DNA of 64,000 nucleotides from Marivita sp. S6314 (GTDB lineage: Bacteria > Pseudomonadota > Alphaproteobacteria > Rhodobacterales > Rhodobacteraceae). The stretch spans positions 310,001 to 374,000 of the forward strand of contig NZ_JALKAO010000004.1 of the NCBI RefSeq assembly GCF_023015985.1, given 5' to 3'. Position 1 is the stretch's first letter; each line of letters opens with the position of its first letter. This document shows positions 1-64,000 of the stretch, piece after piece. A program made the position numbers and the translations under genes. The notes under the pieces were generated by a model. It was not told where the DNA came from. It saw only the letters and a program-made list of their open reading frames with translations, and searched no databases.

Positions 1-1
1 C

Positions 2-1189
2 GCCTGGGTGGGGATTTCGGACGCGGTGCTGGTGACCAACAGCGAAGGCGAGATCATTCTGGCGACCGAGCCGCGCTGGCGCGGGCAGACGGTTGAGACC
101 GCGCTCCAGCGTGAACCGGCGGACAGCGCGATTGAACGCGCGATCCGGGCGACGGCGGATTGGACGGCGCTTCCGGCGGATGCGTATTTCCAGGGGGAAG
201 CGGTGATGCAGATCGAGGGTCGCATCCCGTTTCGCGGCTGGACCATGACCACCTTCACCACCTATGCCAGCGTGCGCGAGCGGGTGAACGCGGTGCTGGC
301 GCTTGAGATCATGGGCTTTGCGATTCTGCTGGCGCTGGCGTTTTATGCGCTCAGCCGGAAGACCGCGTTGCGGATGGCGCTGTTCCAGCGCGAGTCGGCA
401 GAGCTTCGCGCATTGAACCAGCGGCTACAGCGGGAAATCGCCGAACGCGAACGGGTGCAGGAGACGCTTGCGGTGGCCGAACAGACGCTGGCGCAGTCGT
501 CCAAACTGGCCGCCTTGGGCGAGATGTCAGCGGCGGTGAGCCACGAGTTGAACCAGCCTTTGGCGGCGATGAAAACCTATCTGGCCGGGGCGAAATTGCT
601 GATGCGGCGCAACCGGGCGGAAGAGGCGTTTTCGGCCTTCAGCCGGATCGATGATCTGATCGAGCGGATGGGCGGGATCACACGGCAGCTCAAGAGCTAT
701 GCGCGCAAGGGGCAGGAGGCGTTTTCGCCTGTGGATATGGGCGATGCGCTGACGTCGAGCCTGTCGATGATGGAGCCGCAGCTGAAGTCGCGGAAGGTGA
801 AAATCACCAAGATCTTGCCCGAAGACAAGGTGTTGGTGATGGGCGACCGGATGCGGATCGAACAGGTCATGGTGAACCTGTTGCGCAATGCGCTGGATGC
901 CACCAAGACGGTGGCCGATCCGCAGCTTGAGATCATCCTTGCCCGAGGCGAGACGGCGACGCTGGCGATCCGCGACAACGGGCACGGGATCGAGGACCTC
1001 GATGCGCTGTTCGAGCCGTTCTACACCACCAAGCAGCCCGGTGACGGGGTGGGTCTGGGCCTTGCCATTTCTTCGGGGATCGTGAACGACCTTGGGGGAC
1101 GGTTGCTGGCGCGCAACGCCGAAAAAGGCGGCGCGGTCTTTGAAATGCAGTTGCCGATCTTAAATGAGCAAACGCAGGCGGCGGAGTAG
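2..1189 (+). CDS. dctB: C4-dicarboxylate sensor histidine kinase DctB-like (5' partial)
   Basis: Membrane sensor kinase, C-terminal about 395 residues; the reading frame runs off the left edge of the window, so the true start is outside. The visible part begins in the periplasmic sensor domain, crosses the membrane once (about residues 98-117 of the fragment, IMGFAILLALAFYAL) and continues through a charged coiled coil to a HisKA domain with the H-box SHELNQPL (His179 of the fragment). The N-box VNLLRNALDAT and the G-boxes DNGHGI and GLGLAIS follow. The linker and H-box are typical of DctB. Its stop lies 5 bases before the start of the response regulator, so the two form an operon. No dctPQM transporter is in view, so the C4-dicarboxylate assignment rests on family resemblance. 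Confidence 0.8.
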   Translation, partial: AWVGISDAVLVTNSEGEIILATEPRWRGQTVETALQREPADSAIERAIRATADWTALPADAYFQGEAVMQIEGRIPFRGWTMTTFTTYASVRERVNAVLALEIMGFAILLALAFYALSRKTALRMALFQRESAELRALNQRLQREIAERERVQETLAVAEQTLAQSSKLAALGEMSAAVSHELNQPLAAMKTYLAGAKLLMRRNRAEEAFSAFSRIDDLIERMGGITRQLKSYARKGQEAFSPVDMGDALTSSLSMMEPQLKSRKVKITKILPEDKVLVMGDRMRIEQVMVNLLRNALDATKTVADPQLEIILARGETATLAIRDNGHGIEDLDALFEPFYTTKQPGDGVGLGLAISSGIVNDLGGRLLARNAEKGGAVFEMQLPILNEQTQAAE

Positions 1190-1193
1190 GTCC

Positions 1194-2528
1194 ATGGGAA
1201 AAGCCATGAAAATAGCGATTGTCGATGACGAAAAGGATATGCGTCAGTCGATCAGTCAGTGGCTGGCCTTGTCAGGCTATGACACCGAAACCTTTGCAAG
1301 CGCGGAAGAGGCGCTTGGCACGTTGGGGCCGGATTATCCGGGCATCGTGATTTCAGACATCAAGATGCCGGGGATGGATGGCATCCAGCTTTTGCGCAAG
1401 CTGATGGGATCGGACAGCGCGTTGCCGGTGATCATGATCACCGGGCATGGCGATGTGCCGATTGCGGTTGAGGCGATGCGCATCGGCGCGTTTGATTTCC
1501 TGGAAAAGCCGTTCAACCCGGACCGGATGTCGGACCTTGCCAAGAAAGCCACCAACGCACGGCGTCTGACGTTGGACAACCGCGCGCTGCGGCGCGAATT
1601 GGGCGACGGCACGCAGATGATGCGCAAGCTGATCGGGGCCAGCCCGGCGATGGAGCGGCTGCGCGAGGACATTCTTGATCTGGGACAAGCCGATGGGCAT
1701 GTGCTGATCGACGGAGAAACCGGCACCGGCAAGACGCTTGTGGCGCATGCGCTGCATGCAGTGGGCAGCCGGGCGGGCAAGAAATTTGTTCTGATCTCTT
1801 GTGCCGCGATGGATGAAGACACGCTGATCCGGCGTCTTTTTGGCCCGATGCAGCCGGATGACACGCGCTTGCCAGCGGTCGAAGAGGCGCGCGGCGGAAC
1901 CTTGGTGCTGGAAGACATCGAAGCGCTGTCGGATTCGACGCAGGCGCGGTTGCTGACGATGATGAACGACCAGGGCAATCCGCCCGAGACGCGGATCGTG
2001 GCGATCTGCAATCTTCAGGATGAGGGACGTACCTGCGAAGACGCGTTGCGGCCCGATCTCTATTACCGGCTGGCGGCGCTCAAGATCACGGCTCCGCCGC
2101 TGCGCAACCGTGGCGAGGATATCCTCACGCTGTTTACGGCGCTCGCCGAGCAGTACTCCGAAGAATATGGCTGCGACGCGCCGCAGGTCAGCGCGCAGGA
2201 AGCGGCACAATTGCTGCAGGCCCCGTGGCCGGGCAATGTGCGGCAGCTGATCAATCTGGCCGAACGTGCGGTGCTGCAATCACGGCGCGGGACGGGGACG
2301 ATTGCGTCGCTTCTGATGTCGGATCACGAGGAAATGCAGCCGGTCATGACGACCGAGGGCAAGCCCTTGAAGGAATATGTCGAGGCGTTTGAACGGATGC
2401 TGATCGACAACACCATGCGCCGTCATCGCGGGTCGATTGCGTCGGTGATGGAAGAGCTGTGCCTGCCGCGTCGGACTTTGAACGAAAAGATGGCCAAGTA
2501 CGGCTTGCAGCGGTCGGATTATTTGTGA
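1194..2528 (+). CDS. dctD: NtrC/DctD-family response regulator lacking the GAFTGA loop
   Basis: Response regulator partner of the kinase just upstream. The start at 1194 is preceded by GGAG at 1183-1186; a second in-frame ATG is at 1206. The receiver domain (about residues 5-120) has the acidic pocket DDE and phospho-acceptor Asp55 (ISDIKMPG). The AAA+ domain has Walker A GETGTGKT at 174-181, and RPDLYYRL with LRNRGEDI later. A Fis-type helix-turn-helix closes the protein (SIASVMEELCLPRRTLNEKM). Two things are odd. The segment LFGPMQPDDTRLPAVEEARGG is shortened and has no GAFTGA, the loop that touches sigma-54. The Walker B acidic pair reads ED (LVLEDI) where DE is usual. It may therefore act without sigma-54, as known for Rhodobacter capsulatus NtrC. 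Confidence 0.85.
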   Translation: MGKAMKIAIVDDEKDMRQSISQWLALSGYDTETFASAEEALGTLGPDYPGIVISDIKMPGMDGIQLLRKLMGSDSALPVIMITGHGDVPIAVEAMRIGAFDFLEKPFNPDRMSDLAKKATNARRLTLDNRALRRELGDGTQMMRKLIGASPAMERLREDILDLGQADGHVLIDGETGTGKTLVAHALHAVGSRAGKKFVLISCAAMDEDTLIRRLFGPMQPDDTRLPAVEEARGGTLVLEDIEALSDSTQARLLTMMNDQGNPPETRIVAICNLQDEGRTCEDALRPDLYYRLAALKITAPPLRNRGEDILTLFTALAEQYSEEYGCDAPQVSAQEAAQLLQAPWPGNVRQLINLAERAVLQSRRGTGTIASLLMSDHEEMQPVMTTEGKPLKEYVEAFERMLIDNTMRRHRGSIASVMEELCLPRRTLNEKMAKYGLQRSDYL

Positions 2529-2533
2529 GGTTT

Positions 2534-2603
2534 CCAAGCGCCTTCGAAGGCGCTTGGACACGCGGTTTCGAAAACGCGTGGCGAAAGGCTTTGGAAAGCC
2601 TTT
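2534..2603. terminator. Three stacked hairpins between convergent dctD and ocd
   Basis: Three inverted repeats follow each other directly. The first is a 24-base perfect palindrome at 2534-2557 with central TTCGAA. The second, at 2559-2580, has arms starting CACGCG and one mismatch. The third, at 2584-2603, has 9-bp arms AAAGGCTTT/AAAGCCTTT. No long T-tract is present. The position between two convergent genes suggests a bidirectional terminator or 3'-end stabiliser. Confidence 0.6.
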
Positions 2604-2606
2604 GCG

Positions 2607-3647
2607 TCAGGCGGCCCGCATCAGCATCCCGAACAGGTCGCGCGGATCGTCCGGGTCCGCGAGCAGGTCCAGCGGCAGGTTGAGACCGGTTTCCCGTGTC
2701 AGGTCGTGTACGACGCGCAGGGCTGAGAAATCCTCGATTGCGAACCCCACGCTGTCGAACAGCGTGATTTCACGCGCGTCGGTGCGGCCTGGCACGGCCC
2801 CGGTGATCACCTGCCAGAGTTCGGTCACGGGGTGATCGTCGGCCAATTGCTGGATTTCGCCTTCGATGCGCGTCTGCGGCGGGTATTCCACAAAGATCGT
2901 CGACCGGTGCAGGATCGCCTCGGCCAGTTCGGTTTTGCCCGGGCAGTCGCCGCCGATGGCGTTGATGTGCACACCGCTGCCGACCATGTTGTCGGTCAGG
3001 ATGGTCGCGTATTGTTTGTCAGCGGTGCAGGTGGTGAGGATTTGCGCGCCTTCGATGGCCTCTTCCGCGGACGTAAACGCGACGACGTTCAGCCCGGTAT
3101 TGGCCAGGTTGGCGGCGCATTTGCGGGTTGCGTCCGGATCCTTGTCATAGAGGCGCACGGAGGTGATGCCGCAAATCGCCTGCATGGCCACGCTTTGAAA
3201 TTCCGCCTGCGCGCCGTTGCCGATCATGGCCATGGTGGTGGCGCCTTTGGGGGCCAGGTGTTTGGCGGCCACGGCGGACATGGCGGCGGTGCGCAGCGCG
3301 GTGAGCAGGGTCATTTCGGACAACAGCACCGGGTAGCCGGTGTCCACATCCGCCAGAAGGCCAAAGGCGGTGACGGTTTGCAGGCCTTCGGACGTGTTCT
3401 TGGGGTGACCGTTGACGTATTTGAACGCGTAGAGCGTGTCATTGGCGGTGGGCATCAGTTCGATCACGCCAACCGGGCTGTGGGCGGCGACGCGCGGGGT
3501 TTTGTCGAACGACTCCCAACGGCGGAAATCCTCTTCGATGGCCTCGGCGATCCGGGTGATCATGCGGGCCAGCCCGACATGGTGCACCAGCTTCATCATG
3601 TGATCGACAGAGACAAACGGGACGAGGGCCTTGTCAGACGGTTGCAT
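2607..3647 (-). CDS. ocd: Ornithine cyclodeaminase family protein
   Basis: Predicted NAD-dependent enzyme converting L-ornithine to L-proline and ammonia (mu-crystallin family), cytoplasmic. The 346-residue length fits the family. The N-terminal half carries the family signature around MPTANDTLYAFKYVNGHPKN and the stretch LLSEMTLLTALRTAA. The Rossmann nucleotide-binding loop is MIGNGAQAEFQ, followed by VRLYDKDP. The later HINAIGGDCPGKTEL matches the ornithine cyclodeaminase active-site region containing the conserved Asp. It lies 12 bases downstream of the arginase gene on the same strand, which supports an arginine-ornithine-proline route. A related activity (for example on another amino acid) cannot be excluded from sequence alone. 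Confidence 0.88.
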   Translation of the reverse strand: MQPSDKALVPFVSVDHMMKLVHHVGLARMITRIAEAIEEDFRRWESFDKTPRVAAHSPVGVIELMPTANDTLYAFKYVNGHPKNTSEGLQTVTAFGLLADVDTGYPVLLSEMTLLTALRTAAMSAVAAKHLAPKGATTMAMIGNGAQAEFQSVAMQAICGITSVRLYDKDPDATRKCAANLANTGLNVVAFTSAEEAIEGAQILTTCTADKQYATILTDNMVGSGVHINAIGGDCPGKTELAEAILHRSTIFVEYPPQTRIEGEIQQLADDHPVTELWQVITGAVPGRTDAREITLFDSVGFAIEDFSALRVVHDLTRETGLNLPLDLLADPDDPRDLFGMLMRAA

Positions 3648-3659
3648 GGCGGGTGCTCC

Positions 3660-4583
3660 TTACATCAAACGCGGTGTGGGGCGGTCGAAGATGCGACGGC
3701 CGAGGGCAGAGGCGGCAAGATCCACCATCAGATGCGCGGTGCGGCCGCGTTCATCCAGCATCGGGTTCAGTTCGACAAGGTCGAGCGAGGTCATCAGCCC
3801 GCTGTCGCAAAGCATCTCCATCACCAGGTGCGCCTCGCGCACGGTGGCGCCGCCGGGAACGGTGGTGCCGACAGCCGGTGCGTGGCTTGGGTCAATGAAA
3901 TCCACATCGAGCGACACGTGCAGCGCGCCGCCTGCGCGGGCGACATCGTCAAGGAAGGGGGCCAGAAGGGCGGCCACGCCGCTTTCGTCGATGGCGCGCA
4001 TGTCATAGCCGCGGATTTCCGTGGTTTCCATCAGCGTCCGTTCGAGCGGATCGACCGAGCGCAGACCGATGATGCAGGTCTGGCTGGGCGGGACGGCAGC
4101 GGGCAGGGGCGGGAAGCCATGAAACCCGGTTTGACCGGTGGCATAGGCGAGTGGCGTGCCGTGCAGGTTGCCGGATTCGGTGGTTTCCAGCGTGTTGAAA
4201 TCGCTATGGGCGTCGAGCCAGAGCACGAATTGTGGCCGGTCCTGTTTCGCGGCATGGGCGGCAACGCCCGGGACGGTCCCAAGGGACAGGGCATGGTCGC
4301 CGCCAAGGAAGATCGGCAGGCCGTTTTGCATCGCGTCTTCGGCGGCGCGCATCAGGGCGGTGGTCCAGCCCAGCGTTTCGCCAAGATCGACCAGACCGTC
4401 GCGGTCCGGTGTGTCATTGGCATCCGGCACCACATCGCCTTCGTCGGTGACGCGGTGACCCAGATCGGTGAGGGCGCGGGCCAGACCGGCTGTGCGATAG
4501 GCGTCGGGGCCCATCAGGCAACCCCTGCGGGCCTTGCCGCAATCGAGGGGGGCACCGACCAAAATGATTTCCTGCGAAGACAT
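3660..4583 (-). CDS. rocF: Arginase
   Basis: Predicted arginine amidinohydrolase giving ornithine and urea. It has 307 residues, usual for arginases. The dimanganese-site motifs are visible: GGDHALSLG, DAHSDFN, and SLDVDFIDPS with the paired Asp residues. The start fits an ATG at 4583. It is the first gene of a two-gene operon with ornithine cyclodeaminase, and its promoter region is shared with a divergent Lrp/AsnC regulator, so substrate-induced control is likely. The ureohydrolase fold is also used by agmatinase and related enzymes; linkage to ornithine cyclodeaminase favours arginase. Confidence 0.9.
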   Translation of the reverse strand: MSSQEIILVGAPLDCGKARRGCLMGPDAYRTAGLARALTDLGHRVTDEGDVVPDANDTPDRDGLVDLGETLGWTTALMRAAEDAMQNGLPIFLGGDHALSLGTVPGVAAHAAKQDRPQFVLWLDAHSDFNTLETTESGNLHGTPLAYATGQTGFHGFPPLPAAVPPSQTCIIGLRSVDPLERTLMETTEIRGYDMRAIDESGVAALLAPFLDDVARAGGALHVSLDVDFIDPSHAPAVGTTVPGGATVREAHLVMEMLCDSGLMTSLDLVELNPMLDERGRTAHLMVDLAASALGRRIFDRPTPRLM

Positions 4584-4643
4584 GAGCGTTCCTTTGTTCC
4601 TGTGCCGTGTGCATAGTCTGCGAACTGCGCAGCGCAGAAGTGG

Positions 4644-4681
4644 TCATTTTGCACAAAACGGTGTATCGTTGATCAAAATGA
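4644..4681. promoter_or_regulatory. Candidate Lrp-type operator between arginase and lrp
   Basis: An exact 8-bp inverted repeat, TCATTTTG at 4644-4651 and CAAAATGA at 4674-4681, brackets the divergent promoter region. A smaller repeat, TTTTG-CA-CAAAA, sits at 4647-4658. The A/T-rich arms are like those bound by Lrp/AsnC proteins. Assignment to the adjacent regulator is inference. Confidence 0.45.
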
Positions 4682-4690
4682 TAGGTGTGA

Positions 4691-5128
4691 GTGAGCGAAA
4701 TGGATGATATCGACAGGCGGTTGATTTCAGCGCTGCGGCATGACGGGCGGGCGTCGGTGTCTGATCTGGCGGGGCTGTTGTCGCTGTCGCGTGCCACGGT
4801 GCGGGCGCGGCTGGACCGGTTGCGGCAGTCGGGCGACGTGATTGGCTACACGGTGGTTCTGAAGGAAGACGTGGCGCAGGATCCGGTGCGGGCGTTGATG
4901 ATGATCGGGATCGAAGGGCGCGGGGCGGATCGCATCATGCGGCAATTGTCCGGACTGCCGCAGGTGCGGGCGGTGCATTCGACCAATGGCCGGTGGGATG
5001 TGATTGCGGAGCTGGGCACTGACACGCTGGAGGATCTGGACGACGTGCTCTTTCGCATCCGCAAGTTTGACGGGGTCACGCAATCCGAGACGTCGTTGTT
5101 GCTGTCGACGCGAAAGGCGGGTGGTTAG
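4691..5128 (+). CDS. Lrp/AsnC family transcriptional regulator
   Basis: A 145-residue regulator. The N-terminal winged helix-turn-helix is visible in DDIDRRLISALRHDG and ASVSDLAGLLSLSRATVRAR. A C-terminal ligand-binding (RAM) half follows, including RALMMIGIEGRG and VIAELGTDTLEDLDDVL. The start is GTG at 4691; an ATG at 4700 is an alternative, and the ribosome-binding site does not settle it. It is divergent from the arginase/ornithine cyclodeaminase operon across 107 bp, and most likely controls that operon in response to arginine or ornithine. Its 3' end overlaps the convergent dsbB gene by 4 bp. Confidence 0.88.
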   Translation: MSEMDDIDRRLISALRHDGRASVSDLAGLLSLSRATVRARLDRLRQSGDVIGYTVVLKEDVAQDPVRALMMIGIEGRGADRIMRQLSGLPQVRAVHSTNGRWDVIAELGTDTLEDLDDVLFRIRKFDGVTQSETSLLLSTRKAGG

Positions 5129-5592
5129 GCAGGGCGGCGCGCGGCGGCGATCCAGATGGCCATCAGGGCCAAGGAGATGAGCATGTTCCAGCTGGCCATC
5201 GACAGGCCGATGAAGTCCCACGGCACCTCGTCACAGCGGACCACGGGCGCGGACATGATCTGGTCAAACAGCTCGTCCGTGCTCAGGCCGCCGATGGGTT
5301 GCGAGGAACAGCTTGTCGGGCCTTCCCACCAGCCGCGTTCGACACCGGTGTGAAACGCGCCGATGGCGGCGGTCGCAAAGGCTGCCAATGCGCCAAGCCA
5401 TGCAAGGGCGGCATTGCCAAAGCGCAGGGCGATCGCCCCGATTGCAATGGCGATGACGTGGGGGTAGCGCTGCCAGATACACATCTTGCAGGGCGGCAGG
5501 CCGCCCAGATGCTGAAAGCCAAACGCGCCCAGCATCAGGGCCAGTGATCCCGCGGCGGCGGTCAACATCAGCATTTTGCGTGTCAGCACCAT
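5125..5592 (-). CDS. dsbB: Disulfide bond formation protein B
   Basis: Inner-membrane quinone reductase that re-oxidises DsbA. The 155-residue protein has four predicted membrane helices. The first periplasmic loop has the redox pair CKMC (Cys35, Cys38) followed by IWQRYPH. The second loop has Cys95 (TSCSSQ) and Cys120 (VVRCDEVPW), the four-cysteine pattern of DsbB. Stop and start are packed against exoD upstream (1 base apart), suggesting co-transcription. It converges with the lrp gene with a 4-bp overlap and no terminator between them. Confidence 0.9.
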   Translation of the reverse strand: MVLTRKMLMLTAAAGSLALMLGAFGFQHLGGLPPCKMCIWQRYPHVIAIAIGAIALRFGNAALAWLGALAAFATAAIGAFHTGVERGWWEGPTSCSSQPIGGLSTDELFDQIMSAPVVRCDEVPWDFIGLSMASWNMLISLALMAIWIAAARRPA

Positions 5593-5593
5593 A

Positions 5594-6208
5594 TCAGAAT
5601 CCCATCCATGACTTGATCAGGCTGGCCAGCGTTGCACCGGCAATCAGCAGGGTTGCGATCCAGGCGGTGCCCAGAAGCCCGCCCAGAATGACGAGAATCC
5701 CGTCCCGTTGCAGCAGGCCCATCGCCACGATGACCACGGCGATGCCGGGCACGGTGTTGGTGCCGGGCAAGGGCACCAGGATAGAGGCGCTGAAGAGCAC
5801 GAGCGCGAGGCCCACAATCCGGTCCAGCGGCGCGCGGGTCAGGAGGCTGAGACGCGGGCGGCTGATGGCTTCGATCCGGCGCAACCACGGGCCGGCGCGG
5901 TCCGCGAGGTTGTGCAGGTCCTTGGAGGCGACGCTGCGCGCAGCAAGACGGGACGGCAGCCAAGGCGTGCGACGGCCAAGCAGGATCTGTGCCGACACAA
6001 ACATCAGCGGCAATGCGACAACCTGCGGGACACCGTAGAGAAACGGAATGCAGCAGGGCAGGGCCAGCACAAGCAGGAACAACCCGAAAGCGCGTTCGTT
6101 CAGTTGGTCAAGCACCCAGCCCAGCGTCACCGCTTCGCCCCGGGATTCGGCGGCAAGCTGATCCAGACGATCCGAGATCGCCATATCCTCGAACAGGGTC
6201 GCTGTCAT
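5594..6208 (-). CDS. ExoD family membrane protein
   Basis: A 204-residue protein resembling ExoD of rhizobia, a membrane protein affecting exopolysaccharide production by an unknown mechanism. Seen here: an N-terminal soluble segment (LDQLAAESRGEAVTLGWVLDQL), then FGLFLLVLALPCCIPFLYGVP, a loop RRTPWLPSRLAAR, and two further hydrophobic stretches near the C-terminus separated by the polar LLQRDG turn. The stretch LVLFSASILVPLPGTNTVPG is typical of the family. It directly precedes dsbB on the same strand. No polysaccharide genes are nearby, so a role in exopolysaccharide is unproven. Confidence 0.8.
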   Translation of the reverse strand: MTATLFEDMAISDRLDQLAAESRGEAVTLGWVLDQLNERAFGLFLLVLALPCCIPFLYGVPQVVALPLMFVSAQILLGRRTPWLPSRLAARSVASKDLHNLADRAGPWLRRIEAISRPRLSLLTRAPLDRIVGLALVLFSASILVPLPGTNTVPGIAVVIVAMGLLQRDGILVILGGLLGTAWIATLLIAGATLASLIKSWMGF

Positions 6209-6370
6209 GTGGATGTCTCCTCAAGGATAGTGCGCGCAGTGTGTCGCCGGTCCTGGGGCGTCAGGTAGCAAATCGGACCGGCCTGTACCAGTGTGTTGCG
6301 GGCAGGCGGGGTGGGGGTGGGTCGCGCGGCATTCGAACCGCCTTTGCGGCACTTTCTGCGCGATAGGGAC

Positions 6371-6398
6371 TGGACCTTTTCAGACAAGTTCGCTAGCA
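6371..6398 (+). promoter_or_regulatory. Likely promoter of tRNA-Leu
   Basis: TGGACC at 6371-6376 and CTAGCA at 6393-6398 are separated by 16 bases. They end 12 bases before the mature 5' end of the tRNA, the right geometry for a stable-RNA promoter. The -35 deviates from TTGACC by one base. Confidence 0.5.
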
Positions 6399-6410
6399 CC
6401 CAAACCCGTG

Positions 6411-6496
6411 GCCCAAGTGGCGGAATGGTAGACGCAGGGGATTCAAAATCCCCCGCCTTCACGGGCGTGAGAGTTCGAGTCTCTCCTTGGGCACCA
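6411..6496 (+). tRNA. tRNA-Leu (anticodon CAA)
   Basis: The acceptor stem GCCCAAG pairs with CTTGGGC at 6486-6492; discriminator A is followed by an encoded CCA. The anticodon stem GGGGA/TCCCC encloses loop TTCAAAA with anticodon CAA at 6444-6446. A long variable arm and the T-loop TTCGAGT are present. The class II form and identity elements fit leucine, reading UUG. Confidence 0.97.
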
Positions 6497-6659
6497 CAGC
6501 TGTTTTCCCGCATATCCAACCTGTGTTTGGTCACGTCTCTGCCGTTGTGCGATGGCCCATTTGCGTGCTGTGACAAGCGGTGTTTGTCGCGTGGTGCGCT
6601 TGGACCATCCAAATTGGTCTTGAGTGTGGCGGTTTTTTGTGAAGCTCTGAGCAGATTGA

Positions 6660-8306
6660 ATGTTTGGGGCGAACGGCTTGCAGGACTTTGATTACGTGAT
6701 TGTCGGAGCCGGGTCCGCCGGATCGGTCATCGCCGCGCGCTTGAGCGAGAGCGGGCAGCATTCGGTTCTGGTTTTGGAGGCAGGCGGCGCGGCGCGGCAT
6801 CCGTGGATCAGGATCCCCATCGGGTATGGCAAGACGTTTTACGACACGCGGTTCAATTGGGCCTACACAGCCGATCCGGATCCGGGGATCATGGATCGCG
6901 CGATGTACTGGCCGCGCGGCAAAGGGTTGGGCGGATCGTCGGCGATCAATGCGATGGTCTGGGTGCGCGGTGCGCCGAGTGACTATGCCGAATGGGGGCA
7001 GGTTGCGCTCGGTTGGGATTGGCCGGATGTCGAACCGGTGTTTCGCCGGATCGAACGCTGGACCGGGGCTGCACATCCGGCGCGCGGGGTGTCCGGCCCG
7101 CTGACGGTGACGGATGTGTCAGAGCATATGCACCCGTTGAGCCGGGCTTATGTGCAGGCGGCGCAAGAGGCCGGGTTTGCCTTTAATCCGGACTATAACG
7201 CAGAGCGGTTTGACGGGGTTGGATATTACCAGATCACCACGCGCAACGGCATGCGTGCATCGGCGGCGGGTGCGTATCTGCGGCCTGCGATGCGGCGTGG
7301 AAATCTGCGTGTGGAGACCGGCGCGCATGTTACAAGGGTTCTGTTTGAGGGGGGCCGGGCGACCGGGGTCACGTATCGGCAGAACGGTCAGATGCATCAA
7401 GTGCGCGCGCGGTCCGAGGTGGTGTTGTGCGGCGGCGCGCTGAACTCGCCGCAACTGTTGATGCTGTCGGGGATCGGCGACGGGGCGCATCTGCAGGAGA
7501 TGGGGATCGACGTGGTGCATCCCTTGGCGCAGGTCGGGCGCAACCTGAGCGATCACCTTGGAATTGATCACCTGTACACCGCCACGCGGCCCAGCCTGAA
7601 CCAAGAGCTGCGCCCGGTCTGGGGGAAGCTGAAGGCGGCGCTGCGCTATGGTCTCTTCCGCACCGGTCCGTTGTCGATGAGCCTGAACCACGGGGGCGGG
7701 TTTGTGCAGGTGCACGAGGGCGATGGCGCGCCGGATTTGCAGCTTTATTTTTCGCCGCTGAGCTATTCCAAGGCCCCCAGCGGCACACGCCCGTTGATGA
7801 GCCCTGATCCGTTTCCGGCGTTCCGGCTGGGGTTCAGCCCGTGCAAGCCGACCAGTCGCGGGGTGGTGTCTTTGCGCACGCCCGACCCGTTCGATCCGCC
7901 GAGGATGCAGCCCAATTACCTGTCGACCGAAGACGATTGCGCGATGATGGTTGCGGGATCGCGGCTGGTGCGGCGGATTGCCGAGGCCCCGTCCTTGCGC
8001 GCGGTGACGGTGGCGGAAAAAGAGCCCGGATCCGCATGCGAGAGCGACGCGCAATTGCTGGATCACGCGCGCCGCGCCTGTGGCACCGTGTTTCACCAAT
8101 GCGGGACCTGCGCGATGGGGCGCGATCCGGCGCGGTCGGTTGTGGATGCGCGGCTCCGGGTGCATGGGGTGGCCGGATTGCGGGTCGCGGATGCGTCGGT
8201 CTTTCCGACCATTCCGTCGGGCAACACCAATGCGCCTGCGATGATGGTGGGTGAAAAAGCGGCGGATGTCCTGTTGGAAGACGCCAAACATGGGGGTGCA
8301 TCATGA
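6660..8306 (+). CDS. GMC-family FAD oxidoreductase (choline/alcohol dehydrogenase-like)
   Basis: A 548-residue flavoprotein of the glucose-methanol-choline family, oxidising an alcohol of unknown identity. The N-terminal FAD site reads DYVIVGAGSAGSVIAARLSE, and the second FAD contact is GKGLGGSSAINAMVWVRG. The C-terminal catalytic region has FHQCGTCAMG (conserved His) and PSGNTNAPAMMVGEKAAD (Asn partner). No signal peptide or heme-binding site is seen, so a cytoplasmic, quinone-linked enzyme is likely. It overlaps the downstream enolase-superfamily gene by 4 bp (ATGA), so both act in one pathway, perhaps oxidation then dehydration of a polyol or sugar acid. BetA identity is not supported by context. 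Confidence 0.85.
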   Translation: MFGANGLQDFDYVIVGAGSAGSVIAARLSESGQHSVLVLEAGGAARHPWIRIPIGYGKTFYDTRFNWAYTADPDPGIMDRAMYWPRGKGLGGSSAINAMVWVRGAPSDYAEWGQVALGWDWPDVEPVFRRIERWTGAAHPARGVSGPLTVTDVSEHMHPLSRAYVQAAQEAGFAFNPDYNAERFDGVGYYQITTRNGMRASAAGAYLRPAMRRGNLRVETGAHVTRVLFEGGRATGVTYRQNGQMHQVRARSEVVLCGGALNSPQLLMLSGIGDGAHLQEMGIDVVHPLAQVGRNLSDHLGIDHLYTATRPSLNQELRPVWGKLKAALRYGLFRTGPLSMSLNHGGGFVQVHEGDGAPDLQLYFSPLSYSKAPSGTRPLMSPDPFPAFRLGFSPCKPTSRGVVSLRTPDPFDPPRMQPNYLSTEDDCAMMVAGSRLVRRIAEAPSLRAVTVAEKEPGSACESDAQLLDHARRACGTVFHQCGTCAMGRDPARSVVDARLRVHGVAGLRVADASVFPTIPSGNTNAPAMMVGEKAADVLLEDAKHGGAS

Positions 8307-9406
8307 AGTTGAACCGGATCGAGACCTTTACCAATGACTATGTCGGCTTCGTGCGGGTCACGATGGAAGACGGCGCGCAAGGCTGGGGGCAGGTGTCGAG
8401 CTATCAGTCCGATATCACCTGCCAGGTGCTGCACCGGCAAGTGGCCCCGTGGGTTTTGGGGCAGGACACCAGCGATCTGGACGATCTGCTGGACCTGGTG
8501 ACCGAACGGGAACACAAATTCCCCGGCTCGTACCTGCGGCGCGCCATGGGTGGGGTGGATACGGGGATCTGGGACATGCGCGGCAAGCAGGCGGGCAAGC
8601 CGGTGGCGGAACTGCTTGGCGGAACTTCCGGGCCGATCCGGGCCTATGCGTCGTCGATGAAGCGGGACATCACGCCGGCGGAGGAGGCCGCACGTCTGTC
8701 GCGGTTGCGCGATGATCTTGGGTTCGACGCCTTCAAGGTGCGCGCCGGGGCCGAGGTTGGGCGCAATCGGGACGAATGGCCGGGGCGCACCGAAGAGATC
8801 ATTCCGACCATGCGCAAGGCGATGGGAGAGGATGTGGCGCTGCTGATTGATGCCAACAGTTGCTACACACCGGAGCGCGCCATTGAGGTGGGGCATCTGC
8901 TGCAGGATCACGGGTTTTCGCATTACGAAGAACCGTGCCCTTACTGGGAATTGGAGCAGACCAAACAGGTGACCGATGCGCTTGAGATTGATGTCACCGG
9001 CGGAGAGCAGGATTGCGATCTGCCGACGTGGCGACGGATGATCGACATGCGCGCGGTGGATATCGTGCAGCCGGATATCCTTTATCTGGGCGGCATCAGC
9101 CGGACGCTGCGGGTGTGCCGCATGGCGCAGGACGCGGGGCTGCCTGTCACGCCGCATTGTGCGAACCTGTCGCTGGTGACGCTGTTCACCATGCATCTGC
9201 TGCGGGCGATCCCGAATGCGGGGAAGTACCTCGAATTTTCGATCGAGGGGGCGGATTATTATCCGTGGCAGGAGGGGTTGTTTGTCACCGACCCTTACGG
9301 GATTGTCGATGGTCAGGCGACGGTGTCGGATGCGCCGGGCTGGGGGGTGGAGGTGTCGCCCGATTGGCTGGCGCGGTCGACCTATCAGGTCAGCGACCTG
9401 TCCTGA
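8303..9406 (+). CDS. Mandelate racemase/muconate lactonizing (enolase-superfamily) enzyme
   Basis: A 367-residue enzyme of the enolase superfamily, which abstracts the proton alpha to a carboxylate using Mg2+. Catalytic landmarks are all present: Lys145 in FKVRAG, metal ligands Asp183 (LLIDANS), Glu209/210 (HYEEPCP) and Glu235 (TGGEQD), Asp258 (QPDILYLGG) and His285 (TPHCAN). The lysine on strand 2 with a His on strand 7 fits mandelate racemase-type chemistry such as a sugar-acid dehydratase. Translation is coupled to the GMC gene by a 4-bp overlap. The substrate cannot be read from the sequence. Confidence 0.87.
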   Translation: MKLNRIETFTNDYVGFVRVTMEDGAQGWGQVSSYQSDITCQVLHRQVAPWVLGQDTSDLDDLLDLVTEREHKFPGSYLRRAMGGVDTGIWDMRGKQAGKPVAELLGGTSGPIRAYASSMKRDITPAEEAARLSRLRDDLGFDAFKVRAGAEVGRNRDEWPGRTEEIIPTMRKAMGEDVALLIDANSCYTPERAIEVGHLLQDHGFSHYEEPCPYWELEQTKQVTDALEIDVTGGEQDCDLPTWRRMIDMRAVDIVQPDILYLGGISRTLRVCRMAQDAGLPVTPHCANLSLVTLFTMHLLRAIPNAGKYLEFSIEGADYYPWQEGLFVTDPYGIVDGQATVSDAPGWGVEVSPDWLARSTYQVSDLS

Positions 9407-9474
9407 TCTTTGGTGTTGCGCGCTTTTTCGCGGCAGGGGCTTTCCATTGCGCGGTGTCGTGATAGCTCAGGCCT

Positions 9475-10131
9475 ATGGTTTTAGAGGTCAGATCCGTGCG
9501 GAAATCCTATCCCGGCGCAGAGGGCGTCGTGGAGGTGCTGCGCGGTGTGGATATTGATCTGGCAGCGGGCGGGACGCTGGCGCTGACCGGGGAATCCGGG
9601 TCTGGCAAAAGCACGTTGCTGCATCTGATTGGCGGGCTGGACGTTGCGGATGGCGGCACGATCCGGGTCGACGGGCAGGAGATCACCGGGCTTGACGACA
9701 CCGGGCGCGCAGCGTTGCGGCGGTCCACGGTGGGGGTGGTGTTCCAGCAGTTCAACCTGATCCCGTCGCTGACGGTCGAGGCCAATATCGCCTTTCAGGC
9801 GCGGTTGGCCGGTGTGGCGGATGCGGGCCGTCTGGCGCATTTGGCGCAGGCGCTGGGTCTGACACCGCACCTGTCGAAATATCCCGAAGCGTTGTCTGGC
9901 GGTCAGCAACAACGGGTTGCGATTGCCCGCACCTTGGCGGCGCAGCCAAAGCTGGTGCTGGCCGATGAGCCGACGGGCAATCTGGACGAGGCCACCGCGT
10001 CGGATGTGCTGGACCAGATGCTGAAGCTGGTGCGCGACACCGGGGCGGCGTTGCTGGTGGTCACCCATTCCCCGGCGGTTGCCGCGCGCATGGATCGTCA
10101 GGTGCATCTGAGCCAGGGACGGCTTGCGTGA
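9475..10131 (+). CDS. ABC transporter ATP-binding protein (LolD/MacB type)
   Basis: A 218-residue ATPase subunit. It has Walker A TGESGSGKST, Q-loop VVFQQFNLIPSLT, signature LSGGQQQRVAIARTLA, Walker B LVLADEPTGNLDE and H-loop VVTHSP. The short, single-domain form is that of LolD, MacB and AttE-like type VII systems that drive an FtsX-type permease without moving a substrate through the membrane. It overlaps the permease gene at GTGA (10128-10131), so both are one unit. The partner lipocalin downstream suggests handling of a lipid or lipoprotein at the periplasmic face. Confidence 0.9.
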   Translation: MVLEVRSVRKSYPGAEGVVEVLRGVDIDLAAGGTLALTGESGSGKSTLLHLIGGLDVADGGTIRVDGQEITGLDDTGRAALRRSTVGVVFQQFNLIPSLTVEANIAFQARLAGVADAGRLAHLAQALGLTPHLSKYPEALSGGQQQRVAIARTLAAQPKLVLADEPTGNLDEATASDVLDQMLKLVRDTGAALLVVTHSPAVAARMDRQVHLSQGRLA

Positions 10132-12524
10132 CCTGGGCCGCGCTGACGGCGCTGCTGTCGCATTGGCGGCGCAACAGATTGCAGTTCGTTGCGCTGATCT
10201 TTGGTCTGGCGCTGGCCACGGCGCTGTGGTCGGGCGTGCAGGCGATCAATGCCGAGGCCCGCGCGAGTTATGACGCGGCGGCGGCGACCTTGGGCGAAAG
10301 TCAGTTTGACCAACTTGTGCCCCGCGCCGGAGAGACGATGCCCGAAGACATCTATGTCCTGTTGCGCCGGGCCGGGTGGCTGGTGTCGCCGGTCATTGAA
10401 GGGCGGTTTGACGGTGACACCGGCAGGGTGCGGCTGGTGGGGCTTGATCCGCTGACCGCGCCGGGGGCGATTGCGCCTGTGGGTCTGGACGGCGACACCG
10501 ATCTTGGGGCTTTCCTGACAACCGGCGTGCTGTTCGCCAATGCCGAAACAGCCGCGCGGATCGGGGAGGCCGCACCGGTCCCGGTGGTGGTGGATGCGAG
10601 CGTCGCGCCGGGTGTGGCGCTGACCGATGTGGGGATCGCGCAGGGCATTCTGCAAGCCGAGGGTGTGCTGAGCCGATTGATCGTGGCCCGGACCCAGCCG
10701 ATGGGGGTGACCCCTTTGGAAACGCTGGTGCCCGAACTGGTTCGCCAGCCTGCGCAGGAGGCGGGGGCGGACCGGTTGACCGACAGTTTTCACCTGAACC
10801 TGACGGCCTTTGGATTGCTCAGCTTTGCGGTGGGCATCTTCATAGTGCATGGCACCATCGCGCTGGCTTTTGAACAGCGTCGCAGCATGGTGCGGACGCT
10901 GCGGGCGCTGGGGGTGCCGTTGCGCACTCTTGTGGGATTGATGATCGGCGAACTGGTGCTGTTTGCCGTGCTGGCGGGCGCGCTTGGTGTGGTTTTGGGA
11001 TACGGGATTGCGGCGGTGCTGTTGCCCAATGTCGCGGCAACTCTTCAGGGGCTGTATGGCGCGTCGGTGGCCGGATCGCTGCAATTGCGGGCGGATTGGT
11101 GGCTGTCTGGCATGGCGATTGCAGTGCTTGGCACGGGGTTTGCGGCACTTGGAGCGTTGTGGAAGATCGCCACCATGCCGTTGCTGGCCAGCGCTCGCCC
11201 GCGCGCCTGGGCCGTGGCGTCGGGCGACAGTGCACGGCGTTTGGCGGTCTGTGCGGCGGCGTTGCTGATCGCGGCGGGCGCGATTGCGATCTGGGGGCAG
11301 GGACTGTTGATGGGCTTTGCGCTTTTGGCCTGTCTTCTGGTGGGGGCTGCGTTTCTGTTGCCCGGTTTCCTGCGCGGCGTGGTGGGTCTGGCCGGGCACC
11401 GTGCCAGCGGCGTGGTTGGTCAATGGTTCTGGGCGGATACGCGCCAGCAAATCCCGGGCATGAGCCTTGCGCTGATGGCGCTGCTGCTGGCCACCGCTGC
11501 CAATGTGGGCGTGTCGACCATGGTGTCGAGTTTCCGGGTGACGTTTGTCGATTTTCTGGATCAGCGGTTGGCCCCGGAGCTGTTCGTGCGGTTGGAAGAC
11601 GCCGCGGACAGCGCCGCGTTGGAGACGTTCTTGATCGCCAATGCCCGCGAGGTTCTGCCGCTGATGTCGGTCGAGATCGAGGTGGAAGATGTGCCGTCGG
11701 ACCTGTTCGGGGTTCGGGTCGGCGACACGTACCGCGAAGACTGGCTGTTTCTGGCGGACACCGCCAACGCGTGGAACCGCGTGGCGCAGGGCGATGCGGC
11801 GGTGGTCAGTGAGCAATTCGCGCGACGGGCCGGGGTGTGGATTGATGACGACATCACGATCGGCGCTTTGGGCGTGTTCCCGGTTGCGGCGATTGTCGCG
11901 GATTACGGCAATCCGCTTGGGCAGATCCTTGTGTCGGAACAGGCGTTCCGCGCGCAGTTCCCGGACCTCATCCCGTTGCAGTTCGGCGTGCGCAGCGACG
12001 ATCCCGAGGCGCTGCAGCGTGTGCTGGTTGAGACCTATGGCCTGTCCGAGGGGGCGATCCTTAATCAGGCGCGGGTCAAGGCGTTTTCGGTGGAGGTGTT
12101 TGAACGCACCTTTACCATTACCGGTGCGCTGAACGTCCTGACGCTGGCTGTGGCGGCCTTTGCGATCCTGATGAGCCTGCTGACGCTGGCGGCGATCCGG
12201 GTGCCGCAACTGGCCCCGGTCTGGGCGTTGGGACTGACCCGGCGGTCGCTGGGGGGGCTGGAAGTGGTCCGCGCCGTGGTGCTGGCGTCGGTCACAACGG
12301 TGCTTGCGATCCCGCTTGGCCTGCTGCTTGCGTGGGTGTTGTTGTCCTTCGTGAATGTCGAGGCGTTTGGTTGGAAATTGCCGATGTACCTGTTTCCGGG
12401 GCATTATCTGGTGTTGAGCGGATTTGCCCTTTTGGCGGCGGGTCTGGCCGCGCTGTGGCCCGCGTGGCGTCTGGCGCGGACGCCGCCGTCTGATCTGCTC
12501 AAGGTGTTTGCCAATGATCGCTAG
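10128..12524 (+). CDS. FtsX-like ABC transporter permease (double-length)
   Basis: A 798-residue integral membrane protein, about twice the size of a LolC/MacB membrane domain. One N-terminal helix (about residues 18-36) precedes a large periplasmic domain. A first FtsX block follows around residues 225-330, hydrophobic spans continue in the middle (VCAAALLIAAGAIAIWGQ, MSLALMALLLATAANVG), then a second periplasmic domain and a final FtsX block ending in WPAWRLARTPPSDLLKVF. This AttF/AttG-like fused layout lets one polypeptide form the whole pore. It starts with GTG overlapping the ATPase stop. The downstream lipocalin gene begins inside its last codons. Confidence 0.85.
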   Translation: MTWAALTALLSHWRRNRLQFVALIFGLALATALWSGVQAINAEARASYDAAAATLGESQFDQLVPRAGETMPEDIYVLLRRAGWLVSPVIEGRFDGDTGRVRLVGLDPLTAPGAIAPVGLDGDTDLGAFLTTGVLFANAETAARIGEAAPVPVVVDASVAPGVALTDVGIAQGILQAEGVLSRLIVARTQPMGVTPLETLVPELVRQPAQEAGADRLTDSFHLNLTAFGLLSFAVGIFIVHGTIALAFEQRRSMVRTLRALGVPLRTLVGLMIGELVLFAVLAGALGVVLGYGIAAVLLPNVAATLQGLYGASVAGSLQLRADWWLSGMAIAVLGTGFAALGALWKIATMPLLASARPRAWAVASGDSARRLAVCAAALLIAAGAIAIWGQGLLMGFALLACLLVGAAFLLPGFLRGVVGLAGHRASGVVGQWFWADTRQQIPGMSLALMALLLATAANVGVSTMVSSFRVTFVDFLDQRLAPELFVRLEDAADSAALETFLIANAREVLPLMSVEIEVEDVPSDLFGVRVGDTYREDWLFLADTANAWNRVAQGDAAVVSEQFARRAGVWIDDDITIGALGVFPVAAIVADYGNPLGQILVSEQAFRAQFPDLIPLQFGVRSDDPEALQRVLVETYGLSEGAILNQARVKAFSVEVFERTFTITGALNVLTLAVAAFAILMSLLTLAAIRVPQLAPVWALGLTRRSLGGLEVVRAVVLASVTTVLAIPLGLLLAWVLLSFVNVEAFGWKLPMYLFPGHYLVLSGFALLAAGLAALWPAWRLARTPPSDLLKVFANDR

Positions 12525-13554
12525 GGTGCTTGTCCTGTTGATGCTGTGGCCCGGTCTGGTGATGGCGCAGGGATTTGCCGGGCTTGGCACCGAAGCGGAT
12601 GGGTTTTCCATTCCGCAGCGCGGGGCGGCGTTTGACTTTCCCGCCGATCACGGGCCGCATCCGGACTACCGGATCGAATGGTGGTACCTGACCGCCAATC
12701 TTGAGGACGCTGAGGGGAGGCCCTACGGGGTGCAGTGGACGCTGTTCCGGTCAGCGCTGGCCCCCGAGACACGCGAAGGGTGGCAGGACCCGCAGATCTG
12801 GTTTGCCCATGCGGCGGTGACAACATCCGATCAACATCTGGTCGCCGAACGCTTTGCGCGGGGCGGGATCGGTCAGGCGGGGGTGGGGACTGACCCGTTC
12901 GAGGCTTGGATTGACGATTGGCAGATGGTCGGCCCGGATTTTGACAATCTGCGCCTGACCGCGCGCGGCGCGGATTTTGCCTATGATCTGGGTCTGACGG
13001 CCACTGGTCCTGTGATCTTTCACGGTGATGACGGGTATTCGGTGAAATCTGCGCAGGGGCAGGCGAGTTATTACTATTCGCAACCTTATTACGACGTGGC
13101 AGGGACGCTGACTTTGCCCGATGGCGCGGTCGCGGTCACGGGGCAGGCGTGGCTGGATCGGGAATGGTCGTCGCAACCGTTGTCGGACACCCAGACAGGG
13201 TGGGACTGGTTTTCGCTGTCCTTTGACACCGGCGACAAGATGATGGGGTTTCTGTTGCGCGATGAGGACGGGACGGCGTTTTCCTCGGCCACGTGGATTG
13301 CGCCGGATGGGACGACCACGGCGTATCCGGACGGCGCGTTTCGCGCGCAGCCGTTAGAGACTCACGCGGTTGCCAGGCGTGTGGTGCCGACCCGGTGGGC
13401 GGTGCAATTGCCGGATCGCGATGTGGATGTCACCGTGACAGCGCTGAACCCGAACGCGTGGATGGCGGTGTCGATCCCGTACTGGGAAGGGCCGGTTCTG
13501 ATCGAAGGCAGTCATGGCGGGCGCGGTTATCTGGAGATGACGGGATATGAGTGA
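12514..13554 (+). CDS. AttH/CrtC-like lipocalin-family exported protein
   Basis: A 346-residue protein with a signal peptide (MIARVLVLLMLWPGLVMAQG, cleavage near residue 19). The family mark RIEWWYLTANL follows, then two lipocalin-like beta domains rich in aromatics, including QASYYYSQPYYDVAGTL and AWLDREWSSQPL. It resembles the AttH protein and the carotenoid 1,2-hydratase CrtC family. The start chosen is ATG at 12514, which overlaps the permease end by 11 bp and gives the signal peptide; longer in-frame starts lie in the permease and spoil it. Context with an FtsX-type transporter fits AttH (lipid-binding partner) better than carotenoid hydration, since no crt genes are near. Confidence 0.82.
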   Translation: MIARVLVLLMLWPGLVMAQGFAGLGTEADGFSIPQRGAAFDFPADHGPHPDYRIEWWYLTANLEDAEGRPYGVQWTLFRSALAPETREGWQDPQIWFAHAAVTTSDQHLVAERFARGGIGQAGVGTDPFEAWIDDWQMVGPDFDNLRLTARGADFAYDLGLTATGPVIFHGDDGYSVKSAQGQASYYYSQPYYDVAGTLTLPDGAVAVTGQAWLDREWSSQPLSDTQTGWDWFSLSFDTGDKMMGFLLRDEDGTAFSSATWIAPDGTTTAYPDGAFRAQPLETHAVARRVVPTRWAVQLPDRDVDVTVTALNPNAWMAVSIPYWEGPVLIEGSHGGRGYLEMTGYE

Positions 13555-14101
13555 TCCGAACGATCTGGCGGCGTTTCTGGAGCTTGGCTGGCAGAGGCTG
13601 ACGCGGGGCGTGGCCGACCGTCGCGCGGCGGCGCGTCATCCCGTGTTGGCCACGGTGTCGCCGGACGGCTTTCCCGAGGCCCGCACCGTTGTGCTGCGGG
13701 GGGCTAATCGGACAGGCGGGGTGGTCGAAGTGCATACCGACAGCGGGTCTGACAAGATCGCGTCCCTGCAGGCGCGCCCGTTTGCACAGCTCCACATCTG
13801 GGACGAAAAGGTGCAGTTGCAGCTTAGGTTATCCACATCGGTCGAGATCACGCAGGGGGCGGCGGTTGCGCAGAAATGGAGCCGTGTGCCCGGTGGGTCC
13901 CGGATGGCCTATGGCGCGTCGCCAAAACCGGGAACGGCGATCCCGCATGCCCATGCCTATGAGAAGCTGGCCAGCGAATCATGTTTTGCGGTTCTGACCT
14001 GCACGATTCGCCAGATCGAGCTGATGCACCTTGCGGACCCGCATCGTTGCGCTGTTTTTAAGGCGGATGACGGATGGTGCGGGGAATGGCGCGTTCCGTA
14101 G
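13547..14101 (+). CDS. Pyridoxamine 5'-phosphate oxidase-like FMN-binding protein
   Basis: A 184-residue split-barrel flavoprotein of the PNPOx-like superfamily. Seen: HPVLATVSPDGFPEARTVVLRG near the start, HTDSGSDKIASLQARPFAQLHIW in the middle, and a short conserved C-terminus (GEWRVP). True PdxH proteins are longer (about 200 or more residues) with a conserved RxxPR-type ending, which is missing, so this is more likely an uncharacterised flavin reductase or oxidase. The gene overlaps the lipocalin by 8 bp and so is the fourth member of the ABC operon, an unusual companion. Confidence 0.75.
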   Translation: MSDPNDLAAFLELGWQRLTRGVADRRAAARHPVLATVSPDGFPEARTVVLRGANRTGGVVEVHTDSGSDKIASLQARPFAQLHIWDEKVQLQLRLSTSVEITQGAAVAQKWSRVPGGSRMAYGASPKPGTAIPHAHAYEKLASESCFAVLTCTIRQIELMHLADPHRCAVFKADDGWCGEWRVP

Positions 14102-14191
14102 CGTCACCTTTTTTGCGCAGGGTGCGCGATTCGATGCCGATTTCTGTGATTATCGCCTTGCTTTGAAGCAAAACTTGAGTAGGTTCCGCGT

Positions 14192-14290
14192 CACTGATGA
14201 AGATCAGTGCAAAGAACACGCCGGTTGCGCCCGATCGAGGCAGCAATCGCAAGGAATGGGACAGTCGGGGAGAGCTGTCCCATTTTTTTG
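14192..14290 (+). ncRNA. Candidate intergenic small RNA, about 99 nt
   Basis: Between the PNPOx-like gene and the convergent nucleotidyltransferase lies a compact unit. A possible promoter has TTGCTT at 14158-14163 and TAGGTT at 14180-14185 (16-base spacer). A 5' hairpin has 7-bp arms CACTGAT/ATCAGTG at 14192-14209 around GAAG. The unit ends at a Rho-independent terminator (14258-14289). The 5' hairpin begins about where transcription would start. It could instead be the operon's 3' UTR or encode a short peptide; RNA data are needed. Confidence 0.4.
14258..14289 (+). terminator. Rho-independent terminator
   Basis: Stem GGGACAG/CTGTCCC (14258-14264 with 14275-14281) is followed by A and seven T residues at 14283-14289. 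The T-tract is only on the plus strand, so it serves the plus-strand operon and/or the candidate sRNA. Confidence 0.85.
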
Positions 14291-14310
14291 TCCGCACCTT
14301 TATCCACAGG

Positions 14311-14913
14311 CTATCGCTTTGGGTTTCGGGCCCGCCACGCGGCCCAGTCCTCGGGTGTATCGAGATCCGTGACCGCATGGTCGCCGGGCAGGGACACCTG
14401 CATGAGACGGGACCGATGGGCTTTGACAACAGATCGCGCGCCTTCGTCGCCTGTCAGGGTCTGGAAGGCGGGCACGAGGTCTGACGGAAAGATCACGGGG
14501 TGACCGGGCGCTCCAGTCGCGCTGGTGGCCTGGACGAGGAAGGTTTCGCCAGAGGCTGCAAAGGCGGCGACCAGTTGGTGCAGATCATCGGTGGTCAGAT
14601 CGGGCATGTCTGCGGGCAAGACCATCACACCCATGTCGCCCGGCACCTGTGGTGACACCTGCCGCAGCGAGGCCGACATGCCGGTTTGGGCGTCGGGAAC
14701 GTCGATCACGTGGACCGGCACATTTGCCAGCGCATCGGCGCGGGGGTCTGTTGGGTGTCGCAGGGTGACGAAGACCAGATCGCTGACCTGTCGGGCACGC
14801 GTTGCCACCCCCCGGAGCAACGGCGCACCGTCCACGGGTTCGAGCAGTTTGTCCCGGTCCCCCATGCGCTGGCTGGCGCCGGCGGCGGGAATCACGATGG
14901 CGAGTTTGGTCAT
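14311..14913 (-). CDS. MobA/MocA-like nucleotidyltransferase
   Basis: A 200-residue GT-A-fold NTP transferase. The N-terminal nucleotide loop reads IVIPAAGASQRMGDRDKLLEPVDG, the metal-site motif is LPADMPDL, and GAPGHPVIFPSDLVP is the usual substrate region. The form is that of molybdenum-cofactor cytidylyl/guanylyl transferases (MocA/MobA) working with XdhC-type cofactor insertion, but no xanthine dehydrogenase genes are in the window. It is transcribed towards the PNPOx-like gene and follows the DMGDH-like gene (9 bases after it) on the same strand, so they may share a transcript. Confidence 0.8.
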   Translation of the reverse strand: MTKLAIVIPAAGASQRMGDRDKLLEPVDGAPLLRGVATRARQVSDLVFVTLRHPTDPRADALANVPVHVIDVPDAQTGMSASLRQVSPQVPGDMGVMVLPADMPDLTTDDLHQLVAAFAASGETFLVQATSATGAPGHPVIFPSDLVPAFQTLTGDEGARSVVKAHRSRLMQVSLPGDHAVTDLDTPEDWAAWRARNPKR

Positions 14914-14922
14914 TTCCGCATG

Positions 14923-17328
14923 TTAACCGCGCATCTGCGCCCCGTCCGCATCGTAAAGCGGGGTGGTGATCAGCGTGGCGTCCCGCATCTGGCCCAGAAT
15001 TTCGATCTTGGCGGCAAGGCCGTCGATGGCGTGTTCGCGTGGGATCAGCGCAAGGGCGATGGACTTGCCCGTATGGTGCGAATAGCCGCCAGAGGTGCAG
15101 AAGCCCTGTACGGTGCCGTCGATCCAGACCGGTTCATACCCATGCGCGTCAGCGTCGTCGGCCTGCACGTCGAAGGCGACAAGCGCGCGGGCAGGAGGTG
15201 TTGTCCGTTCGGCTTCGGCGGCGGCGCGTCCGATGAAATCTGCGTTTTTCTTGAAGCTGATGAAGCGGTCCATGCCGGTTTCCGCGGCCGTGTAGTCGGG
15301 TGAGAATTCCGACAGCCAGGAGCCGAAGAACTTATCCAGCCGCAGGGACATCATCGCGCGCATGCCAAAGGGGCGCATCCCATGCGCCTGACCGGCGTCC
15401 CAAAGCGTGTGCCACAGCTGGTGCTGCGCGACCGGGTCACAGTAGATCTCGTACCCGAGGCCACCGGTATAGCTGACCCGCTGCACAAGGCAGGGGGTCA
15501 TGCCGATGGTCATGGGGCGCACATCCATAAAGCGCAGGTCGGTGGCGTCACGCGTGACGGCCTCCAGCACCTTGCGGGCGTTCGGGCCCGCGATCTGGAA
15601 CCCGGTCAGGGTGTCCGAGACATTGCGCACAGATACGCCGTCGCGTTGGTTCTGCTGGAACCAGCGCATGTGATAGGCCTGCGCGCCGTAGCTGGCGGTC
15701 AGCTGGAAATGGGTGTCGGACAGGCAGGAGATGGTGAAGTCACCGATCAGCCTGCCCTTGTGTGACAGCATCGGCGTCAGGGACAAGCGACCCGGTCTGG
15801 GGATGCGGCCTGCCATGACCGTGTCCAGCCAGTCGCGGGCATTGGGGCCTGTGACCTCGTATTTGCCGAAGTTGTGGACTTCGTTGATCCCGACCGCTTC
15901 GCGCACGGCCTTGACCTCTTGCGCGGTGGCGTCCCACGCGTTGGACCGGCGGAAACTTGGGGTCTCGTAGCGCGGCTCGCCTGCGTCGGCGAAGTAGTTG
16001 ACGACCTCAAGCCCGAATTGCTGGCCCCAGACCGCGCCCATCTGATCGAAGATATCGTACATCGGGGTGGTGCGGTTGGGCCGCGCGGCGGGAAGTTCTT
16101 CGTTCGGGTAGCTGACCGAAAAGCGTTTCTGGTAGTTCTCGATCACCTTGGGCAGGGTGTAGCCGGGGGTAATCCACTGGCCATAGCGCGCCACGTCCAT
16201 CGCGCTGACATCGCGTTCGCATTCGCCCTCGATCATCCATTGTGCCAGCATGAGGCCGACACCGCCGCCTTGGGAAAAGCCCGCCATGACACCACAGGCC
16301 GACCAATAGTTGCGCAGGCCGGGGACGGGGCCGACGAGCGGGTTGCCGTCGGGGGCAAAGGTGAAGGGGCCGTGGATGACAGATTTCACGCCCGCGCGTT
16401 CAAGCACCGGGAAGCGTTTATAGGCAAAGGCGATGCTGTCTTCGATCTTGTCGAAATCGTCGGGCAGCAGTTCGTGCCCGAATGTCCAGGGCGTGCCATC
16501 GACCGCCCACGGGCGACAGGGCTGTTCGTAAAACCCGATGCACAGCCCGCGCCCTTCCTGACGCAGATAGCTTTCGCCCGCCGGGTCCATGACATGGGGG
16601 TGTTCTTCGGCGCGTTCGTAAATCTCTGCGATCTCGTCAGTGACGATATACTGATGCTCCATCGGGTGAAGGGGCAGGTAGACCCCGGCCATAGCCCCCA
16701 CTTCGCGGGCCCAGAGGCCACCTGCGTTGACCACATGTTCGGCGTGGATGGTGCCTTTGTCGGTAACGACGTCCCATGTGCCATCCGCGCGTTGGTTGGT
16801 TTCCCGCACCATGACATGGGTTTCAATCGTCGCCCCGCCCATACGTGCAGCCTTGGCATAGGCGTGGGTGGTACTCGACGGATCAAGATGCCCGTCGAGC
16901 GGATCATAGAGCGCGCCAAGGATGCCATCGGTGTTGGTGATGGGCGCGATCTTGGCGATCTCGTCGGGGGTGACGATTTCGGTCTCAAGCCCCATGTACC
17001 GATGCTTGGCCCGTTCGGCGAGCAGCATGTCGAACCGGTCCTGATTGTCGGCAAGGGTGATACCGCCCACATGGTGCAACCCGCAGGACATGCCGGTGAT
17101 CTCTTCGAGTTCCTTGTAGAGCCGGATCGTGTAGCCCTGAAGCGCGGCCATGTTGGTGTCGCCATTGAGCGTATGAAACCCGCCCGCCGCGTGCCATGTG
17201 CTGCCGGATGTCAGTTCAGAGCGTTCGACCAGCATGACGTCGGACCAGCCCAGCTTGGTCAGGTGGTAGAGCACCGACACACCGACGACCCCGCCGCCGA
17301 TGACCACCACGCGTGTTTGAGTATTCAT
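14923..17328 (-). CDS. Dimethylglycine/sarcosine dehydrogenase-like FAD and GcvT protein (copy 1)
   Basis: Predicted 801-residue enzyme oxidatively removing an N-methyl group and passing the one-carbon unit to tetrahydrofolate. The N-terminal DAO domain has VVVIGGGVVGVSVLYHLTKL, and SGSTWHAAGG holds the histidine that carries covalent FAD in DMGDH and SARDH. A central FAO_M-type segment and a C-terminal GcvT (aminomethyltransferase) half follow, with NARDWLDTVMAGRIP, SYTGGLGYEIYC and LRLDKFFGSW. The start at 17328 is preceded by a GGGG ribosome-binding site; an upstream in-frame ATG at 17370 looks spurious. It is divergent from a close paralogue across 148 bp. Confidence 0.87.
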   Translation of the reverse strand: MNTQTRVVVIGGGVVGVSVLYHLTKLGWSDVMLVERSELTSGSTWHAAGGFHTLNGDTNMAALQGYTIRLYKELEEITGMSCGLHHVGGITLADNQDRFDMLLAERAKHRYMGLETEIVTPDEIAKIAPITNTDGILGALYDPLDGHLDPSSTTHAYAKAARMGGATIETHVMVRETNQRADGTWDVVTDKGTIHAEHVVNAGGLWAREVGAMAGVYLPLHPMEHQYIVTDEIAEIYERAEEHPHVMDPAGESYLRQEGRGLCIGFYEQPCRPWAVDGTPWTFGHELLPDDFDKIEDSIAFAYKRFPVLERAGVKSVIHGPFTFAPDGNPLVGPVPGLRNYWSACGVMAGFSQGGGVGLMLAQWMIEGECERDVSAMDVARYGQWITPGYTLPKVIENYQKRFSVSYPNEELPAARPNRTTPMYDIFDQMGAVWGQQFGLEVVNYFADAGEPRYETPSFRRSNAWDATAQEVKAVREAVGINEVHNFGKYEVTGPNARDWLDTVMAGRIPRPGRLSLTPMLSHKGRLIGDFTISCLSDTHFQLTASYGAQAYHMRWFQQNQRDGVSVRNVSDTLTGFQIAGPNARKVLEAVTRDATDLRFMDVRPMTIGMTPCLVQRVSYTGGLGYEIYCDPVAQHQLWHTLWDAGQAHGMRPFGMRAMMSLRLDKFFGSWLSEFSPDYTAAETGMDRFISFKKNADFIGRAAAEAERTTPPARALVAFDVQADDADAHGYEPVWIDGTVQGFCTSGGYSHHTGKSIALALIPREHAIDGLAAKIEILGQMRDATLITTPLYDADGAQMRG

Positions 17329-17476
17329 TGTCACTGCCCCTGTCTTGCCTCGCATGACCATGTCGGGCAACGCGATCCGGCTTCCTGCCCGAAAACGACA
17401 TCATGTGTCGGCAGATGGCAACCGGTCGTGTGATCGTCGACAAAGGGTAAGCACATGTCAGCAGGAGACTCCCGCC

Positions 17477-19891
17477 ATGAAAACCCACGCCCAAGCCGTC
17501 GTCATCGGAGGCGGCGTTATTGGCTGCTCGATCCTCTATCACCTTGCCAAGCTGGGGTGGACGGACGTGGTCCTGCTGGAACGGGACGAGTTGACCAGTG
17601 GGTCGACATGGCACGCGGCGGCGAACATTCACGGGCTGCATGACAGCACCAATATCAGCCGCATTCAGCATTATACGATGAACCTCTACAAAGAGTTGGA
17701 GGCCGAGACGGGGCAGTCCTGTGGGGTGTTTCAGCCGGGGTCGCTGTATCTGGCGCAGACGGAAGAGCGCGAGCACCAGTTGCGGCTGCAAGAGGCGAAG
17801 GCCCGGCTTTACGGGATGAACTTTCATGAAGTGTCGCGGGATGAGGCGGAGCGCTTACATCCGCTGGTGAATTTCGATGGCATCCGCTGCATCATGTTCG
17901 AACCCGATGGCGGCAATGTCGACCCGTCCGGGGTGACCGCGGCCTATGCGGCGGGGGCGCGGCAGCGGGGGGCGGACATCCATCGCTTTACGCCCGTGAC
18001 GGCGACCGAGCAGCAGGCGGATGGGTCATGGATTGTGCGCACGCCGAACGGGGATATTCACACGCCTTGGGTGGTGAACGCCGCCGGATTGTGGGGGCGG
18101 GAAGTCGCGGCTTTAGCAGGGATCACGTTGCCGCTCTTGCCGACAGAGCATCAGTATTTCGTCACCGAAACGATTGTCGAGATCGCCGCGATGGATCGGC
18201 GGTTGCCGTCGGTCGCGGACCGGGATGGGGAGTATTATCTTCGGCAAGAGGGCAAGGGCTTGCTGGTGGGTGCCTATGAGAAAGACGTGCGGTTCTGGGC
18301 CGAGGATGGCACGCCGCAGGGCTTTGGGCATGAGCTGTTTGCCGATGATCTGGAGCGGATCGAAGACAACATGATGCGCGCGATTGACCGGGTGCCTGCC
18401 GTGGGGGAGGCCGGGATCAAACGGGTGATCAACGGGCCAATGATCTGGTCGCCGGACAGCAATGTGTTGCTGGGGCCGGTACCGGAAAAGCAGGGGTATT
18501 TTTGCTGCAATGGGATCATTCCGGGGTTTTCGCAATCCGGCGGCATGGGCCAGATGGTGGCGCAGTGGATCGTCGAAGGCGAGATGCAGTACGACATGTT
18601 TGCCTGGGACATGGCGCGGTTTGGCGATTGGGCGGATGCCAAGTTCACCAAGGCGCGGGTGGGGGATCAGTACGCGCATCGGTTCAAAATCCACTTCCCG
18701 AACGAAGAACGCAGCGCCGGGCGGCCTGCGCGCACGCGGCCTGTTTACGAGATGCAGCGCGACATGGGGGCGGTGTTTGGGCTCAACTACGGCTGGGAAC
18801 ATCCGCTTTATTTTTCGAAAGACGTGCCCGACAGCGCCGGGTTCACGCGCCAACCGTGGTGGGATGTGGTGGGCCATGAGGCGCGGACATTGCGCGACAG
18901 GGCCGGGATCATCGACATCTCGAATTTTGCAAAATACCGCGTCACGGGGCCGGGGGCCGAGGACTGGCTGAACGCGGTCTTCGCCAACCGCATGCCGCGC
19001 GCGGTGGGGCGGTCGTGCCTGACGCCGCTCATCGGCAAACGCGGCGGGATCGCGGGGGATGCGACGGTCACGCGGGTGGCCGAGGACGACTTCTGGATCA
19101 TCAGCTCGGGCATGGCGGAGCGCTATCAGAAGCGCTTCTACGATCAGGTGCGACTGCCTGCGGGCACGCGTTTCGAAAGCCTGACAGACACATGGTGCGG
19201 CTTCAACGTGGCCGGGCCAGAGAGCCGGGCGCTGTTGCAGCGGTTGACCAACGTGTCTTTGGCGACGCCTGACTGGCCGTTTATGCGGTCGCAGATGATC
19301 GACCTGGCTGGGATCGCCGTGATGGCGTTGCGGGTGTCGTTCACGGGCGACCTTGGGTGGGAATTGCATTGCCGGGCCGAGGATCAGGCGGCGCTGTATT
19401 CTGCTTTGTTGGAGGCCGGGAAAGAGGTTGGGGCTGTTCCCGTTGGCAGCCGGGCGCTGATGAGCTTGCGGCTGGAAAAGGGCTACGGGTCCTGGGGCCG
19501 GGAATACAGCCCGGAATACTGGCCGCAGGAATGTGGGCTGGACCGGTTGTGCACGCGGGACAAGGCGTATCTGAACCGCGACGCGGCAATGGCTGCGATG
19601 GAGGCCGCGCCGCGCGAGCGCATGGTGGTGCTGGCCATCAACGCGGAGGACACCGAGGCCTCCTGCGCCGATGCGACGGGGGGTGAGCCGATCTTCAAGG
19701 AGGGCACCGGCATCGGGCGCGTGACATCCGGCGGGTATGGCTACCATGTGGGCCTGTCGCTGGCGCTTGGCTATGTCAAAGCCGCAAGCCCCGGTGACGA
19801 AGTGGAGGTGATGATCCTTGGTCGGCCACATCGGGCGATGATCCTTGAAACGCCGCCGTTTGATCCGGATGGCGCACGGTTGCGCGCCTGA
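17477..19891 (+). CDS. Dimethylglycine/sarcosine dehydrogenase-like FAD and GcvT protein (copy 2)
   Basis: An 804-residue paralogue of the divergent gene with the same order: DAO domain (AVVIGGGVIGCSILYHLAKL; SGSTWHAAANIHG with the flavinylated His), FAO_M, then GcvT and GcvT C-terminal parts (GAEDWLNAVFANRMP, SFTGDLGWELHC, SLRLEKGYGSWGREYSP). The ATG at 17477 has AGGAG at 17463-17467; upstream in-frame codons are not supported. The residues after the FAD histidine differ from copy 1 (AANIHGLHDSTN against AGGFHTLNGDTN), pointing to a different methylated substrate. Likely substrates are dimethylglycine, sarcosine or a related betaine breakdown product. Confidence 0.87.
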   Translation: MKTHAQAVVIGGGVIGCSILYHLAKLGWTDVVLLERDELTSGSTWHAAANIHGLHDSTNISRIQHYTMNLYKELEAETGQSCGVFQPGSLYLAQTEEREHQLRLQEAKARLYGMNFHEVSRDEAERLHPLVNFDGIRCIMFEPDGGNVDPSGVTAAYAAGARQRGADIHRFTPVTATEQQADGSWIVRTPNGDIHTPWVVNAAGLWGREVAALAGITLPLLPTEHQYFVTETIVEIAAMDRRLPSVADRDGEYYLRQEGKGLLVGAYEKDVRFWAEDGTPQGFGHELFADDLERIEDNMMRAIDRVPAVGEAGIKRVINGPMIWSPDSNVLLGPVPEKQGYFCCNGIIPGFSQSGGMGQMVAQWIVEGEMQYDMFAWDMARFGDWADAKFTKARVGDQYAHRFKIHFPNEERSAGRPARTRPVYEMQRDMGAVFGLNYGWEHPLYFSKDVPDSAGFTRQPWWDVVGHEARTLRDRAGIIDISNFAKYRVTGPGAEDWLNAVFANRMPRAVGRSCLTPLIGKRGGIAGDATVTRVAEDDFWIISSGMAERYQKRFYDQVRLPAGTRFESLTDTWCGFNVAGPESRALLQRLTNVSLATPDWPFMRSQMIDLAGIAVMALRVSFTGDLGWELHCRAEDQAALYSALLEAGKEVGAVPVGSRALMSLRLEKGYGSWGREYSPEYWPQECGLDRLCTRDKAYLNRDAAMAAMEAAPRERMVVLAINAEDTEASCADATGGEPIFKEGTGIGRVTSGGYGYHVGLSLALGYVKAASPGDEVEVMILGRPHRAMILETPPFDPDGARLRA

Positions 19892-19900
19892 TTTCTCTGT

Positions 19901-19980
19901 TTTCCAAATACCTCGGGGTTTGGGGTGGAACCCCAAGAGTTTCCAGTGATGGAAACTCCAAAATGCGTCACCGCATTTTG
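19901..19980. terminator. Three stacked hairpins with ATACCTCGGGG element, convergent junction
   Basis: Starting with CCAAATACCTCGGGG, a hairpin (GGGGTT at 19915-19920 with AACCCC at 19929-19934) is followed by a second (GAGTTTCC/GGAAACTC, 19937-19958). A third has 9-bp arms CAAAATGCG/CGCATTTTG (19959-19980, loop TCAC). Read on the minus strand, the first hairpin runs into CCCCGAGGTATTT, so it can end transcription of the CorC-like gene. Confidence 0.65.
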
Positions 19981-19987
19981 ATCCGCC

Positions 19988-21313
19988 TCATTCAGCCGAG
20001 AGCGGGCGGATTTTCAGCGCGGTGATCCGGTTGTTCTCGCGTGCGGCCACTTCAAAGCGGAAGCCGTGAAAGCTGAAACACTGTCCGGTGGTGGGGATCA
20101 TCTGCGCCTCGTGAATCACCAGACCGGCCACCGTATTGGCCTCGTCATCGGGCAGCGACCAATCCAGCGCCCGGTTGAGATCGCGGATGGTCATCGCGCC
20201 TTCGATCCAGAAATTGCCATCCTCAGCGCGCTTGATGTTGTTTTCATCCTCGGGGTCAAATTCATCGGTGATTTCGCCGACGATTTCCTCAAGGATGTCT
20301 TCCAGCGTGATCAGGCCCTGCAAAGCGCCGTATTCATCCACCACCAGCGCAAAATGCGTGTGTCTCCGCAGGAACTGGCGCATCTGGTCGTCCAGCGATG
20401 TGCTTTCGGGAATGAAATACGGCTGCATCGACACGTCCGAGAATTTGAACTCGGCCAGTGCGTCCACCGGGCGGTCGGTTTCCTGCAGGAACCGGTACAT
20501 CGCGCGGAAGAGGTCCTTGGCATGCACCACGCCGATGATGTTTTCGGGATCGCCACGGAACACCGGCAGGCGGGTGTGGTTCGATTCCAGACACTGTCGC
20601 AGGATGTCCTGCGGGTCCTTGTCGGCATCGATCATCTCGATTCCCGAGCGGTGCAACATGATCTCTTCCACGGTGCGGTCGCTGAGGTCCAGCGCGCCCA
20701 GGATGCGGTCGCGGTCTTCCTTCTGGACGACCCCTTCAGAATGGCCCAGCTGCAAGGCGCCCGCAATCTCTTCGCGCACGGCAAGGATGTGGCTGTCGGG
20801 GTCGGTTTTCACACCGAACACGCTTAGCACGCCGCGCACCAGGACGCGCACCGCGGCAACAACCGGCGAGAACACGCGGATCACAAGGGCAATGACTGGC
20901 GACACGCGGCTTGCGGCGGTTTCGGCGTTGGTGATGGCATAGGTCTTGGGCAGCACTTCGGCAAAGACCAGCACCAGAACCGTCATCACCAGCGTTGCAA
21001 GCGCCACACCGGATTCGCCGAACATCCGGGTGAACAGGGCCGTTGCCAGCGACGTCGCTAGGATGTTGACCAGGTTGTTGCCCAGCAGGACCGACCCGAT
21101 CAGACGCTCATTGTCTTCGGTGATGTTGAGCGCCCGTTCCGCGCCTTTTGATCCCTTGTCGGACATCGTCCGCAGCTTGCCGCGCGATGCGGCGGTCAGG
21201 GCGGTTTCCGAGCCACTGAAAAAGGCGGACAGCACCAGCAATCCGACAATGGCAGAAGCGGTGATCCAGAGAGCGGCATCTGCCGCGGTCGTTGCGGGTT
21301 CCATTGGGTCCAA
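19988..21313 (-). CDS. CorC/HlyC family (CNNM-CBS) membrane protein
   Basis: A 441-residue protein with an N-terminal CNNM (DUF21) membrane domain: VGLLVLSAFFSGSETALTAA is the family mark, with further helices around LATLVMTVLVLVFAEVLPK. A tandem CBS pair (HTRLPVFRGDPENIIGVVH and FALVVDEYGALQGLITLED) and a C-terminal CorC/HlyC domain (NFWIEGAMTIRDLNRAL, AGLVIHEAQMIPTTGQ) follow. Proteins of this layout are linked to Mg2+ or Co2+ efflux; the name hemolysin is historical. An in-frame ATG at 21304 is an alternative start. Transcribed towards the DMGDH-like gene. Confidence 0.88.
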   Translation of the reverse strand: MDPMEPATTAADAALWITASAIVGLLVLSAFFSGSETALTAASRGKLRTMSDKGSKGAERALNITEDNERLIGSVLLGNNLVNILATSLATALFTRMFGESGVALATLVMTVLVLVFAEVLPKTYAITNAETAASRVSPVIALVIRVFSPVVAAVRVLVRGVLSVFGVKTDPDSHILAVREEIAGALQLGHSEGVVQKEDRDRILGALDLSDRTVEEIMLHRSGIEMIDADKDPQDILRQCLESNHTRLPVFRGDPENIIGVVHAKDLFRAMYRFLQETDRPVDALAEFKFSDVSMQPYFIPESTSLDDQMRQFLRRHTHFALVVDEYGALQGLITLEDILEEIVGEITDEFDPEDENNIKRAEDGNFWIEGAMTIRDLNRALDWSLPDDEANTVAGLVIHEAQMIPTTGQCFSFHGFRFEVAARENNRITALKIRPLSAE

Positions 21314-21372
21314 CGTCTTGAAAGGTTTATAGGGTTATGGGGGCGCTGTGGCCCACGTTCAAGGGCCGCAGG

Positions 21373-22299
21373 TCAGTCGCGTGCCAGCGGGTGGTGATCC
21401 AGCACCAATTCCTTGAGCCGTTCTTCCAGAACATGGGTGTAAATCTCGGTCGTGGATACGTCGGCATGGCCCAGAAAGGTCTGGATGGCGCGCAGATCGG
21501 CGCCATTGGCCAGAAGATGCGTCGCAAAGGCGTGCCGCAGCGTGTGTGGTGTGACCTTGTCCGGGGATACGCCGCCTTTGACCGCAAGTTCCTTGATCAG
21601 GATATAGAACGCGTGTCGCGTCAGGTATCCGGATTTGCCGCGCGACGGGAACAGGAAGGGCGAGGCCGGTTTGCCTTCCTGCCGGGCCGCGTCTTCCCCG
21701 GCTTCGCGGGTGGCCAGCCAGTCGCGCAAGGCGGCGCGGGCGGGGGGCGAGAGCGGCACCATCCGTTCCTTGCCGCCCTTGCCCCGGATGAGCAGCATGC
21801 GCGGATCGCCCTTGGCCGATGTCAGCGGCAGCGAGACCAGTTCGCTGACCCGCATGCCGGTGGCATAGAGCAGTTGCATCAGGCAGGTGTTGCGCAGCTT
21901 GTCCGCATCGGTGCGCCCATGGGTGGTGGCGGCGTCCAGCAGGCGGTCGACTTCTTCGGTCGACAAGGTCTTGGGCAGGCGTTTGTCGCGGCCGGGGCCG
22001 CTGATCTGAACGGCGGGGTTGTCGGCGCGAAAGCCTTCTTCGAAACAGAAGCGATAGAGCTGCTTGATCGCCGACAGGCGGCGCGCGCGGGTCGATTTGG
22101 CCAGCCCCTGTGCGTCGCAACTGACCAGATAAGCCTCGACATCGGATTTCTGCGCGTCCGTCAGCGAGGATCCGGCGTGCTCCAGCCAGTCGCGGAAGTC
22201 TTTCAGGTCACGCGCATAGGCCAGCTGCGTGTTGGTGGCCGCGCCGCGTTCGGCGGCTTGCGCATCCAGAAACGCGCCAATCCAGTGCAGATCGCTCAT
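21373..22299 (-). CDS. xerD: Tyrosine recombinase XerD
   Basis: Site-specific recombinase acting with XerC at dif to resolve chromosome dimers. The 308 residues comprise an N-terminal SAM-like DNA-binding domain (about 5-95) and a catalytic domain. Catalytic residues seen are Arg150 (YATGMRVSEL), Lys174 (GKGGKERMV), His252 and Arg255 (PHTLRHAFATH), His278 (LGHADVSTT) and nucleophile Tyr287 (TEIYTHV). Length and the ending favour XerD over phage integrases. Its start overlaps the preceding uncharacterised gene by 4 bp, so it is the third gene of a minus-strand operon. Confidence 0.93.
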   Translation of the reverse strand: MSDLHWIGAFLDAQAAERGAATNTQLAYARDLKDFRDWLEHAGSSLTDAQKSDVEAYLVSCDAQGLAKSTRARRLSAIKQLYRFCFEEGFRADNPAVQISGPGRDKRLPKTLSTEEVDRLLDAATTHGRTDADKLRNTCLMQLLYATGMRVSELVSLPLTSAKGDPRMLLIRGKGGKERMVPLSPPARAALRDWLATREAGEDAARQEGKPASPFLFPSRGKSGYLTRHAFYILIKELAVKGGVSPDKVTPHTLRHAFATHLLANGADLRAIQTFLGHADVSTTEIYTHVLEERLKELVLDHHPLARD

Positions 22300-23852
22300 C
22301 GCCGGGCCCCTTCCATATCAAGGATGGCCAATTGCAGGGCCGCGCGCCGGGCTGTGTCTTCCAGACCAAAGGCGCGCAAGGTTTGCAGCGCCTGCGTCAG
22401 GTCCGCCGGTCGCCCCTCGGCCCCGGTTTCAAAGCGCAACAGGGTGGTCAGGAGGGCTTCGCCAAGTCGGTTTTCCTGCGCCATTTGCGCAAGGTCATCG
22501 GGGGCTGTCGGGGCTGTTGACCAGGCCTGCGCAAGCGCCTGCGCGTGCGGCACGGTGGATCGCGGTGCACCTGTGGCGTCGCCTTGGGCGATTTTGGCCA
22601 GAAAGACCAGTTCGGGCACGTCGCTGCCCAGCAAGGCCGGGGCAAAGCGTTCGTAATCCTTGGACAGAAGGCCGGCAAATCCCGATATCCTCTCGGCCCG
22701 GTCGCTGAGCGGCAACCCCTGCAAGCGCGCGGCGAACAGGTTGGAGAAGGGCACAAGCAGGCCTGCGGTGCGCATCTGCGGCCAGACCCGTTCCAACGAG
22801 GACGACACTGCGCCGGGGTCGCGGGTGTTCAGGGCGGTTTCGAACCGTTGCAACGCGTCCACGCGGTCCCAGATGCCGCCGGAGGCAGCGCGCAATTGTT
22901 CGGTGTACACGCCCAGAAGCTGGTTGCCATCAATCGCCCCGGCACGGGCCAGCCGTTCGGCGGCCTGCAGTTGCGCGCGCCAGCCGGAATCGCCCGACAG
23001 TTCGACCACGGCAAAAGGCAGGGGCAGGGGTGTTGTTGGCAGCGCTTCGCCAATCGCTTCGAAGAGCCGGAATTGCAGCGGGGTCGGGCGCACCGGGGGG
23101 CGCAGGGGCTGAATGTCTTCGGCGTATTCGGGATCAAGAAAGCGCAGCAAAAGCTCTGCATCCAGATCAGAGAGCTGACCCAGCGCCGTGGCCGTCTGGT
23201 AGATCGTCATGGCGCGGGGAAAATCACCGCTGCGCGTCGCGCACCAGATCCGGGTTGGAAGATCATTGCTCAGCGTGGGTTGATCGTTGAGCACCTGGCA
23301 CAGCGCTTCGTCAGAGCCGGTCAGAAGCGCCAGGTCAAAGGCCTGTTGAAACAGCGCGGGTGTCAGGGTGCCAATCCGTTCCGCCAGCGCTTCGGCAGGG
23401 GCCACAAGCCCGTGTGTGTAAAGGCTGCGCAAGCGCGCGCGCAGCAGGTCTTCGCCGCGGCTGCCCGCAGGCGGCGTGGCTTCGGCCAGCAGCAACGTGT
23501 GGAACAGGGAATCCAGCGCCGGAACAGAGGGCTTGCGCCGGTGCAAGCGCTCCAGTGCGGCGATCAGATCTGCCTCGGCGCTGCCTTGCCACAGCGCCAC
23601 CGGCAACCCGGTTACCGCGCTTGGCAGCAACCCGACGCCCCCGATGGACGGTGTGTCCAGTGGCTGGACGTCGATCTTGGGAACCGTTGCGCTTTGCGCC
23701 ACGGGTTTTTCCGGGGTCTCGGGCTGCACCGTGACCACCGGTTCGACGGTGCGTTGCACCGCCAGCCAGTCGATTGCGGAAAGCGGGGTTTCCTGTGCCG
23801 CAAGGGGCAGGGCCCAAAGGCCGAAAATCAGAGGTACTGCGTTAATTTGCAT
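22296..23852 (-). CDS. Uncharacterised exported protein
   Basis: A 518-residue protein of unknown function. It begins with a short signal peptide (about MQINAVPLIFGLWALPLAAQ). A Pro/Val-rich linker follows (residues about 35-65), then a long, mostly helical, Ala/Leu-rich region with repeat-like helical pairs (AERIGTLTPALFQQAFDLAL, GDFPRAMTIYQTATALGQLS), suggesting an alpha-solenoid or TPR-like fold. No catalytic motif is visible. It overlaps xerD by 4 bp downstream and a 49-residue membrane protein by 11 bp upstream, so the three are translationally coupled. Two cysteines (EALCQVL, RIWCATRS) could pair in the periplasm. Confidence 0.75.
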   Translation of the reverse strand: MQINAVPLIFGLWALPLAAQETPLSAIDWLAVQRTVEPVVTVQPETPEKPVAQSATVPKIDVQPLDTPSIGGVGLLPSAVTGLPVALWQGSAEADLIAALERLHRRKPSVPALDSLFHTLLLAEATPPAGSRGEDLLRARLRSLYTHGLVAPAEALAERIGTLTPALFQQAFDLALLTGSDEALCQVLNDQPTLSNDLPTRIWCATRSGDFPRAMTIYQTATALGQLSDLDAELLLRFLDPEYAEDIQPLRPPVRPTPLQFRLFEAIGEALPTTPLPLPFAVVELSGDSGWRAQLQAAERLARAGAIDGNQLLGVYTEQLRAASGGIWDRVDALQRFETALNTRDPGAVSSSLERVWPQMRTAGLLVPFSNLFAARLQGLPLSDRAERISGFAGLLSKDYERFAPALLGSDVPELVFLAKIAQGDATGAPRSTVPHAQALAQAWSTAPTAPDDLAQMAQENRLGEALLTTLLRFETGAEGRPADLTQALQTLRAFGLEDTARRAALQLAILDMEGARR

Positions 23853-23991
23853 CCAGTGTCACAGGTTTTCGAATCTCGATCTGCGGCGGTGAAAAATCAG
23901 CGCCAAAATAAGGTCCAAGATATGCGTACGCCACCAGCGCCAATCCGCCAATGATCAATAGATAGATCAGCCATTTTAGTATGCGCCCCAT
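23842..23991 (-). CDS. Small single-pass membrane protein, 49 aa
   Basis: An open frame of 49 codons starting ATG at 23991. The protein begins MGRILKWLIYLLIIGGLALV, a positively charged start and one membrane helix (about residues 5-25). A short outer tail follows with SPPQIEIRKPVTLDAN. Its stop overlaps the start of the exported-protein gene by 11 bp, strong evidence that it is translated. The function is unknown. The helix followed by a Pro-rich tail could be a small partner of the exported protein that follows. Confidence 0.75.
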   Translation of the reverse strand: MGRILKWLIYLLIIGGLALVAYAYLGPYFGADFSPPQIEIRKPVTLDAN

Positions 23992-24123
23992 GGACACCCT
24001 CGCCCTGCCTCGGTTATTTTTTGCAACTTATAACTGGCCTTTTGCCCAAGATCACGTCATTCAACCAGCATTATCAGAAAATTGGCGGCAGTTGGCCGAG
24101 TTACAAGGGCACCAGCAGCGGGA

Positions 24124-24672
24124 ATGCAGGGCAAACTGAAGAAAACAGTGGTGCTGGTCGGCATGATGGGGGCCGGAAAAACCGCTGTGGGCAAAGCCTT
24201 GGCGGCCATGCTTGATGTGCCTTTCCTGGATTCGGACGCGGAAATCCAGAAGGCGGCCAATATGACCATCCCCGAGATTTTCGAACGCGACGGGGAGCCG
24301 TTTTTCCGAACCAAGGAAACGCAGGTGATCGGGCGGCTGCTGGACGAAGAGCGGGGCATCCTGTCGACGGGCGGCGGGGCGTTCATGTCGGAAGAAAACC
24401 GCGCGCTGATTTCTGGAAAAGGTGTGGCGGTCTGGCTGAATGCCGATCTGGACCTGCTTTGGAACCGGGTCAAGCACAAGGACACGCGGCCTTTGTTGCG
24501 TGTGCCTGATCCGCTTGGGGCTTTGACGCGGATTTATGAAGAACGTGTTCCGGTTTACGCCTTGGCCGATCTGAGTGTCACGTCAGAGCCGGGCTTGTCG
24601 ATTGATGACATGGCCCGGCGCGTGATCGACGCTTTGCGCACCCGCCCGGATGTGTTGGAGGACCTGGCATGA
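24124..24672 (+). CDS. aroK: Shikimate kinase
   Basis: Phosphorylates shikimate at the 3-hydroxyl with ATP in aromatic amino-acid synthesis. The 182-residue protein has Walker A GMMGAGKTAVGKAL, the shikimate-binding DSD (FLDSDAEI), a FFRTKE segment, STGGGAF (glycine-rich substrate loop) and the lid Arg in DTRPLL. The start at 24124 fits the family length; a TTG 42 bases upstream would add 14 residues. No strong ribosome-binding site decides it. It overlaps aroB at ATGA, the usual aroK-aroB pair, and is divergent from the xerD operon. Confidence 0.93.
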   Translation: MQGKLKKTVVLVGMMGAGKTAVGKALAAMLDVPFLDSDAEIQKAANMTIPEIFERDGEPFFRTKETQVIGRLLDEERGILSTGGGAFMSEENRALISGKGVAVWLNADLDLLWNRVKHKDTRPLLRVPDPLGALTRIYEERVPVYALADLSVTSEPGLSIDDMARRVIDALRTRPDVLEDLA

Positions 24673-25769
24673 TCGAAACGGTACACGTGCCCTTGGGAGA
24701 CCGCGCCTATGACGTGCGCATCGGGGCCGACCTGATGGCGCGCGCGGGCGCGGAGATCGCGCCGCTTTTGCCGCGTCCACGCGTTGCGATTGTCACGGAC
24801 ACCAATGTCGCTGCACAGCATCTGACCGCGTTGGAAACCGCGCTTGAGGCCGAAGGCATCACCTCGGTGAGCCTCGCGCTGCCCGCCGGGGAGGCGACCA
24901 AAGGCTGGCCGGAGTTTGAGCGCACGGTCGAATGGCTGTTGGCGCAAAAGATCGAACGCCGCGATGTCGTGATCGCCCTGGGTGGCGGCGTGATCGGGGA
25001 TCTGGTTGGATTTGCCGCCGCAGTGCTGCGCCGGGGGGTCCGCTTTGTGCAGATCCCAACCTCGCTGTTGGCGCAGGTCGACAGTTCGGTGGGCGGTAAG
25101 ACCGGGATCAATGCGCCGCAGGGCAAGAACCTGATCGGGGCGTTTCACCAGCCGGCGTTGGTGTTGGCCGATATCTCGGTGCTGGACACGCTGACCGACC
25201 GCGATTTTCTGGCTGGCTATGGCGAAGTGGTGAAATACGGCCTGTTGGGCGATGCCGCGTTTTTCGAATGGCAGGAACAGAACGCCGCGCAGGTGGCCGC
25301 CCGTGACCCGGAGGCGCTGGCCTATGCGGTGCGCCGGTCGGTGGAAATGAAAGCCGATATCGTGGTGCGGGACGAGACCGAGCAGGGCGACCGCGCGCTG
25401 TTGAACCTTGGTCACACGTTCTGTCACGCGCTTGAGGCCGCGACCGGCTATTCAGACCGGTTGTTGCACGGAGAGGGCGTGGCCATTGGATGCGGGCTGG
25501 CGTTCGACCTGTCGTCGCGTCTGGGTCTCTGCGCACAAGAAGACCCCAGCCGCGTGCGGCAATTGCTGGCGCAGATGGGGATGCGGGTGTCGCTGTCGGA
25601 TATTCCGGGCGACCTGCCGGATGCGGACGCGCTGTTTGGGTTGATGGGGCAGGACAAGAAAGTTGTCGCGGACCAGATCCATTTCATCCTCGCACGCGGC
25701 ATCGGATCGGCGTTTGTCACAGCAGATGTGCCGAAAGACGCGGTGCTGGAGACGCTGCGCGCGGGTTAG
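24669..25769 (+). CDS. aroB: 3-dehydroquinate synthase
   Basis: Converts DAHP to 3-dehydroquinate, the second shikimate-pathway step, using NAD and a divalent metal. The 366 residues match the family. Seen: IALGGGVIGDLVGFAAAVLR (NAD loop), PTSLLAQVDSSVGGKTGIN (substrate loop), KNLIGAFHQP, EVVKYGLLGD (metal Glu) and LGHTFCHALEA with LLHGEGVAIGC (metal His residues). Overlaps aroK by 4 bp and converges on ssb. Confidence 0.96.
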   Translation: MIETVHVPLGDRAYDVRIGADLMARAGAEIAPLLPRPRVAIVTDTNVAAQHLTALETALEAEGITSVSLALPAGEATKGWPEFERTVEWLLAQKIERRDVVIALGGGVIGDLVGFAAAVLRRGVRFVQIPTSLLAQVDSSVGGKTGINAPQGKNLIGAFHQPALVLADISVLDTLTDRDFLAGYGEVVKYGLLGDAAFFEWQEQNAAQVAARDPEALAYAVRRSVEMKADIVVRDETEQGDRALLNLGHTFCHALEAATGYSDRLLHGEGVAIGCGLAFDLSSRLGLCAQEDPSRVRQLLAQMGMRVSLSDIPGDLPDADALFGLMGQDKKVVADQIHFILARGIGSAFVTADVPKDAVLETLRAG

Positions 25770-25794
25770 CCGGCGGCGCAGCGTGACCGGGTAT

Positions 25795-25825
25795 TGGGCA
25801 TCCCCGGCAAGCCCAGAGATGCCCA
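25795..25825. terminator. Inverted repeat between convergent aroB and ssb
   Basis: TGGGCATC at 25795-25802 pairs with GATGCCCA at 25818-25825 around a 15-base loop. No T-tract follows on either strand, so it is at most a weak terminator or 3'-end structure. Confidence 0.4.
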
Positions 25826-25835
25826 GAACCGGAGT

Positions 25836-26342
25836 TTAGAACGGAATTTCGTCGTCGATATCACGGGCCGGGGCGCGCGCCGGGCCACTGCCGCCGCCGC
25901 TTGAGCCGCCATAATCGCTGGACGCGCCGTAATCGCCGCCATAATCCCCGCCGCCGCTATAGCCACCGCCACTGCCGCCGCCGCTGTCACCACGGCTGTC
26001 GAGCAGTGTCAGTTCCCCGCGATAGGGGCGCAGCACCACTTCGGTCGAATAGCGATCCTGCCCGGACTGGTCCTGCCATTTGCGGGTTTCAAGCTGGCCT
26101 TCGATATACACCTTTGACCCTTTGCGCAGGTATTGTTCTGCGATCCGCGCGAGCGGTTCGGAAAAGATGGCCACGCTGTGCCATTCGGTCTTTTCGCGCC
26201 GTTCACCGGTGTTGCGGTCTTTCCAGTTTTCGGATGTCGCAATCCGCAGGTTGCAGACCTTGCCGCCGTTCTGAAATGTGCGCACTTCGGGATCGCGCCC
26301 CAAATTGCCGACGATGATGACCTTGTTGACTGAACCGGCCAT
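25836..26342 (-). CDS. ssb: Single-stranded DNA-binding protein
   Basis: Tetrameric OB-fold protein that coats single-stranded DNA in replication and repair. The 168-residue protein starts [19 protein letters not shown]; the ATG at 26342 has GGGGGAG just before it, and a longer frame to 26378 is not supported. The OB fold covers residues 1-110 ([32 protein letters not shown]). A Gly/Ser/Tyr-rich linker and the acidic tail DIDDEIPF, which recruits partner proteins, follow. No uvrA gene sits divergently, unlike in some proteobacteria. Confidence 0.96.
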
Positions 26343-26554
26343 GGCTCCCCCATATATTTGTTCGAATCTGTGACGCACCGCGCCGTTTGCCCGACATTAC
26401 CGATCACGGCCTCCAGATGCCATCTGCTAATGCCGGGAAAGCTGTCTCGGACCTCAGCAGCTTGTGGTTAATAAATCGTGAGCAACCAAGGCTGGTATGA
26501 ACCGCAATTTCCGACTATAACCACGCAAAATCTCAAGATGAGGCGAACGCAGCC

Positions 26555-27172
26555 ATGCGAGCAGCAAAACAGGGATTCATCGCGGCCGTGGGTTTGGTCG
26601 CGTTTGTCGGTGCAGGGTCAGTGAGCGCGGAAATCCTGTCCACCAAGAACCGCGCTGCATTGTTTTCCAGCAAAACCAGTGTTTTGGACAGTCGCGCGGC
26701 GCAACAATACAAAAGCTCGGTGCGGTTGCAGCCGCCCAAAGTGGTCACACCCACCAAATGGGGGAATGCAGGCGTAGACGGCCCGGTGCCGCAATATCGC
26801 GGCCGCTACAAAGGCGTCTATGCCGGGATGGCCCGCGATGCGGCGCGGCGTCACGGAATCCCGGAAGACCTGTTTTTGCGTCTTGTTCAGCAGGAATCAA
26901 ACTTCAATCCCAATGCGCGGTCCAACAAGGGGGCCATCGGTCTGGCCCAGCTGATGCCGGGTACAGCGCGGGATTTGCGGGTGGATCCGAATGATCCGGC
27001 ACAAAACCTTGAAGGCGGCGCGCGCTATCTCAAGCAGCAGTTCAAGACCTTCGGAAACTGGCCCTTGGCCTTGGCGGCCTATAACGCGGGGCCGGGTGCC
27101 GTGCAAAAGCACAAGGGCATTCCCCCGTTCCGCGAAACACGCAACTACGTGAAGAAGATCTGGGGGCGGTAA
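26555..27172 (+). CDS. Lytic transglycosylase (SLT domain)
   Basis: A periplasmic peptidoglycan-cleaving enzyme of 205 residues. A signal peptide (about 1-25, ending GSVSA) is followed by a low-complexity region to about residue 80 and an SLT domain. Glu114 in [14 protein letters not shown] is the catalytic acid. [31 protein letters not shown] and [13 protein letters not shown] are the family motifs. The short size puts it with soluble SLT-type proteins rather than MltD or the large Slt70. It is divergent from ssb over 212 bp. Confidence 0.9.
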
Positions 27173-27201
27173 CGGCGGCGTCATAGCGGACTTTTCTGAC
27201 G

Positions 27202-28038
27202 TCACGCCTCAGCTTTCTGTTTCAGTTTCTGCCCCAGTGTTTCCACGTCTTCCATCGTCGCGTTGGGCACAATTCGGTATGCCGCGTTCACAAAACAGAA
27301 CAGCGCGAACCCGGCCAGGCCAATACAAATCGCGACAACGATGGCTTGTCCAAACGGTTGAGAGGTCAGAAAGCTGAACACCTGATCCAGTCCTCCCGCC
27401 TCGGATGGGGCATGTGTCAGCGCAGCCATAAAGAAAAAGGCACCGATGATGGTGACGATCAGGCCTTGCGCCGCAACACCCGCCTTGAGCGCGAAGTTCC
27501 AGTTGACGGTAAAATGGTTGGCGCGCAGATCGTCCCGGTATTCTTCATTCAATGCCTTCTTAAGATAGTACACACCCGCACCAAGGGTCGCGAGTGACCC
27601 AAGGCCGACCAAATAGCGGCCCATCGGCAGTTCGAACACGGTTTGCACAAGTGTCGTCATGCCACCACCGCGACTGCCGGTGCCCATGAGGATCGCAAAG
27701 GCGGCGACGCCCAGACCAGCGTGGATGAACCCTGTGATGACCATCCCGGCACGCGCGATCAGGCCTTTGCCATCAGTCCCATAGTCTTCGAGATCGAACA
27801 CCGAATCCAACACGCGCCAGATGCAATAGGCGACCAGACCAGCAGCGATAAGCGCCAGTACGAAAACCCCAGCAGGCGCGGATGTCAGTCGCTCCAGCGC
27901 GCTTTGCGTGCCTTGGGCCTGACCGCCAGACCAGATCGCCCAAAGCGAGGTTGCCGCAATGGCCGCATAGGTCAGGCCGCGTCCGGCATAGCCCGCGCGC
28001 ATGAAGGGAATGGTCCAGCCATAGCTACGGGTCGACAT
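27202..28038 (-). CDS. DUF1206 family membrane protein
   Basis: A 278-residue membrane protein with three copies of a two-helix unit, the DUF1206 pattern. The copies begin around MRAGYAGRGLTYAAIAATSLW, IARAGMVITGFIHAGLGVAAF and ALKAGVAAQGLIVTIIGAFFF, each with a short R/KAG turn before the helix. The function is unknown. It is separated from the peptide ABC operon by about 100 bases on the same strand and converges on the lytic transglycosylase. Confidence 0.85.
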   Translation of the reverse strand: MSTRSYGWTIPFMRAGYAGRGLTYAAIAATSLWAIWSGGQAQGTQSALERLTSAPAGVFVLALIAAGLVAYCIWRVLDSVFDLEDYGTDGKGLIARAGMVITGFIHAGLGVAAFAILMGTGSRGGGMTTLVQTVFELPMGRYLVGLGSLATLGAGVYYLKKALNEEYRDDLRANHFTVNWNFALKAGVAAQGLIVTIIGAFFFMAALTHAPSEAGGLDQVFSFLTSQPFGQAIVVAICIGLAGFALFCFVNAAYRIVPNATMEDVETLGQKLKQKAEA

Positions 28039-28139
28039 CCGAAATCTCCTGAGTGGTTCAGAAGATCAACCGCCAAGCCCGCGTTCTGGTTCCGTCTCTT
28101 TGACCGTCAGCCTCGCACGCGGCCGGTCTCGCGGACCGA

Positions 28140-30224
28140 TTATTCCGCCGCGATCTGGATCACCGGCTCCATCTCGGCCAGTTTTTCGTCTGTAAGGTGA
28201 CATTTCACCTGATGGCCTTCGGCCAGAACCCGCACCGGCGGCACTTCCTTTTCGCACAGCCCGCCGGGCACTTCGGATTTCCAGCGACAGCGCGTCTGGA
28301 ACGGGCACCCGGAGGGCGGGTTCATGGCTGACGGAATGTCGCCTTCCAGCACGATATGTTTCTTGTGCACCTTGGTATCGGCGATGGGCACCGCCGACAG
28401 CAGGGCTTCGGTATACGGATGGTAGGGCGGCGAGAACACCTGGTCCGTCGTGCCCAGTTCGACCACGTGTCCAAGATACATAACCATAACGCGATCAGAC
28501 AGATAGCGCACGATGCTCAGGTCATGGCTGATGAACAGCAGCGTGGTTTTCTGTTCGCGCTGGATCTCCATCAACAGATCGGTCACCGCCGCCTGCACCG
28601 ACACGTCCAAAGCAGACACCGGTTCATCCGCCACCACGATGCGCGCATTGCCCGCGAAGGCCCGCGCGATGCCGACGCGCTGTTTCTGACCGCCGGACAA
28701 TTGGCGCGGCATGCGGTCGGCAAAGGCGCGGGGCAGTTTGACCAGATCCAGCAACTCCAACATGCGCTGTTTGCGCGCCGCGTCACTGTCACCGATGCCG
28801 AACACCTCAAGCGCCCGGATGATTTGGCGGCCCACGGTCATGGACGGGTTCAACGTGTCAAACGGGTTCTGGAACACCATCTGCACATCGGCAATCGTGC
28901 CGGTGTCGCGCTCTTCGATGGGGGTGGCTTCGATATTGCGGTTGTCGAGCAGGATCTGGCCTTCGGTGGCGGTTTCCAACCCCATCAGGACCTTGGCAAA
29001 GGTGGATTTCCCGCACCCGGACTCGCCCACAATCGCCAGCGTTTCGGATTCGCGGGCTTCAAAGCTCAGCGTTTCGTTGGCCTTTACGACCTTCTTTTCG
29101 CCGGAACTGCCAAACAGCGCGTTTGCCGCCACCTCGTAATATTTCTTGAGATTGTCCATCTTGAGAACCACCCGGCCCGGTTCGGGCTTTTCGGTGGTGT
29201 CGGCAAGCTCCAGCGGAGCGGCCCAGTCGATTTCCTGAAACCGCAGGCAGCGCGTTGTGTGGCGGTCATTGCCCGGCACAACCTTCATGCTGATGTCGGT
29301 GGCATCGCAGCGGTTCTTTTCGAAATAATCGCAGCGCGGACCAAAATTGCAGCCCGGTGGCCGTTCATGGGGCAGGGGGAAGTTGCCGGGAATGGCGCGC
29401 AACGGCTGGGCGTTCTTGTCGGCCCCCGGCAGCGGGATCGACCGGAACAACGCCTGCGTATAGGGGTGCTGCATTTCGTCGAACACGTCTTCGATCGACC
29501 CGCTTTCCACCGCCTCACCGGAATACATCACACAAAGCCGGTCACAGGTTTCCAGCACCAGACCAAGGTTGTGGCTGATGAACAGCATCGAGGTGCCGTA
29601 TTTCTTGCCCAGCTCCTTTACCAGATCGACCACGGCGGCTTCGACCGTCACATCCAGCGCGGTGGTGGGCTCGTCCAGAATAAGCAGCGCCGGTTCCGCC
29701 ATCAGCGCCATCGCAATCACGATGCGCTGCTGCTGGCCCCCTGACAGCTGGTGCGGATAGCTGTTCAGCATGCGTTTGGGGTCGGGCAGTTTCACATCCG
29801 TGACCACCTGCAGCGCGCGGTCGTAAGCCTCTTTTTCCGACACCCCGTTGTGGATCATCGGCACTTCCATCAACTGCTTGCCAATCTTCATCGCCGGGTT
29901 CAGGGAGGCCATCGGCTCCTGGTAGATCATCGCGATCTCGGACCCGCGGATCTGGCGCAGCTCTTCCTGGCTCATCGCATTCAGATCGCGGCCCTTGAAC
30001 TTGATCGACCCGCCGACAATCTGGCCGTTCTTGCCAAGATCCTGCATCACCCCCAGCGCGACCGTGGATTTGCCACATCCGGATTCGCCCACAAGCCCCA
30101 CCGCTTCGCCCGGCATGACCTTGACCGAAAAATCCATCACGGCGGGGATTTCGCGCAGGCGTGTGAAAAAGGAAATCGAAAGCTGGTCAATCTCAAGGAT
30201 CGGACCGTCATAGCTGTCTTTCAT
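28140..30224 (-). CDS. Peptide/opine ABC transporter, fused two-domain ATPase
   Basis: A 694-residue protein joining the DppD- and DppF-like ATPases. The first half has VGESGCGKSTVALGVMQ, LSGGQQQRIVIAMAL and LLILDEPTTALDVT; the second has VGESGCGKSTFAKVLMG, LSGGQKQRVGIARAFAG and VVADEPVSALDVS. Each half ends in an oligopeptide C-terminal extension with clustered cysteines (PPGCNFGPRC; PSGCPFQTRCRW). The ATG at 30224 has GGGAGAG before it; the frame runs further upstream, but that extension is not supported. Last gene of the importer operon. The substrate (peptide, opine or other) is not readable from the ATPase. Confidence 0.9.
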   Translation of the reverse strand: MKDSYDGPILEIDQLSISFFTRLREIPAVMDFSVKVMPGEAVGLVGESGCGKSTVALGVMQDLGKNGQIVGGSIKFKGRDLNAMSQEELRQIRGSEIAMIYQEPMASLNPAMKIGKQLMEVPMIHNGVSEKEAYDRALQVVTDVKLPDPKRMLNSYPHQLSGGQQQRIVIAMALMAEPALLILDEPTTALDVTVEAAVVDLVKELGKKYGTSMLFISHNLGLVLETCDRLCVMYSGEAVESGSIEDVFDEMQHPYTQALFRSIPLPGADKNAQPLRAIPGNFPLPHERPPGCNFGPRCDYFEKNRCDATDISMKVVPGNDRHTTRCLRFQEIDWAAPLELADTTEKPEPGRVVLKMDNLKKYYEVAANALFGSSGEKKVVKANETLSFEARESETLAIVGESGCGKSTFAKVLMGLETATEGQILLDNRNIEATPIEERDTGTIADVQMVFQNPFDTLNPSMTVGRQIIRALEVFGIGDSDAARKQRMLELLDLVKLPRAFADRMPRQLSGGQKQRVGIARAFAGNARIVVADEPVSALDVSVQAAVTDLLMEIQREQKTTLLFISHDLSIVRYLSDRVMVMYLGHVVELGTTDQVFSPPYHPYTEALLSAVPIADTKVHKKHIVLEGDIPSAMNPPSGCPFQTRCRWKSEVPGGLCEKEVPPVRVLAEGHQVKCHLTDEKLAEMEPVIQIAAE

Positions 30225-30270
30225 GTCATCTCTCCCGGTTGGGATGGCAGGGCAGGTCCCCTGCTTCTTT

Positions 30271-30314
30271 GGTTCAAAAATACCTCGGGGGGTGTGGGGG
30301 GCTGGCCCCCCACC
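30271..30314 (-). terminator. ATACCTCGGGG hairpin element inside the ABC operon
   Basis: An 8-bp stem GTGGGGGG/CCCCCCAC (30294-30301, 30306-30313) runs, on the minus strand, into CCCCGAGGTATTTTTG. The core CAAATACCTCGGGG type sequence also occurs at 19905-19918. It lies between the DppC-like and ATPase genes, so it may partly terminate the operon transcript. Confidence 0.6.
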
Positions 30315-30326
30315 TCCGTCCAAAGA

Positions 30327-31520
30327 TCAATCGCGCAACGATTCCTCGCGCAGACCATCGGCCAGCAAATTCAGACCCAACACCATGCTGAGCAGCGACA
30401 GCGCAGGCACAATCGCCGGATGCAGATAGATCTGCAGCAAGCGCCGCCCGTCATTGATCGTGGTGCCCCAGTCCGGGCTTTCGGGCGACAGCCCCAAGCC
30501 GAAAAAGCCCAACGTCCCCAGAAGGATGGTTGTGTAGCCAATCCGCAGGCAGAAATCGACGATCAGCGGACCCCGCGCGTTGGGCAGGATTTCCCACAGC
30601 ATGATGTACCACGGGCCCTCGCCGCGCGTTTGGGCGGCGGCCACGTAGTCGCGCGTCTTGATGTCCATGGCGAGCCCCCGCACGATGCGGAACACCGTGG
30701 GCGAGTTCACAAAAACCACCGACACAAACACCACCAGAATGCCGCTTGAGACGTTGAACAGATCGAGGAAGTTCGGGATCAGCGCCACCTTTGTGCCGGT
30801 CTCCGAGATCAGTGACAGGTACAGCCATCCCATGATGCCCAACACGATGATCAGCATCGGCGTGCGCAGTTTGGGCTGTGTCTTGTAGCGCGAATTCAAC
30901 AGCACGCCGACAAAGATCAGCGGGAAGATGAACAGCACCGTGGCCATGTAGCTTGGGATGCCGGTTTCCACGATTTCGGGAGTGACCAACAGGTAGAACA
31001 GCAAGATCACAGGGAAGGCGAGGATCAGGTTCGCCAGAAAGCTCAGGACCGTATCCAGACGGCCCCCGTAATAGCCGGCCGGCAGGCCCAGCGTGATGCC
31101 CACCATAAAGGCGAAGACCGTGGCCAGTGGTGCAATCTGCACCACGATCCACGCCCCGGCCACCATGCGGCTGAACACATCGCGGGCCAGGTTGTCGCCT
31201 CCAAACAGGTAATACGCGTATTGCCCGTCATCCGGGTTGCCCAACGGCGTGCCGGGCAATTTGTTCTTCATGCCCGACACCTGTGCCAGGGGGTCATGCG
31301 TGATGATCAGGTCCATCGCGCCGTAGATGCCGGTGAAGACCCAGAACATGACCAGGGCAAAGCCGATCATGCCAATGGTCGAGTCAAACAGCTTGCCATA
31401 CAGCCCCAGCCGCCGCTTGTAGACGATCGACAGGGTAAAAAGCGCGACCAGCGACACCCAGACGGGCATGAACTGCAACAGGACGCGTGTGATGATTTCA
31501 AACCAGCTGAGCGGTTCCAT
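30327..31520 (-). CDS. Peptide/opine ABC transporter permease, DppC type (enlarged)
   Basis: A 397-residue inner-membrane permease, about 100 residues longer than usual DppC. Early landmarks are GGDNLARDVFSRMVAGAWIV and GLPAGYYGGRLDTVLSFLAN. The cytoplasmic EAA loop is DYVAAAQTRGEGPWYIM with ILPNARGPL, and the family ending is GLNLLADGLREES. The extra length sits at the N-terminus (two helices before the periplasmic loop) and as an insertion about residues 190-265 with additional hydrophobic spans (FIFPLIFVGVLL, MLIIVLGIMGWLYLSL). It follows the DppB-like gene by 17 bases. Confidence 0.88.
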   Translation of the reverse strand: MEPLSWFEIITRVLLQFMPVWVSLVALFTLSIVYKRRLGLYGKLFDSTIGMIGFALVMFWVFTGIYGAMDLIITHDPLAQVSGMKNKLPGTPLGNPDDGQYAYYLFGGDNLARDVFSRMVAGAWIVVQIAPLATVFAFMVGITLGLPAGYYGGRLDTVLSFLANLILAFPVILLFYLLVTPEIVETGIPSYMATVLFIFPLIFVGVLLNSRYKTQPKLRTPMLIIVLGIMGWLYLSLISETGTKVALIPNFLDLFNVSSGILVVFVSVVFVNSPTVFRIVRGLAMDIKTRDYVAAAQTRGEGPWYIMLWEILPNARGPLIVDFCLRIGYTTILLGTLGFFGLGLSPESPDWGTTINDGRRLLQIYLHPAIVPALSLLSMVLGLNLLADGLREESLRD

Positions 31521-31537
31521 AAGACTACTCCTTCCGC

Positions 31538-32584
31538 TCAGGTCACGCTGATGCGTGGGTTAAGATAGACGTAGCCGATGTCGGAGATGAGCTGGGTGAC
31601 CAGCACGACAAAGACCGACACAACCGAGACGCCCAACAGCAGTTCGATATCGTTGTTGCTGGCAGCCTGAACCAGGGTCCAGCCAAAGCCCTTGTAGTTG
31701 AACAGCGTCTCGACAATCACCACGCCGTTCAGCAGCCATGGGAACTGCAGCATGATCACGGTGAAGGGGGCGATCAGCGCGTTGCGCAGCGCGTGTTTGA
31801 TGACGATGTTGGGAAAACTCACACCTTTCAGCCGGGCGGTGCGGATGTACTGCGCGGTCATGACTTCGGCCATAGACGCGCGCGTCATGCGGGCGATATA
31901 GCCCATGCCGTACAGCGAAATGGTCAGCACCGGCAGGAAGAAGTTTTCAAAATTGGCGCTTTCCATCGCCGACGTCGCCGTACCCTTGAACCATTTGAGC
32001 CCCATCGTCGAGGACGCAAACACCGCGATCAGGATCACACCGGACACGTATTCGGGTGTGGCCGTGGTCGTGATCGCCACCGTGGACAGGGTTCGGTCGG
32101 TCTTGGACCCTTCGTTCATCCCCGAGAGCACCCCGAGGATCAGCGCCGAGGGCACCATCAGGACCATCACCCAGAACATCAATTTGGCGGTCAGGCCTAG
32201 CCGTGTGCCGATGATACTGCCCACCTCGTCCTTGAAGACGGTTGAAAAACCCCAGTGGCCTTGCAGAACACCGCAAAAGTTCGGCGCGTCTTCGGCAGAC
32301 TGTCCGGGAAGAATACAGCGTCCCTGAATGCTGCCATCGGGGTTTTCGTGCCGGTAGGACGGCAACACGCCCAGCCATTCGCCGTATTTCACGGCCATCG
32401 GTTGCAGGTAGCCGCCTTTTTCAAGGAAACTCGACACCTCTTCGTCGCTCATCCGGAAGTTGCCCTGTGTCTTGGCGAGCTTTTCCAGGTTCGGATAGAG
32501 GTTGGTTAACGTAAAGACGAGAAACGTCAGGCACAGACCGGTAAGGATCATGATGCCAAGACGCCGGAGTATGAAAAGTCCCAT
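31538..32584 (-). CDS. Peptide/opine ABC transporter permease, DppB type
   Basis: A 348-residue permease. It starts MGLFILRRLGIMILTGLCL, the usual DppB opening, then a periplasmic loop containing two cysteines (GRCILPG, NFCGVLQGHWG) and LGLTAKLMFWVMVLMVPSAL. The EAA-like loop is AQYIRTARLKGVSFPNIV with KHALRNALIAPFTVI. It pairs with the enlarged DppC-type permease to form the channel. It is separated from the binding-protein gene by a terminator-like hairpin, which would keep its level below that of the binding protein. Confidence 0.9.
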   Translation of the reverse strand: MGLFILRRLGIMILTGLCLTFLVFTLTNLYPNLEKLAKTQGNFRMSDEEVSSFLEKGGYLQPMAVKYGEWLGVLPSYRHENPDGSIQGRCILPGQSAEDAPNFCGVLQGHWGFSTVFKDEVGSIIGTRLGLTAKLMFWVMVLMVPSALILGVLSGMNEGSKTDRTLSTVAITTTATPEYVSGVILIAVFASSTMGLKWFKGTATSAMESANFENFFLPVLTISLYGMGYIARMTRASMAEVMTAQYIRTARLKGVSFPNIVIKHALRNALIAPFTVIMLQFPWLLNGVVIVETLFNYKGFGWTLVQAASNNDIELLLGVSVVSVFVVLVTQLISDIGYVYLNPRISVT

Positions 32585-32657
32585 GGTTCACCCTGTTGGT
32601 GGACGCCGCTTCGGTCACGACAGGTATTTTTTGGTTGTTGTTTTGTCTGGTCCGGAC

Positions 32658-32683
32658 AAAAAACCGCGCCCCGTGGGGCGCGG
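32658..32683 (-). terminator. Intra-operon terminator after the binding-protein gene
   Basis: On the minus strand a 20-base GC-rich inverted repeat (32664-32683) is followed by six T residues (complement of 32658-32663). It lies between the binding-protein stop and the first permease start. A second small repeat (TTTTGTC/GACAAAA, 32641-32660) overlaps the T-tract. Likely a partial terminator or mRNA stabiliser. Confidence 0.8.
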
Positions 32684-32697
32684 CTTGGGGATCAAGG

Positions 32698-34368
32698 TCA
32701 GGCCTTGAAGCCGAACTTGTACAATTGCGGCAGGTCGGCGATGTGCTTTTCGACCCCCACAAGGTTGTCGCGGTGGTGACGCATGGCCGTGCGCCAGTAG
32801 GGCTGGATGGTCACGCCTTCGTCGATCATGATCGCCTGCAGCTTGCCCATGACCTCGCGGCGTGCCTCGACATCGGCCAGCGAATTGGCTTCGGCCAGCA
32901 ACGCGTCGAACTCTTCGTTGGCAAAGCCTGCTTCGTTCCACGCCACGCCGGACTTGTAGGCCAGACCCAGAACCTGCGTGCCCAATGGGCGATGGTTCCA
33001 GTTGGTCGACGAGAACGCGTATTTGGTCCAGTCGTTCCAGAAGGTCGAGCCCGGCAGGACAGTGTGCTTGGCCTTGATGCCCGCGTCATTCAACTGCGCG
33101 ACCACGGCGGCGGTGGTGTTGCGACGCCAGTCATCGTCAATTGACTGAACTTCATGTTCGAAATCACCCATGCCCGCTTCGTCCATCATGGCCTTGGCCT
33201 TGGCCGGATCAAAGGGCAGGCGGGTCACTTCGGCGTTGTGCTCGGGGTGCATCGGGCCAACATGGCAGTTGTCGGCCGGAATGCCGTAGCCCGCCATCCC
33301 CAGTTCCAGACAGACCTCGTTGTCGACCGCCATGGCAAGCGCCTGACGCACACGTTTGTCGCCGTAGATCTTGTTGCCGTTGTCGTCTTCGGCCAGCTGG
33401 TTCGGACGGATGACGATGGTAAAGCCGGACGGGATTTCTGACCGGGTCAGGCCAATCGCGTCGAACACGTCGATGAATTCACCAACGGATTCCCAGTTCA
33501 TGTCGATCTCTTCGGATTCGAACGCAGCCAGGAACGCAGCCGGATCGGTGCCGTAGTCGATAAACTCGATCCGGTCGATATAGCCGCCCTTGCCAGCGGC
33601 GTAGCCCCACCAGTCAAAGTCTTCGTTGCGCACAAGCACGCCCTTGACGCCGACTTCGTGGCTTTCGGGAAGCATGAAACCGGTGCCGAGGGGGTTGGCC
33701 ATCATGTTGTTGGCGTCAAAGCTCGAATGGACAATCGCGGCCGGATAGTCCGCCATGCCCGGCACCAGCGTGATGTCCGGCACATTCGCCTTGAGCAGAA
33801 CCGTGTGACTGTCGACAACGGTGATCGCACCTTCGGCGGCTTTGCCGGTTGCTTCGTCAACCAGCGACGCCATGCGTGCGGCCATCGAGTTGCCTTCGAG
33901 CGTTGTATCGCACCAGCCTTCGATGTTGCGGGCCACGTCTTCGGCGGTGAAATCGTCGCCGTTGTTCCACTTTACGCCCTGACGCACCTTGAGCGTGTAT
34001 TCGGTCGCGTCGTCGTTCGCTTCCCAGCTTTCCAGCAACATCGGTTCAAACGACCCGTCATTGTTGTACTCAACAAGATATTCCAGCCAACCGGCGGTAA
34101 AGGTCGCGATCTGGGTCCAGTCATAGGTGCGCGGGTCTTTGAGCGCGCGAACTTCCATCTGGTAGCGGATCGTGCCGCCCTGCTGCGCATGTGCCGCCGC
34201 CTGGACAGGCCGCGTCAGGCCGCCAAGTGCATAGGCCGCAGAGGCCGTCAGCCCAAGCGCAGTTGTGCGCGCCAGAAATTCGCGGCGGTCCATGTGACCT
34301 TCCTTGAATTCGCGTGCGTACATTTCGGCTGACGGATGCAGCCGATTAATCGGTGAGTGGTGCGTCAT
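32698..34368 (-). CDS. Peptide/opine ABC transporter substrate-binding protein
   Basis: A 556-residue periplasmic binding protein of the SBP_bac_5 family. The ATG at 34368 has AGGGAG upstream. The N-terminus has a twin-arginine signal ([20 protein letters not shown], from about residue 26) after a short extension, so export by Tat is likely. The mature protein begins near AAHAQQGG. Family landmarks are [20 protein letters not shown] and the stretch [18 protein letters not shown]. First gene of the operon that continues with two permeases and the fused ATPase. Confidence 0.9.
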
Positions 34369-34489
34369 CTGTTTCTCCCTGTGACACGTTTTGTTCTTGT
34401 CAACGACGCGATTTTCCGGGGGACCACCGCACGTTTTGTTTATACCCGGCATTGCGCCCCATGTGCGCGCTGCCGTCAATCGTCACTTT

Positions 34490-34505
34490 AGACCTTTTGA
34501 GGTCT
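34490..34505. promoter_or_regulatory. Inverted repeat upstream of the peptide ABC operon
   Basis: AGACCT and AGGTCT are perfect 6-bp arms spaced by TTTG, 122 bases upstream of the binding-protein start. It overlaps a TTGAGGTCTGA motif also found at 41145. It could be an operator; no regulator gene is adjacent. Confidence 0.3.
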
Positions 34506-34574
34506 GATTGCGACATATGGATTGCCAAATAGCGACATTACGAACCATGTGCGCCGGATTGAGTGTGTGACGGG

Positions 34575-35471
34575 TTAGGTTTCCGTTGCGTCAATTCGTG
34601 TCCAGTTTTGCATACGTGACCGGAACCACGTGCGTTGACGTTTCGCGAATTGGCGGGTCAGGATCGTCGCCCGTTCGCAGCCTTGATCAAGCGTCTTTTC
34701 CCCGTCCAGAACCGCCATCAGTTCGGCGGCACCTATCGCCTTGGCCGAGGGTAGATCAGGGGACCAGGTTGGATGGTTCGCGCGCGCCTCGTCTAACGCG
34801 CCCAATGCGATCATCTGCGCAAAGCGGCGTTCGATGCGCGGCGTCAGCCAGTCCTTCGGGGCATCAAACACAAACGCCTGGGTGTCTGACAGCGGCAGGC
34901 GCGGGGGCGGGGTGTCGTCCTGCCAGTCCGCCAATCCTTTGCCGGTGGTCTGCAACACCTCCCAGGCGCGCTGCACCCGCATCGGGTTGTTCAGATCAAT
35001 CCGCGCGCGGGTTTCCGGATCAAGCTCTTGGATCAGGCTCTGATACCCATCCTGCGCAATCCGCGCCATGGCCGTGTCGCGTGTCGCGGCGGGCGTTTCT
35101 GGGATCTGCGCCAGCCCTGCGGTCAGGGCCGAGAAATACAGCCCGGTGCCGCCTACGATGATCGGACGTGCCGGGCCGGTCAGATGCGGTTCCAGATCGC
35201 GCAACCAGTCGCCGACAGAATAGGGGATGTGCCCCGCGACATGCCCATAGAGCAGGTGCGGCGCGCGGGTTTCGTCCTCTTCGCTGGGACGGGCGGTCAG
35301 AATGCGCCAGTTTTCATAGACCTGGATCGCATCCGCATTGATTACGACACCGCCCTGCGCCTCGGCGATGCGCAGGGCCAGCTCGGATTTCCCGCTTGCC
35401 GTCGGGCCTGCAATCAGCACCGGACGAACCGGATCAAGGCTGGAAATGAGGTTTGAAAACTCCACGCTCAC
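34575..35471 (-). CDS. miaA: tRNA dimethylallyltransferase
   Basis: Transfers dimethylallyl to A37 of tRNAs reading UNN codons. The 298-residue protein starts GTG at 35471. Seen: P-loop IAGPTASGKSELALRIA, VINADAIQVYENWRILTARP, GGTGLYFSALTAGLA, and the C-terminal FAKRQRTWFRSR with the tRNA-contacting QFAKRQ segment. It is divergent from pyrH across 130 bp. Confidence 0.94.
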   Translation of the reverse strand: MSVEFSNLISSLDPVRPVLIAGPTASGKSELALRIAEAQGGVVINADAIQVYENWRILTARPSEEDETRAPHLLYGHVAGHIPYSVGDWLRDLEPHLTGPARPIIVGGTGLYFSALTAGLAQIPETPAATRDTAMARIAQDGYQSLIQELDPETRARIDLNNPMRVQRAWEVLQTTGKGLADWQDDTPPPRLPLSDTQAFVFDAPKDWLTPRIERRFAQMIALGALDEARANHPTWSPDLPSAKAIGAAELMAVLDGEKTLDQGCERATILTRQFAKRQRTWFRSRMQNWTRIDATET

Positions 35472-35601
35472 GCGTCTCTGCCCCTGTTTTGCGGCGGCCC
35501 TGTCATGTTGACGACAACGCGGTGTGACTTCGCCTTGCTCATAGCCGGGTTTTCCGACATTTTGCGCTCGACTTTAGACCCGCGACGAAACGGAGCGCAA
35601 C

Positions 35602-36351
35602 ATGACGGACGGCGATACCCCAAATCCCACATATAAACGTGTGATGCTCAAGATATCCGGCGAGGCACTTATGGGGGATCAGGGGTTCGGCCTGCACCCG
35701 CCCACGGTCGAACGGATCGCCCGCGAAGTGAAATCCGTGCATGATCTGGGGGTCGAGATCTGCATGGTCATCGGCGGCGGCAACATCTTTCGCGGCTTGC
35801 AAGGCTCGGCGCAGGGGATGGAACGCACCACCGCCGACTACATGGGGATGCTGGCCACGGTGATGAACGCGCTTGCGGTGCAATCTGCCTTGGAACAGTT
35901 GGGCGTCTTCACCCGCGTCATCAGCGCCATTCGCATGGATGAGGTGGCCGAACCCTATATCCGCCGCCGCGCCGTGCGCCACCTTGAGAAACAGCGGGTC
36001 TGCATCTTTGCCGCCGGAACCGGCAACCCGTATTTCACCACAGACACCGCGGCGACCCTGCGCGCCAACGAAATGGCCTGCGAGGCGATTTTCAAAGGCA
36101 CCAAGGTTGACGGCGTCTATGACAAGGACCCGGCCAAACATGATGACGCGGTGCGCTATGACAAGGTGACCTATGACGAGGTGCTGCAAAAGCACTTGGG
36201 CGTGATGGATGCCTCTGCGATTGCGCTTGCGCGCGACAATAACCTACCGATCATCGTCTTTTCGCTGGATGAGCCGGGCGGATTCTGTGGCATTCTGGCG
36301 GGCGAGGGCACCTACACCATCGTGCATCCGGATACCTCCGCGACCGGTTAA
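35602..36351 (+). CDS. pyrH: UMP kinase
   Basis: Phosphorylates UMP to UDP in pyrimidine synthesis; hexameric amino-acid-kinase fold. The 249 residues begin [20 protein letters not shown]; the family glycine loop [41 protein letters not shown] and [13 protein letters not shown] are all present. First gene of the pyrH-frr-uppS-cdsA-dxr-rseP run typical of proteobacteria; tsf and rpsB are not in view upstream. Confidence 0.96.
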
Positions 36352-36392
36352 GTCAAATTGCTTTGATCAAAGCGACACAGCAGGCGCGTCCT

Positions 36393-36422
36393 TTGGCGAT
36401 TGCGTGCGCAAGACGCTATACT
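36393..36422 (+). promoter_or_regulatory. Possible promoter for frr
   Basis: TTGGCG at 36393-36398 and TATACT at 36417-36422 are separated by 18 bases in the 129-base gap between pyrH and frr. The -10 is close to consensus. Confidence 0.4.
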
Positions 36423-36480
36423 TTCGCACCCGCCTCGCTTAGAACCCAATAAAAGCACAAAAATCGATCTTGAGGGCCAC

Positions 36481-37044
36481 ATGGCAGACGACTTTCTTCT
36501 TGATACAGATGACCTCACGCGTCGTATGGATGGCGCGATGGCCAACCTGCGGACCGAGTTCGCGTCCCTGCGCACCGGCCGCGCCAGTGCGTCGATGCTA
36601 GAACCGGTGATGGTGGATGCCTATGGCAGCATGACCCCGATCAACCAGGTCGGCACCGTGAACGTGCCCGAACCGCGCATGGTGACGGTGAACGTGTGGG
36701 ACAAGGGCTTGGTCGGCAAGGTCGAAAAAGCCATTCGTGAGAGTGGTTTGGGGATCAATCCTCAACTGAACGGCACGATCATCATGTTGCCGATTCCCGA
36801 ACTGAACGAAGAACGCCGCCGCGAGCTGGGCAAGGTTGCGGGCAGCTATGCGGAACACGCCCGCGTGTCCGTGCGCAACATCCGCCGCGACGGGATGGAC
36901 CAGATCAAGAAGGCCAAGGCCGACGGGTTGTCCGAGGATGATCAGAAGTTCTGGGAAGGCGAAGTTCAGGAACTCACCGATACGTATATCAAGAAAATCG
37001 ACGCCGCTTTGGAGACAAAGCAGGAAGAGATCATGCAGGTCTGA
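36481..37044 (+). CDS. frr: Ribosome recycling factor
   Basis: Splits post-termination ribosomes together with EF-G. 187 residues from ATG at 36481, which has GAGG just upstream; a longer frame from 36400 is not supported. Motifs seen: [57 protein letters not shown], and [19 protein letters not shown]. Fits the family's usual 185 residues. Confidence 0.96.
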
Positions 37045-37070
37045 CGACCCGCAGGAAGGACCCCGGTACG

Positions 37071-37802
37071 ATGGCACAGCCTCAGCCCAAACAAAGCGGT
37101 GATGGCCCGCGTCATGTGGCGATTATCATGGACGGCAATGGCCGATGGGCGACCCAACGCGGTCGCCCTCGCTTGTTTGGCCATCAGGCCGGCGCACGGC
37201 GGGTCCGCGAGATTGTCGAGGCCTGTCCGGACCTTGGGGTCGACTATCTGACGGTGTTTGCCTTCTCGACCGAGAACTGGAAGCGGACACAATCTGAAGT
37301 CGCGGGTCTGATGAGCCTGTTTCGCCGCTACATCACGCGCGAAGCCAAGGCGCTGAAGGCGAATGACGTCTGTGTACGGTTCATTGGCGACCGCGTGCGG
37401 CTGGACGCCAAGCTGGTGTCGATGATGGACGAACTTGAGGCGCTGACCGCCAATTGTCGGTCCGTGAACCTGACGATTGCGATCAATTACGGCGGTCGGG
37501 ACGAGGTTGCCCGTGCGACCAAACGGTTGGCCCGGGATGTAGCCTTGGGCAAACTTGATCCTGAAGCAGTGGATGAAGAAACGCTGCCAAAGTATTTGGA
37601 TACTTGTGTTCTTCCGGACCCTGACCTGGTCATTCGCACCAGTGGCGAAGCCCGGATTTCCAATTTCCTGCTATGGCAGTCGGCCTATGCCGAATATGAA
37701 TTTGTCGACACGCTCTGGCCGGATTTTTCGGCCGAGGAGTTCCGCAAGACGGTGGGCGGGTTCGGCACCCGGGATCGCCGCTACGGTGCAGTGCGCGCAT
37801 GA
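37071..37802 (+). CDS. uppS: Isoprenyl transferase (undecaprenyl diphosphate synthase)
   Basis: Makes the C55 carrier lipid for peptidoglycan and polysaccharides from isopentenyl diphosphate. The 243-residue protein has HVAIIMDGNGRWATQRG with the catalytic Asp and the diphosphate-binding region, TVFAFSTENWKR, LTIAINYGGRDEV, and DLVIRTSGEARISNFLLWQ with EYEFVDTLWPDF. Overlaps cdsA by 4 bp (ATGA). Confidence 0.95.
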   Translation: MAQPQPKQSGDGPRHVAIIMDGNGRWATQRGRPRLFGHQAGARRVREIVEACPDLGVDYLTVFAFSTENWKRTQSEVAGLMSLFRRYITREAKALKANDVCVRFIGDRVRLDAKLVSMMDELEALTANCRSVNLTIAINYGGRDEVARATKRLARDVALGKLDPEAVDEETLPKYLDTCVLPDPDLVIRTSGEARISNFLLWQSAYAEYEFVDTLWPDFSAEEFRKTVGGFGTRDRRYGAVRA

Positions 37803-38587
37803 GCACAGGCAAGTGGGACGATCTCGCGCCACGATTGTTCTCTGCCGTGGCGATGGTGGGTATCGGCGCCCTTGGTGTCTGGCTTGGCGGTCTGTGGTTC
37901 CACGCGTTGATTTCTCTGTGCGTCGGCCTGATGGTCTGGGAACTGGTCAAGATGCTCGACACGGCGCGCAGCAAGTCGGCCTTGGTACTGGCGGTTGCGT
38001 CTGGTGCCGCCGCGATGCTGGCCATCGAATTGCCTCCGTCCTTCGCTCTGCCACTACTGTTGATCCCCTCCATGCTGGGCCTTGGCCGGATGGAGCAGGG
38101 GGGCGTGACCTATGCGGTGTTCACGGCGCTGATCATGCTGGCCGGCTACGGCCTGATGGCGCTGCGGGATGATTTCGGCCTGACATGGATGGTTTGGCTT
38201 TTGCTGATTGTGGTGGTGACCGACATCGCGGGATATTTTGCAGGTCGGATGATCGGCGGGCCAAAGCTCTGGCCGCGTGTCAGCCCCAAGAAAACATGGT
38301 CCGGCACCGTGGCAGGCTGGGTCGGTGCGACAGGAGTCGCGCTGTTGTTTGCCAAGTCAACGCAAGCCGGATTTGGACTGATCGGCGTCAGTATCGCGGT
38401 GAGCATGGCCAGCCAGATCGGAGATATCGCCGAAAGCGCCATCAAGCGGCGGTCCGGCGTCAAGGACAGCTCGAACTTGATCCCCGGTCATGGCGGTCTG
38501 CTGGACCGGTTTGACGGCATGCTGGGAGCCGCGATCTTTATCGTGATTGCGGGTCAACTCATCGGTTTCCCGCCGGGGTCGCAATGA
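37799..38587 (+). CDS. cdsA: Phosphatidate cytidylyltransferase
   Basis: Integral membrane enzyme making CDP-diacylglycerol, the branch point for phospholipids. The 262-residue protein has several membrane helices (LFSAVAMVGIGALGVWLGG, WMVWLLLIVVVTDIAGYFAG) and the family signature near the C-terminus with KRRSGVKDSSNLIPGHGGLLD and the metal-binding Asp residues. Overlaps uppS and dxr by 4 bp each, so the three are translationally coupled. Confidence 0.94.
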   Translation: MSTGKWDDLAPRLFSAVAMVGIGALGVWLGGLWFHALISLCVGLMVWELVKMLDTARSKSALVLAVASGAAAMLAIELPPSFALPLLLIPSMLGLGRMEQGGVTYAVFTALIMLAGYGLMALRDDFGLTWMVWLLLIVVVTDIAGYFAGRMIGGPKLWPRVSPKKTWSGTVAGWVGATGVALLFAKSTQAGFGLIGVSIAVSMASQIGDIAESAIKRRSGVKDSSNLIPGHGGLLDRFDGMLGAAIFIVIAGQLIGFPPGSQ

Positions 38588-39747
38588 GGCGGATCACGAT
38601 TTTCGGCGCGACCGGGTCGATTGGCCAGAACACGCTTGATTTGATCGACCGCGACCGTGACGCGTATCAGGTGGTCGCGCTGACCGGCGGTCAGAACATT
38701 GACCAACTCGCCAAAGACGCCCGACATTTCAACGCAGAACTGGCGGTCACCGCGGATCCCAACCGTCTGGCCGAATTGCGCGAGGCGCTGTCCGGGTCCG
38801 GGGTGGACGCTGCGGCAGGGCCAGACGCGCTGATCGAGGCCGCCGCGCGTCCGGCGGATTGGGTGATGTCCTCCATTGTCGGGTCTGCGGGATTGGCCCC
38901 CGGCCTGCGCGCGCTTGAAAACGGGGCGGCGCTGGCGCTGGCGAACAAGGAAAGCATGGTCTGCGCCGGGGCGTTGATGCTTCGGACGGCCAAGACGCAC
39001 GGCGGAACGATTCTGCCTGTGGACAGCGAACATTCGGCTGTGTTTCAGGCGCTGATTGGCGAAGACCTGGACGCCGTGGAGCGTGTTGTGATCACCGCAT
39101 CCGGTGGCGCGTTCCGCGACTGGCCGCTGGAAGACCTTGCCAAGGCCACGCCAGAGCAGGCAGCGACGCATCCAAACTGGGACATGGGGCAACGGATCAC
39201 CATCGACAGCGCATCGATGTTCAACAAGGCGCTGGAACTGATAGAAACCAAAGAGTTTTTCCAGATCGATCCTGCCAAGATCGAAGCCGTTGTGCACCCG
39301 GAATCGATGATCCACGCACTGGTCGGGTTCCGGGATGGCGCGCTGATGGCGCATGTTGGCCCACCCGACATGCGCCACGCGATCGGGTTCGCGCTGCACT
39401 ATCCGGACCGCAAGACCCTGCCGGTTGAACGGCTTGATCTGGTGGCGTTGGGGCAGCTGACCTTCCGCCCGGCTGATGAGGTCCGCTGGCCCGCGCTGCG
39501 CCTTGCGCGCGATGTCATGGCGGCGGGTGGATTGTCGGGGGCGGTGTTCAACGCGGCCAAGGAACGGGCGCTGGACGGATTTCTGGATCGCCGCATCGGG
39601 TTTCAGCAAATTGCCGAGGTCGTGGAAGAGGTACTTTCCAGAGTTTCGGCCCAACCGGGCCACATTGATGCCCCCATCACTCTTGATAACGTGATGCATG
39701 CAGACCATCTCGCTCGGGTAAGGGCAGATGAAATCATGAACAAATAA
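38584..39747 (+). CDS. dxr: 1-deoxy-D-xylulose-5-phosphate reductoisomerase
   Basis: Second step of the MEP isoprenoid pathway, giving MEP with NADPH. The 387-residue protein has the NADPH loop IFGATGSIGQNTLDL, ANKESMVCAGALM, the substrate/metal region PVDSEHSAVFQAL, TASGGAFRDW, and the HPNWDMGQRITIDSASMFNK motif. It supplies precursor for the uppS product in the same operon. Confidence 0.96.
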   Translation: MRRITIFGATGSIGQNTLDLIDRDRDAYQVVALTGGQNIDQLAKDARHFNAELAVTADPNRLAELREALSGSGVDAAAGPDALIEAAARPADWVMSSIVGSAGLAPGLRALENGAALALANKESMVCAGALMLRTAKTHGGTILPVDSEHSAVFQALIGEDLDAVERVVITASGGAFRDWPLEDLAKATPEQAATHPNWDMGQRITIDSASMFNKALELIETKEFFQIDPAKIEAVVHPESMIHALVGFRDGALMAHVGPPDMRHAIGFALHYPDRKTLPVERLDLVALGQLTFRPADEVRWPALRLARDVMAAGGLSGAVFNAAKERALDGFLDRRIGFQQIAEVVEEVLSRVSAQPGHIDAPITLDNVMHADHLARVRADEIMNK

Positions 39748-39759
39748 AGAGGTTGAGCC

Positions 39760-41103
39760 GTGGATATTGCAGCGTTGCTGCCGCAGTTTGGTGGTGTGAT
39801 CTGGACCATTCTGGCCTTTGTGATCGCCTTGTCTGTCATCGTCGCGATCCATGAATACGGGCATTACATCGTGGGCCGCTGGTCCGGGATTGATGCGGAT
39901 GTGTTTTCACTGGGGTTTGGACCGGTTCTGTTTTCGCGCACCGACAAACGGGGCACGAAATGGCAATTCGCGCTGCTGCCCTTGGGCGGCTATGTCAAAT
40001 TCAAGGGCGACAGCAACGCGTCGGGTGGCAAGGATGACGAAGCGATGTCCGCCCTGTCCGATGCCGAACGCCGCCGCACGATGAACGGTGCGCCGCTTTG
40101 GGCGCGCGCGGCAACCGTCGCGGCGGGTCCGGCGTTCAACTTTGCGCTGTCGATCCTGATTTTTATGGGGATCTTCATGTTCCGTGGCGAAGTCACGGAC
40201 CCTGTCAAAGTCGGCGAATTGCGGGCGGTCCCGTCCCAGAGCGAGCTTCAGATCGGCGACGAACTTGTTGAAATCTCAGGGCTTCCGCTGCCGCCCTTCG
40301 ACGACAGTGAACAGTTCGAGGCGTTCCTGAGCGAACTGCCGGAAACCGAACGCCTGCAATATACGGTGATCCGCAACGGCGACCGGCAGGTCGTGGATGG
40401 TCCGTATGTCTACCCGCCTGTGGCCACGCAGATCATCCCGCGCTCGGCGGCGGATGACGCGGGTTTCCGGCCCGGCGACATCGTCACGTCGATCAACGCA
40501 CAAGAGATTTTTTCCTTTGATCAGCTGCGCGTCGCGGTGGAAGGGTCAGGGGGCGCAACGCTCGATCTGGAAGTGTGGCGCGACGGCGATGTGCGCGCAC
40601 TGCAACTGACACCGCGCCGTACCGATGAACCCCAGCCCGACGGGTCGTTTCAGACGGTCTATCGGATGGGCATCATCGGCGGCATGTTCTTTGAACCCGC
40701 CACCGAATTTGCGGGTCCGGTCAGCGCGTTTGTGTCCGGCGTCGAACAGACCGGGCGCATCATCCAGGGATCGCTGTCCGGTCTTTACCACATGATCACT
40801 GGCGCGATCAGCACCTGCAACCTGTCCGGTCCCATCGGCATTGCCGAAACCTCGGGGTCCATGGCGTCGCAGGGCACGGCCAGTTTCATCTGGTTCATAG
40901 CCGTGCTCAGCACGGCGGTCGGGTTGCTGAACCTGTTCCCGATTCCGGTTCTGGACGGCGGGCACCTGGTGTTTCACGCCTACGAGGCCGTCACAGGCAA
41001 GCCGCCCAGCGACCAGGCGCTGCGGGTGTTGATGGGCATCGGTTTGACGATGTTGCTGTCATTGATGGTCTTTGCGTTAACAAACGACCTGTTCTGCCCG
41101 TGA
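39760..41103 (+). CDS. rseP: RIP site-2 protease RseP
   Basis: Inner-membrane zinc protease that cleaves anti-sigma factors and clears signal-peptide remnants. The 447-residue protein starts GTG at 39760 and has HEYGH (His31, Glu32, His35) in the first membrane helix. A PDZ region (RSAADDAGFRPGDIVTSIN) and the second active-site helix NLFPIPVLDGGHL follow, with the third zinc ligand Asp. Usual position just before bamA, here separated by a short membrane-protein gene. Confidence 0.94.
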   Translation: MDIAALLPQFGGVIWTILAFVIALSVIVAIHEYGHYIVGRWSGIDADVFSLGFGPVLFSRTDKRGTKWQFALLPLGGYVKFKGDSNASGGKDDEAMSALSDAERRRTMNGAPLWARAATVAAGPAFNFALSILIFMGIFMFRGEVTDPVKVGELRAVPSQSELQIGDELVEISGLPLPPFDDSEQFEAFLSELPETERLQYTVIRNGDRQVVDGPYVYPPVATQIIPRSAADDAGFRPGDIVTSINAQEIFSFDQLRVAVEGSGGATLDLEVWRDGDVRALQLTPRRTDEPQPDGSFQTVYRMGIIGGMFFEPATEFAGPVSAFVSGVEQTGRIIQGSLSGLYHMITGAISTCNLSGPIGIAETSGSMASQGTASFIWFIAVLSTAVGLLNLFPIPVLDGGHLVFHAYEAVTGKPPSDQALRVLMGIGLTMLLSLMVFALTNDLFCP

Positions 41104-41212
41104 TTGGTGCGGGATTTTGCACAAGTCACAAAGAATCGCCTTAATTGAGGTCTGAATAGCGACACATTTCGGATGGAAAACGGGACACTGACCCAGACAT
41201 CCGAGGTGTGTC

Positions 41213-41371
41213 ATGCAAACAATTCAAGACGGCTACCGCAGCTTCAGCCTGCTTCTTTCGATCAATTGGGATCGTTTGCTTTATGTCTTTGCCATTGTTG
41301 CATCGCTGTTTCTGGGCGCATTCATCGGCTCGTTCATGATCGAGGCAATGACACACCCCGTCGGCTATTAA
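41213..41371 (+). CDS. Small membrane protein, 52 aa, between rseP and bamA
   Basis: An open frame of 52 codons from ATG at 41213, with GAGG 8 bases before. The protein starts MQTIQDGYRSFSLLLSINWD, then has one membrane helix (about residues 22-45, LLYVFAIVASLFLGAFIGSF) with a GxxxG-like GAFIGS and a short tail MIEAMTHPVGY. No similarity is recognised. Being inserted between two conserved envelope genes suggests an envelope role, but translation has to be shown. Confidence 0.7.
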   Translation: MQTIQDGYRSFSLLLSINWDRLLYVFAIVASLFLGAFIGSFMIEAMTHPVGY

Positions 41372-41453
41372 GCAAAGGCGCTTCTGCGCTTTTGACAAGC
41401 TAGGGCAATCTCGGTACTCACATCCCAAAAGGATGTCTGAGTAGGTTGCCACA

Positions 41454-43796
41454 ATGACACATAAAACAGGCGGGCAGGTGACGCGACGAGCAGCGCGGAA
41501 ACCCAAACTACGTCCATTCTTCATTGCTGCTTCTGTTGCTGCCACAGTCGGGTTCGTTGCCACCCCGGATATGGCGCTGGCACAGGATTTCCGGTTCAAC
41601 GCGATTTCCGTCGAAGGAAACCAGCGGATCGAGGCGGGAACCATTGCCAGTTTCATCGGTGTGGCCCGGGGCGAAACCGTCTCGGCGGCTGAACTGAATG
41701 ACGGCTATCAGCGCGTTCTGGCCTCTGGCCTGTTCGAAAGCGTTGAGATCATTCCGCAAGGCAACACGCTGGTGGTCCGGGTTGTGGAATTCCCAACGGT
41801 CAACCGCATCACCTTTGAAGGCAACCGGCGCGTCGATGACGAAACGCTGTCGACCATCATCCAAACCCAATCGCGCCGCGTGTTCAGCCCCTCTACGGCC
41901 GAGGCTGACGCGGCCCGCATCACCGAAGCCTATTCGCAGCAGGGCCGCATCGCCGCCCGCGTGCAGCCCAAGGTCATCCGCCGGTCCGACAACCGCGTCG
42001 ATCTGGTGTTTGAAGTGTTCGAAGGTGGCGTGACCGAAATCGAACGCATCGGCTTTGCCGGCAACCAGGTGTTCAGCGACCGGCGTCTGCGCCGCGTTCT
42101 GGAAACCAAACAGGCCGGCCTGTTCCGCGCGCTGATCCAAAGCGACACCTTTATCGAAGACCGGATCGAATTTGACCGTCAGGTCCTGCGCGACTTCTAC
42201 CAATCGCGCGGCTATGTCGATTTCCGCACCACGGGTGTGACATCGAACCTGAGCGAAGAACGCGACGGGTTCTTCGTGACGTTCAATGTCGAAGAGGGGC
42301 AGCAGTTCCGCTTTGGCGAAGTGACCGCGTCCTCCGATCTGGCCGAAGTGGACACGGACGTGTTTCAGCGGGCGATCCGCCTGCGTTCGGGGCGTGTGTA
42401 TTCGCCGACCGATGTGGAAACGGAAATCGCGCGTTTGGAACGGCTGGCGATCCGCGAGGGCCTGAACTTCGTGCGTGTTGAACCGCGCGTGACCCGCAAC
42501 GACCGCGATTTGACGCTGGATGTTGAATTCCTTCTGACGCGCGGCGAACGCGTGTTCGTCGAACGCATCGACATTGAAGGCAACACCACCACGCTGGACC
42601 GGGTTGTGCGCCGTCAGTTCCGCGTCGTCGAAGGGGATCCCTTCAACCCGCGCGAAATCCGCGAAAGCGCCGAACGCGTGCGCGCGCTTGGGTTCTTCAG
42701 CGACTCGAATGTCGAAGCCCGCGAAGGATCGACGCCGCAACAGGTGGTCATCGACGTGGATGTCGAAGAACGCCCCACAGGCTCGCTCAGCTTTGGTGGG
42801 TCGTATTCCACCAGCAGCGGCTTTGGTGCGGCCATCACGTTCAGCGAACGCAACTTCCTTGGTCGCGGCCAGCAATTGTCGCTTGGGGTGACCACGGGTG
42901 TGGATTCCTCGAACTACAGCTTCAGCTTCCGGGAACCGGCCTTCCTTGGCCGGGACGTGGCGTATAACTTCAACCTGAACTACCTCGAAACCGACAACGC
43001 CTCGGCCGAGTATGACACGGCAATCGGCAACTTCTCGACCGGCTTTACCTTCCCGGTTTCCGAAAACGGGCGTCTGAGCCTGCGCTACGGGGCGCGCTAT
43101 TCCGACATCACCAACCTTGAATCCGAGGTCGGGTCCATCATCACGGCCGAAGCGGCACGTGGCGAGGTCTGGGACAGCTATGTTGGCTACCGCTACAGCT
43201 ATGACACCCGCCGCACGGGCCTGAACCCCAACGCCGGTGTCCTGCTTGAATTCGGTCAGGACTTCGCCGGTCTTGGTGGCGACAACACCTACGTGGAATC
43301 GACCCTGCGCGCGGTCGCGCAAACCCGTGTCTGGAACGACGAGGTCACGCTGCGCGCCACGCTGCAAGCCGGTGCCCTTAGCTATTCCGAAGGATCGTCG
43401 CGTGTGACAGACCGTTTCACGCTGGGCTCCAACCTGATGCGCGGCTTTGAAGGCGGTGGCATTGGCCCACGTGAAGTGGGGCCGGGGGACGTCAACGACC
43501 CGCTGGGTGGCAACTATTTCGCCGTGGCCCGGTTCGAAGCGGAGTTCCCGCTGCCCTTGCCGGAAGAATACGGCATTTCGGGGGGTGTCTTCTATGACGT
43601 CGGCAGCCTCTGGGGGCTGGAGGAAACCAACGCCAACGTGCTTTACGATGACTTCACAGCCCGGCATGTCGTGGGTGTGTCGATCTTCTGGACCACGCCA
43701 CTTGGCCCGCTGCGCTTCAACTTCAGCGAAGCGCTCAGCAAGGAAGACTTTGACGAAGCGCAAAGCTTTGATCTGACGATTTCGACGCAGTTCTAA
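41454..43796 (+). CDS. bamA: Outer membrane protein assembly factor BamA
   Basis: Central subunit of the BAM complex inserting beta-barrel proteins. The 780-residue precursor has a long signal peptide (cleavage about residue 43, MALAQD). Five POTRA repeats follow (for example IEAGTIASFIGVARGETVSA, GRVYSPTDVETEIARLE) and a 16-strand barrel from about residue 430. The loop 6 region has GFEGGGIGPR in place of the VRGF/Y motif (MRGFEGGG), and the C-terminus ends in Phe (TISTQF), as needed for BAM recognition. Next gene ompH starts immediately after its stop. Confidence 0.95.
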   Translation: MTHKTGGQVTRRAARKPKLRPFFIAASVAATVGFVATPDMALAQDFRFNAISVEGNQRIEAGTIASFIGVARGETVSAAELNDGYQRVLASGLFESVEIIPQGNTLVVRVVEFPTVNRITFEGNRRVDDETLSTIIQTQSRRVFSPSTAEADAARITEAYSQQGRIAARVQPKVIRRSDNRVDLVFEVFEGGVTEIERIGFAGNQVFSDRRLRRVLETKQAGLFRALIQSDTFIEDRIEFDRQVLRDFYQSRGYVDFRTTGVTSNLSEERDGFFVTFNVEEGQQFRFGEVTASSDLAEVDTDVFQRAIRLRSGRVYSPTDVETEIARLERLAIREGLNFVRVEPRVTRNDRDLTLDVEFLLTRGERVFVERIDIEGNTTTLDRVVRRQFRVVEGDPFNPREIRESAERVRALGFFSDSNVEAREGSTPQQVVIDVDVEERPTGSLSFGGSYSTSSGFGAAITFSERNFLGRGQQLSLGVTTGVDSSNYSFSFREPAFLGRDVAYNFNLNYLETDNASAEYDTAIGNFSTGFTFPVSENGRLSLRYGARYSDITNLESEVGSIITAEAARGEVWDSYVGYRYSYDTRRTGLNPNAGVLLEFGQDFAGLGGDNTYVESTLRAVAQTRVWNDEVTLRATLQAGALSYSEGSSRVTDRFTLGSNLMRGFEGGGIGPREVGPGDVNDPLGGNYFAVARFEAEFPLPLPEEYGISGGVFYDVGSLWGLEETNANVLYDDFTARHVVGVSIFWTTPLGPLRFNFSEALSKEDFDEAQSFDLTISTQF

Positions 43797-44381
43797 ATGC
43801 GTCGGATCTGGTTCACTCTGACAGGAGCGCTCCTCGGGGCGCTCTTGTGCGTCGGGGCCCCGGCATCTGCACAGCAGGATGGCGGGTTGTCGAACCTTGG
43901 TGTGGTGCAAAGCGTCATCCTGACCATTTCGCCCGACGCGCTGTTCAATCAAAGCGCCTTCGGCCAGCGTATCGCCCGCGAGATCGAAGCTGAAAGCGCG
44001 CAGATCGCCTCCGAAAACCGGCGGATCGAAGCAGAACTGACCTCGGAAGAACGCGAACTCACCGAACTGCGCGACACGCTGGCCCCGGCAGAATTTCGCG
44101 CGCGGGCGGATGCGTTTGACGAAAAGGTTCAGAAACTGCGCCGCGAACAGGACGAAAAGGCCCGCGCCCTTGGCCAGCGTACCGAAGAGGCGCGCCGCGC
44201 GCTGTTAAGCGCGGTGCAGCCGGTTCTGCTCCAGATCATGGTGGACAGCGGTGCCGTGGCCGTGCTTGACCGCCGCGCGGTGCTTCTGAGCGCCGACGCG
44301 GTGGATATCACCGAACAGGCGATCCAGCGGGTCAACGAAGAGTTCGGCGAAGGCACCAACATCGTGCCTTTACGCCCCTGA
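43797..44381 (+). CDS. OmpH/Skp family periplasmic chaperone
   Basis: A 194-residue protein with a signal peptide ([20 protein letters not shown], cleavage around APASA-QQD). A long charged coiled coil about residues 60-140 ([40 protein letters not shown]) gives the Skp tentacle. It carries unfolded outer-membrane proteins to BAM. Its ATG abuts the bamA stop codon. Confidence 0.88.
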
Positions 44382-44443
44382 CGCCTTGCCCCATCGCATC
44401 GAGATTGCTACTCACAACAGACCGAATTCAAAGGGACACCCCG

Positions 44444-44905
44444 ATGAGCGACACGCTTCTCCGCGCCGATATCCAGTTGATCCAGCGTATCCTGCCGCAC
44501 CGCTATCCTTTCCTTCTGGTGGATCGCGTCGAAGAGATTGACGGCACGCAATCCGCCCTTGGCATCAAGAACGTCACCATGAACGAGCCGCATTTTCAGG
44601 GCCATTTCCCCGGCATGCCGATCATGCCCGGTGTCACGATCATCGAAGCGATGGCACAGACCGCGGCGGTCATGGTGGGCACGACGCTTGACATGGCCGA
44701 CAAGGAAATGAAGGTCTATTTCATGGCCATCGACAAATGCAAATTCCGCCGCAAGGTCATCCCGGGCGACCAGTTGCAGATGCGCCTGACCACGTTGCGC
44801 GGCAAGCCCGGCGGCAAGGTCTGGAAGTTCGGCGGCGTGGCGACGGTTGACGGCGAAATGGCCGCCGAAGCCGAGTTTTCCGCGATGATGGATTTGCCCA
44901 CGTGA
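44444..44905 (+). CDS. fabZ: 3-hydroxyacyl-ACP dehydratase FabZ
   Basis: Dehydrates 3-hydroxyacyl-ACP in fatty-acid synthesis and shares substrate with LpxA. 153 residues from ATG at 44444; a longer frame upstream is not supported. The family motifs are [17 protein letters not shown] with the catalytic His, [16 protein letters not shown] with the active-site Glu following ([11 protein letters not shown]), and [13 protein letters not shown]. Overlaps lpxA by 4 bp (GTGA). No lpxD lies between ompH and fabZ, unlike in E. coli. Confidence 0.95.
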
Positions 44906-45687
44906 CAGCAACCATCCATGCAAGCGCCATCATCGAAGACGGCGCGCAGATTGGCGACGGCTGCACAATCGGTCCGTTCTGCCATGTCGGCCCCGACGTG
45001 TCGCTGGCCAAGGGGGTGACGCTCAAAAGCCACGTGGTTGTGGCAGGCCGGACAAGCATCGGCGAAGACACGACGATCTTTCCCTTCGCCGTGATTGGCG
45101 AGATTCCACAGGACCTGAAGTTCGGCGGCGAAGACACCAGCCTTGTGATCGGCGCGCGCAACCGGATCCGCGAACATGTGACCATGAACACCGGCACCGA
45201 AGGGGGCGGGGGGGTCACCTCTATCGGCGATGACAACCTGTTCATGGCCGGCTGCCACGTGGCCCATGACGTTCAGATCGGAAACCGCGTGATCCTTGTG
45301 AACAACGCGGCGCTGGCCGGGCATTGCATCCTCGAAGATGACGTGATCGTGGGCGGGCTGTCCGGTGTTCACCAGTTCGTCCGCATCGGGCGCGGCGCGA
45401 TCATCGGCGCCGTCACCATGGTCACCAATGACGTGATCCCCTTTGGTCTGGTGCAGGCAGAGCGTGGGCGTCTGGACGGGCTCAACCTTGTCGGCCTCAA
45501 GCGCAAGGGCGTTAGCCGCGCTGACATTACGGCGCTGCGCGCGGCCTTCCAGATGCTGGCACAGGGCGAAGGCGCGTTTCAGGATCGCGCGCGGCGGTTG
45601 GGCGAGGAAACCGACAGCGAATACGTTCACCAGATAGTCGACTTCATTCTGGGCGACACCGACCGGTCGTTCCTCACACCGGGCTGA
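44902..45687 (+). CDS. lpxA: UDP-N-acetylglucosamine acyltransferase
   Basis: First step of lipid A synthesis, adding a 3-hydroxyacyl chain to UDP-GlcNAc. The 261-residue protein starts GTG at 44902 and consists mainly of left-handed beta-helix hexapeptide repeats ([55 protein letters not shown], with catalytic His in CHVAHD). A C-terminal helical domain follows. Next gene lpxI starts 3 bases after its stop. Confidence 0.95.
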
Positions 45688-45690
45688 CTG

Positions 45691-46596
45691 ATGTCACTGG
45701 CTCTGATCTGCGGGCAAGGCCGTCTTCCGCGTCTTGTGGCAGGGGCGCAGGACACGCGCCCGCTGGTCTGCGTGCTGGCCGGGTTCGAACCTGACGGGCT
45801 GAGCGCCGATCTGACCTTCCATCTGGAAACGCTTGGTAGCTTGCTGGCCGATCTCACCGCACGCGGCGTGACCGATGTGTGCCTGTGCGGGGCGATCCGC
45901 CGCCCCCCGATTGATCCCGCGCGACTGGATGCGGCGACCGCGCCACTGGTCCCGCGCCTGCAACAGGCGCTGACCTCGGGCGATGACGGGGCGCTGCGGA
46001 TTGTGATGACGATCTTCGAAGAAGCCGGGTTCAGGATCGCGGCCGCGCATCAGCTGTTGGCAGACCTTCTGCCCGCTGCCGGGGTTCTGACCCTGAAATC
46101 CTACGCGCCGCAGACGGTTCTGGAAGCCCGCGTCGGCGACCGCACGGTCGCGGCCATGGGGGTGCGGGACACGGGGCAGGCCTGCGTGGTGCGCGGCGAT
46201 ATCGTGATCGCCCGCGAAGACGCGGCGGGCACGGACGCGATGCTGGCGCGACTGGCACGGGATCGCAATGCAGGTGGGGGTGATCTCTTGTCCAATCCGA
46301 TCAGCACGGCAGGCGACATGTTTGGCGGCCTGCTGGGCGACGCCTCTGACTGGCTGTCGGGCGGTGCCACGCCCACCGAAGGCGGCATCCTGTTCAAGGC
46401 CCCCAAACCCGGTCAGGACCGGCGCGCGGATCTGCCGGTGATCGGGGCCGATACCCCGGATGCCGTTGCGGCCGCTGGACTGGCGGGCATTGTGATTGAA
46501 GCCAACGGCGTCATGGTGCTGGACCGCGCCAGAACCGTGGCGCGCTGTGACGATCTGGGCCTGTTCCTGTGGGTGCGCGACAAGGCCAGCCCATGA
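45691..46596 (+). CDS. lpxI: UDP-2,3-diacylglucosamine diphosphatase LpxI
   Basis: Cleaves UDP-2,3-diacylglucosamine to lipid X in alphaproteobacteria in place of LpxH. The 301-residue DUF1009 protein starts ALICGQGRLPRLVAGAQDTR, then DVCLCGAIRRPPIDPAR, IFEEAGFRIAAAHQLL and MGVRDTGQACVVRGDIV. The C-terminal part has GADTPDAVAAAGLAGIVIEA, a substrate region of the family. Overlaps lpxB by 4 bp. Confidence 0.92.
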   Translation: MSLALICGQGRLPRLVAGAQDTRPLVCVLAGFEPDGLSADLTFHLETLGSLLADLTARGVTDVCLCGAIRRPPIDPARLDAATAPLVPRLQQALTSGDDGALRIVMTIFEEAGFRIAAAHQLLADLLPAAGVLTLKSYAPQTVLEARVGDRTVAAMGVRDTGQACVVRGDIVIAREDAAGTDAMLARLARDRNAGGGDLLSNPISTAGDMFGGLLGDASDWLSGGATPTEGGILFKAPKPGQDRRADLPVIGADTPDAVAAAGLAGIVIEANGVMVLDRARTVARCDDLGLFLWVRDKASP

Positions 46597-47765
46597 AGGT
46601 GTTTGTCGTCGCAGGAGAGGCATCAGGCGACAAGCTGGGGGCGGCGCTGATGGCGGGGCTGAAGGCCCATGTGCCCGATGTGACGTTTCACGGGATCGGC
46701 GGCGACCGCATGATCCGCGAAGGGTTGACCAGCCTGTTTCCCATGGACGAAATCTCGATCATGGGGATCACCGAGATCCTGTCGCAATACCGCCATCTGA
46801 AACGCCGCATCCTGGAAACGGCGGACGCGGTGATTGCGGCGCAGCCGGATGTCCTGATCACCATCGACCTGCCGGAGTTTGGCCTGCGCGTGGCCAAGCA
46901 GGTCAAAGCGCGCAGCACGATCCGCACGGTGCATTACGTGGCCCCCACCGTCTGGGCGTGGCGACCGGGCCGCGCCAGGAAAATGGCGGCGTATATTGAT
47001 CAGGTGCTGGCCCTTCTGCCGTTCGAGCCGCCTTACATGCAGGCCGAAGGCATGCGCTGCGATTTCGTTGGTCACCCGGTGGTCACGGACCCGGTCGCAT
47101 CAGCAGACGATATCGTCGGGTTCCGTCACCGGCACGGGTTTGGGGACAATCCGATTGCGCTCGTCCTGCCGGGATCGCGGCGCAGCGAAGTGTCTCGCCT
47201 GTTGCCGATCTTTCAGGACGTGGTGCAAATGCTGAGTGCCGCGCGTCCCGATCTCGGGTTTGTGTTGCCTGCGGCCCCGAACGTAGCGGATACCATTGCG
47301 GCGGCTGTGAAGGACTGGTCCGTCAAACCCATCCTCCTGCACACCGCCAGCGACACCGGGCGCAAGGAAAAGACCGCCGCGTTCTTTGCGGCCGATGTGG
47401 CCATAGCGGCGTCAGGGACGGTGTCGCTGGAACTGGCTGCGGCCAACACGCCAATGGTGGTGGCCTATGACATGAACTGGCTGTCCCGCCAGATCATCGG
47501 GCGGATGTTGCGGGTCGACACCGTGACGCTGGTCAACCTTGTCTCCGACACCCGCGCCGTGCCGGAGTTTATTGGCAAAGCGTGCGAGCCCGCCGCGATT
47601 GCCAAGGCAGTTGGTGACGTTCTGGACAATCCGGACGCCCAGACCGACGCCATGGCGCTGACCATGGCGCGCTTGGGTCGCGGGGGGCGTGCCCCCGGCG
47701 AACGCGCCGCGCTGGCGGTGCTGGAGGGGTTGGGCAAAGAAAAAGGGCCAGGCATGTCTGCCTGA
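46593..47765 (+). CDS. lpxB: Lipid-A-disaccharide synthase
   Basis: Joins lipid X to UDP-diacylglucosamine. 390 residues from ATG at 46593, which overlaps the lpxI stop; the frame extends 24 bases upstream without support. Landmarks: VFVVAGEASGDKLGAALM, FHGIGGDRMIREG, TIDLPEFGLRVAKQ, VAPTVWAWRPGRARKMA, FVGHPVVTDP, LVLPGSRRSEVSRLLP and IAASGTVSLELAAANTPMVV. Last gene of the envelope cluster; its 3' end holds the hairpin that terminates the opposing IalB gene. Confidence 0.95.
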   Translation: MKVFVVAGEASGDKLGAALMAGLKAHVPDVTFHGIGGDRMIREGLTSLFPMDEISIMGITEILSQYRHLKRRILETADAVIAAQPDVLITIDLPEFGLRVAKQVKARSTIRTVHYVAPTVWAWRPGRARKMAAYIDQVLALLPFEPPYMQAEGMRCDFVGHPVVTDPVASADDIVGFRHRHGFGDNPIALVLPGSRRSEVSRLLPIFQDVVQMLSAARPDLGFVLPAAPNVADTIAAAVKDWSVKPILLHTASDTGRKEKTAAFFAADVAIAASGTVSLELAAANTPMVVAYDMNWLSRQIIGRMLRVDTVTLVNLVSDTRAVPEFIGKACEPAAIAKAVGDVLDNPDAQTDAMALTMARLGRGGRAPGERAALAVLEGLGKEKGPGMSA

Positions 47766-47768
47766 CCC
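47739..47768 (-). terminator. Terminator of the IalB-family gene, inside lpxB 3' end
   Basis: A stem with arms CAGGCA and TGCCTG plus flanking GGG/CCC spans 47745-47768. On the minus strand the run CCCTTTTTCTTT follows. The plus-strand side has a run of A residues after the stem, so it may also act for lpxB. Confidence 0.75.
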
Positions 47769-47790
47769 TTAAAAAACCCGGTGTGCGGAT

Positions 47791-48432
47791 TTACTGCCGC
47801 TGTTTTTCAAGCTCTGTGATTTCGTCAAACGCGGCGGTAAAGCCGGTCAGCGACATGGTCACGTTGACCTTTTGATCGGGGGCCAGCGCAGGCACGATTG
47901 TGACATTGGCCACATTGCCCCGGCGAAACGCTGCAACGTCGTCATTGGTAAAGCCCACGCGCGCATAACAGCCGACGGTTGTGCAGAACGAAAAGTCATA
48001 GCGCTTGGCCTGACCGGAATCGACCCGCATGGTCAGCTTCTCGGTCAACAGCGTTTCAAGCGGGACCACATAGGTGCCACCTGCTGCAACTTGACCGCCA
48101 TTGGTCAGGCGGAAGATGCTGACCTCGGCCACGCTGCCGCCATTCTCATCCTTGAGAAGCTGGTACATCTGGCAGGGTTCCGGACCTTCGGCCACCCGCA
48201 GGCACTGAACCGCCCAGTCGCCATGGGTCGATTTCACATAGGTTTCGTCACCGCGCCCGGGCGCGGCGGTGTCACCAACCGGTTCCCCGGTGTCCAGAAC
48301 CGACAGATCAGCATTCGGGGCTGGGGCCTCGGTTTCTGTCGGTTCGGCGTCCGAGGTGGTCTCTTGCGCTGTTGCCCAGCCCGCCAGAGTAAGGCTTGCA
48401 ACAGTGGTCAGAAGAAACAGGGGCTTGATCAT
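47791..48432 (-). CDS. Invasion-associated locus B (IalB) family protein
   Basis: A 213-residue exported protein. The ATG at 48432 has GGAG upstream; a longer frame (to 48567) is not supported. The signal peptide MIKPLFLLTTVASLTLAGWA is followed by an acidic/Pro linker. The IalB domain has THGDWAVQCLRVAEGPEPC and MYQLLKDENGGSVAEV, with four cysteines in two pairs (CLRV/EPCQ; FCTTVGC). The family is found in many alphaproteobacteria and its role is unclear outside Bartonella. Convergent with lpxB. Confidence 0.87.
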   Translation of the reverse strand: MIKPLFLLTTVASLTLAGWATAQETTSDAEPTETEAPAPNADLSVLDTGEPVGDTAAPGRGDETYVKSTHGDWAVQCLRVAEGPEPCQMYQLLKDENGGSVAEVSIFRLTNGGQVAAGGTYVVPLETLLTEKLTMRVDSGQAKRYDFSFCTTVGCYARVGFTNDDVAAFRRGNVANVTIVPALAPDQKVNVTMSLTGFTAAFDEITELEKQRQ

Positions 48433-48741
48433 AAAATCCTCTCCGAAGGAACGGGTCACTTTGAAAGATGCGTTATCACGGCACAAAGGGAGTGTCAGGT
48501 CCAAACGCAAAAAGTTGACCACAGGTTTGGCGGAAACCCGCGTCTGACGCGAGGCGGCGTGACACAAACCGTCGCTTTGCGTGTTCCGTTAAAGATGTAT
48601 GCGAAGTGCCTGAAATCAAAAGGGAAGACACGTTGCGTATCTTCCCCTTATCTCTCCCTGTCGGACCGGCCGACTATTATTGAGCAGACGCTACGAAATG
48701 AAATCCCCAGCGTCAACAGGCAAATTTCAAACTTCAATTCA

Positions 48742-48775
48742 CAAATAAAAAGAGGCCGCGCATCTCAGCGCGGCC
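48742..48775 (-). terminator. Rho-independent terminator without an upstream minus-strand gene
   Basis: An 8-bp perfect stem GGCCGCGC/GCGCGGCC (48754-48761 with 48768-48775) is followed on the minus strand by CTCTTTTTATTT. It belongs to no annotated gene on that strand. Confidence 0.85.
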
Positions 48776-48835
48776 AGTCCAACAGGGAGGATCGCCAGGG
48801 TTGTAAGAGGATCAAGTCAACCCGGACAAAAAACA
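48742..48835 (-). ncRNA. Candidate minus-strand sRNA with anti-Shine-Dalgarno loops
   Basis: On the minus strand a hairpin with arms GGGTTG/CAACCC (48798-48823) shows TCCTCTT in its loop. An unpaired ATCCTCCCTG segment (complement of 48782-48791) follows, then a Rho-independent terminator. Such CCUCC-rich loops are typical of alphaproteobacterial regulatory RNAs that bind ribosome-binding sites. No gene on this strand precedes the terminator, so a separate short transcript is the simplest reading. The 5' end and promoter are not identified. Confidence 0.5.
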
Positions 48836-48898
48836 GACTGGCAGCAAAAGGTTAAGTTTGTATGTTCAAACTCTGAACGCAGGCGGGAAGGGAAGCGC

Positions 48899-50449
48899 AT
48901 GGAAAACGGTGTCTTTGTGGGCGGTGGCGGCAAGGCTTACGGCGAAAAGCAATGGCTGCGTCTGGATTACGCAAACCGGCATGGTTTGATCGCCGGGGCC
49001 ACGGGCACGGGCAAAACCGTGACGCTTCAAATCCTGGCCGAAGGATTTTCGGCCCAGGGGGTTCCGGTGTTCATGGCGGACGTCAAAGGTGATCTGTCGG
49101 GGCTGGCCAAACCGGGCAGCGCAGAGTTCAAACTGCACCAGCCCTTCATGGACCGCGCGCAGACCATCGGGTTTGACGACTATACGTATACCGATTTCCC
49201 GGTCACCTTCTGGGATCTCTTCGCCGATCAGGGCCATCCGATCCGCACAACCGTTGCCGAAATGGGCCCATTGTTGATTTCGCGTCTGCTGGAATTGTCA
49301 GAGGCACAGGAAGGCATCCTGAACATCGCCTTCCGCGTGGCCGACGAAGAAGGCCTGCCGCTGCTTGATCTCAAGGACCTGCAATCCATGCTGGTCTGGC
49401 TGGGGGAAAACCGGCAAACCGTGTCCCTGCGATACGGCAACATCTCGGTGCAATCGGTCGGGGCGATCCAGCGCCGGTTGCTGGTGCTGGAAAATCAGGG
49501 TGGCGCGGACTTCTTCGGCGAACCGGCACTGGACCTGCGCGACCTGATGCGCACCGCGCCGGACGGGCGGGGGCAGATCAACATTTTGGCTGCCAACAAA
49601 CTCATGGGCGCGCCGCGGCTTTACGCAACTTTCCTGCTCTGGCTCTTGTCTGAGCTTTTCGAAGAATTGCCGGAAGTGGGCGATCCGGACAAACCCAAGC
49701 TGGTGTTCTTTTTCGACGAGGCGCATCTGCTGTTCGATGACGCGCCCAAGGCGCTGGTCGACAAGGTGGAACAGGTGGCACGTCTGATCCGGTCCAAGGG
49801 CGTCGGCGTTTATTTCATCACCCAAAACCCCGACGACATTCCCGAAGACATCCTTGGCCAGTTGGGCAACCGCGTACAGCACGCCTTGCGGGCGTTTACC
49901 GCGCGCGACAAGAAAGCCCTGCGCATGGCGGCAGAGACCTATCGTGACAACCCGGATTTCGACACAGAAGAGGCCATCCGCGAAGTTGGCGTCGGTGAAG
50001 CCGTGACTTCCATGCTGGAACGCAAGGGCATTCCCGGTGTCGTGCAGCGCACGTTGATCCGCCCGCCATCGTCACAGCTTGGGCCGATCACCCCGGCGGA
50101 ACGGGGTGGTGTCATGGGGGCAAGCCCGTTCGGCGAAAAATATGGCCAGACGCTTGATCGCAATTCCGCCTTTGAAATCCTGGCCAAGCGCACCAAGGAC
50201 GCCGCCGCCGCAGCCGAACAGGCCGAAGCCAAAGAGGCCGAACTGGACGCCGCCATGCGCGAATACAGCTCCGGACGGCGCTATTCCGGGTCTCGTGTCG
50301 GCCGCTCGACATCGCAACCGCAACGCCGCGCGCGCAAGGGCGACAGCTTTGGCGAAGCGATGGCCAAAGTGGTGGTCAAGGAACTGAAAGGCACCACCGG
50401 ACGCCGGATCGTCCGTGGCATCCTTGGGGGGCTGTTCAAGGGGCGTTGA
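48899..50449 (+). CDS. HerA/FtsK-like ATPase, DUF853 family
   Basis: A 516-residue P-loop ATPase of the DUF853 (HerA-helicase-like) family. Walker A is AGATGTGKTVTLQILAEGF; Walker B is LVFFFDEAHLLFDDAPKALV; a later segment FITQNPDDIPEDILGQLGNR is conserved. The C-terminal quarter is charged and basic (GRRYSGSRVGRSTSQPQRRA), suiting nucleic-acid contact. The cellular role is not established; these proteins are common in proteobacteria. Start ATG at 48899 gives the family N-terminus (FVGGGGKAYGEKQWLRLDYA). A plus-strand Atm1-like gene follows after 63 bases. Confidence 0.88.
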   Translation: MENGVFVGGGGKAYGEKQWLRLDYANRHGLIAGATGTGKTVTLQILAEGFSAQGVPVFMADVKGDLSGLAKPGSAEFKLHQPFMDRAQTIGFDDYTYTDFPVTFWDLFADQGHPIRTTVAEMGPLLISRLLELSEAQEGILNIAFRVADEEGLPLLDLKDLQSMLVWLGENRQTVSLRYGNISVQSVGAIQRRLLVLENQGGADFFGEPALDLRDLMRTAPDGRGQINILAANKLMGAPRLYATFLLWLLSELFEELPEVGDPDKPKLVFFFDEAHLLFDDAPKALVDKVEQVARLIRSKGVGVYFITQNPDDIPEDILGQLGNRVQHALRAFTARDKKALRMAAETYRDNPDFDTEEAIREVGVGEAVTSMLERKGIPGVVQRTLIRPPSSQLGPITPAERGGVMGASPFGEKYGQTLDRNSAFEILAKRTKDAAAAAEQAEAKEAELDAAMREYSSGRRYSGSRVGRSTSQPQRRARKGDSFGEAMAKVVVKELKGTTGRRIVRGILGGLFKGR

Positions 50450-50512
50450 TCGCTGGTCCTTCCGCGCCCGTCGCGGTAAGGGAGGGGCTTAGCCCATGAT
50501 GAAAGCCAGCAC

Positions 50513-52327
50513 ATGCCAGCAGACACCACCACCGACGCAGAAATCGCCGCAAACGAACGCCGGTCCGGCCTTCGCACGATCCGCAAGGTGGGGCCGTATC
50601 TTTGGCCAGAGGGCAAACCCTGGGTCAAGCAACGGGTTGTCATCGCGCTCACCTGTCTGGTGCTTGCCAAACTCGTCAACGTCATGGCACCGCTGCTGTT
50701 CGGACGGGCGGTGGACGCGCTCAGCGGCGAGGTGTCGGACCTCATGCTGGGGGGCATTGGCCTGACACTGGCCTATGGCTTTGCCCGGTTGATGAATGTC
50801 GGGTTCCAGCAATTGCGCGACGGGGTCTTTGCCCGCGTCGGCCAACGCGCCTTGCGGTCGCTGGCGATCGAAACCTTCACCCATATCCACCGCCTGTCCA
50901 TGCGCTATCACATCACGCGCAAGACCGGCGGGTTAAGCCGGATCATCGAACGCGGGGTCAAGGGTGTCGATTTCCTGTTGCGGTTCATGTTGTTCAGCGT
51001 CGGGCCGCTGATCCTTGAACTGACGCTGATCATGATCTTCCTGACGGTGCTGCTGGACGCGCGCTACATGGGCGTCGTTCTGGTGACCATTGTGGTCTAT
51101 GTCTGGTTCACCTTCAAAATCACCGAATGGCGGGTGCGACTGCGGCGCGAGATGAACCAGCAGGACACCGAGGCCAACCAAAAGGCCATCGACAGCCTGT
51201 TGAACTTTGAAACGGTCAAGTATTTCGGCGCAGAACAGCGCGAAGCGGACCGGTATGACCAGTCGATGGAAGCCTATGAAGGTGCGGCGATCAAAACAGC
51301 GACGTCGCTGGCGATGCTCAATTTCGGGCAAAGCCTGATCATCACGGCGGGGCTGATTGCCGTCATGGTGATGGCGGCCATCGGCGTGCAGAACGGCACC
51401 CTGACGGTGGGCGATTTCGTGATGGTCAACGCCTACATGATCCAGATCACCATGCCGCTGAATTTCCTTGGGACCGTCTACCGCGAGATCCGCCAGAGCC
51501 TTGTCGATATGGGCGAGATGTTCGACCTGCTGGAACAGCCGCAGGACGTATCCGACAAACCGGGCGCGCCGGACCTGCGGGTCCAGAAGGGCGAAGTGCG
51601 GTTCGACAATGTGCAGTTCGGCTACGACGCCGCGCGCCCGATCCTCAAAGGGGTGACGTTGCATGTCGATGCCGGTCAGAACGTGGCGCTGGTCGGGCCG
51701 TCGGGATCGGGCAAATCCACCATCGGACGGCTGTTGTTCCGCTTTTACGATGTGAATGGCGGTGCGGTGCGGATCGACGGGCAGGATGTGCGCGACGTCA
51801 CCCAAGACAGCCTGCATGATGCGATTGGCGTCGTGCCGCAGGACACGGTGCTGTTCAACGACACCATCCGCTACAATATCGCCTATGGTCGGGCAGGGGC
51901 CAGTGAGGCGGACATCATTGCGGCCGCCGAATCCGCCCGGATCCACGATTTCATCCTGTCCCTGCCGGACGGCTATGACACGATGGTGGGCGAACGCGGG
52001 CTCAAGCTGTCAGGCGGTGAAAAACAGCGCGTCGGCATCGCGCGCACGCTGCTCAAGAACCCGCCGATCCTGATATTGGACGAGGCCACCTCGGCGCTCG
52101 ATTCCGAAACCGAGGCGTCGATTCAGGGCGCGCTGAAACGGGCGGGCGAAGGCCGCACGGTGATCACCATTGCGCACCGGCTGTCGACCATTGCCGATGC
52201 CGACCGGATCGTTGTGCTTGAGGACGGGCAGGTCGCCGAAGAGGGCACCCATGATGCGCTGTTGGCGCGGAACGGGCGCTATGCGGCGCTCTGGCACCGC
52301 CAGATGCAGGATGAAGAGGCCGCGTAG
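50513..52327 (+). CDS. Atm1/HMT1-type ABC exporter
   Basis: A 604-residue half-transporter, a homodimer with six membrane helices (from about residue 40; VIALTCLVLAKLVNVMAPLLFG) and a C-terminal ATPase. It resembles the Atm1/ABCB7 group, shown in Novosphingobium to export glutathione-bound metal. Support: the transmembrane stretch NFETVKYFGAEQREADRYDQ, Walker A VGPSGSGKSTIGRLLFRF, VVPQDTVLFNDTIRYNIAYG, the signature LSGGEKQRVGIARTLL, and LILDEATSALDSETE. Glutathione or metal detoxification is likely but not shown here. Confidence 0.88.
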   Translation: MPADTTTDAEIAANERRSGLRTIRKVGPYLWPEGKPWVKQRVVIALTCLVLAKLVNVMAPLLFGRAVDALSGEVSDLMLGGIGLTLAYGFARLMNVGFQQLRDGVFARVGQRALRSLAIETFTHIHRLSMRYHITRKTGGLSRIIERGVKGVDFLLRFMLFSVGPLILELTLIMIFLTVLLDARYMGVVLVTIVVYVWFTFKITEWRVRLRREMNQQDTEANQKAIDSLLNFETVKYFGAEQREADRYDQSMEAYEGAAIKTATSLAMLNFGQSLIITAGLIAVMVMAAIGVQNGTLTVGDFVMVNAYMIQITMPLNFLGTVYREIRQSLVDMGEMFDLLEQPQDVSDKPGAPDLRVQKGEVRFDNVQFGYDAARPILKGVTLHVDAGQNVALVGPSGSGKSTIGRLLFRFYDVNGGAVRIDGQDVRDVTQDSLHDAIGVVPQDTVLFNDTIRYNIAYGRAGASEADIIAAAESARIHDFILSLPDGYDTMVGERGLKLSGGEKQRVGIARTLLKNPPILILDEATSALDSETEASIQGALKRAGEGRTVITIAHRLSTIADADRIVVLEDGQVAEEGTHDALLARNGRYAALWHRQMQDEEAA

Positions 52328-52391
52328 ACCGCTTTGACAAAGCGGTGGCAGAGCCGGTCCCGGCTCTGCGCAAGCGTCTTGCAAGACGCTT
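52328..52391. terminator. Three stacked hairpins between convergent Atm1-like and RND genes
   Basis: Three hairpins in direct succession: ACCGCTTT/AAAGCGGT (52328-52346, loop GAC), a 22-base repeat with arms GCAGAGCCG/CGGCTCTGC (52348-52369) and a 20-base repeat with arms AAGCGTCTT/AAGACGCTT (52372-52391). The last overlaps the RND stop codon. The layout matches the arrays at 2534 and 19915. Confidence 0.65.
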
Positions 52392-55300
52392 ATTCCGCCG
52401 CCTGAACCGGGGGCTCTGAATCGTTGGCGCGGCTGCGCTGCAGAACCTTTTTAAGATCCTCCAGCTTTGGCGCGCCGGTCAGCCCGTCTTCGTAATCGGT
52501 TCCGGGCGTTTCTTCGTCTTCCCACAGGATCGTCGGTGATTTGACCTTCTTGGCGGCGCGTTGCAGGGCCCAGTCCCGGCCCGCACGGCTTGCGCGACCG
52601 CCACCCAGACGCGCCAGCAAGCGGAACAACCAGCTTGCATAGGTCGAGAACCACACCCGCAGCGCCAGCATCGACGGCGTAAACACCAGCGTCAGCACGG
52701 TCGCGATGCCAAGGCCGAACACCACAGCCGTGGCCAGTTGCTTCCACCACAGCGCGGTCGGGCTGTTGATGGAATAGCCACCGCCAAAGAAATCAAGACT
52801 GAGGCCGAACATCATCGGCGCCAGGCCCGCCATCGTGGTGATCGTGGTCAGCAGCACCGGACGAATACGGTCTTCGGCCGTGCGCACGATCGCCTCGATC
52901 CGCGGCATGTAGCGCGAATATTCCTGATAGGTGTCGATCAGAACAATGTTGTTGTTCACCACGATCCCCGCCAAAGCGACAATCCCTGTCCCGGTCATGA
53001 TGATGCTGAAGGTCTGGTCCATCACCAGCATGCCGATGAGCACACCCGTGGTGGACAGGATGACCGCCAGAAGCACCAGCACCGCGTTGTAAAAGCTGTT
53101 GAACTGGGCCAGCAGGATGATGAACATCAGCCCCAGCGCCGCCCCGAAGGCCTGTCCAAGGAACGCCTGGCTTTCTGCCTGTTCTTCCTGATCGCCGGTC
53201 CATTCCCAATCCACGCCGGGCAGGGGGCTGGTGTCCAGCCACTTGGTCAGTTCCGCGATCCGTTCATTGGCATTGACCGGAATCAGGCGCGCGCCCTCAT
53301 CCAGCGCCGTTTGCACAGCGTCTGCAGATGCGTCGGTCTCGCTGCTGATCACCTCAAAGCGCTGTTCACTTGCCGCCGTGATCTTCCCGTCCGGTGCGGC
53401 CTGCACCACGGCCAGCGTCACGTCCCCATCGGGGCCAGCGGTCACAACCTTGCTCAGCCCGGTCAGCACATCCGCCTTCACATCGAAATACCGTTTCTGA
53501 TCGACGCGGTTTATCTCGGCCAGCTTGGCCACCGGTTTGCGGGTGATGAAGTTCGACAGCGGCACAAGCCCGTCCGCCGTGCGCACGCGCAAGGTGTCCA
53601 GCGTGGTGAGATACCGGTCCTCTTCCGGCAGGCGCACGCGGATGTCGATCTCTTCGTCCGAGCTTGGCACCCGCATCGTATCCAGCAGAATGCCGCGTGT
53701 GATCAGCTGCACCATCGCGCCAACGGTGGCGACATCCGCGCCATACCGGCCCGCTTTTTCGACATCGACGTCGATCTGCCAGTCAATGCCGGGCAGGGGA
53801 CGGGTGTCCTCGATCAGGGTCAATCCCGGTGTCGCCTCAAAGGTCTGCCGCGCGGTGTCTGTCGCGGCGTACAGCGTGTCCCAGTCATCCGCTTTCAGGC
53901 GTAGATGCACGGGTTTGCCGCTTGCCGGGCCTTGCTCCAGCCCCTTGATTTCAACTTCGATGCCCGGAAGCGTCGCAACCGACGCGTTCAGTTCCGCGAT
54001 GATGATGTCGCCATCCAGATCCGGCCGGTCGGCGCGATCTTCCCAGGGAATGGTTTCGAACTGGACCTGACCAATCGTGTCGCCGGGGATCGCGGCCCCG
54101 CTGGCATCGGTGTTCAATCCACCGTCACCGGCAAAGGAAAACGCGTTGATCACACCCGGATGCGCCAGAACGATGTCCTCGACCCGCCGGACCAGCGCGT
54201 CCTTTTCGTTCAGGCTCAGGTTGCCCCGCGCGCGGACATAGGCCACTGCTTGTTCGGGCTCGGATTCCACGAAGAACTCAACGCCGTTGTTGTTCTCGCC
54301 GAAATAGGTGAACACGCTGAACACAAAGCCCAGCACCGCTGCACCGGCCACAATCGGCATGACCGGGTTGCCCGCGATAAACTTGATGAAATAGCCAAAG
54401 ATCGTGCGACGACGACGGCCTTCCACGCGCTTGCGCCGCCAGCTGATAGAGGCCGCGTCCAGCACAATCGACGCCAGAACCGCCCCGACAAGGAACAGCA
54501 CGATCCCCGGCAGATGGGCAACGATGCCTTCCCCAATCGGCGGGAACAGAAAGCCGGGCTGCAGCAGCATCATCGCGCCAAGAAACAGCATGGTGAGCAC
54601 AACCGGCACTAGTGCGGCGCGAATGATCCATGGCACGTTTGCGCGCATGGATTCCGACGCGTGCTCCAACACCCGCGAGAACCGCCCGGTCACCCCGCCC
54701 ATCACCGGCAGATAAACCAGCGCCACAACAAGCGAAGCCGACAGAACAAAGATCAGCGTCACCGGCAACATGCCCATGAATTCACCCGGCACACCGGGCC
54801 AGAACAGCATCGGCAGGAAGGCACAAAGGGTTGTGGCGGTGGAACTGACCACCGGCCAGAACATCCGTTTGGCCGCTTCGACATAGGCGTGCATCGGGCC
54901 CGAGCCCTCTTTGATGCGCTTGTCGGCGTATTCCACCACCACAATCGCGCCATCCACCAACATGCCCACGGCCAGGATCAGACCGAACATCACGATATTC
55001 GAGATGTTCACCCCCATGATCGACAGGAACACAAAGCACAGCAGGAACGATGTCGGAATCGCAAACCCCACCAGAAGTGCCGCGCGCAGGCCAAGTGCGG
55101 CCAGAACCACGATCATCACCAGCGCCACCGCGGTCAGGACCGAGCCTTCAAGTTGGCTCACCATGCTGTCGACGATCCGCGACTGGTCGTTCGAACTGCC
55201 CACATCCACCGCGGCACGCAGTTCCGGGGGCCAGTTGGCCTCGGCTGCGGCGATTTCGGCCTTCACCATGTTGGCGGTGTCGATCAGGTTGAAGCCCTTG

Positions 55301-56157
55301 CGTTTGACCACCTGCAGCGCCAGCGTCTTTTCACCGTTGAACCGGGCCGTGCCTTCACGGTCCTCAAAGGTCAGGTTGATGGTCGCCAGGTCGCCCAGCG
55401 TCACAACGCGGTCGCCGTTCACCTTGACCGGCAGATCATACACATCGGACTGGTCGTCGAAACTGGACGGCACCTTGACCGCAAATGCGCCCTGATCGCT
55501 GCGCAATTCACCGGCGGCTATCAACTGGTTGTTGTTCTGCACAACGCTGATCAATTCGCCCGCCGTCACGTTGTAGCTTTCCAGCCGCAGCGGATCGATC
55601 ACCACCTCAAGCATCTCGTCCCGGTTGCCCGCCAGACCGGCCTCAAGCACCGCATCAAGCGATTCCAGCCGGTCCTGCAGATCCTTGGCGACCCGCGCCA
55701 TCGTGCGTTCCGGGACCGGGCCGGTCAGGTTGATAATGATGATGGGAAATTCGGAAAAGTTGATCTCGGTGATCGAATACTGTTCAGCGCCTGCCGGGAA
55801 CTGCGATTGCGCCTTGTTCATCGCGTCGCGCACATCCGCCATCACCTGGGTCTTGTCCCAGCCAAACTCGAACTCCAGCGCCACACCGGCATAGCCTTCG
55901 GCAGCGGTGCCCGACAACGTCTTCAGACCGTCAAGATCGGCCAGCTCGGTCTCCATCGGTTTGACCAGCAGCGTTTCGCTGTCGGCCGCCGAAATGCCCG
56001 GAAACACGGTCGAGACAAACAGGGCAGGGATCTCGATATCGGGCTCACCTTCTTTCGGCAGCCCGATATAGGCCGCCGTCCCGATTGTCAGCGACAGCGC
56101 AATGAACGCCAGCACCATGCGGGCGCGTTCTGCGGCCCAATCGACAATACCGGTCAT
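52390..56157 (-). CDS. RND efflux transporter, HAE1/AcrB family (enlarged)
   Basis: A 1255-residue inner-membrane pump exporting hydrophobic compounds using the proton gradient. The start MTGIVDWAAERARMVLAFI is typical. Conserved charged residues sit in the fourth helix (VGMLVDGAIVVVEYADK) and IIMTGTGIVALAGIVVNNNI lies in the second half. Compared with the usual 1020-1050 residues it has a longer cytoplasmic tail (about the last 60 residues, rich in D/E/P) and a central insertion near 510-595 with extra hydrophobic spans (VPVVLTMLFLGAMMLL, LPGIVLFLVGAVLASIVLD). Overlaps the adaptor gene by 4 bp. Confidence 0.93.
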   Translation of the reverse strand: MTGIVDWAAERARMVLAFIALSLTIGTAAYIGLPKEGEPDIEIPALFVSTVFPGISAADSETLLVKPMETELADLDGLKTLSGTAAEGYAGVALEFEFGWDKTQVMADVRDAMNKAQSQFPAGAEQYSITEINFSEFPIIIINLTGPVPERTMARVAKDLQDRLESLDAVLEAGLAGNRDEMLEVVIDPLRLESYNVTAGELISVVQNNNQLIAAGELRSDQGAFAVKVPSSFDDQSDVYDLPVKVNGDRVVTLGDLATINLTFEDREGTARFNGEKTLALQVVKRKGFNLIDTANMVKAEIAAAEANWPPELRAAVDVGSSNDQSRIVDSMVSQLEGSVLTAVALVMIVVLAALGLRAALLVGFAIPTSFLLCFVFLSIMGVNISNIVMFGLILAVGMLVDGAIVVVEYADKRIKEGSGPMHAYVEAAKRMFWPVVSSTATTLCAFLPMLFWPGVPGEFMGMLPVTLIFVLSASLVVALVYLPVMGGVTGRFSRVLEHASESMRANVPWIIRAALVPVVLTMLFLGAMMLLQPGFLFPPIGEGIVAHLPGIVLFLVGAVLASIVLDAASISWRRKRVEGRRRRTIFGYFIKFIAGNPVMPIVAGAAVLGFVFSVFTYFGENNNGVEFFVESEPEQAVAYVRARGNLSLNEKDALVRRVEDIVLAHPGVINAFSFAGDGGLNTDASGAAIPGDTIGQVQFETIPWEDRADRPDLDGDIIIAELNASVATLPGIEVEIKGLEQGPASGKPVHLRLKADDWDTLYAATDTARQTFEATPGLTLIEDTRPLPGIDWQIDVDVEKAGRYGADVATVGAMVQLITRGILLDTMRVPSSDEEIDIRVRLPEEDRYLTTLDTLRVRTADGLVPLSNFITRKPVAKLAEINRVDQKRYFDVKADVLTGLSKVVTAGPDGDVTLAVVQAAPDGKITAASEQRFEVISSETDASADAVQTALDEGARLIPVNANERIAELTKWLDTSPLPGVDWEWTGDQEEQAESQAFLGQAFGAALGLMFIILLAQFNSFYNAVLVLLAVILSTTGVLIGMLVMDQTFSIIMTGTGIVALAGIVVNNNIVLIDTYQEYSRYMPRIEAIVRTAEDRIRPVLLTTITTMAGLAPMMFGLSLDFFGGGYSINSPTALWWKQLATAVVFGLGIATVLTLVFTPSMLALRVWFSTYASWLFRLLARLGGGRASRAGRDWALQRAAKKVKSPTILWEDEETPGTDYEDGLTGAPKLEDLKKVLQRSRANDSEPPVQAAE

Positions 56158-57461
56158 TGGATGACCTCTTCAAAACTGGGGGCGACAGGAACACCATCGG
56201 TGACAAATTCCTGTCCCACGGTGATCACGTCCACCTGATCGGGCAGTCCGCTCAGATAAATCCCCTCGGGGGCATCGCGCAGCACCGTGACCGGAACAAA
56301 CTGGGCTTGGGAATTGGCATCAATGGTGCGCACACCAAGCGTGCCTTCATCGTTCAGCGTCAGCACAGAGGATGCCAGCACATGCGCCATGACGCCCTGC
56401 GACTGGATCAGGATCTCTGCGGTCTGCCCGTCACGGATCGCAAGCTCGGGGTTTGGTACGGTCAACTCAACGCGGAAGGTCCGGGTTGTCATATCGGCGG
56501 ATCGTGAAAGGAATGTCACCCGCGCCTGAACCTCTACGCCATCATTCAGACGCGCGCCCGCCATCGCGCCCACTTCCACGCGGTTGATCTCGGATTCCGG
56601 CACAAAGCCAACCACCTTGATCGGATCAAGTTGGATCACGGTGGCGCATAGCGCGCCGGGCTGAAGCAGGCTGCCGATCTCGGCGGTGTCGGATTCCAGA
56701 ACACCGGAAAAGGGTGCCTTGATCCTCAGCTTGCTGATTTCGGTCTGTGCCCGCGCAACAGAGGCCTGCGCGCTTTCGATATTGGCCTGCAGCGTGTCCA
56801 AGCCGGCCTCGGCGGCTTTGACACCAGCCTCCGCGCTGACGATGGCCGCCTGCGCGCTTTGCACGGCGGCTTCGGTATTGGCGACCCGTGTGTCGCTGGC
56901 AAATCCGCCCTGGCTCAACCGTTTGGCGGCGTTTGCATTGATGTTGGCCTCTTCCAGCCGCGCCTGCGCTTCCACCAATCGGGCGCGCGCTTCGGGAATG
57001 CGGGCGTCCACTTCGGGACGGCGCGCCACGGCCTCTGCAAGCCGCGCTTCGGCTTCGGCCAAGGACGCGGCACTTGTGCCGGGGTCCAGTTCGCACATCA
57101 ACTGGCCTTCCTCGACAAACGCGCCCTTGCGCAATGGGTCCGAGATAACGCGCCCGCTGGCTTCGGACAAAATCGACACCTGCCGCGCCGCTTCGGTCTG
57201 GCCGCGCAACCGCACCTGCGTGTCAATCTCGCGCGCCACGGACCGTGTGGCCATCACCCGGACGACACCGTCATCCACGGGATCGTCGGCAACCTCTTCG
57301 ACCTCTGGCGTAGCCTCGGGCGTTTCGGCCATGTCTTCGCTGACCTCGTCGCGTGGGCTCAGGTCATTGACCAGCGCAAACAGGCGATCCCGCTCGATCA
57401 CCAGTCCAAAAAGAAAAGCCGCAACCAATACAGCGGTGATAAGGGGTACTATGCGCATCAA
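56154..57461 (-). CDS. RND efflux periplasmic adaptor
   Basis: A 435-residue membrane fusion protein linking the RND pump to an outer-membrane channel. One N-terminal membrane helix (about residues 5-22, VPLITAVLVAAFLFGLVIE) is followed by an acidic spacer. A barrel/lipoyl region (GRVISDPLRKGAFVEEGQLM) and an alanine-rich coiled coil follow (ARLAEAVARRPEVDARIPEA; AAEAGLDTLQANIESAQASV). The second lipoyl part is ISKLRIKAPFSGVLES. No TolC-type gene is adjacent. Translationally coupled to the pump; its promoter region is described separately. Confidence 0.92.
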   Translation of the reverse strand: MMRIVPLITAVLVAAFLFGLVIERDRLFALVNDLSPRDEVSEDMAETPEATPEVEEVADDPVDDGVVRVMATRSVAREIDTQVRLRGQTEAARQVSILSEASGRVISDPLRKGAFVEEGQLMCELDPGTSAASLAEAEARLAEAVARRPEVDARIPEARARLVEAQARLEEANINANAAKRLSQGGFASDTRVANTEAAVQSAQAAIVSAEAGVKAAEAGLDTLQANIESAQASVARAQTEISKLRIKAPFSGVLESDTAEIGSLLQPGALCATVIQLDPIKVVGFVPESEINRVEVGAMAGARLNDGVEVQARVTFLSRSADMTTRTFRVELTVPNPELAIRDGQTAEILIQSQGVMAHVLASSVLTLNDEGTLGVRTIDANSQAQFVPVTVLRDAPEGIYLSGLPDQVDVITVGQEFVTDGVPVAPSFEEVIQ

Positions 57462-57805
57462 ATTGGCCTTCTGCCTGCACTCAAGTCATCAGATCGGTTG
57501 CCCCGATCAAAGGTGTCGCTGCCGTAATCTAAATCTGTGACCGACAAAAGAGATACGGTGAACTAATCAGTTTAGATTACGTATTGTGTGTTTTTTTTCA
57601 AGGTGAACTGATCGGTTCATTTTAAGATTCGACGGTTGCCGGCAGAGTTTTGCGCGGATTTTGGGCAGATTTGCGGCCCCGACCGCGTTTTTCGATGCGC
57701 ACCGGCGTTGGAACGGTGTGTCTTGGCACCTGTCCTCAGGCGCGGTAAGAGGGGCGAAAATCCGTGGCCAGGACATTGGCACGGAGGCGTCAGGGGAGTG
57801 TTCGG
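57462..57805. other. 344-base divergent region, RND adaptor and YfgM-like gene
   Basis: The left half is the A/T-rich RND control region with two palindromic operators. The right half (57620-57805) is GC-rich and holds no gene that I can support; an in-frame GTG at 57764 would lengthen the YfgM-like protein but has no clear ribosome-binding site. Confidence 0.6.
57559..57619. promoter_or_regulatory. RND operon promoter with two TetR-like operators
   Basis: On the minus strand TTGAAA (complement of 57596-57601) and TAATCT (complement of 57574-57579) are spaced by 16 bases, a good sigma-70 promoter. Two related palindromes bracket it: TGAACTGATCGGTTCA at 57604-57619 just upstream of the -35, and TGAACTAATCAGTTTA at 57559-57574 at the -10 edge, centres 45 bp apart. 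Exact arms GTAATCTAAA (57524-57533) and TTTAGATTAC (57571-57580) form a further inverted repeat. The spacing would let a TetR/AcrR repressor block the operon. Confidence 0.6.
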
Positions 57806-58462
57806 GTGAGCGACACAGACAGCTTTATCGACGAGGTGACCGAAGAGGTCCGGCGCGACCGTCTTTTCGGTTTGATGCGCCGCTATGGCTGGATCGCGGT
57901 TCTGGCGGTCCTGCTGCTTGTCGGCGGCACCGCCTACCGCGAATACGTGCGCGCCTCCGAAGAGGCCCGCGCGCAGGCGTTTGGCGATGCGGTTCTGGCG
58001 GCGCTTGAAAACGACGACGCCGCGGACCGGGTTGCTGCGCTTGATCAGATCGACGCGCCCACCGCCGAAGGGGACGCGGTGCTGAACATGCTGATCGCTG
58101 CCGAAGAGGCGGTGCAGGACAACGGGGCCGCTGCCGCGGACCGCCTTGGCCAGACGGCCACCAATGGCGATTTGCCCGAGATCTACCGTCAGATCGCCAG
58201 CTACAAATCGCTGACCCGTCCGGAAAGCACGCTGAGCGCCGATGAAAAGCGTGTCGCCTTTGAGGCGATGGCCGCTCCCGGTTCGCAATTGCGCCTGCTT
58301 GCCGAAGAGCAACTGGCGCTGCTTGAGATCGAGGCCGGTGACACGGAGGCCGCAATTGCGCGTTTGAACCGCATTATGGTCGATGCCGGGGTCACACCGG
58401 GCTTGCGTAGACGCGCATCTCAGTTGATTGTGGCGCTAGGCGGGGAAATCGCCGCCTCTTGA
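57806..58462 (+). CDS. YfgM-like TPR membrane protein
   Basis: A 218-residue single-pass membrane protein with a periplasmic TPR-like (TPR_21) domain. GTG at 57806 has AGGGGAG 9 bases upstream. A short cytoplasmic start (SDTDSFIDEVTEEVRRDRLF) is followed by the helix WIAVLAVLLLVGGTAY (about residues 30-46) and helical repeats (ARAQAFGDAVLAALENDDA; ADRLGQTATNGDLPEIYRQ). In E. coli YfgM is an accessory of the Sec translocon that works with periplasmic chaperones. The order yfgM-bamB-der is conserved, which supports the call. Confidence 0.83.
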   Translation: MSDTDSFIDEVTEEVRRDRLFGLMRRYGWIAVLAVLLLVGGTAYREYVRASEEARAQAFGDAVLAALENDDAADRVAALDQIDAPTAEGDAVLNMLIAAEEAVQDNGAAAADRLGQTATNGDLPEIYRQIASYKSLTRPESTLSADEKRVAFEAMAAPGSQLRLLAEEQLALLEIEAGDTEAAIARLNRIMVDAGVTPGLRRRASQLIVALGGEIAAS

Positions 58463-58504
58463 CGTCGGCCGCTGCAGCAGACCGGCGCGAAAAAAAACGA
58501 GGGC

Positions 58505-59839
58505 ATGGCAGTGCAAACAAAACTCTTGGTGGCCGGCGCAGTTGTAACCAGCATTCTGGCCGGGTGTACGGACCGTGAAATCATCCTGCCCGGCGAACGC
58601 GTTGGCGTGCGTGAGGTCTTGCAGGACAGTGAAACCACCGGGGCCGAGACGCGCGAGAACACCACCCGCAGCGCCAACCTGCCAGCGATCACGAACAATG
58701 CCTCATGGGCGCAAAGCCATGTCAGCCCCTTTGCCCGCGTCAGCAACGCGGCCCTGTCGGCCAACCTGACGCCGGTCTGGTCCACGTCGATCGGTCAGGG
58801 CGACAAACGCCGTGCGCGCATCATCACAGACCCTGTGGTCGCCGATGGCCGCATCTTCACCATCGACAGCGCAGGCCGCGTGTCGGCCACCTCCACCAGC
58901 GGGGCGGCGCTTTGGTCCTACAGTCTTGTGCCCCTGCGCGATGATGCATCGGACGCGTTGGCGGGCGGGCTCGCCTATAACAACGGTCGGCTTTACGTGA
59001 CATCGGGCTTCGGCACGGTGTCTGCGGTCGACGCGGCAACCGGTCAGGAGATCTGGACCCAGCGCCTGCAAACCTCGGCCACCGGCGCGCCCACCGTCTT
59101 TGGCGGTCTGGTCTATGTCGTCGCCGGGGACAGCACGGCCTGGGCCATCGAAGAAGACGACGGCCGCGTGCGCTGGCAAACCGACGGTCTGGGCGATGTC
59201 GGCAATGTTGCCGGGGCAGCGCCGCCTGCGGTGAATGACCGGCATGTGGTCTTTGCCTTCGGCAGCGGTGCCGTGCAGGGCGCGTTCCGTCAGGGCGGCC
59301 TCAACCTCTGGAGCGCCGACATCGTGGGCGCGCGGCGCGGCTTTGCCATCTCACTGATTGACGACATCACGGGTTACCCGGTGATCGACGGCCAGACGGC
59401 GTATGCCGGCAACCATTCGGGTCGGCTCGTGGCGCTCAACGTCAATTCCGGCGAACGGCTCTGGACCGCACAGGACGGGGCGTTGAATCCGGTCTGGCCA
59501 GCAGGCGGGTCGGTCTATTTCGTCTCGGACCTGAACCAGTTGATCCGCCTCGATGCCGCCGATGGCACCCAGATCTGGTCGGTGGACCTGCCGGGCTACG
59601 AACCCGTCCGTCGCCCGCAACGTCGCCGCGACAGTGCCTTTACCAATCACGGCCCGATCCTTGCGGGTGGGCGTTTGATCGTTGCTTCGTCTGACGGTCT
59701 GATCCGCTCCTTCGATCCGGCTTCGGGCGATCTGCTGTCGCAGACCGAGATTCGCGGCGGCGCAACCACCCGTCCGGTGGTCGCCGGGGGCACGCTTTAC
59801 GTGGTGTCGACGGCCGGGGTTCTGCACGCCTATCGGTGA
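58505..59839 (+). CDS. bamB: Outer membrane assembly lipoprotein BamB
   Basis: BAM-complex lipoprotein, an eight-bladed beta-propeller with PQQ-like repeats. The 444-residue protein starts with a lipoprotein signal ending LAGC (SILAGCTDRE). Repeated blade motifs include ALWSYSLVPLRDDASDAL, GRLYVTSGFGTVSAVDAATG, WTQRLQTSATGAPTVFGGLV and DLPGYEPVRRPQ. The gene lies between the YfgM-like gene and der, its usual place. Together with bamA in the central cluster it supplies BAM. Confidence 0.9.
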   Translation: MAVQTKLLVAGAVVTSILAGCTDREIILPGERVGVREVLQDSETTGAETRENTTRSANLPAITNNASWAQSHVSPFARVSNAALSANLTPVWSTSIGQGDKRRARIITDPVVADGRIFTIDSAGRVSATSTSGAALWSYSLVPLRDDASDALAGGLAYNNGRLYVTSGFGTVSAVDAATGQEIWTQRLQTSATGAPTVFGGLVYVVAGDSTAWAIEEDDGRVRWQTDGLGDVGNVAGAAPPAVNDRHVVFAFGSGAVQGAFRQGGLNLWSADIVGARRGFAISLIDDITGYPVIDGQTAYAGNHSGRLVALNVNSGERLWTAQDGALNPVWPAGGSVYFVSDLNQLIRLDAADGTQIWSVDLPGYEPVRRPQRRRDSAFTNHGPILAGGRLIVASSDGLIRSFDPASGDLLSQTEIRGGATTRPVVAGGTLYVVSTAGVLHAYR

Positions 59840-59906
59840 CCCCTTTCGCGGGCGCGGAAAATGCGGTACGCGGGCGGCTTGATCTGATCCGGAGCCGTGT
59901 GCACAG

Positions 59907-61358
59907 ATGTCTTTCACCCTTGCCATCGTCGGTCGCCCCAATGTGGGCAAGTCGACATTGTTCAATCGTTTGGTCGGCAAACGCCTTGCCCTGGTCGATG
60001 ACCAGCCGGGCGTGACGCGCGATCTGCGCGAAGGGGCGGCGCGTCTGGGGGATCTGCGGTTCACCGTCATCGACACCGCCGGTCTGGAAGAGGCCACCGA
60101 TGAAAGCCTGCCGGGCCGGATGCGCAAACTCACCGAACGCGCGGTGGACATGGCCGATATCTGCCTGTTCCTGATCGACGGGCGTGTCGGCGTAACGCCA
60201 TCCGATGAAATGCTGGCCGAAATCCTGCGAAAGCGGTCAAAACACGTGATCCTGGGCGTCAACAAGGCCGAAGGCAGTGCCGCAGATGGCGGTGTGATCG
60301 ACGCCTATGGGCTTGGTCTTGGCGAACCGCTGCGCCTGTCGGCAGAACACGGCGAAGGCCTGCCGGACCTTTATGCCATGCTGCAACCGCTGGCCGATGA
60401 GTTCGACAAACGCGCTTTGCTGGACGCGCCTGAGACCGAGGTGGATGTCGGCGAAGATGATCCGGACGCCCCCCGCGCCATCACCAAAGCCCGGCCATTG
60501 CAAATCGCCGTGGTGGGCCGCCCGAACGCGGGCAAGTCCACGCTGATCAACCAGATCCTTGGCGAAGACCGCCTGCTGACCGGACCCGAGGCGGGAATCA
60601 CCCGCGACGCCATTTCGGTACAAACCGAATGGGGCGGCACCCATATGCGCATCTTTGACACCGCAGGCATGCGCAAAAAGGCCAAGGTGCAGGAAAAGCT
60701 GGAAAAGCTGTCTGTCTCCGACGGCGTGCGCGCGGTGAAATTCGCCGAAGTGGTCGTTGTCCTGCTTGATGCCGCCATCCCGTTTGAATCCCAGGACCTG
60801 CGCATCGCCGATCTGGCCGAACGCGAAGGCCGTGCGGTCGTCATTGCAGTAAACAAATGGGACATGGAAGACGACAAGCAGGACAAGCTGAAAATGCTGA
60901 AAGAGGAGTTCGAACGCCTCTTGCCACAGTTGCGCGGCGCGCCCCTGATCACGGTGTCTGCCAAAACCGGTCGCGGGCTGGATCGCCTGCAAGCAGCCAT
61001 CCTCAAAGCGCATGACATCTGGAACCGCCGCGTCACCACGGCGCAACTCAACCGCTGGCTGGCGGGGATGCTCGAACAGCACCCGCCACCCGCGCCACAG
61101 GGCAAGCGGATCAAGCTGCGCTACATGACGCAGGCGAAAACCCGGCCACCGGGGTTCGTGGTCATGTGCTCGCATCCCGACAAGATGCCCGACAGTTACA
61201 AGCGCTACCTGGTGAACGGGCTGCGGCAGGATTTCGACATGCCCGGCACGCCGATTCGACTGACGCTGCGCGGGCAGGGGGACAAGAACCCCTATAAGGG
61301 CCGCCGCGAAAAGAACGCCGGAGCCTTGCGCAAACACCTGGGCAAGAACCGGGGGTAA
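59907..61358 (+). CDS. der: Ribosome-associated GTPase Der (EngA)
   Basis: Essential double-GTPase for 50S ribosome maturation. The 483-residue protein has two G domains: [18 protein letters not shown] with DTAGLEE and NKAEGS (variant of NKxD), and [18 protein letters not shown] with [12 protein letters not shown] and NKWD. A C-terminal KH-like domain follows ([20 protein letters not shown]). NKAEGS in the first domain has Glu where Asp is usual. Ends at a hairpin shared with a convergent gene. Confidence 0.95.
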
Positions 61359-61376
61359 GGGGTTTGCAAACCCTTA
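61356..61376. terminator. Hairpin at der 3' end
   Basis: TAAGGGGTTTG and CAAACCCTTA form a near-perfect stem (one unpaired G) starting in the der stop codon. It sits between der and the convergent deacylase gene. No T-tract follows. Confidence 0.45.
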
Positions 61377-61412
61377 GCCGCGCGCTTTGCTGTAGGTTAT
61401 ACCGCTGTTGCG

Positions 61413-62456
61413 TCAGATGATCTCGTCTTCGTCAAACAGCGGGGCCTCTTCCAACTGCAGCGCCAGGTCATCCACCGCAGCTTCGGCCACATCCGCAGAT
61501 TTCACCGCCGCAACGTGAAAAAGCGCGTCGCCTTCATGCACGATGGGCATCACCGCCCGGCCCACGATAATCCCGCCGTTGCGGGCCAGCACGTCGATTT
61601 CCCCGTCTCCAAACGGATCCGAGATGGCGGCAACGGTGTCGCCTTCATGGATCACGTCGCCTTCGCTTTTGTACATGCGCAGCAACCCACCGGCAGGCGC
61701 GCGCAGCCAACTGCTGTTTGCACATAACAGCGGCTGGGCCTTCGGCTTGGCAATGCCGGCCCGGGGCAGCATCCCGATCTCTTTAAGCACCCGCAGACAC
61801 CCGGCCAGTCCTGCGCGCACCGACATCTCGTCAAAGCGCATGCCCTCACCGGCTTCGTACAAAAGAACATCGACGCCCATTTTCTTGGCTTCCTGCCGCA
61901 GGCTGCCGTCGCGCAATGCGCTGGTCAGAATCACCGGTGCTCCGAAAACATGGGCCAGCTTCATGGTGTTGGCATTGTTTGCCGACACGCGGATCTGGGG
62001 CAGGTTGATGCGGTTGATCGCGGCCGAGTGCAGATCAATGCCCAGCGAACAGCGCGTCACGATTTCGGTCAGAAAGATATGTGCAAGCCGCGAACCCAGC
62101 GACCCGTTCGGCGAGCCGGGAAAACACCGGTTCAGATCGCGGCGATCGGGCAGGTATCGCGAATGGCTCAGAAACCCGAACGTGTTGACGATGGGCACCA
62201 CGATCAACGTCCCGCGCAGCGATTTCAATGCCTTGGCCCGCAGCAACCGGCGCACGATTTCAACCCCGATCACCTCGTCGCCGTGAATCCCCGCGCTGAC
62301 AAAGGTCACCGGGCCGTCACGACTGCCGTGGATGACATGCGCCGACAGCGTGACCGGCGTGTGATCGGACAGGGTGCTGACAGGAATATGTACGGTTTGC
62401 CGGGTGCCTGCGGCAATGCCGACATCGGCAATTTCGAAATCGGGCCGTTTCGTCAT
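61413..62456 (-). CDS. Succinylglutamate desuccinylase/aspartoacylase-family zinc hydrolase
   Basis: A 347-residue M14-like zinc deacylase. The ATG at 62456 overlaps the rimK-type stop by 4 bp; the longer frame upstream is not supported. Zinc-site motifs: [18 protein letters not shown] (His, Glu) and [11 protein letters not shown] (His). [20 protein letters not shown] and [17 protein letters not shown] fit the family. The C-terminal part has a lipoyl-like beta segment ([20 protein letters not shown]). It is not an arginine succinyltransferase-pathway gene by context; linkage to a RimK-type ligase suggests it edits or trims acyl/amino-acid adducts. Confidence 0.85.
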
Positions 62457-63358
62457 CCTTTGCCCTTGGTCTTCGTCGCGTTGGGTTTTGCGTGCTTCTC
62501 CATATAGGCAATGACCTTGCCCGCGATATCGAGGCCCGTGGCCTTCTCGACGCCCTCCAATCCGGGGGACGAGTTGACCTCCATCACCACCGGTCCGTGA
62601 TTGGCCCGCAGCATGTCGACACCGCACACGTTCAGCCCCATCGCCTTGGCAGCGCGCACAGCGGTTGACCGTTCTTCCGGCGACAGTTTGATCACTTCGG
62701 CGGATCCTCCCCGATGCAGGTTCGACCGGAAATCCCCCTGTGCGCCGGTTCGCATCATGGACGCCACCACCCGACCCCCAACCACAATCGCGCGAATGTC
62801 GGTGCCGCCAGCTTCCTTGATAAACTCCTGTAGCAGGATGTTCACACCCGCACCGCGAAACGCCTCGACCACGGACTTGGCCGACCGTTTGGTATCTGCC
62901 AGAACCACGCCGATGCCCTGGGTGCCTTCCAGCAACTTGATGACCACAGGCGCGCCACCCGCCAATTCAAGCACCTCTTCGGTCTGTTTGGGATCATGCG
63001 CAAATGTCGTGACCGGCAGGCCGATCCCGTCGCGCGCCAGCAATTGCATCGACCGCAATTTGTCGCGCGACCGGCCAATCGCCACGCTTTCGTTCAACGG
63101 AAACACGCCCTGCATTTCGAACTGCCGCAGCACCGCCATGCCATAGAACGTGATCGACGCGCCGATCCTTGGAATAACCGCATCATATCCGACCAGCTTT
63201 TCACCGTTGTAATACACCTCCGGCCGTCGCGACGCGATGTTCATGTAGCAGCGCAGCGTGTTGATGATGTCCAACGTGTGGCCACGCTCTTCTGCCGCTT
63301 CTTTCAGCCGCTTATGCGTATAAAGATTCGGATTGCGGGCAAGCATGGCAATTTTCAT
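62453..63358 (-). CDS. rimK: RimK-type ATP-grasp ligase
   Basis: ATP-dependent carboxylate-amine ligase; in E. coli RimK adds glutamates to ribosomal protein S6. The 301-residue protein has [20 protein letters not shown] at the start, [20 protein letters not shown], the ATP-grasp region ([20 protein letters not shown]), [20 protein letters not shown], and the metal-site [19 protein letters not shown]. Length fits RimK. It overlaps its neighbours by 4 bp on both sides (RimB-like before, deacylase after). Whether S6 is the target is inference. Confidence 0.9.
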
Positions 63359-63831
63359 GGCGTTGGTCCTTCAAACTGGGGTTTTTCGCTCACGAGATAC
63401 GAGCGACCTGGGTCGACCAAGATGTTCTTTTTGCGCAACGCCCGGCGGCCCAGGATAAGGGGAAACCGCATCGTGCCCCGGTCGGTCAGCGAGATGTCGA
63501 TGGTCCAGCGCCGTCCGGCAAGCACCATCGGGGTCCGGATGACGATCCGCGTCTCGGGCGATCCGCTGGTGTTGGTGATCGCCCGTTGGGTCACCACCGG
63601 GAAAGAGCACATGCGCTGCGGCGATCCCGGAACATCGGGACAGCGAAACCGCACCCAATCCGCGTCATCCTTGCGAAAGGTCTCGATATCGTCGGCATGC
63701 AGCGCGGTGGTTTTGGCGCCGGTGTCGATCTTCACCGCAAAGTCCTTCAGATGAAGTTTTGGCAGGCTGATACACTCATGCCAACCGATCACCATCGGGC
63801 GATCTGCCGAATATCTTGTGGTGCTGGTCAT
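63355..63831 (-). CDS. RimB-like retropepsin-fold protease
   Basis: A 158-residue protein of the ATP-dependent zinc protease-like family (PF05618), related to RimB of Pseudomonas. The retropepsin motif is [17 protein letters not shown] (Asp36-Thr37-Gly38), followed by [11 protein letters not shown] and [20 protein letters not shown], which form the flap and second strand. ATG at 63831 gives the family length; the frame continues upstream without support. First gene of a three-gene overlapping operon with rimK and the deacylase. Confidence 0.82.
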
Positions 63832-63970
63832 GAAACGGTCTTTTCCTCCAAATGCCCGACCCACATTGCGCCATCGCGCGGGCGGACACCACCGCTGTCT
63901 TGAGCAAAGACATGTGCAGGCGTCCACGCGGCCCGAAACGCCCGATTTGAAATGGAGGCTGGGAACCCGC

Positions 63971-64000
63971 ATGCATTTTGCCTATCGTGAACCAAAGGCG
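63971..64000 (+). CDS. Possible start of a plus-strand gene (3' partial)
   Basis: ATG at 63971 with GGAGG at 63954-63958 (12-base spacing) opens a frame reading MHFAYREPKA to the window edge. It is divergent from the RimB-like gene. Ten codons are too few to name it, and it may not be real. Confidence 0.3.
   Translation, partial: MHFAYREPKA

Follow-up and report, generated by a model that had tools for sequence, protein, structure and literature searches.

An AstE/AspA-like zinc hydrolase encoded with RimK and a RimB-like protease: a candidate third enzyme of polyglutamate metabolism in Pseudomonadota

Organization of the locus

At one end of the window (the whole stretch of Marivita sp. S6314 DNA analyzed, 64,000 nucleotides long), three genes follow one another on the minus strand from position 63831 to position 61413: a rimB-like gene (63355..63831), encoding a retropepsin-type aspartic protease of 158 aa; rimK (62453..63358), encoding an ATP-grasp alpha-L-glutamate ligase of 301 aa; and a gene for an AstE/AspA-like zinc hydrolase of 347 aa (61413..62456). 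Read from the sequence, both junctions are 4-bp overlaps with the letters ATGA on the minus strand, at 63355..63358 between the rimB-like gene and rimK, and at 62453..62456 between rimK and the hydrolase gene. The first-pass annotation of this DNA had described an overlapping operon of these three enzyme families. The three minus-strand genes lie where it placed them, the 4-bp overlaps are present, and the family names are borne out by domain matches (PF05618 for the RimB-like protein, PF18030 and PF08443 for RimK, PF24827 for the hydrolase).

The gene downstream of the trio (59907-61358), which we take to encode a Der/EngA-like GTPase, is on the plus strand and faces it. Past the window edge, the neighboring sequence shows that the upstream genes also run in the opposite direction; judged by eye, they resemble a CoxG-like protein and a carbon-monoxide-dehydrogenase-type cluster. 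Because both flanking neighbors run the opposite way, the trio appears by its arrangement to be a self-contained transcription unit. A promoter and terminator scan of positions 61300-64000 returned one promoter-like and two terminator-like sites, which were not above the level of shuffled sequences, and no site on the strand of the operon.

The RimK ligase and the RimB-like protease

Both RimK domains are matched with high scores (PF18030, 149 bits; PF08443, 225.5 bits), the protein passes the NCBIfam model of the S6--L-glutamate ligase (NF007764; 444.2 bits for a cut-off of 331), and it aligns without gaps, from end to end, to Pseudomonas RimK (7qyr). In the passages of PMC10092738 used here, seven residues of P. 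aeruginosa RimK are given as contacting polyglutamate: S7, R8, S14, R64, S68, R189 and N262. Five of the seven (R8, R64, S68, R189 and N262) are identical in the window protein, and the two others are replaced, S7 by alanine and S14 by threonine. By homology, the rimK product is predicted to be a chain-building glutamate ligase.

The protease scores 112.8 bits with PF05618 (cut-off 27), and its DTG catalytic motif lies at residues 36-38. Among the four RimB/RloA models of NCBIfam, the RimB model (NF052261) scores best with 115.8 bits, the next being RloA2 with 82.6 bits; as this best score is under the curated cut-off of 200, we call the protein 'RimB-like'. Its relatives in the PDB are 9g59, 9g58 and 2pma. 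According to passages of PMC11957791, the Pseudomonas RimB stimulates poly-alpha-glutamate synthesis by RimK, and its cleavage requires at least six contiguous glutamates, or five where the run starts with the encoded terminal residue. Because RimB needs such runs of six (or five), short glutamate pieces would remain after it has acted.

The zinc hydrolase: family, fold and conserved residues

The nearest named relatives of the hydrolase are found in Yoonia (86% identity) and Octadecabacter (84%), which places the genome among the marine Rhodobacterales. The protein is well above the cut-off of the Pfam AstE_AspA_cat family (PF24827; 134.2 bits for a cut-off of 25), and it misses the models of the named subfamilies: DoeB (TIGR02994; 72.1 bits for 402.7), AstE (TIGR03242; 23 bits for 305.65) and aspartoacylase (NF002601; 27.6 bits for 180). 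With scores this far under curated cut-offs, we rejected all three names. The closest characterized relatives by sequence are the DoeB enzymes (N-acetyl-diaminobutyrate deacetylase), and sequence similarity to CphZ is limited to 34 bits over residues 220-300.

The AlphaFold model of the hydrolase (pLDDT 85.3, pTM 0.87) is closest among solved folds to 3cdx (Z 31.8) and to DoeB 6twm (Z 31.2), followed by 3na6, 2qj8 and 3fmc, and then by CphZ 8eip (Z 25.0, 296 residues aligned, rmsd 3.3), a resemblance from which we claim no membership. M14 carboxypeptidases match with Z 15-17; they include CCP5 (up to 15.9, catalytic domain), whose PDB structures were crystallized with glutamate-peptide analogues, and this match says little because generic M14-type folds reach the same Z 15-17. 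The first-pass annotation had attributed to the hydrolase a lipoyl-like C-terminal part. A special domain of this kind was not supported: the biotin/lipoyl attachment protein 1z6h matches residues 255-317 weakly (E = 0.51), and because solved relatives, 3cdx and 6twm among them, can be aligned to residues 9-320 of the model, we consider the region to be the ordinary second domain of the AstE/AspA family.

All 55 aligned relatives keep H58, E61, H143 and E201, and these four residues align with DoeB. The first two belong to an HGDE motif (residues 58-61; codons at 62274..62285, minus strand) and the third to a DLHS motif (H143 codon at 62028..62030, minus strand); from the roles known in the family, we take H58, E61 and H143 to be zinc ligands and E201 to be the catalytic glutamate. 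Five arginines (R149, R156, R182, R187 and R207) are also invariant in the 55 relatives, and the alignment places L, A, S, D and S, respectively, at these positions in DoeB 6twl. As R207 is matched by an arginine in 3cdx, the five are not all unique to this subfamily. They adjoin the catalytic motifs in the sequence, and we infer from this position that they line the active site.

The hydrolase co-occurs with RimK in Pseudomonadota

Co-occurrence was assessed in 348 Pseudomonadota genomes that are at least 90% complete. Membership of the hydrolase subfamily was scored at E at most 1e-60 against a model built from 12 orthologues, below which the next group of matches lies at 1e-35 and weaker; RimK was scored as present at E at most 1e-40, and RimB by a match to PF05618. 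Seven second copies of the hydrolase (E 1e-70 to 1e-78), in genomes already counted (G196, G215, G227, G165, G253, G262 and G424), were left out of the counting. The hydrolase is present in 90 genomes and RimK in 151, 61 genomes have RimK without the hydrolase, and 197 have neither. Every one of the 90 hydrolase genomes thus carries RimK, compared to 151 of the 348 overall (Fisher p ~1e-42, a value inflated by phylogenetic relatedness). Since the genomes are related, families were counted too: the hydrolase occurs in 27 of the 36 RimK-bearing families and in none of the 47 others (p ~2e-14; the count rests on 83 as the highest family label seen). RimB follows the same trend, being found in 88 of the 90 hydrolase genomes (the exceptions are G218 and G376) versus 33 of the 61 RimK genomes that lack the hydrolase. 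Nine of the 348 genomes have weak matches to the hydrolase model alone (E 1e-20 to 1e-35), which correspond to other AstE-like proteins; two of these nine controls (G342 and G436) have RimK, which by eye is near the base rate.

The first-pass annotation had implied that the third member was a novelty, yet 90 of the 151 RimK genomes of the sample have it, which makes it a regular partner. The 61 remaining RimK genomes, 33 of them with RimB, indicate that the hydrolase is dispensable for RimK function generally. Its absence is complete in two families, f44 (16 of 16 RimK genomes) and f49 (15 of 15). Several f44 genomes carry extra PF05618 copies, for which reason we take this family to be Pseudomonas-like; f49 has RimK without RimB and S6 proteins ending in SEE, SD or DD, for which reason we take it to be enterobacteria. 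If these assignments hold, the hydrolase is missing from the organisms that served to work out RimK.

A separate draw of 61 genomes from the same family as the window gave a similar picture. RimK is present in 21 of them and RimB in the same 21, and the 12 genomes with the hydrolase are all among these. Where rimB and rimK are separate genes, six genomes out of eight have the hydrolase, adjoining rimK; where they are fused into RimB-RimK hybrids, it is present in six out of 13, elsewhere in the genome.

Linked and unlinked hydrolase genes

In the phylum sample, the hydrolase gene lies directly behind rimK in 58 of the 90 genomes (60 loci, with 5 to 230 bp between the matched stretches) and elsewhere in 32. 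We also examined 80 named hydrolase loci, two of which (L043 and L110) are too short to judge. At 43 of the 80, rimK is directly upstream of the hydrolase gene, and RimB is found at 40 of these 43; the three others are L040 and L075, both cut by a contig end, and L061. With 43 of 80 loci and 58 of 90 genomes in this arrangement, the adjacency of rimK and the hydrolase gene exceeds chance.

At 35 of the 80 loci the fetched flank contains no rimK, and each of these 35 genomes carries RimK in another place. In 31 of them its frame reaches at least 467 aa, which is the length of a RimB-RimK hybrid; otherwise it is found as a stand-alone frame (G066 and G072) or as fragments alone (G062 and G071). 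The nearest upstream open reading frames (ORFs) at these 35 loci fall into 22 groups (the ORFs were called mechanically and some are spurious), hence the hydrolase gene has moved repeatedly. Because unlinked copies also come with RimK, the dependence on RimK is not due to operon inheritance; the hypothesis that the hydrolase is a mere passenger was rejected on these grounds (35 of 35 unlinked loci and, in the phylum sample, all 32 genomes with an unlinked copy). Inspection by eye of the 25 largest ORF groups at the 80 loci, many of which are antisense shadows, disclosed no general fourth partner.

A conserved acidic C-terminal tail

The hydrolase ends with the residues FDEDEII (341-347; codons at 61416..61436, minus strand), and the AlphaFold model predicts this end to be disordered, with pLDDT below 50 for residues 343-347. 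The tail is identical in the 12 of 12 same-family orthologues retrieved by whole-protein search. Among the 80 named loci, 56 end in LFDEDEII and 20 in MFDEDEII, while LFYEDEII, LYDEDEII, IFDEDEII and LFDEDEIL occur once each; these counts are biased, since FDEDEII was itself one of the two patterns used for the scan. In the best-scoring 30 loci of the phylum sample, 18 proteins finish with DEDE followed by a pair of hydrophobic residues, whereas the other 12 do not. Our guess is that the tail might be a docking peptide.

Ribosomal protein S6 in genomes with and without the hydrolase

The ribosome, whose modification in Pseudomonas the first-pass annotation had cited, is not supported as a target in this lineage. 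The S6 protein of the window organism has a basic C-terminus, ...KRDDRGDRRERRN (...RGDRRERRN), so that the genome does not offer an acidic-tailed S6 as acceptor, and a final D or E is absent from all 19 same-family S6 proteins, whatever the rim genes present. S6 was compared in 80 hand-picked genomes of the sample (36 with the hydrolase, 28 with RimK alone and 16 without RimK), a match being obtained in 79 of the 80 (there was none in G165). Within the class of the window, the last 15 residues carry a mean net charge of +2.08 in hydrolase genomes (n=13), +1.89 with RimK alone (n=9) and +1.33 with neither (n=15), and the last residue is D or E in 3/13, 2/9 and 2/15 of them, respectively. Two genomes of one genus, G338 with RimK and G364 with neither gene, have identical S6 tails. 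The S6 tails of this class therefore bear no sign of adaptation to RimK, and modification of S6 in this lineage is unlikely, because the tail is basic and is identical with and without RimK in one genus.

In the other classes, the last residue of S6 is D or E in 13/22 hydrolase genomes, 17/19 genomes with RimK alone and 1/1 with neither; we draw no conclusion from the difference between 13/22 and 17/19 (p = 0.04), since it is too weak and too strongly tied to relatedness. The S6 tails of many genomes outside the class of the window look like RimK substrates, and since they are mostly acidic in hydrolase genomes also, S6 may be a target there.

A possible polyglutamate cycle and its alternatives

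The three products very probably act together. We see an even chance that they form a three-enzyme cycle of alpha-linked polyglutamate, in which the hydrolase acts on chains made by RimK and S6 takes no part. RimK would use ATP to join glutamates into poly-alpha-glutamate, as is known for its relatives, the chain being either free or on an acceptor, which in this lineage is probably not S6. RimB, a homodimeric retropepsin, would stimulate RimK and cut chains of about five or more glutamates, again as known for relatives. The zinc hydrolase would strip glutamates from the remaining stubs or short pieces, which are beyond the reach of RimB, yielding free glutamate, in parallel with CphZ, which finishes cyanophycin dipeptides; its acidic tail might serve for docking. 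The reaction and substrate proposed for the hydrolase, removal of the short glutamate remainder, are suggested by the chemistry of its family, its dependence on RimK and mostly on RimB, the extra arginines and the CphZ precedent. The add-and-remove logic already proposed for the operon fits this scheme: RimK ligates, RimB cuts polyglutamate, and the hydrolase is by family an amide-bond hydrolase.

A narrower form of this cycle, which we consider possible though less likely than not, is a free-standing, ribosome-independent metabolism of poly-alpha-glutamate, akin to the cyanophycin cycle but made of glutamate alone. RimK would be the synthase, RimB the endo-cutter and the switch that turns the synthase on, and the hydrolase an exo- or dipeptide hydrolase, the whole being held together in part by the DEDE-type tail lodged in the polyglutamate grooves of the partners. 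If true, such a cycle would be common in marine Pseudomonadota and would have been overlooked because the model organisms of RimK lack the hydrolase.

Three other readings were weighed. The hydrolase could be a true deacylase, freeing glutamate from N-acyl-glutamate or uncapping a small molecule made by RimK. This reaction is conceivable since the closest characterized relative by sequence is a DoeB-type deacetylase, and in mammals RimK homologues are the source of N-acetylaspartylglutamate, while N-acetylaspartate is a substrate of aspartoacylase. We nevertheless judge it improbable: the scores are far under the DoeB, AstE and aspartoacylase cut-offs, the extra arginines would better suit a polyanionic ligand, and no acyltransferase recurs by eye among the 25 largest ORF groups at the 80 loci. 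Acyl tags, which the first-pass annotation had raised, are conceivable, but nothing was found that points to an acyl donor or transferase. Equally improbable in our opinion is S6 modification as in Pseudomonas, with RimK glutamylating the C-terminus, RimB cutting and the hydrolase trimming the stubs. RimK does pass the model of the S6--L-glutamate ligase, and 30 of the 41 RimK genomes examined outside the class of the window have an S6 ending in D or E; against this stand the RRN end of the window's own S6, the absence of D/E ends in its family, the positive mean charge in its class whichever genes are present, and the identical tails of G338 and G364. Moreover, passages of PMC11957791 report that the single change D139K abolishes the modification of S6 in P. 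fluorescens.

Slightly better placed, although still unlikely as the main role, is a role in adding glutamate tails to, and removing them from, a protein other than S6 whose C-terminus is acidic. The chemistry of RimK and RimB applies to protein tails and free chains alike, and the authors of PMC11957791, in the passages used here, raise the possibility of other RimK/RimB targets, as some RpsF proteins lack a terminal glutamate; no candidate acceptor came up among the sequences examined.

Relation to known systems

The trio is a widespread system rather than a singular oddity, with a third enzyme that appears to have gone unstudied. The arrangement is so common that gene-neighborhood databases must show it, Iyer et al. 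reportedly described RimK gene neighborhoods with peptidases in 2009, and the linkage of rimK to the hydrolase gene may already have been published. Published work (passages of PMC11957791) covers RimK, RimB, the operon of the two and the RimB-RimK hybrids; among the titles and abstract openings listed from the open-licence literature, we found no description of RimK or RimB together with this hydrolase. RimK and RimB have so far been studied as a ribosome-modifying pair, and the hydrolase is a candidate for the missing last step, because it never occurs without RimK in the sample and because RimB spares short chains. Since S6 has no acidic tail in the lineage of the window, the genes described here make a role of RimK apart from S6 directly testable, a question left by the authors of PMC11957791 in the passages seen.

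Several systems share part of this logic. As here, a RimB-type retropepsin and RimK are encoded together in the RimABK system of Pseudomonas (PMC11957791, PMC10092738, PMC4741518), which in some species includes the phosphodiesterase RimA; the passages used mention no AstE-like hydrolase, and the S6 tail is acidic there but basic here. In the RimBK hybrid, described in passages of PMC11957791 for Desulfotalea psychrophila and Rhodobacterales, the two activities are joined, and genomes that carry the hydrolase subfamily can also have hybrid-length frames; the window differs in having separate rimB and rimK genes in an operon with the hydrolase, which with hybrids lies elsewhere (6/6 same-family genomes). 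The Rlo operon of P. aeruginosa also unites a retropepsin and an ATP-grasp protein, together with a secreted protease and a membrane protein with an inactive transglutaminase, both absent from the window operon (passages of PMC12239564). DoeB/EutE (6twl and 6twm) shares with the hydrolase its fold and the equivalents of HGDE, H143 and E201, but it has a different gene context and lacks the five arginines. In tubulin polyglutamylation, the TTLL enzymes, which are ATP-dependent glutamate ligases, are paired with metallohydrolase carboxypeptidases of the CCP group; the pairing of ligase and metallohydrolase is alike, whereas the resemblance of the hydrolases is one of fold alone, common to many M14 carboxypeptidases, and tubulin modification is not known to have a counterpart of the bacterial RimB.

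A parallel to the proposed last step is CphZ, which hydrolyzes the dipeptide left after the breakdown of cyanophycin by cyanophycinase (passages of PMC12661447). CphZ (8ein and 8eip) has an AstE-like fold, as does the window hydrolase, and acts after a polymer-cutting enzyme, but its substrate is beta-Asp-Arg. Like RimK, to which it is related, cyanophycin synthetase belongs to the ATP-grasp enzymes, and a weak match in the NCBIfam comparison fits this kinship.

Partial or separated gene sets in other genomes

The three genes do not always occur together. One genome (G218) has no RimB match anywhere, though RimK and the hydrolase are both encoded there (locus L222, G218:C5:705500-712000), and on visual inspection these two genes are preceded by magnesium-transporter-like genes. 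A PF05618 protein is present and a RimK match absent in 7 of the 348 Pseudomonadota genomes sampled (G162, G195, G293, G348, G357, G362 and G415); the proteases of these seven genomes may be of the RloA type or may serve in another use. As judged by eye, a trpE-like gene lies immediately upstream of the hydrolase gene in five rhodobacteral loci whose fetched flanks lack rimK (L083, L088, L094, L107 and L111).

Further hydrolase relatives and the adjoining region

Seven genomes (G196, G215, G227, G165, G253, G262 and G424) carry, next to the main hydrolase copy, a second and more distant one (E 1e-70 to 1e-78). The window's own genome encodes another AstE-like protein (G000:C11:495249-495974), with 30% identity to the hydrolase. 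A hydrolase 79% identical to that of the window is encoded in a Flavobacteriia metagenome bin (L037, record JAHBAN010000204.1), on a contig that is probably misbinned and rhodobacteral in origin. Immediately past the window's end (L221, G000:C34:373900-381000), inspection by eye revealed a coxG-like gene and what resembles an aerobic carbon-monoxide-dehydrogenase-type cluster, both on the strand opposite to that of the trio.
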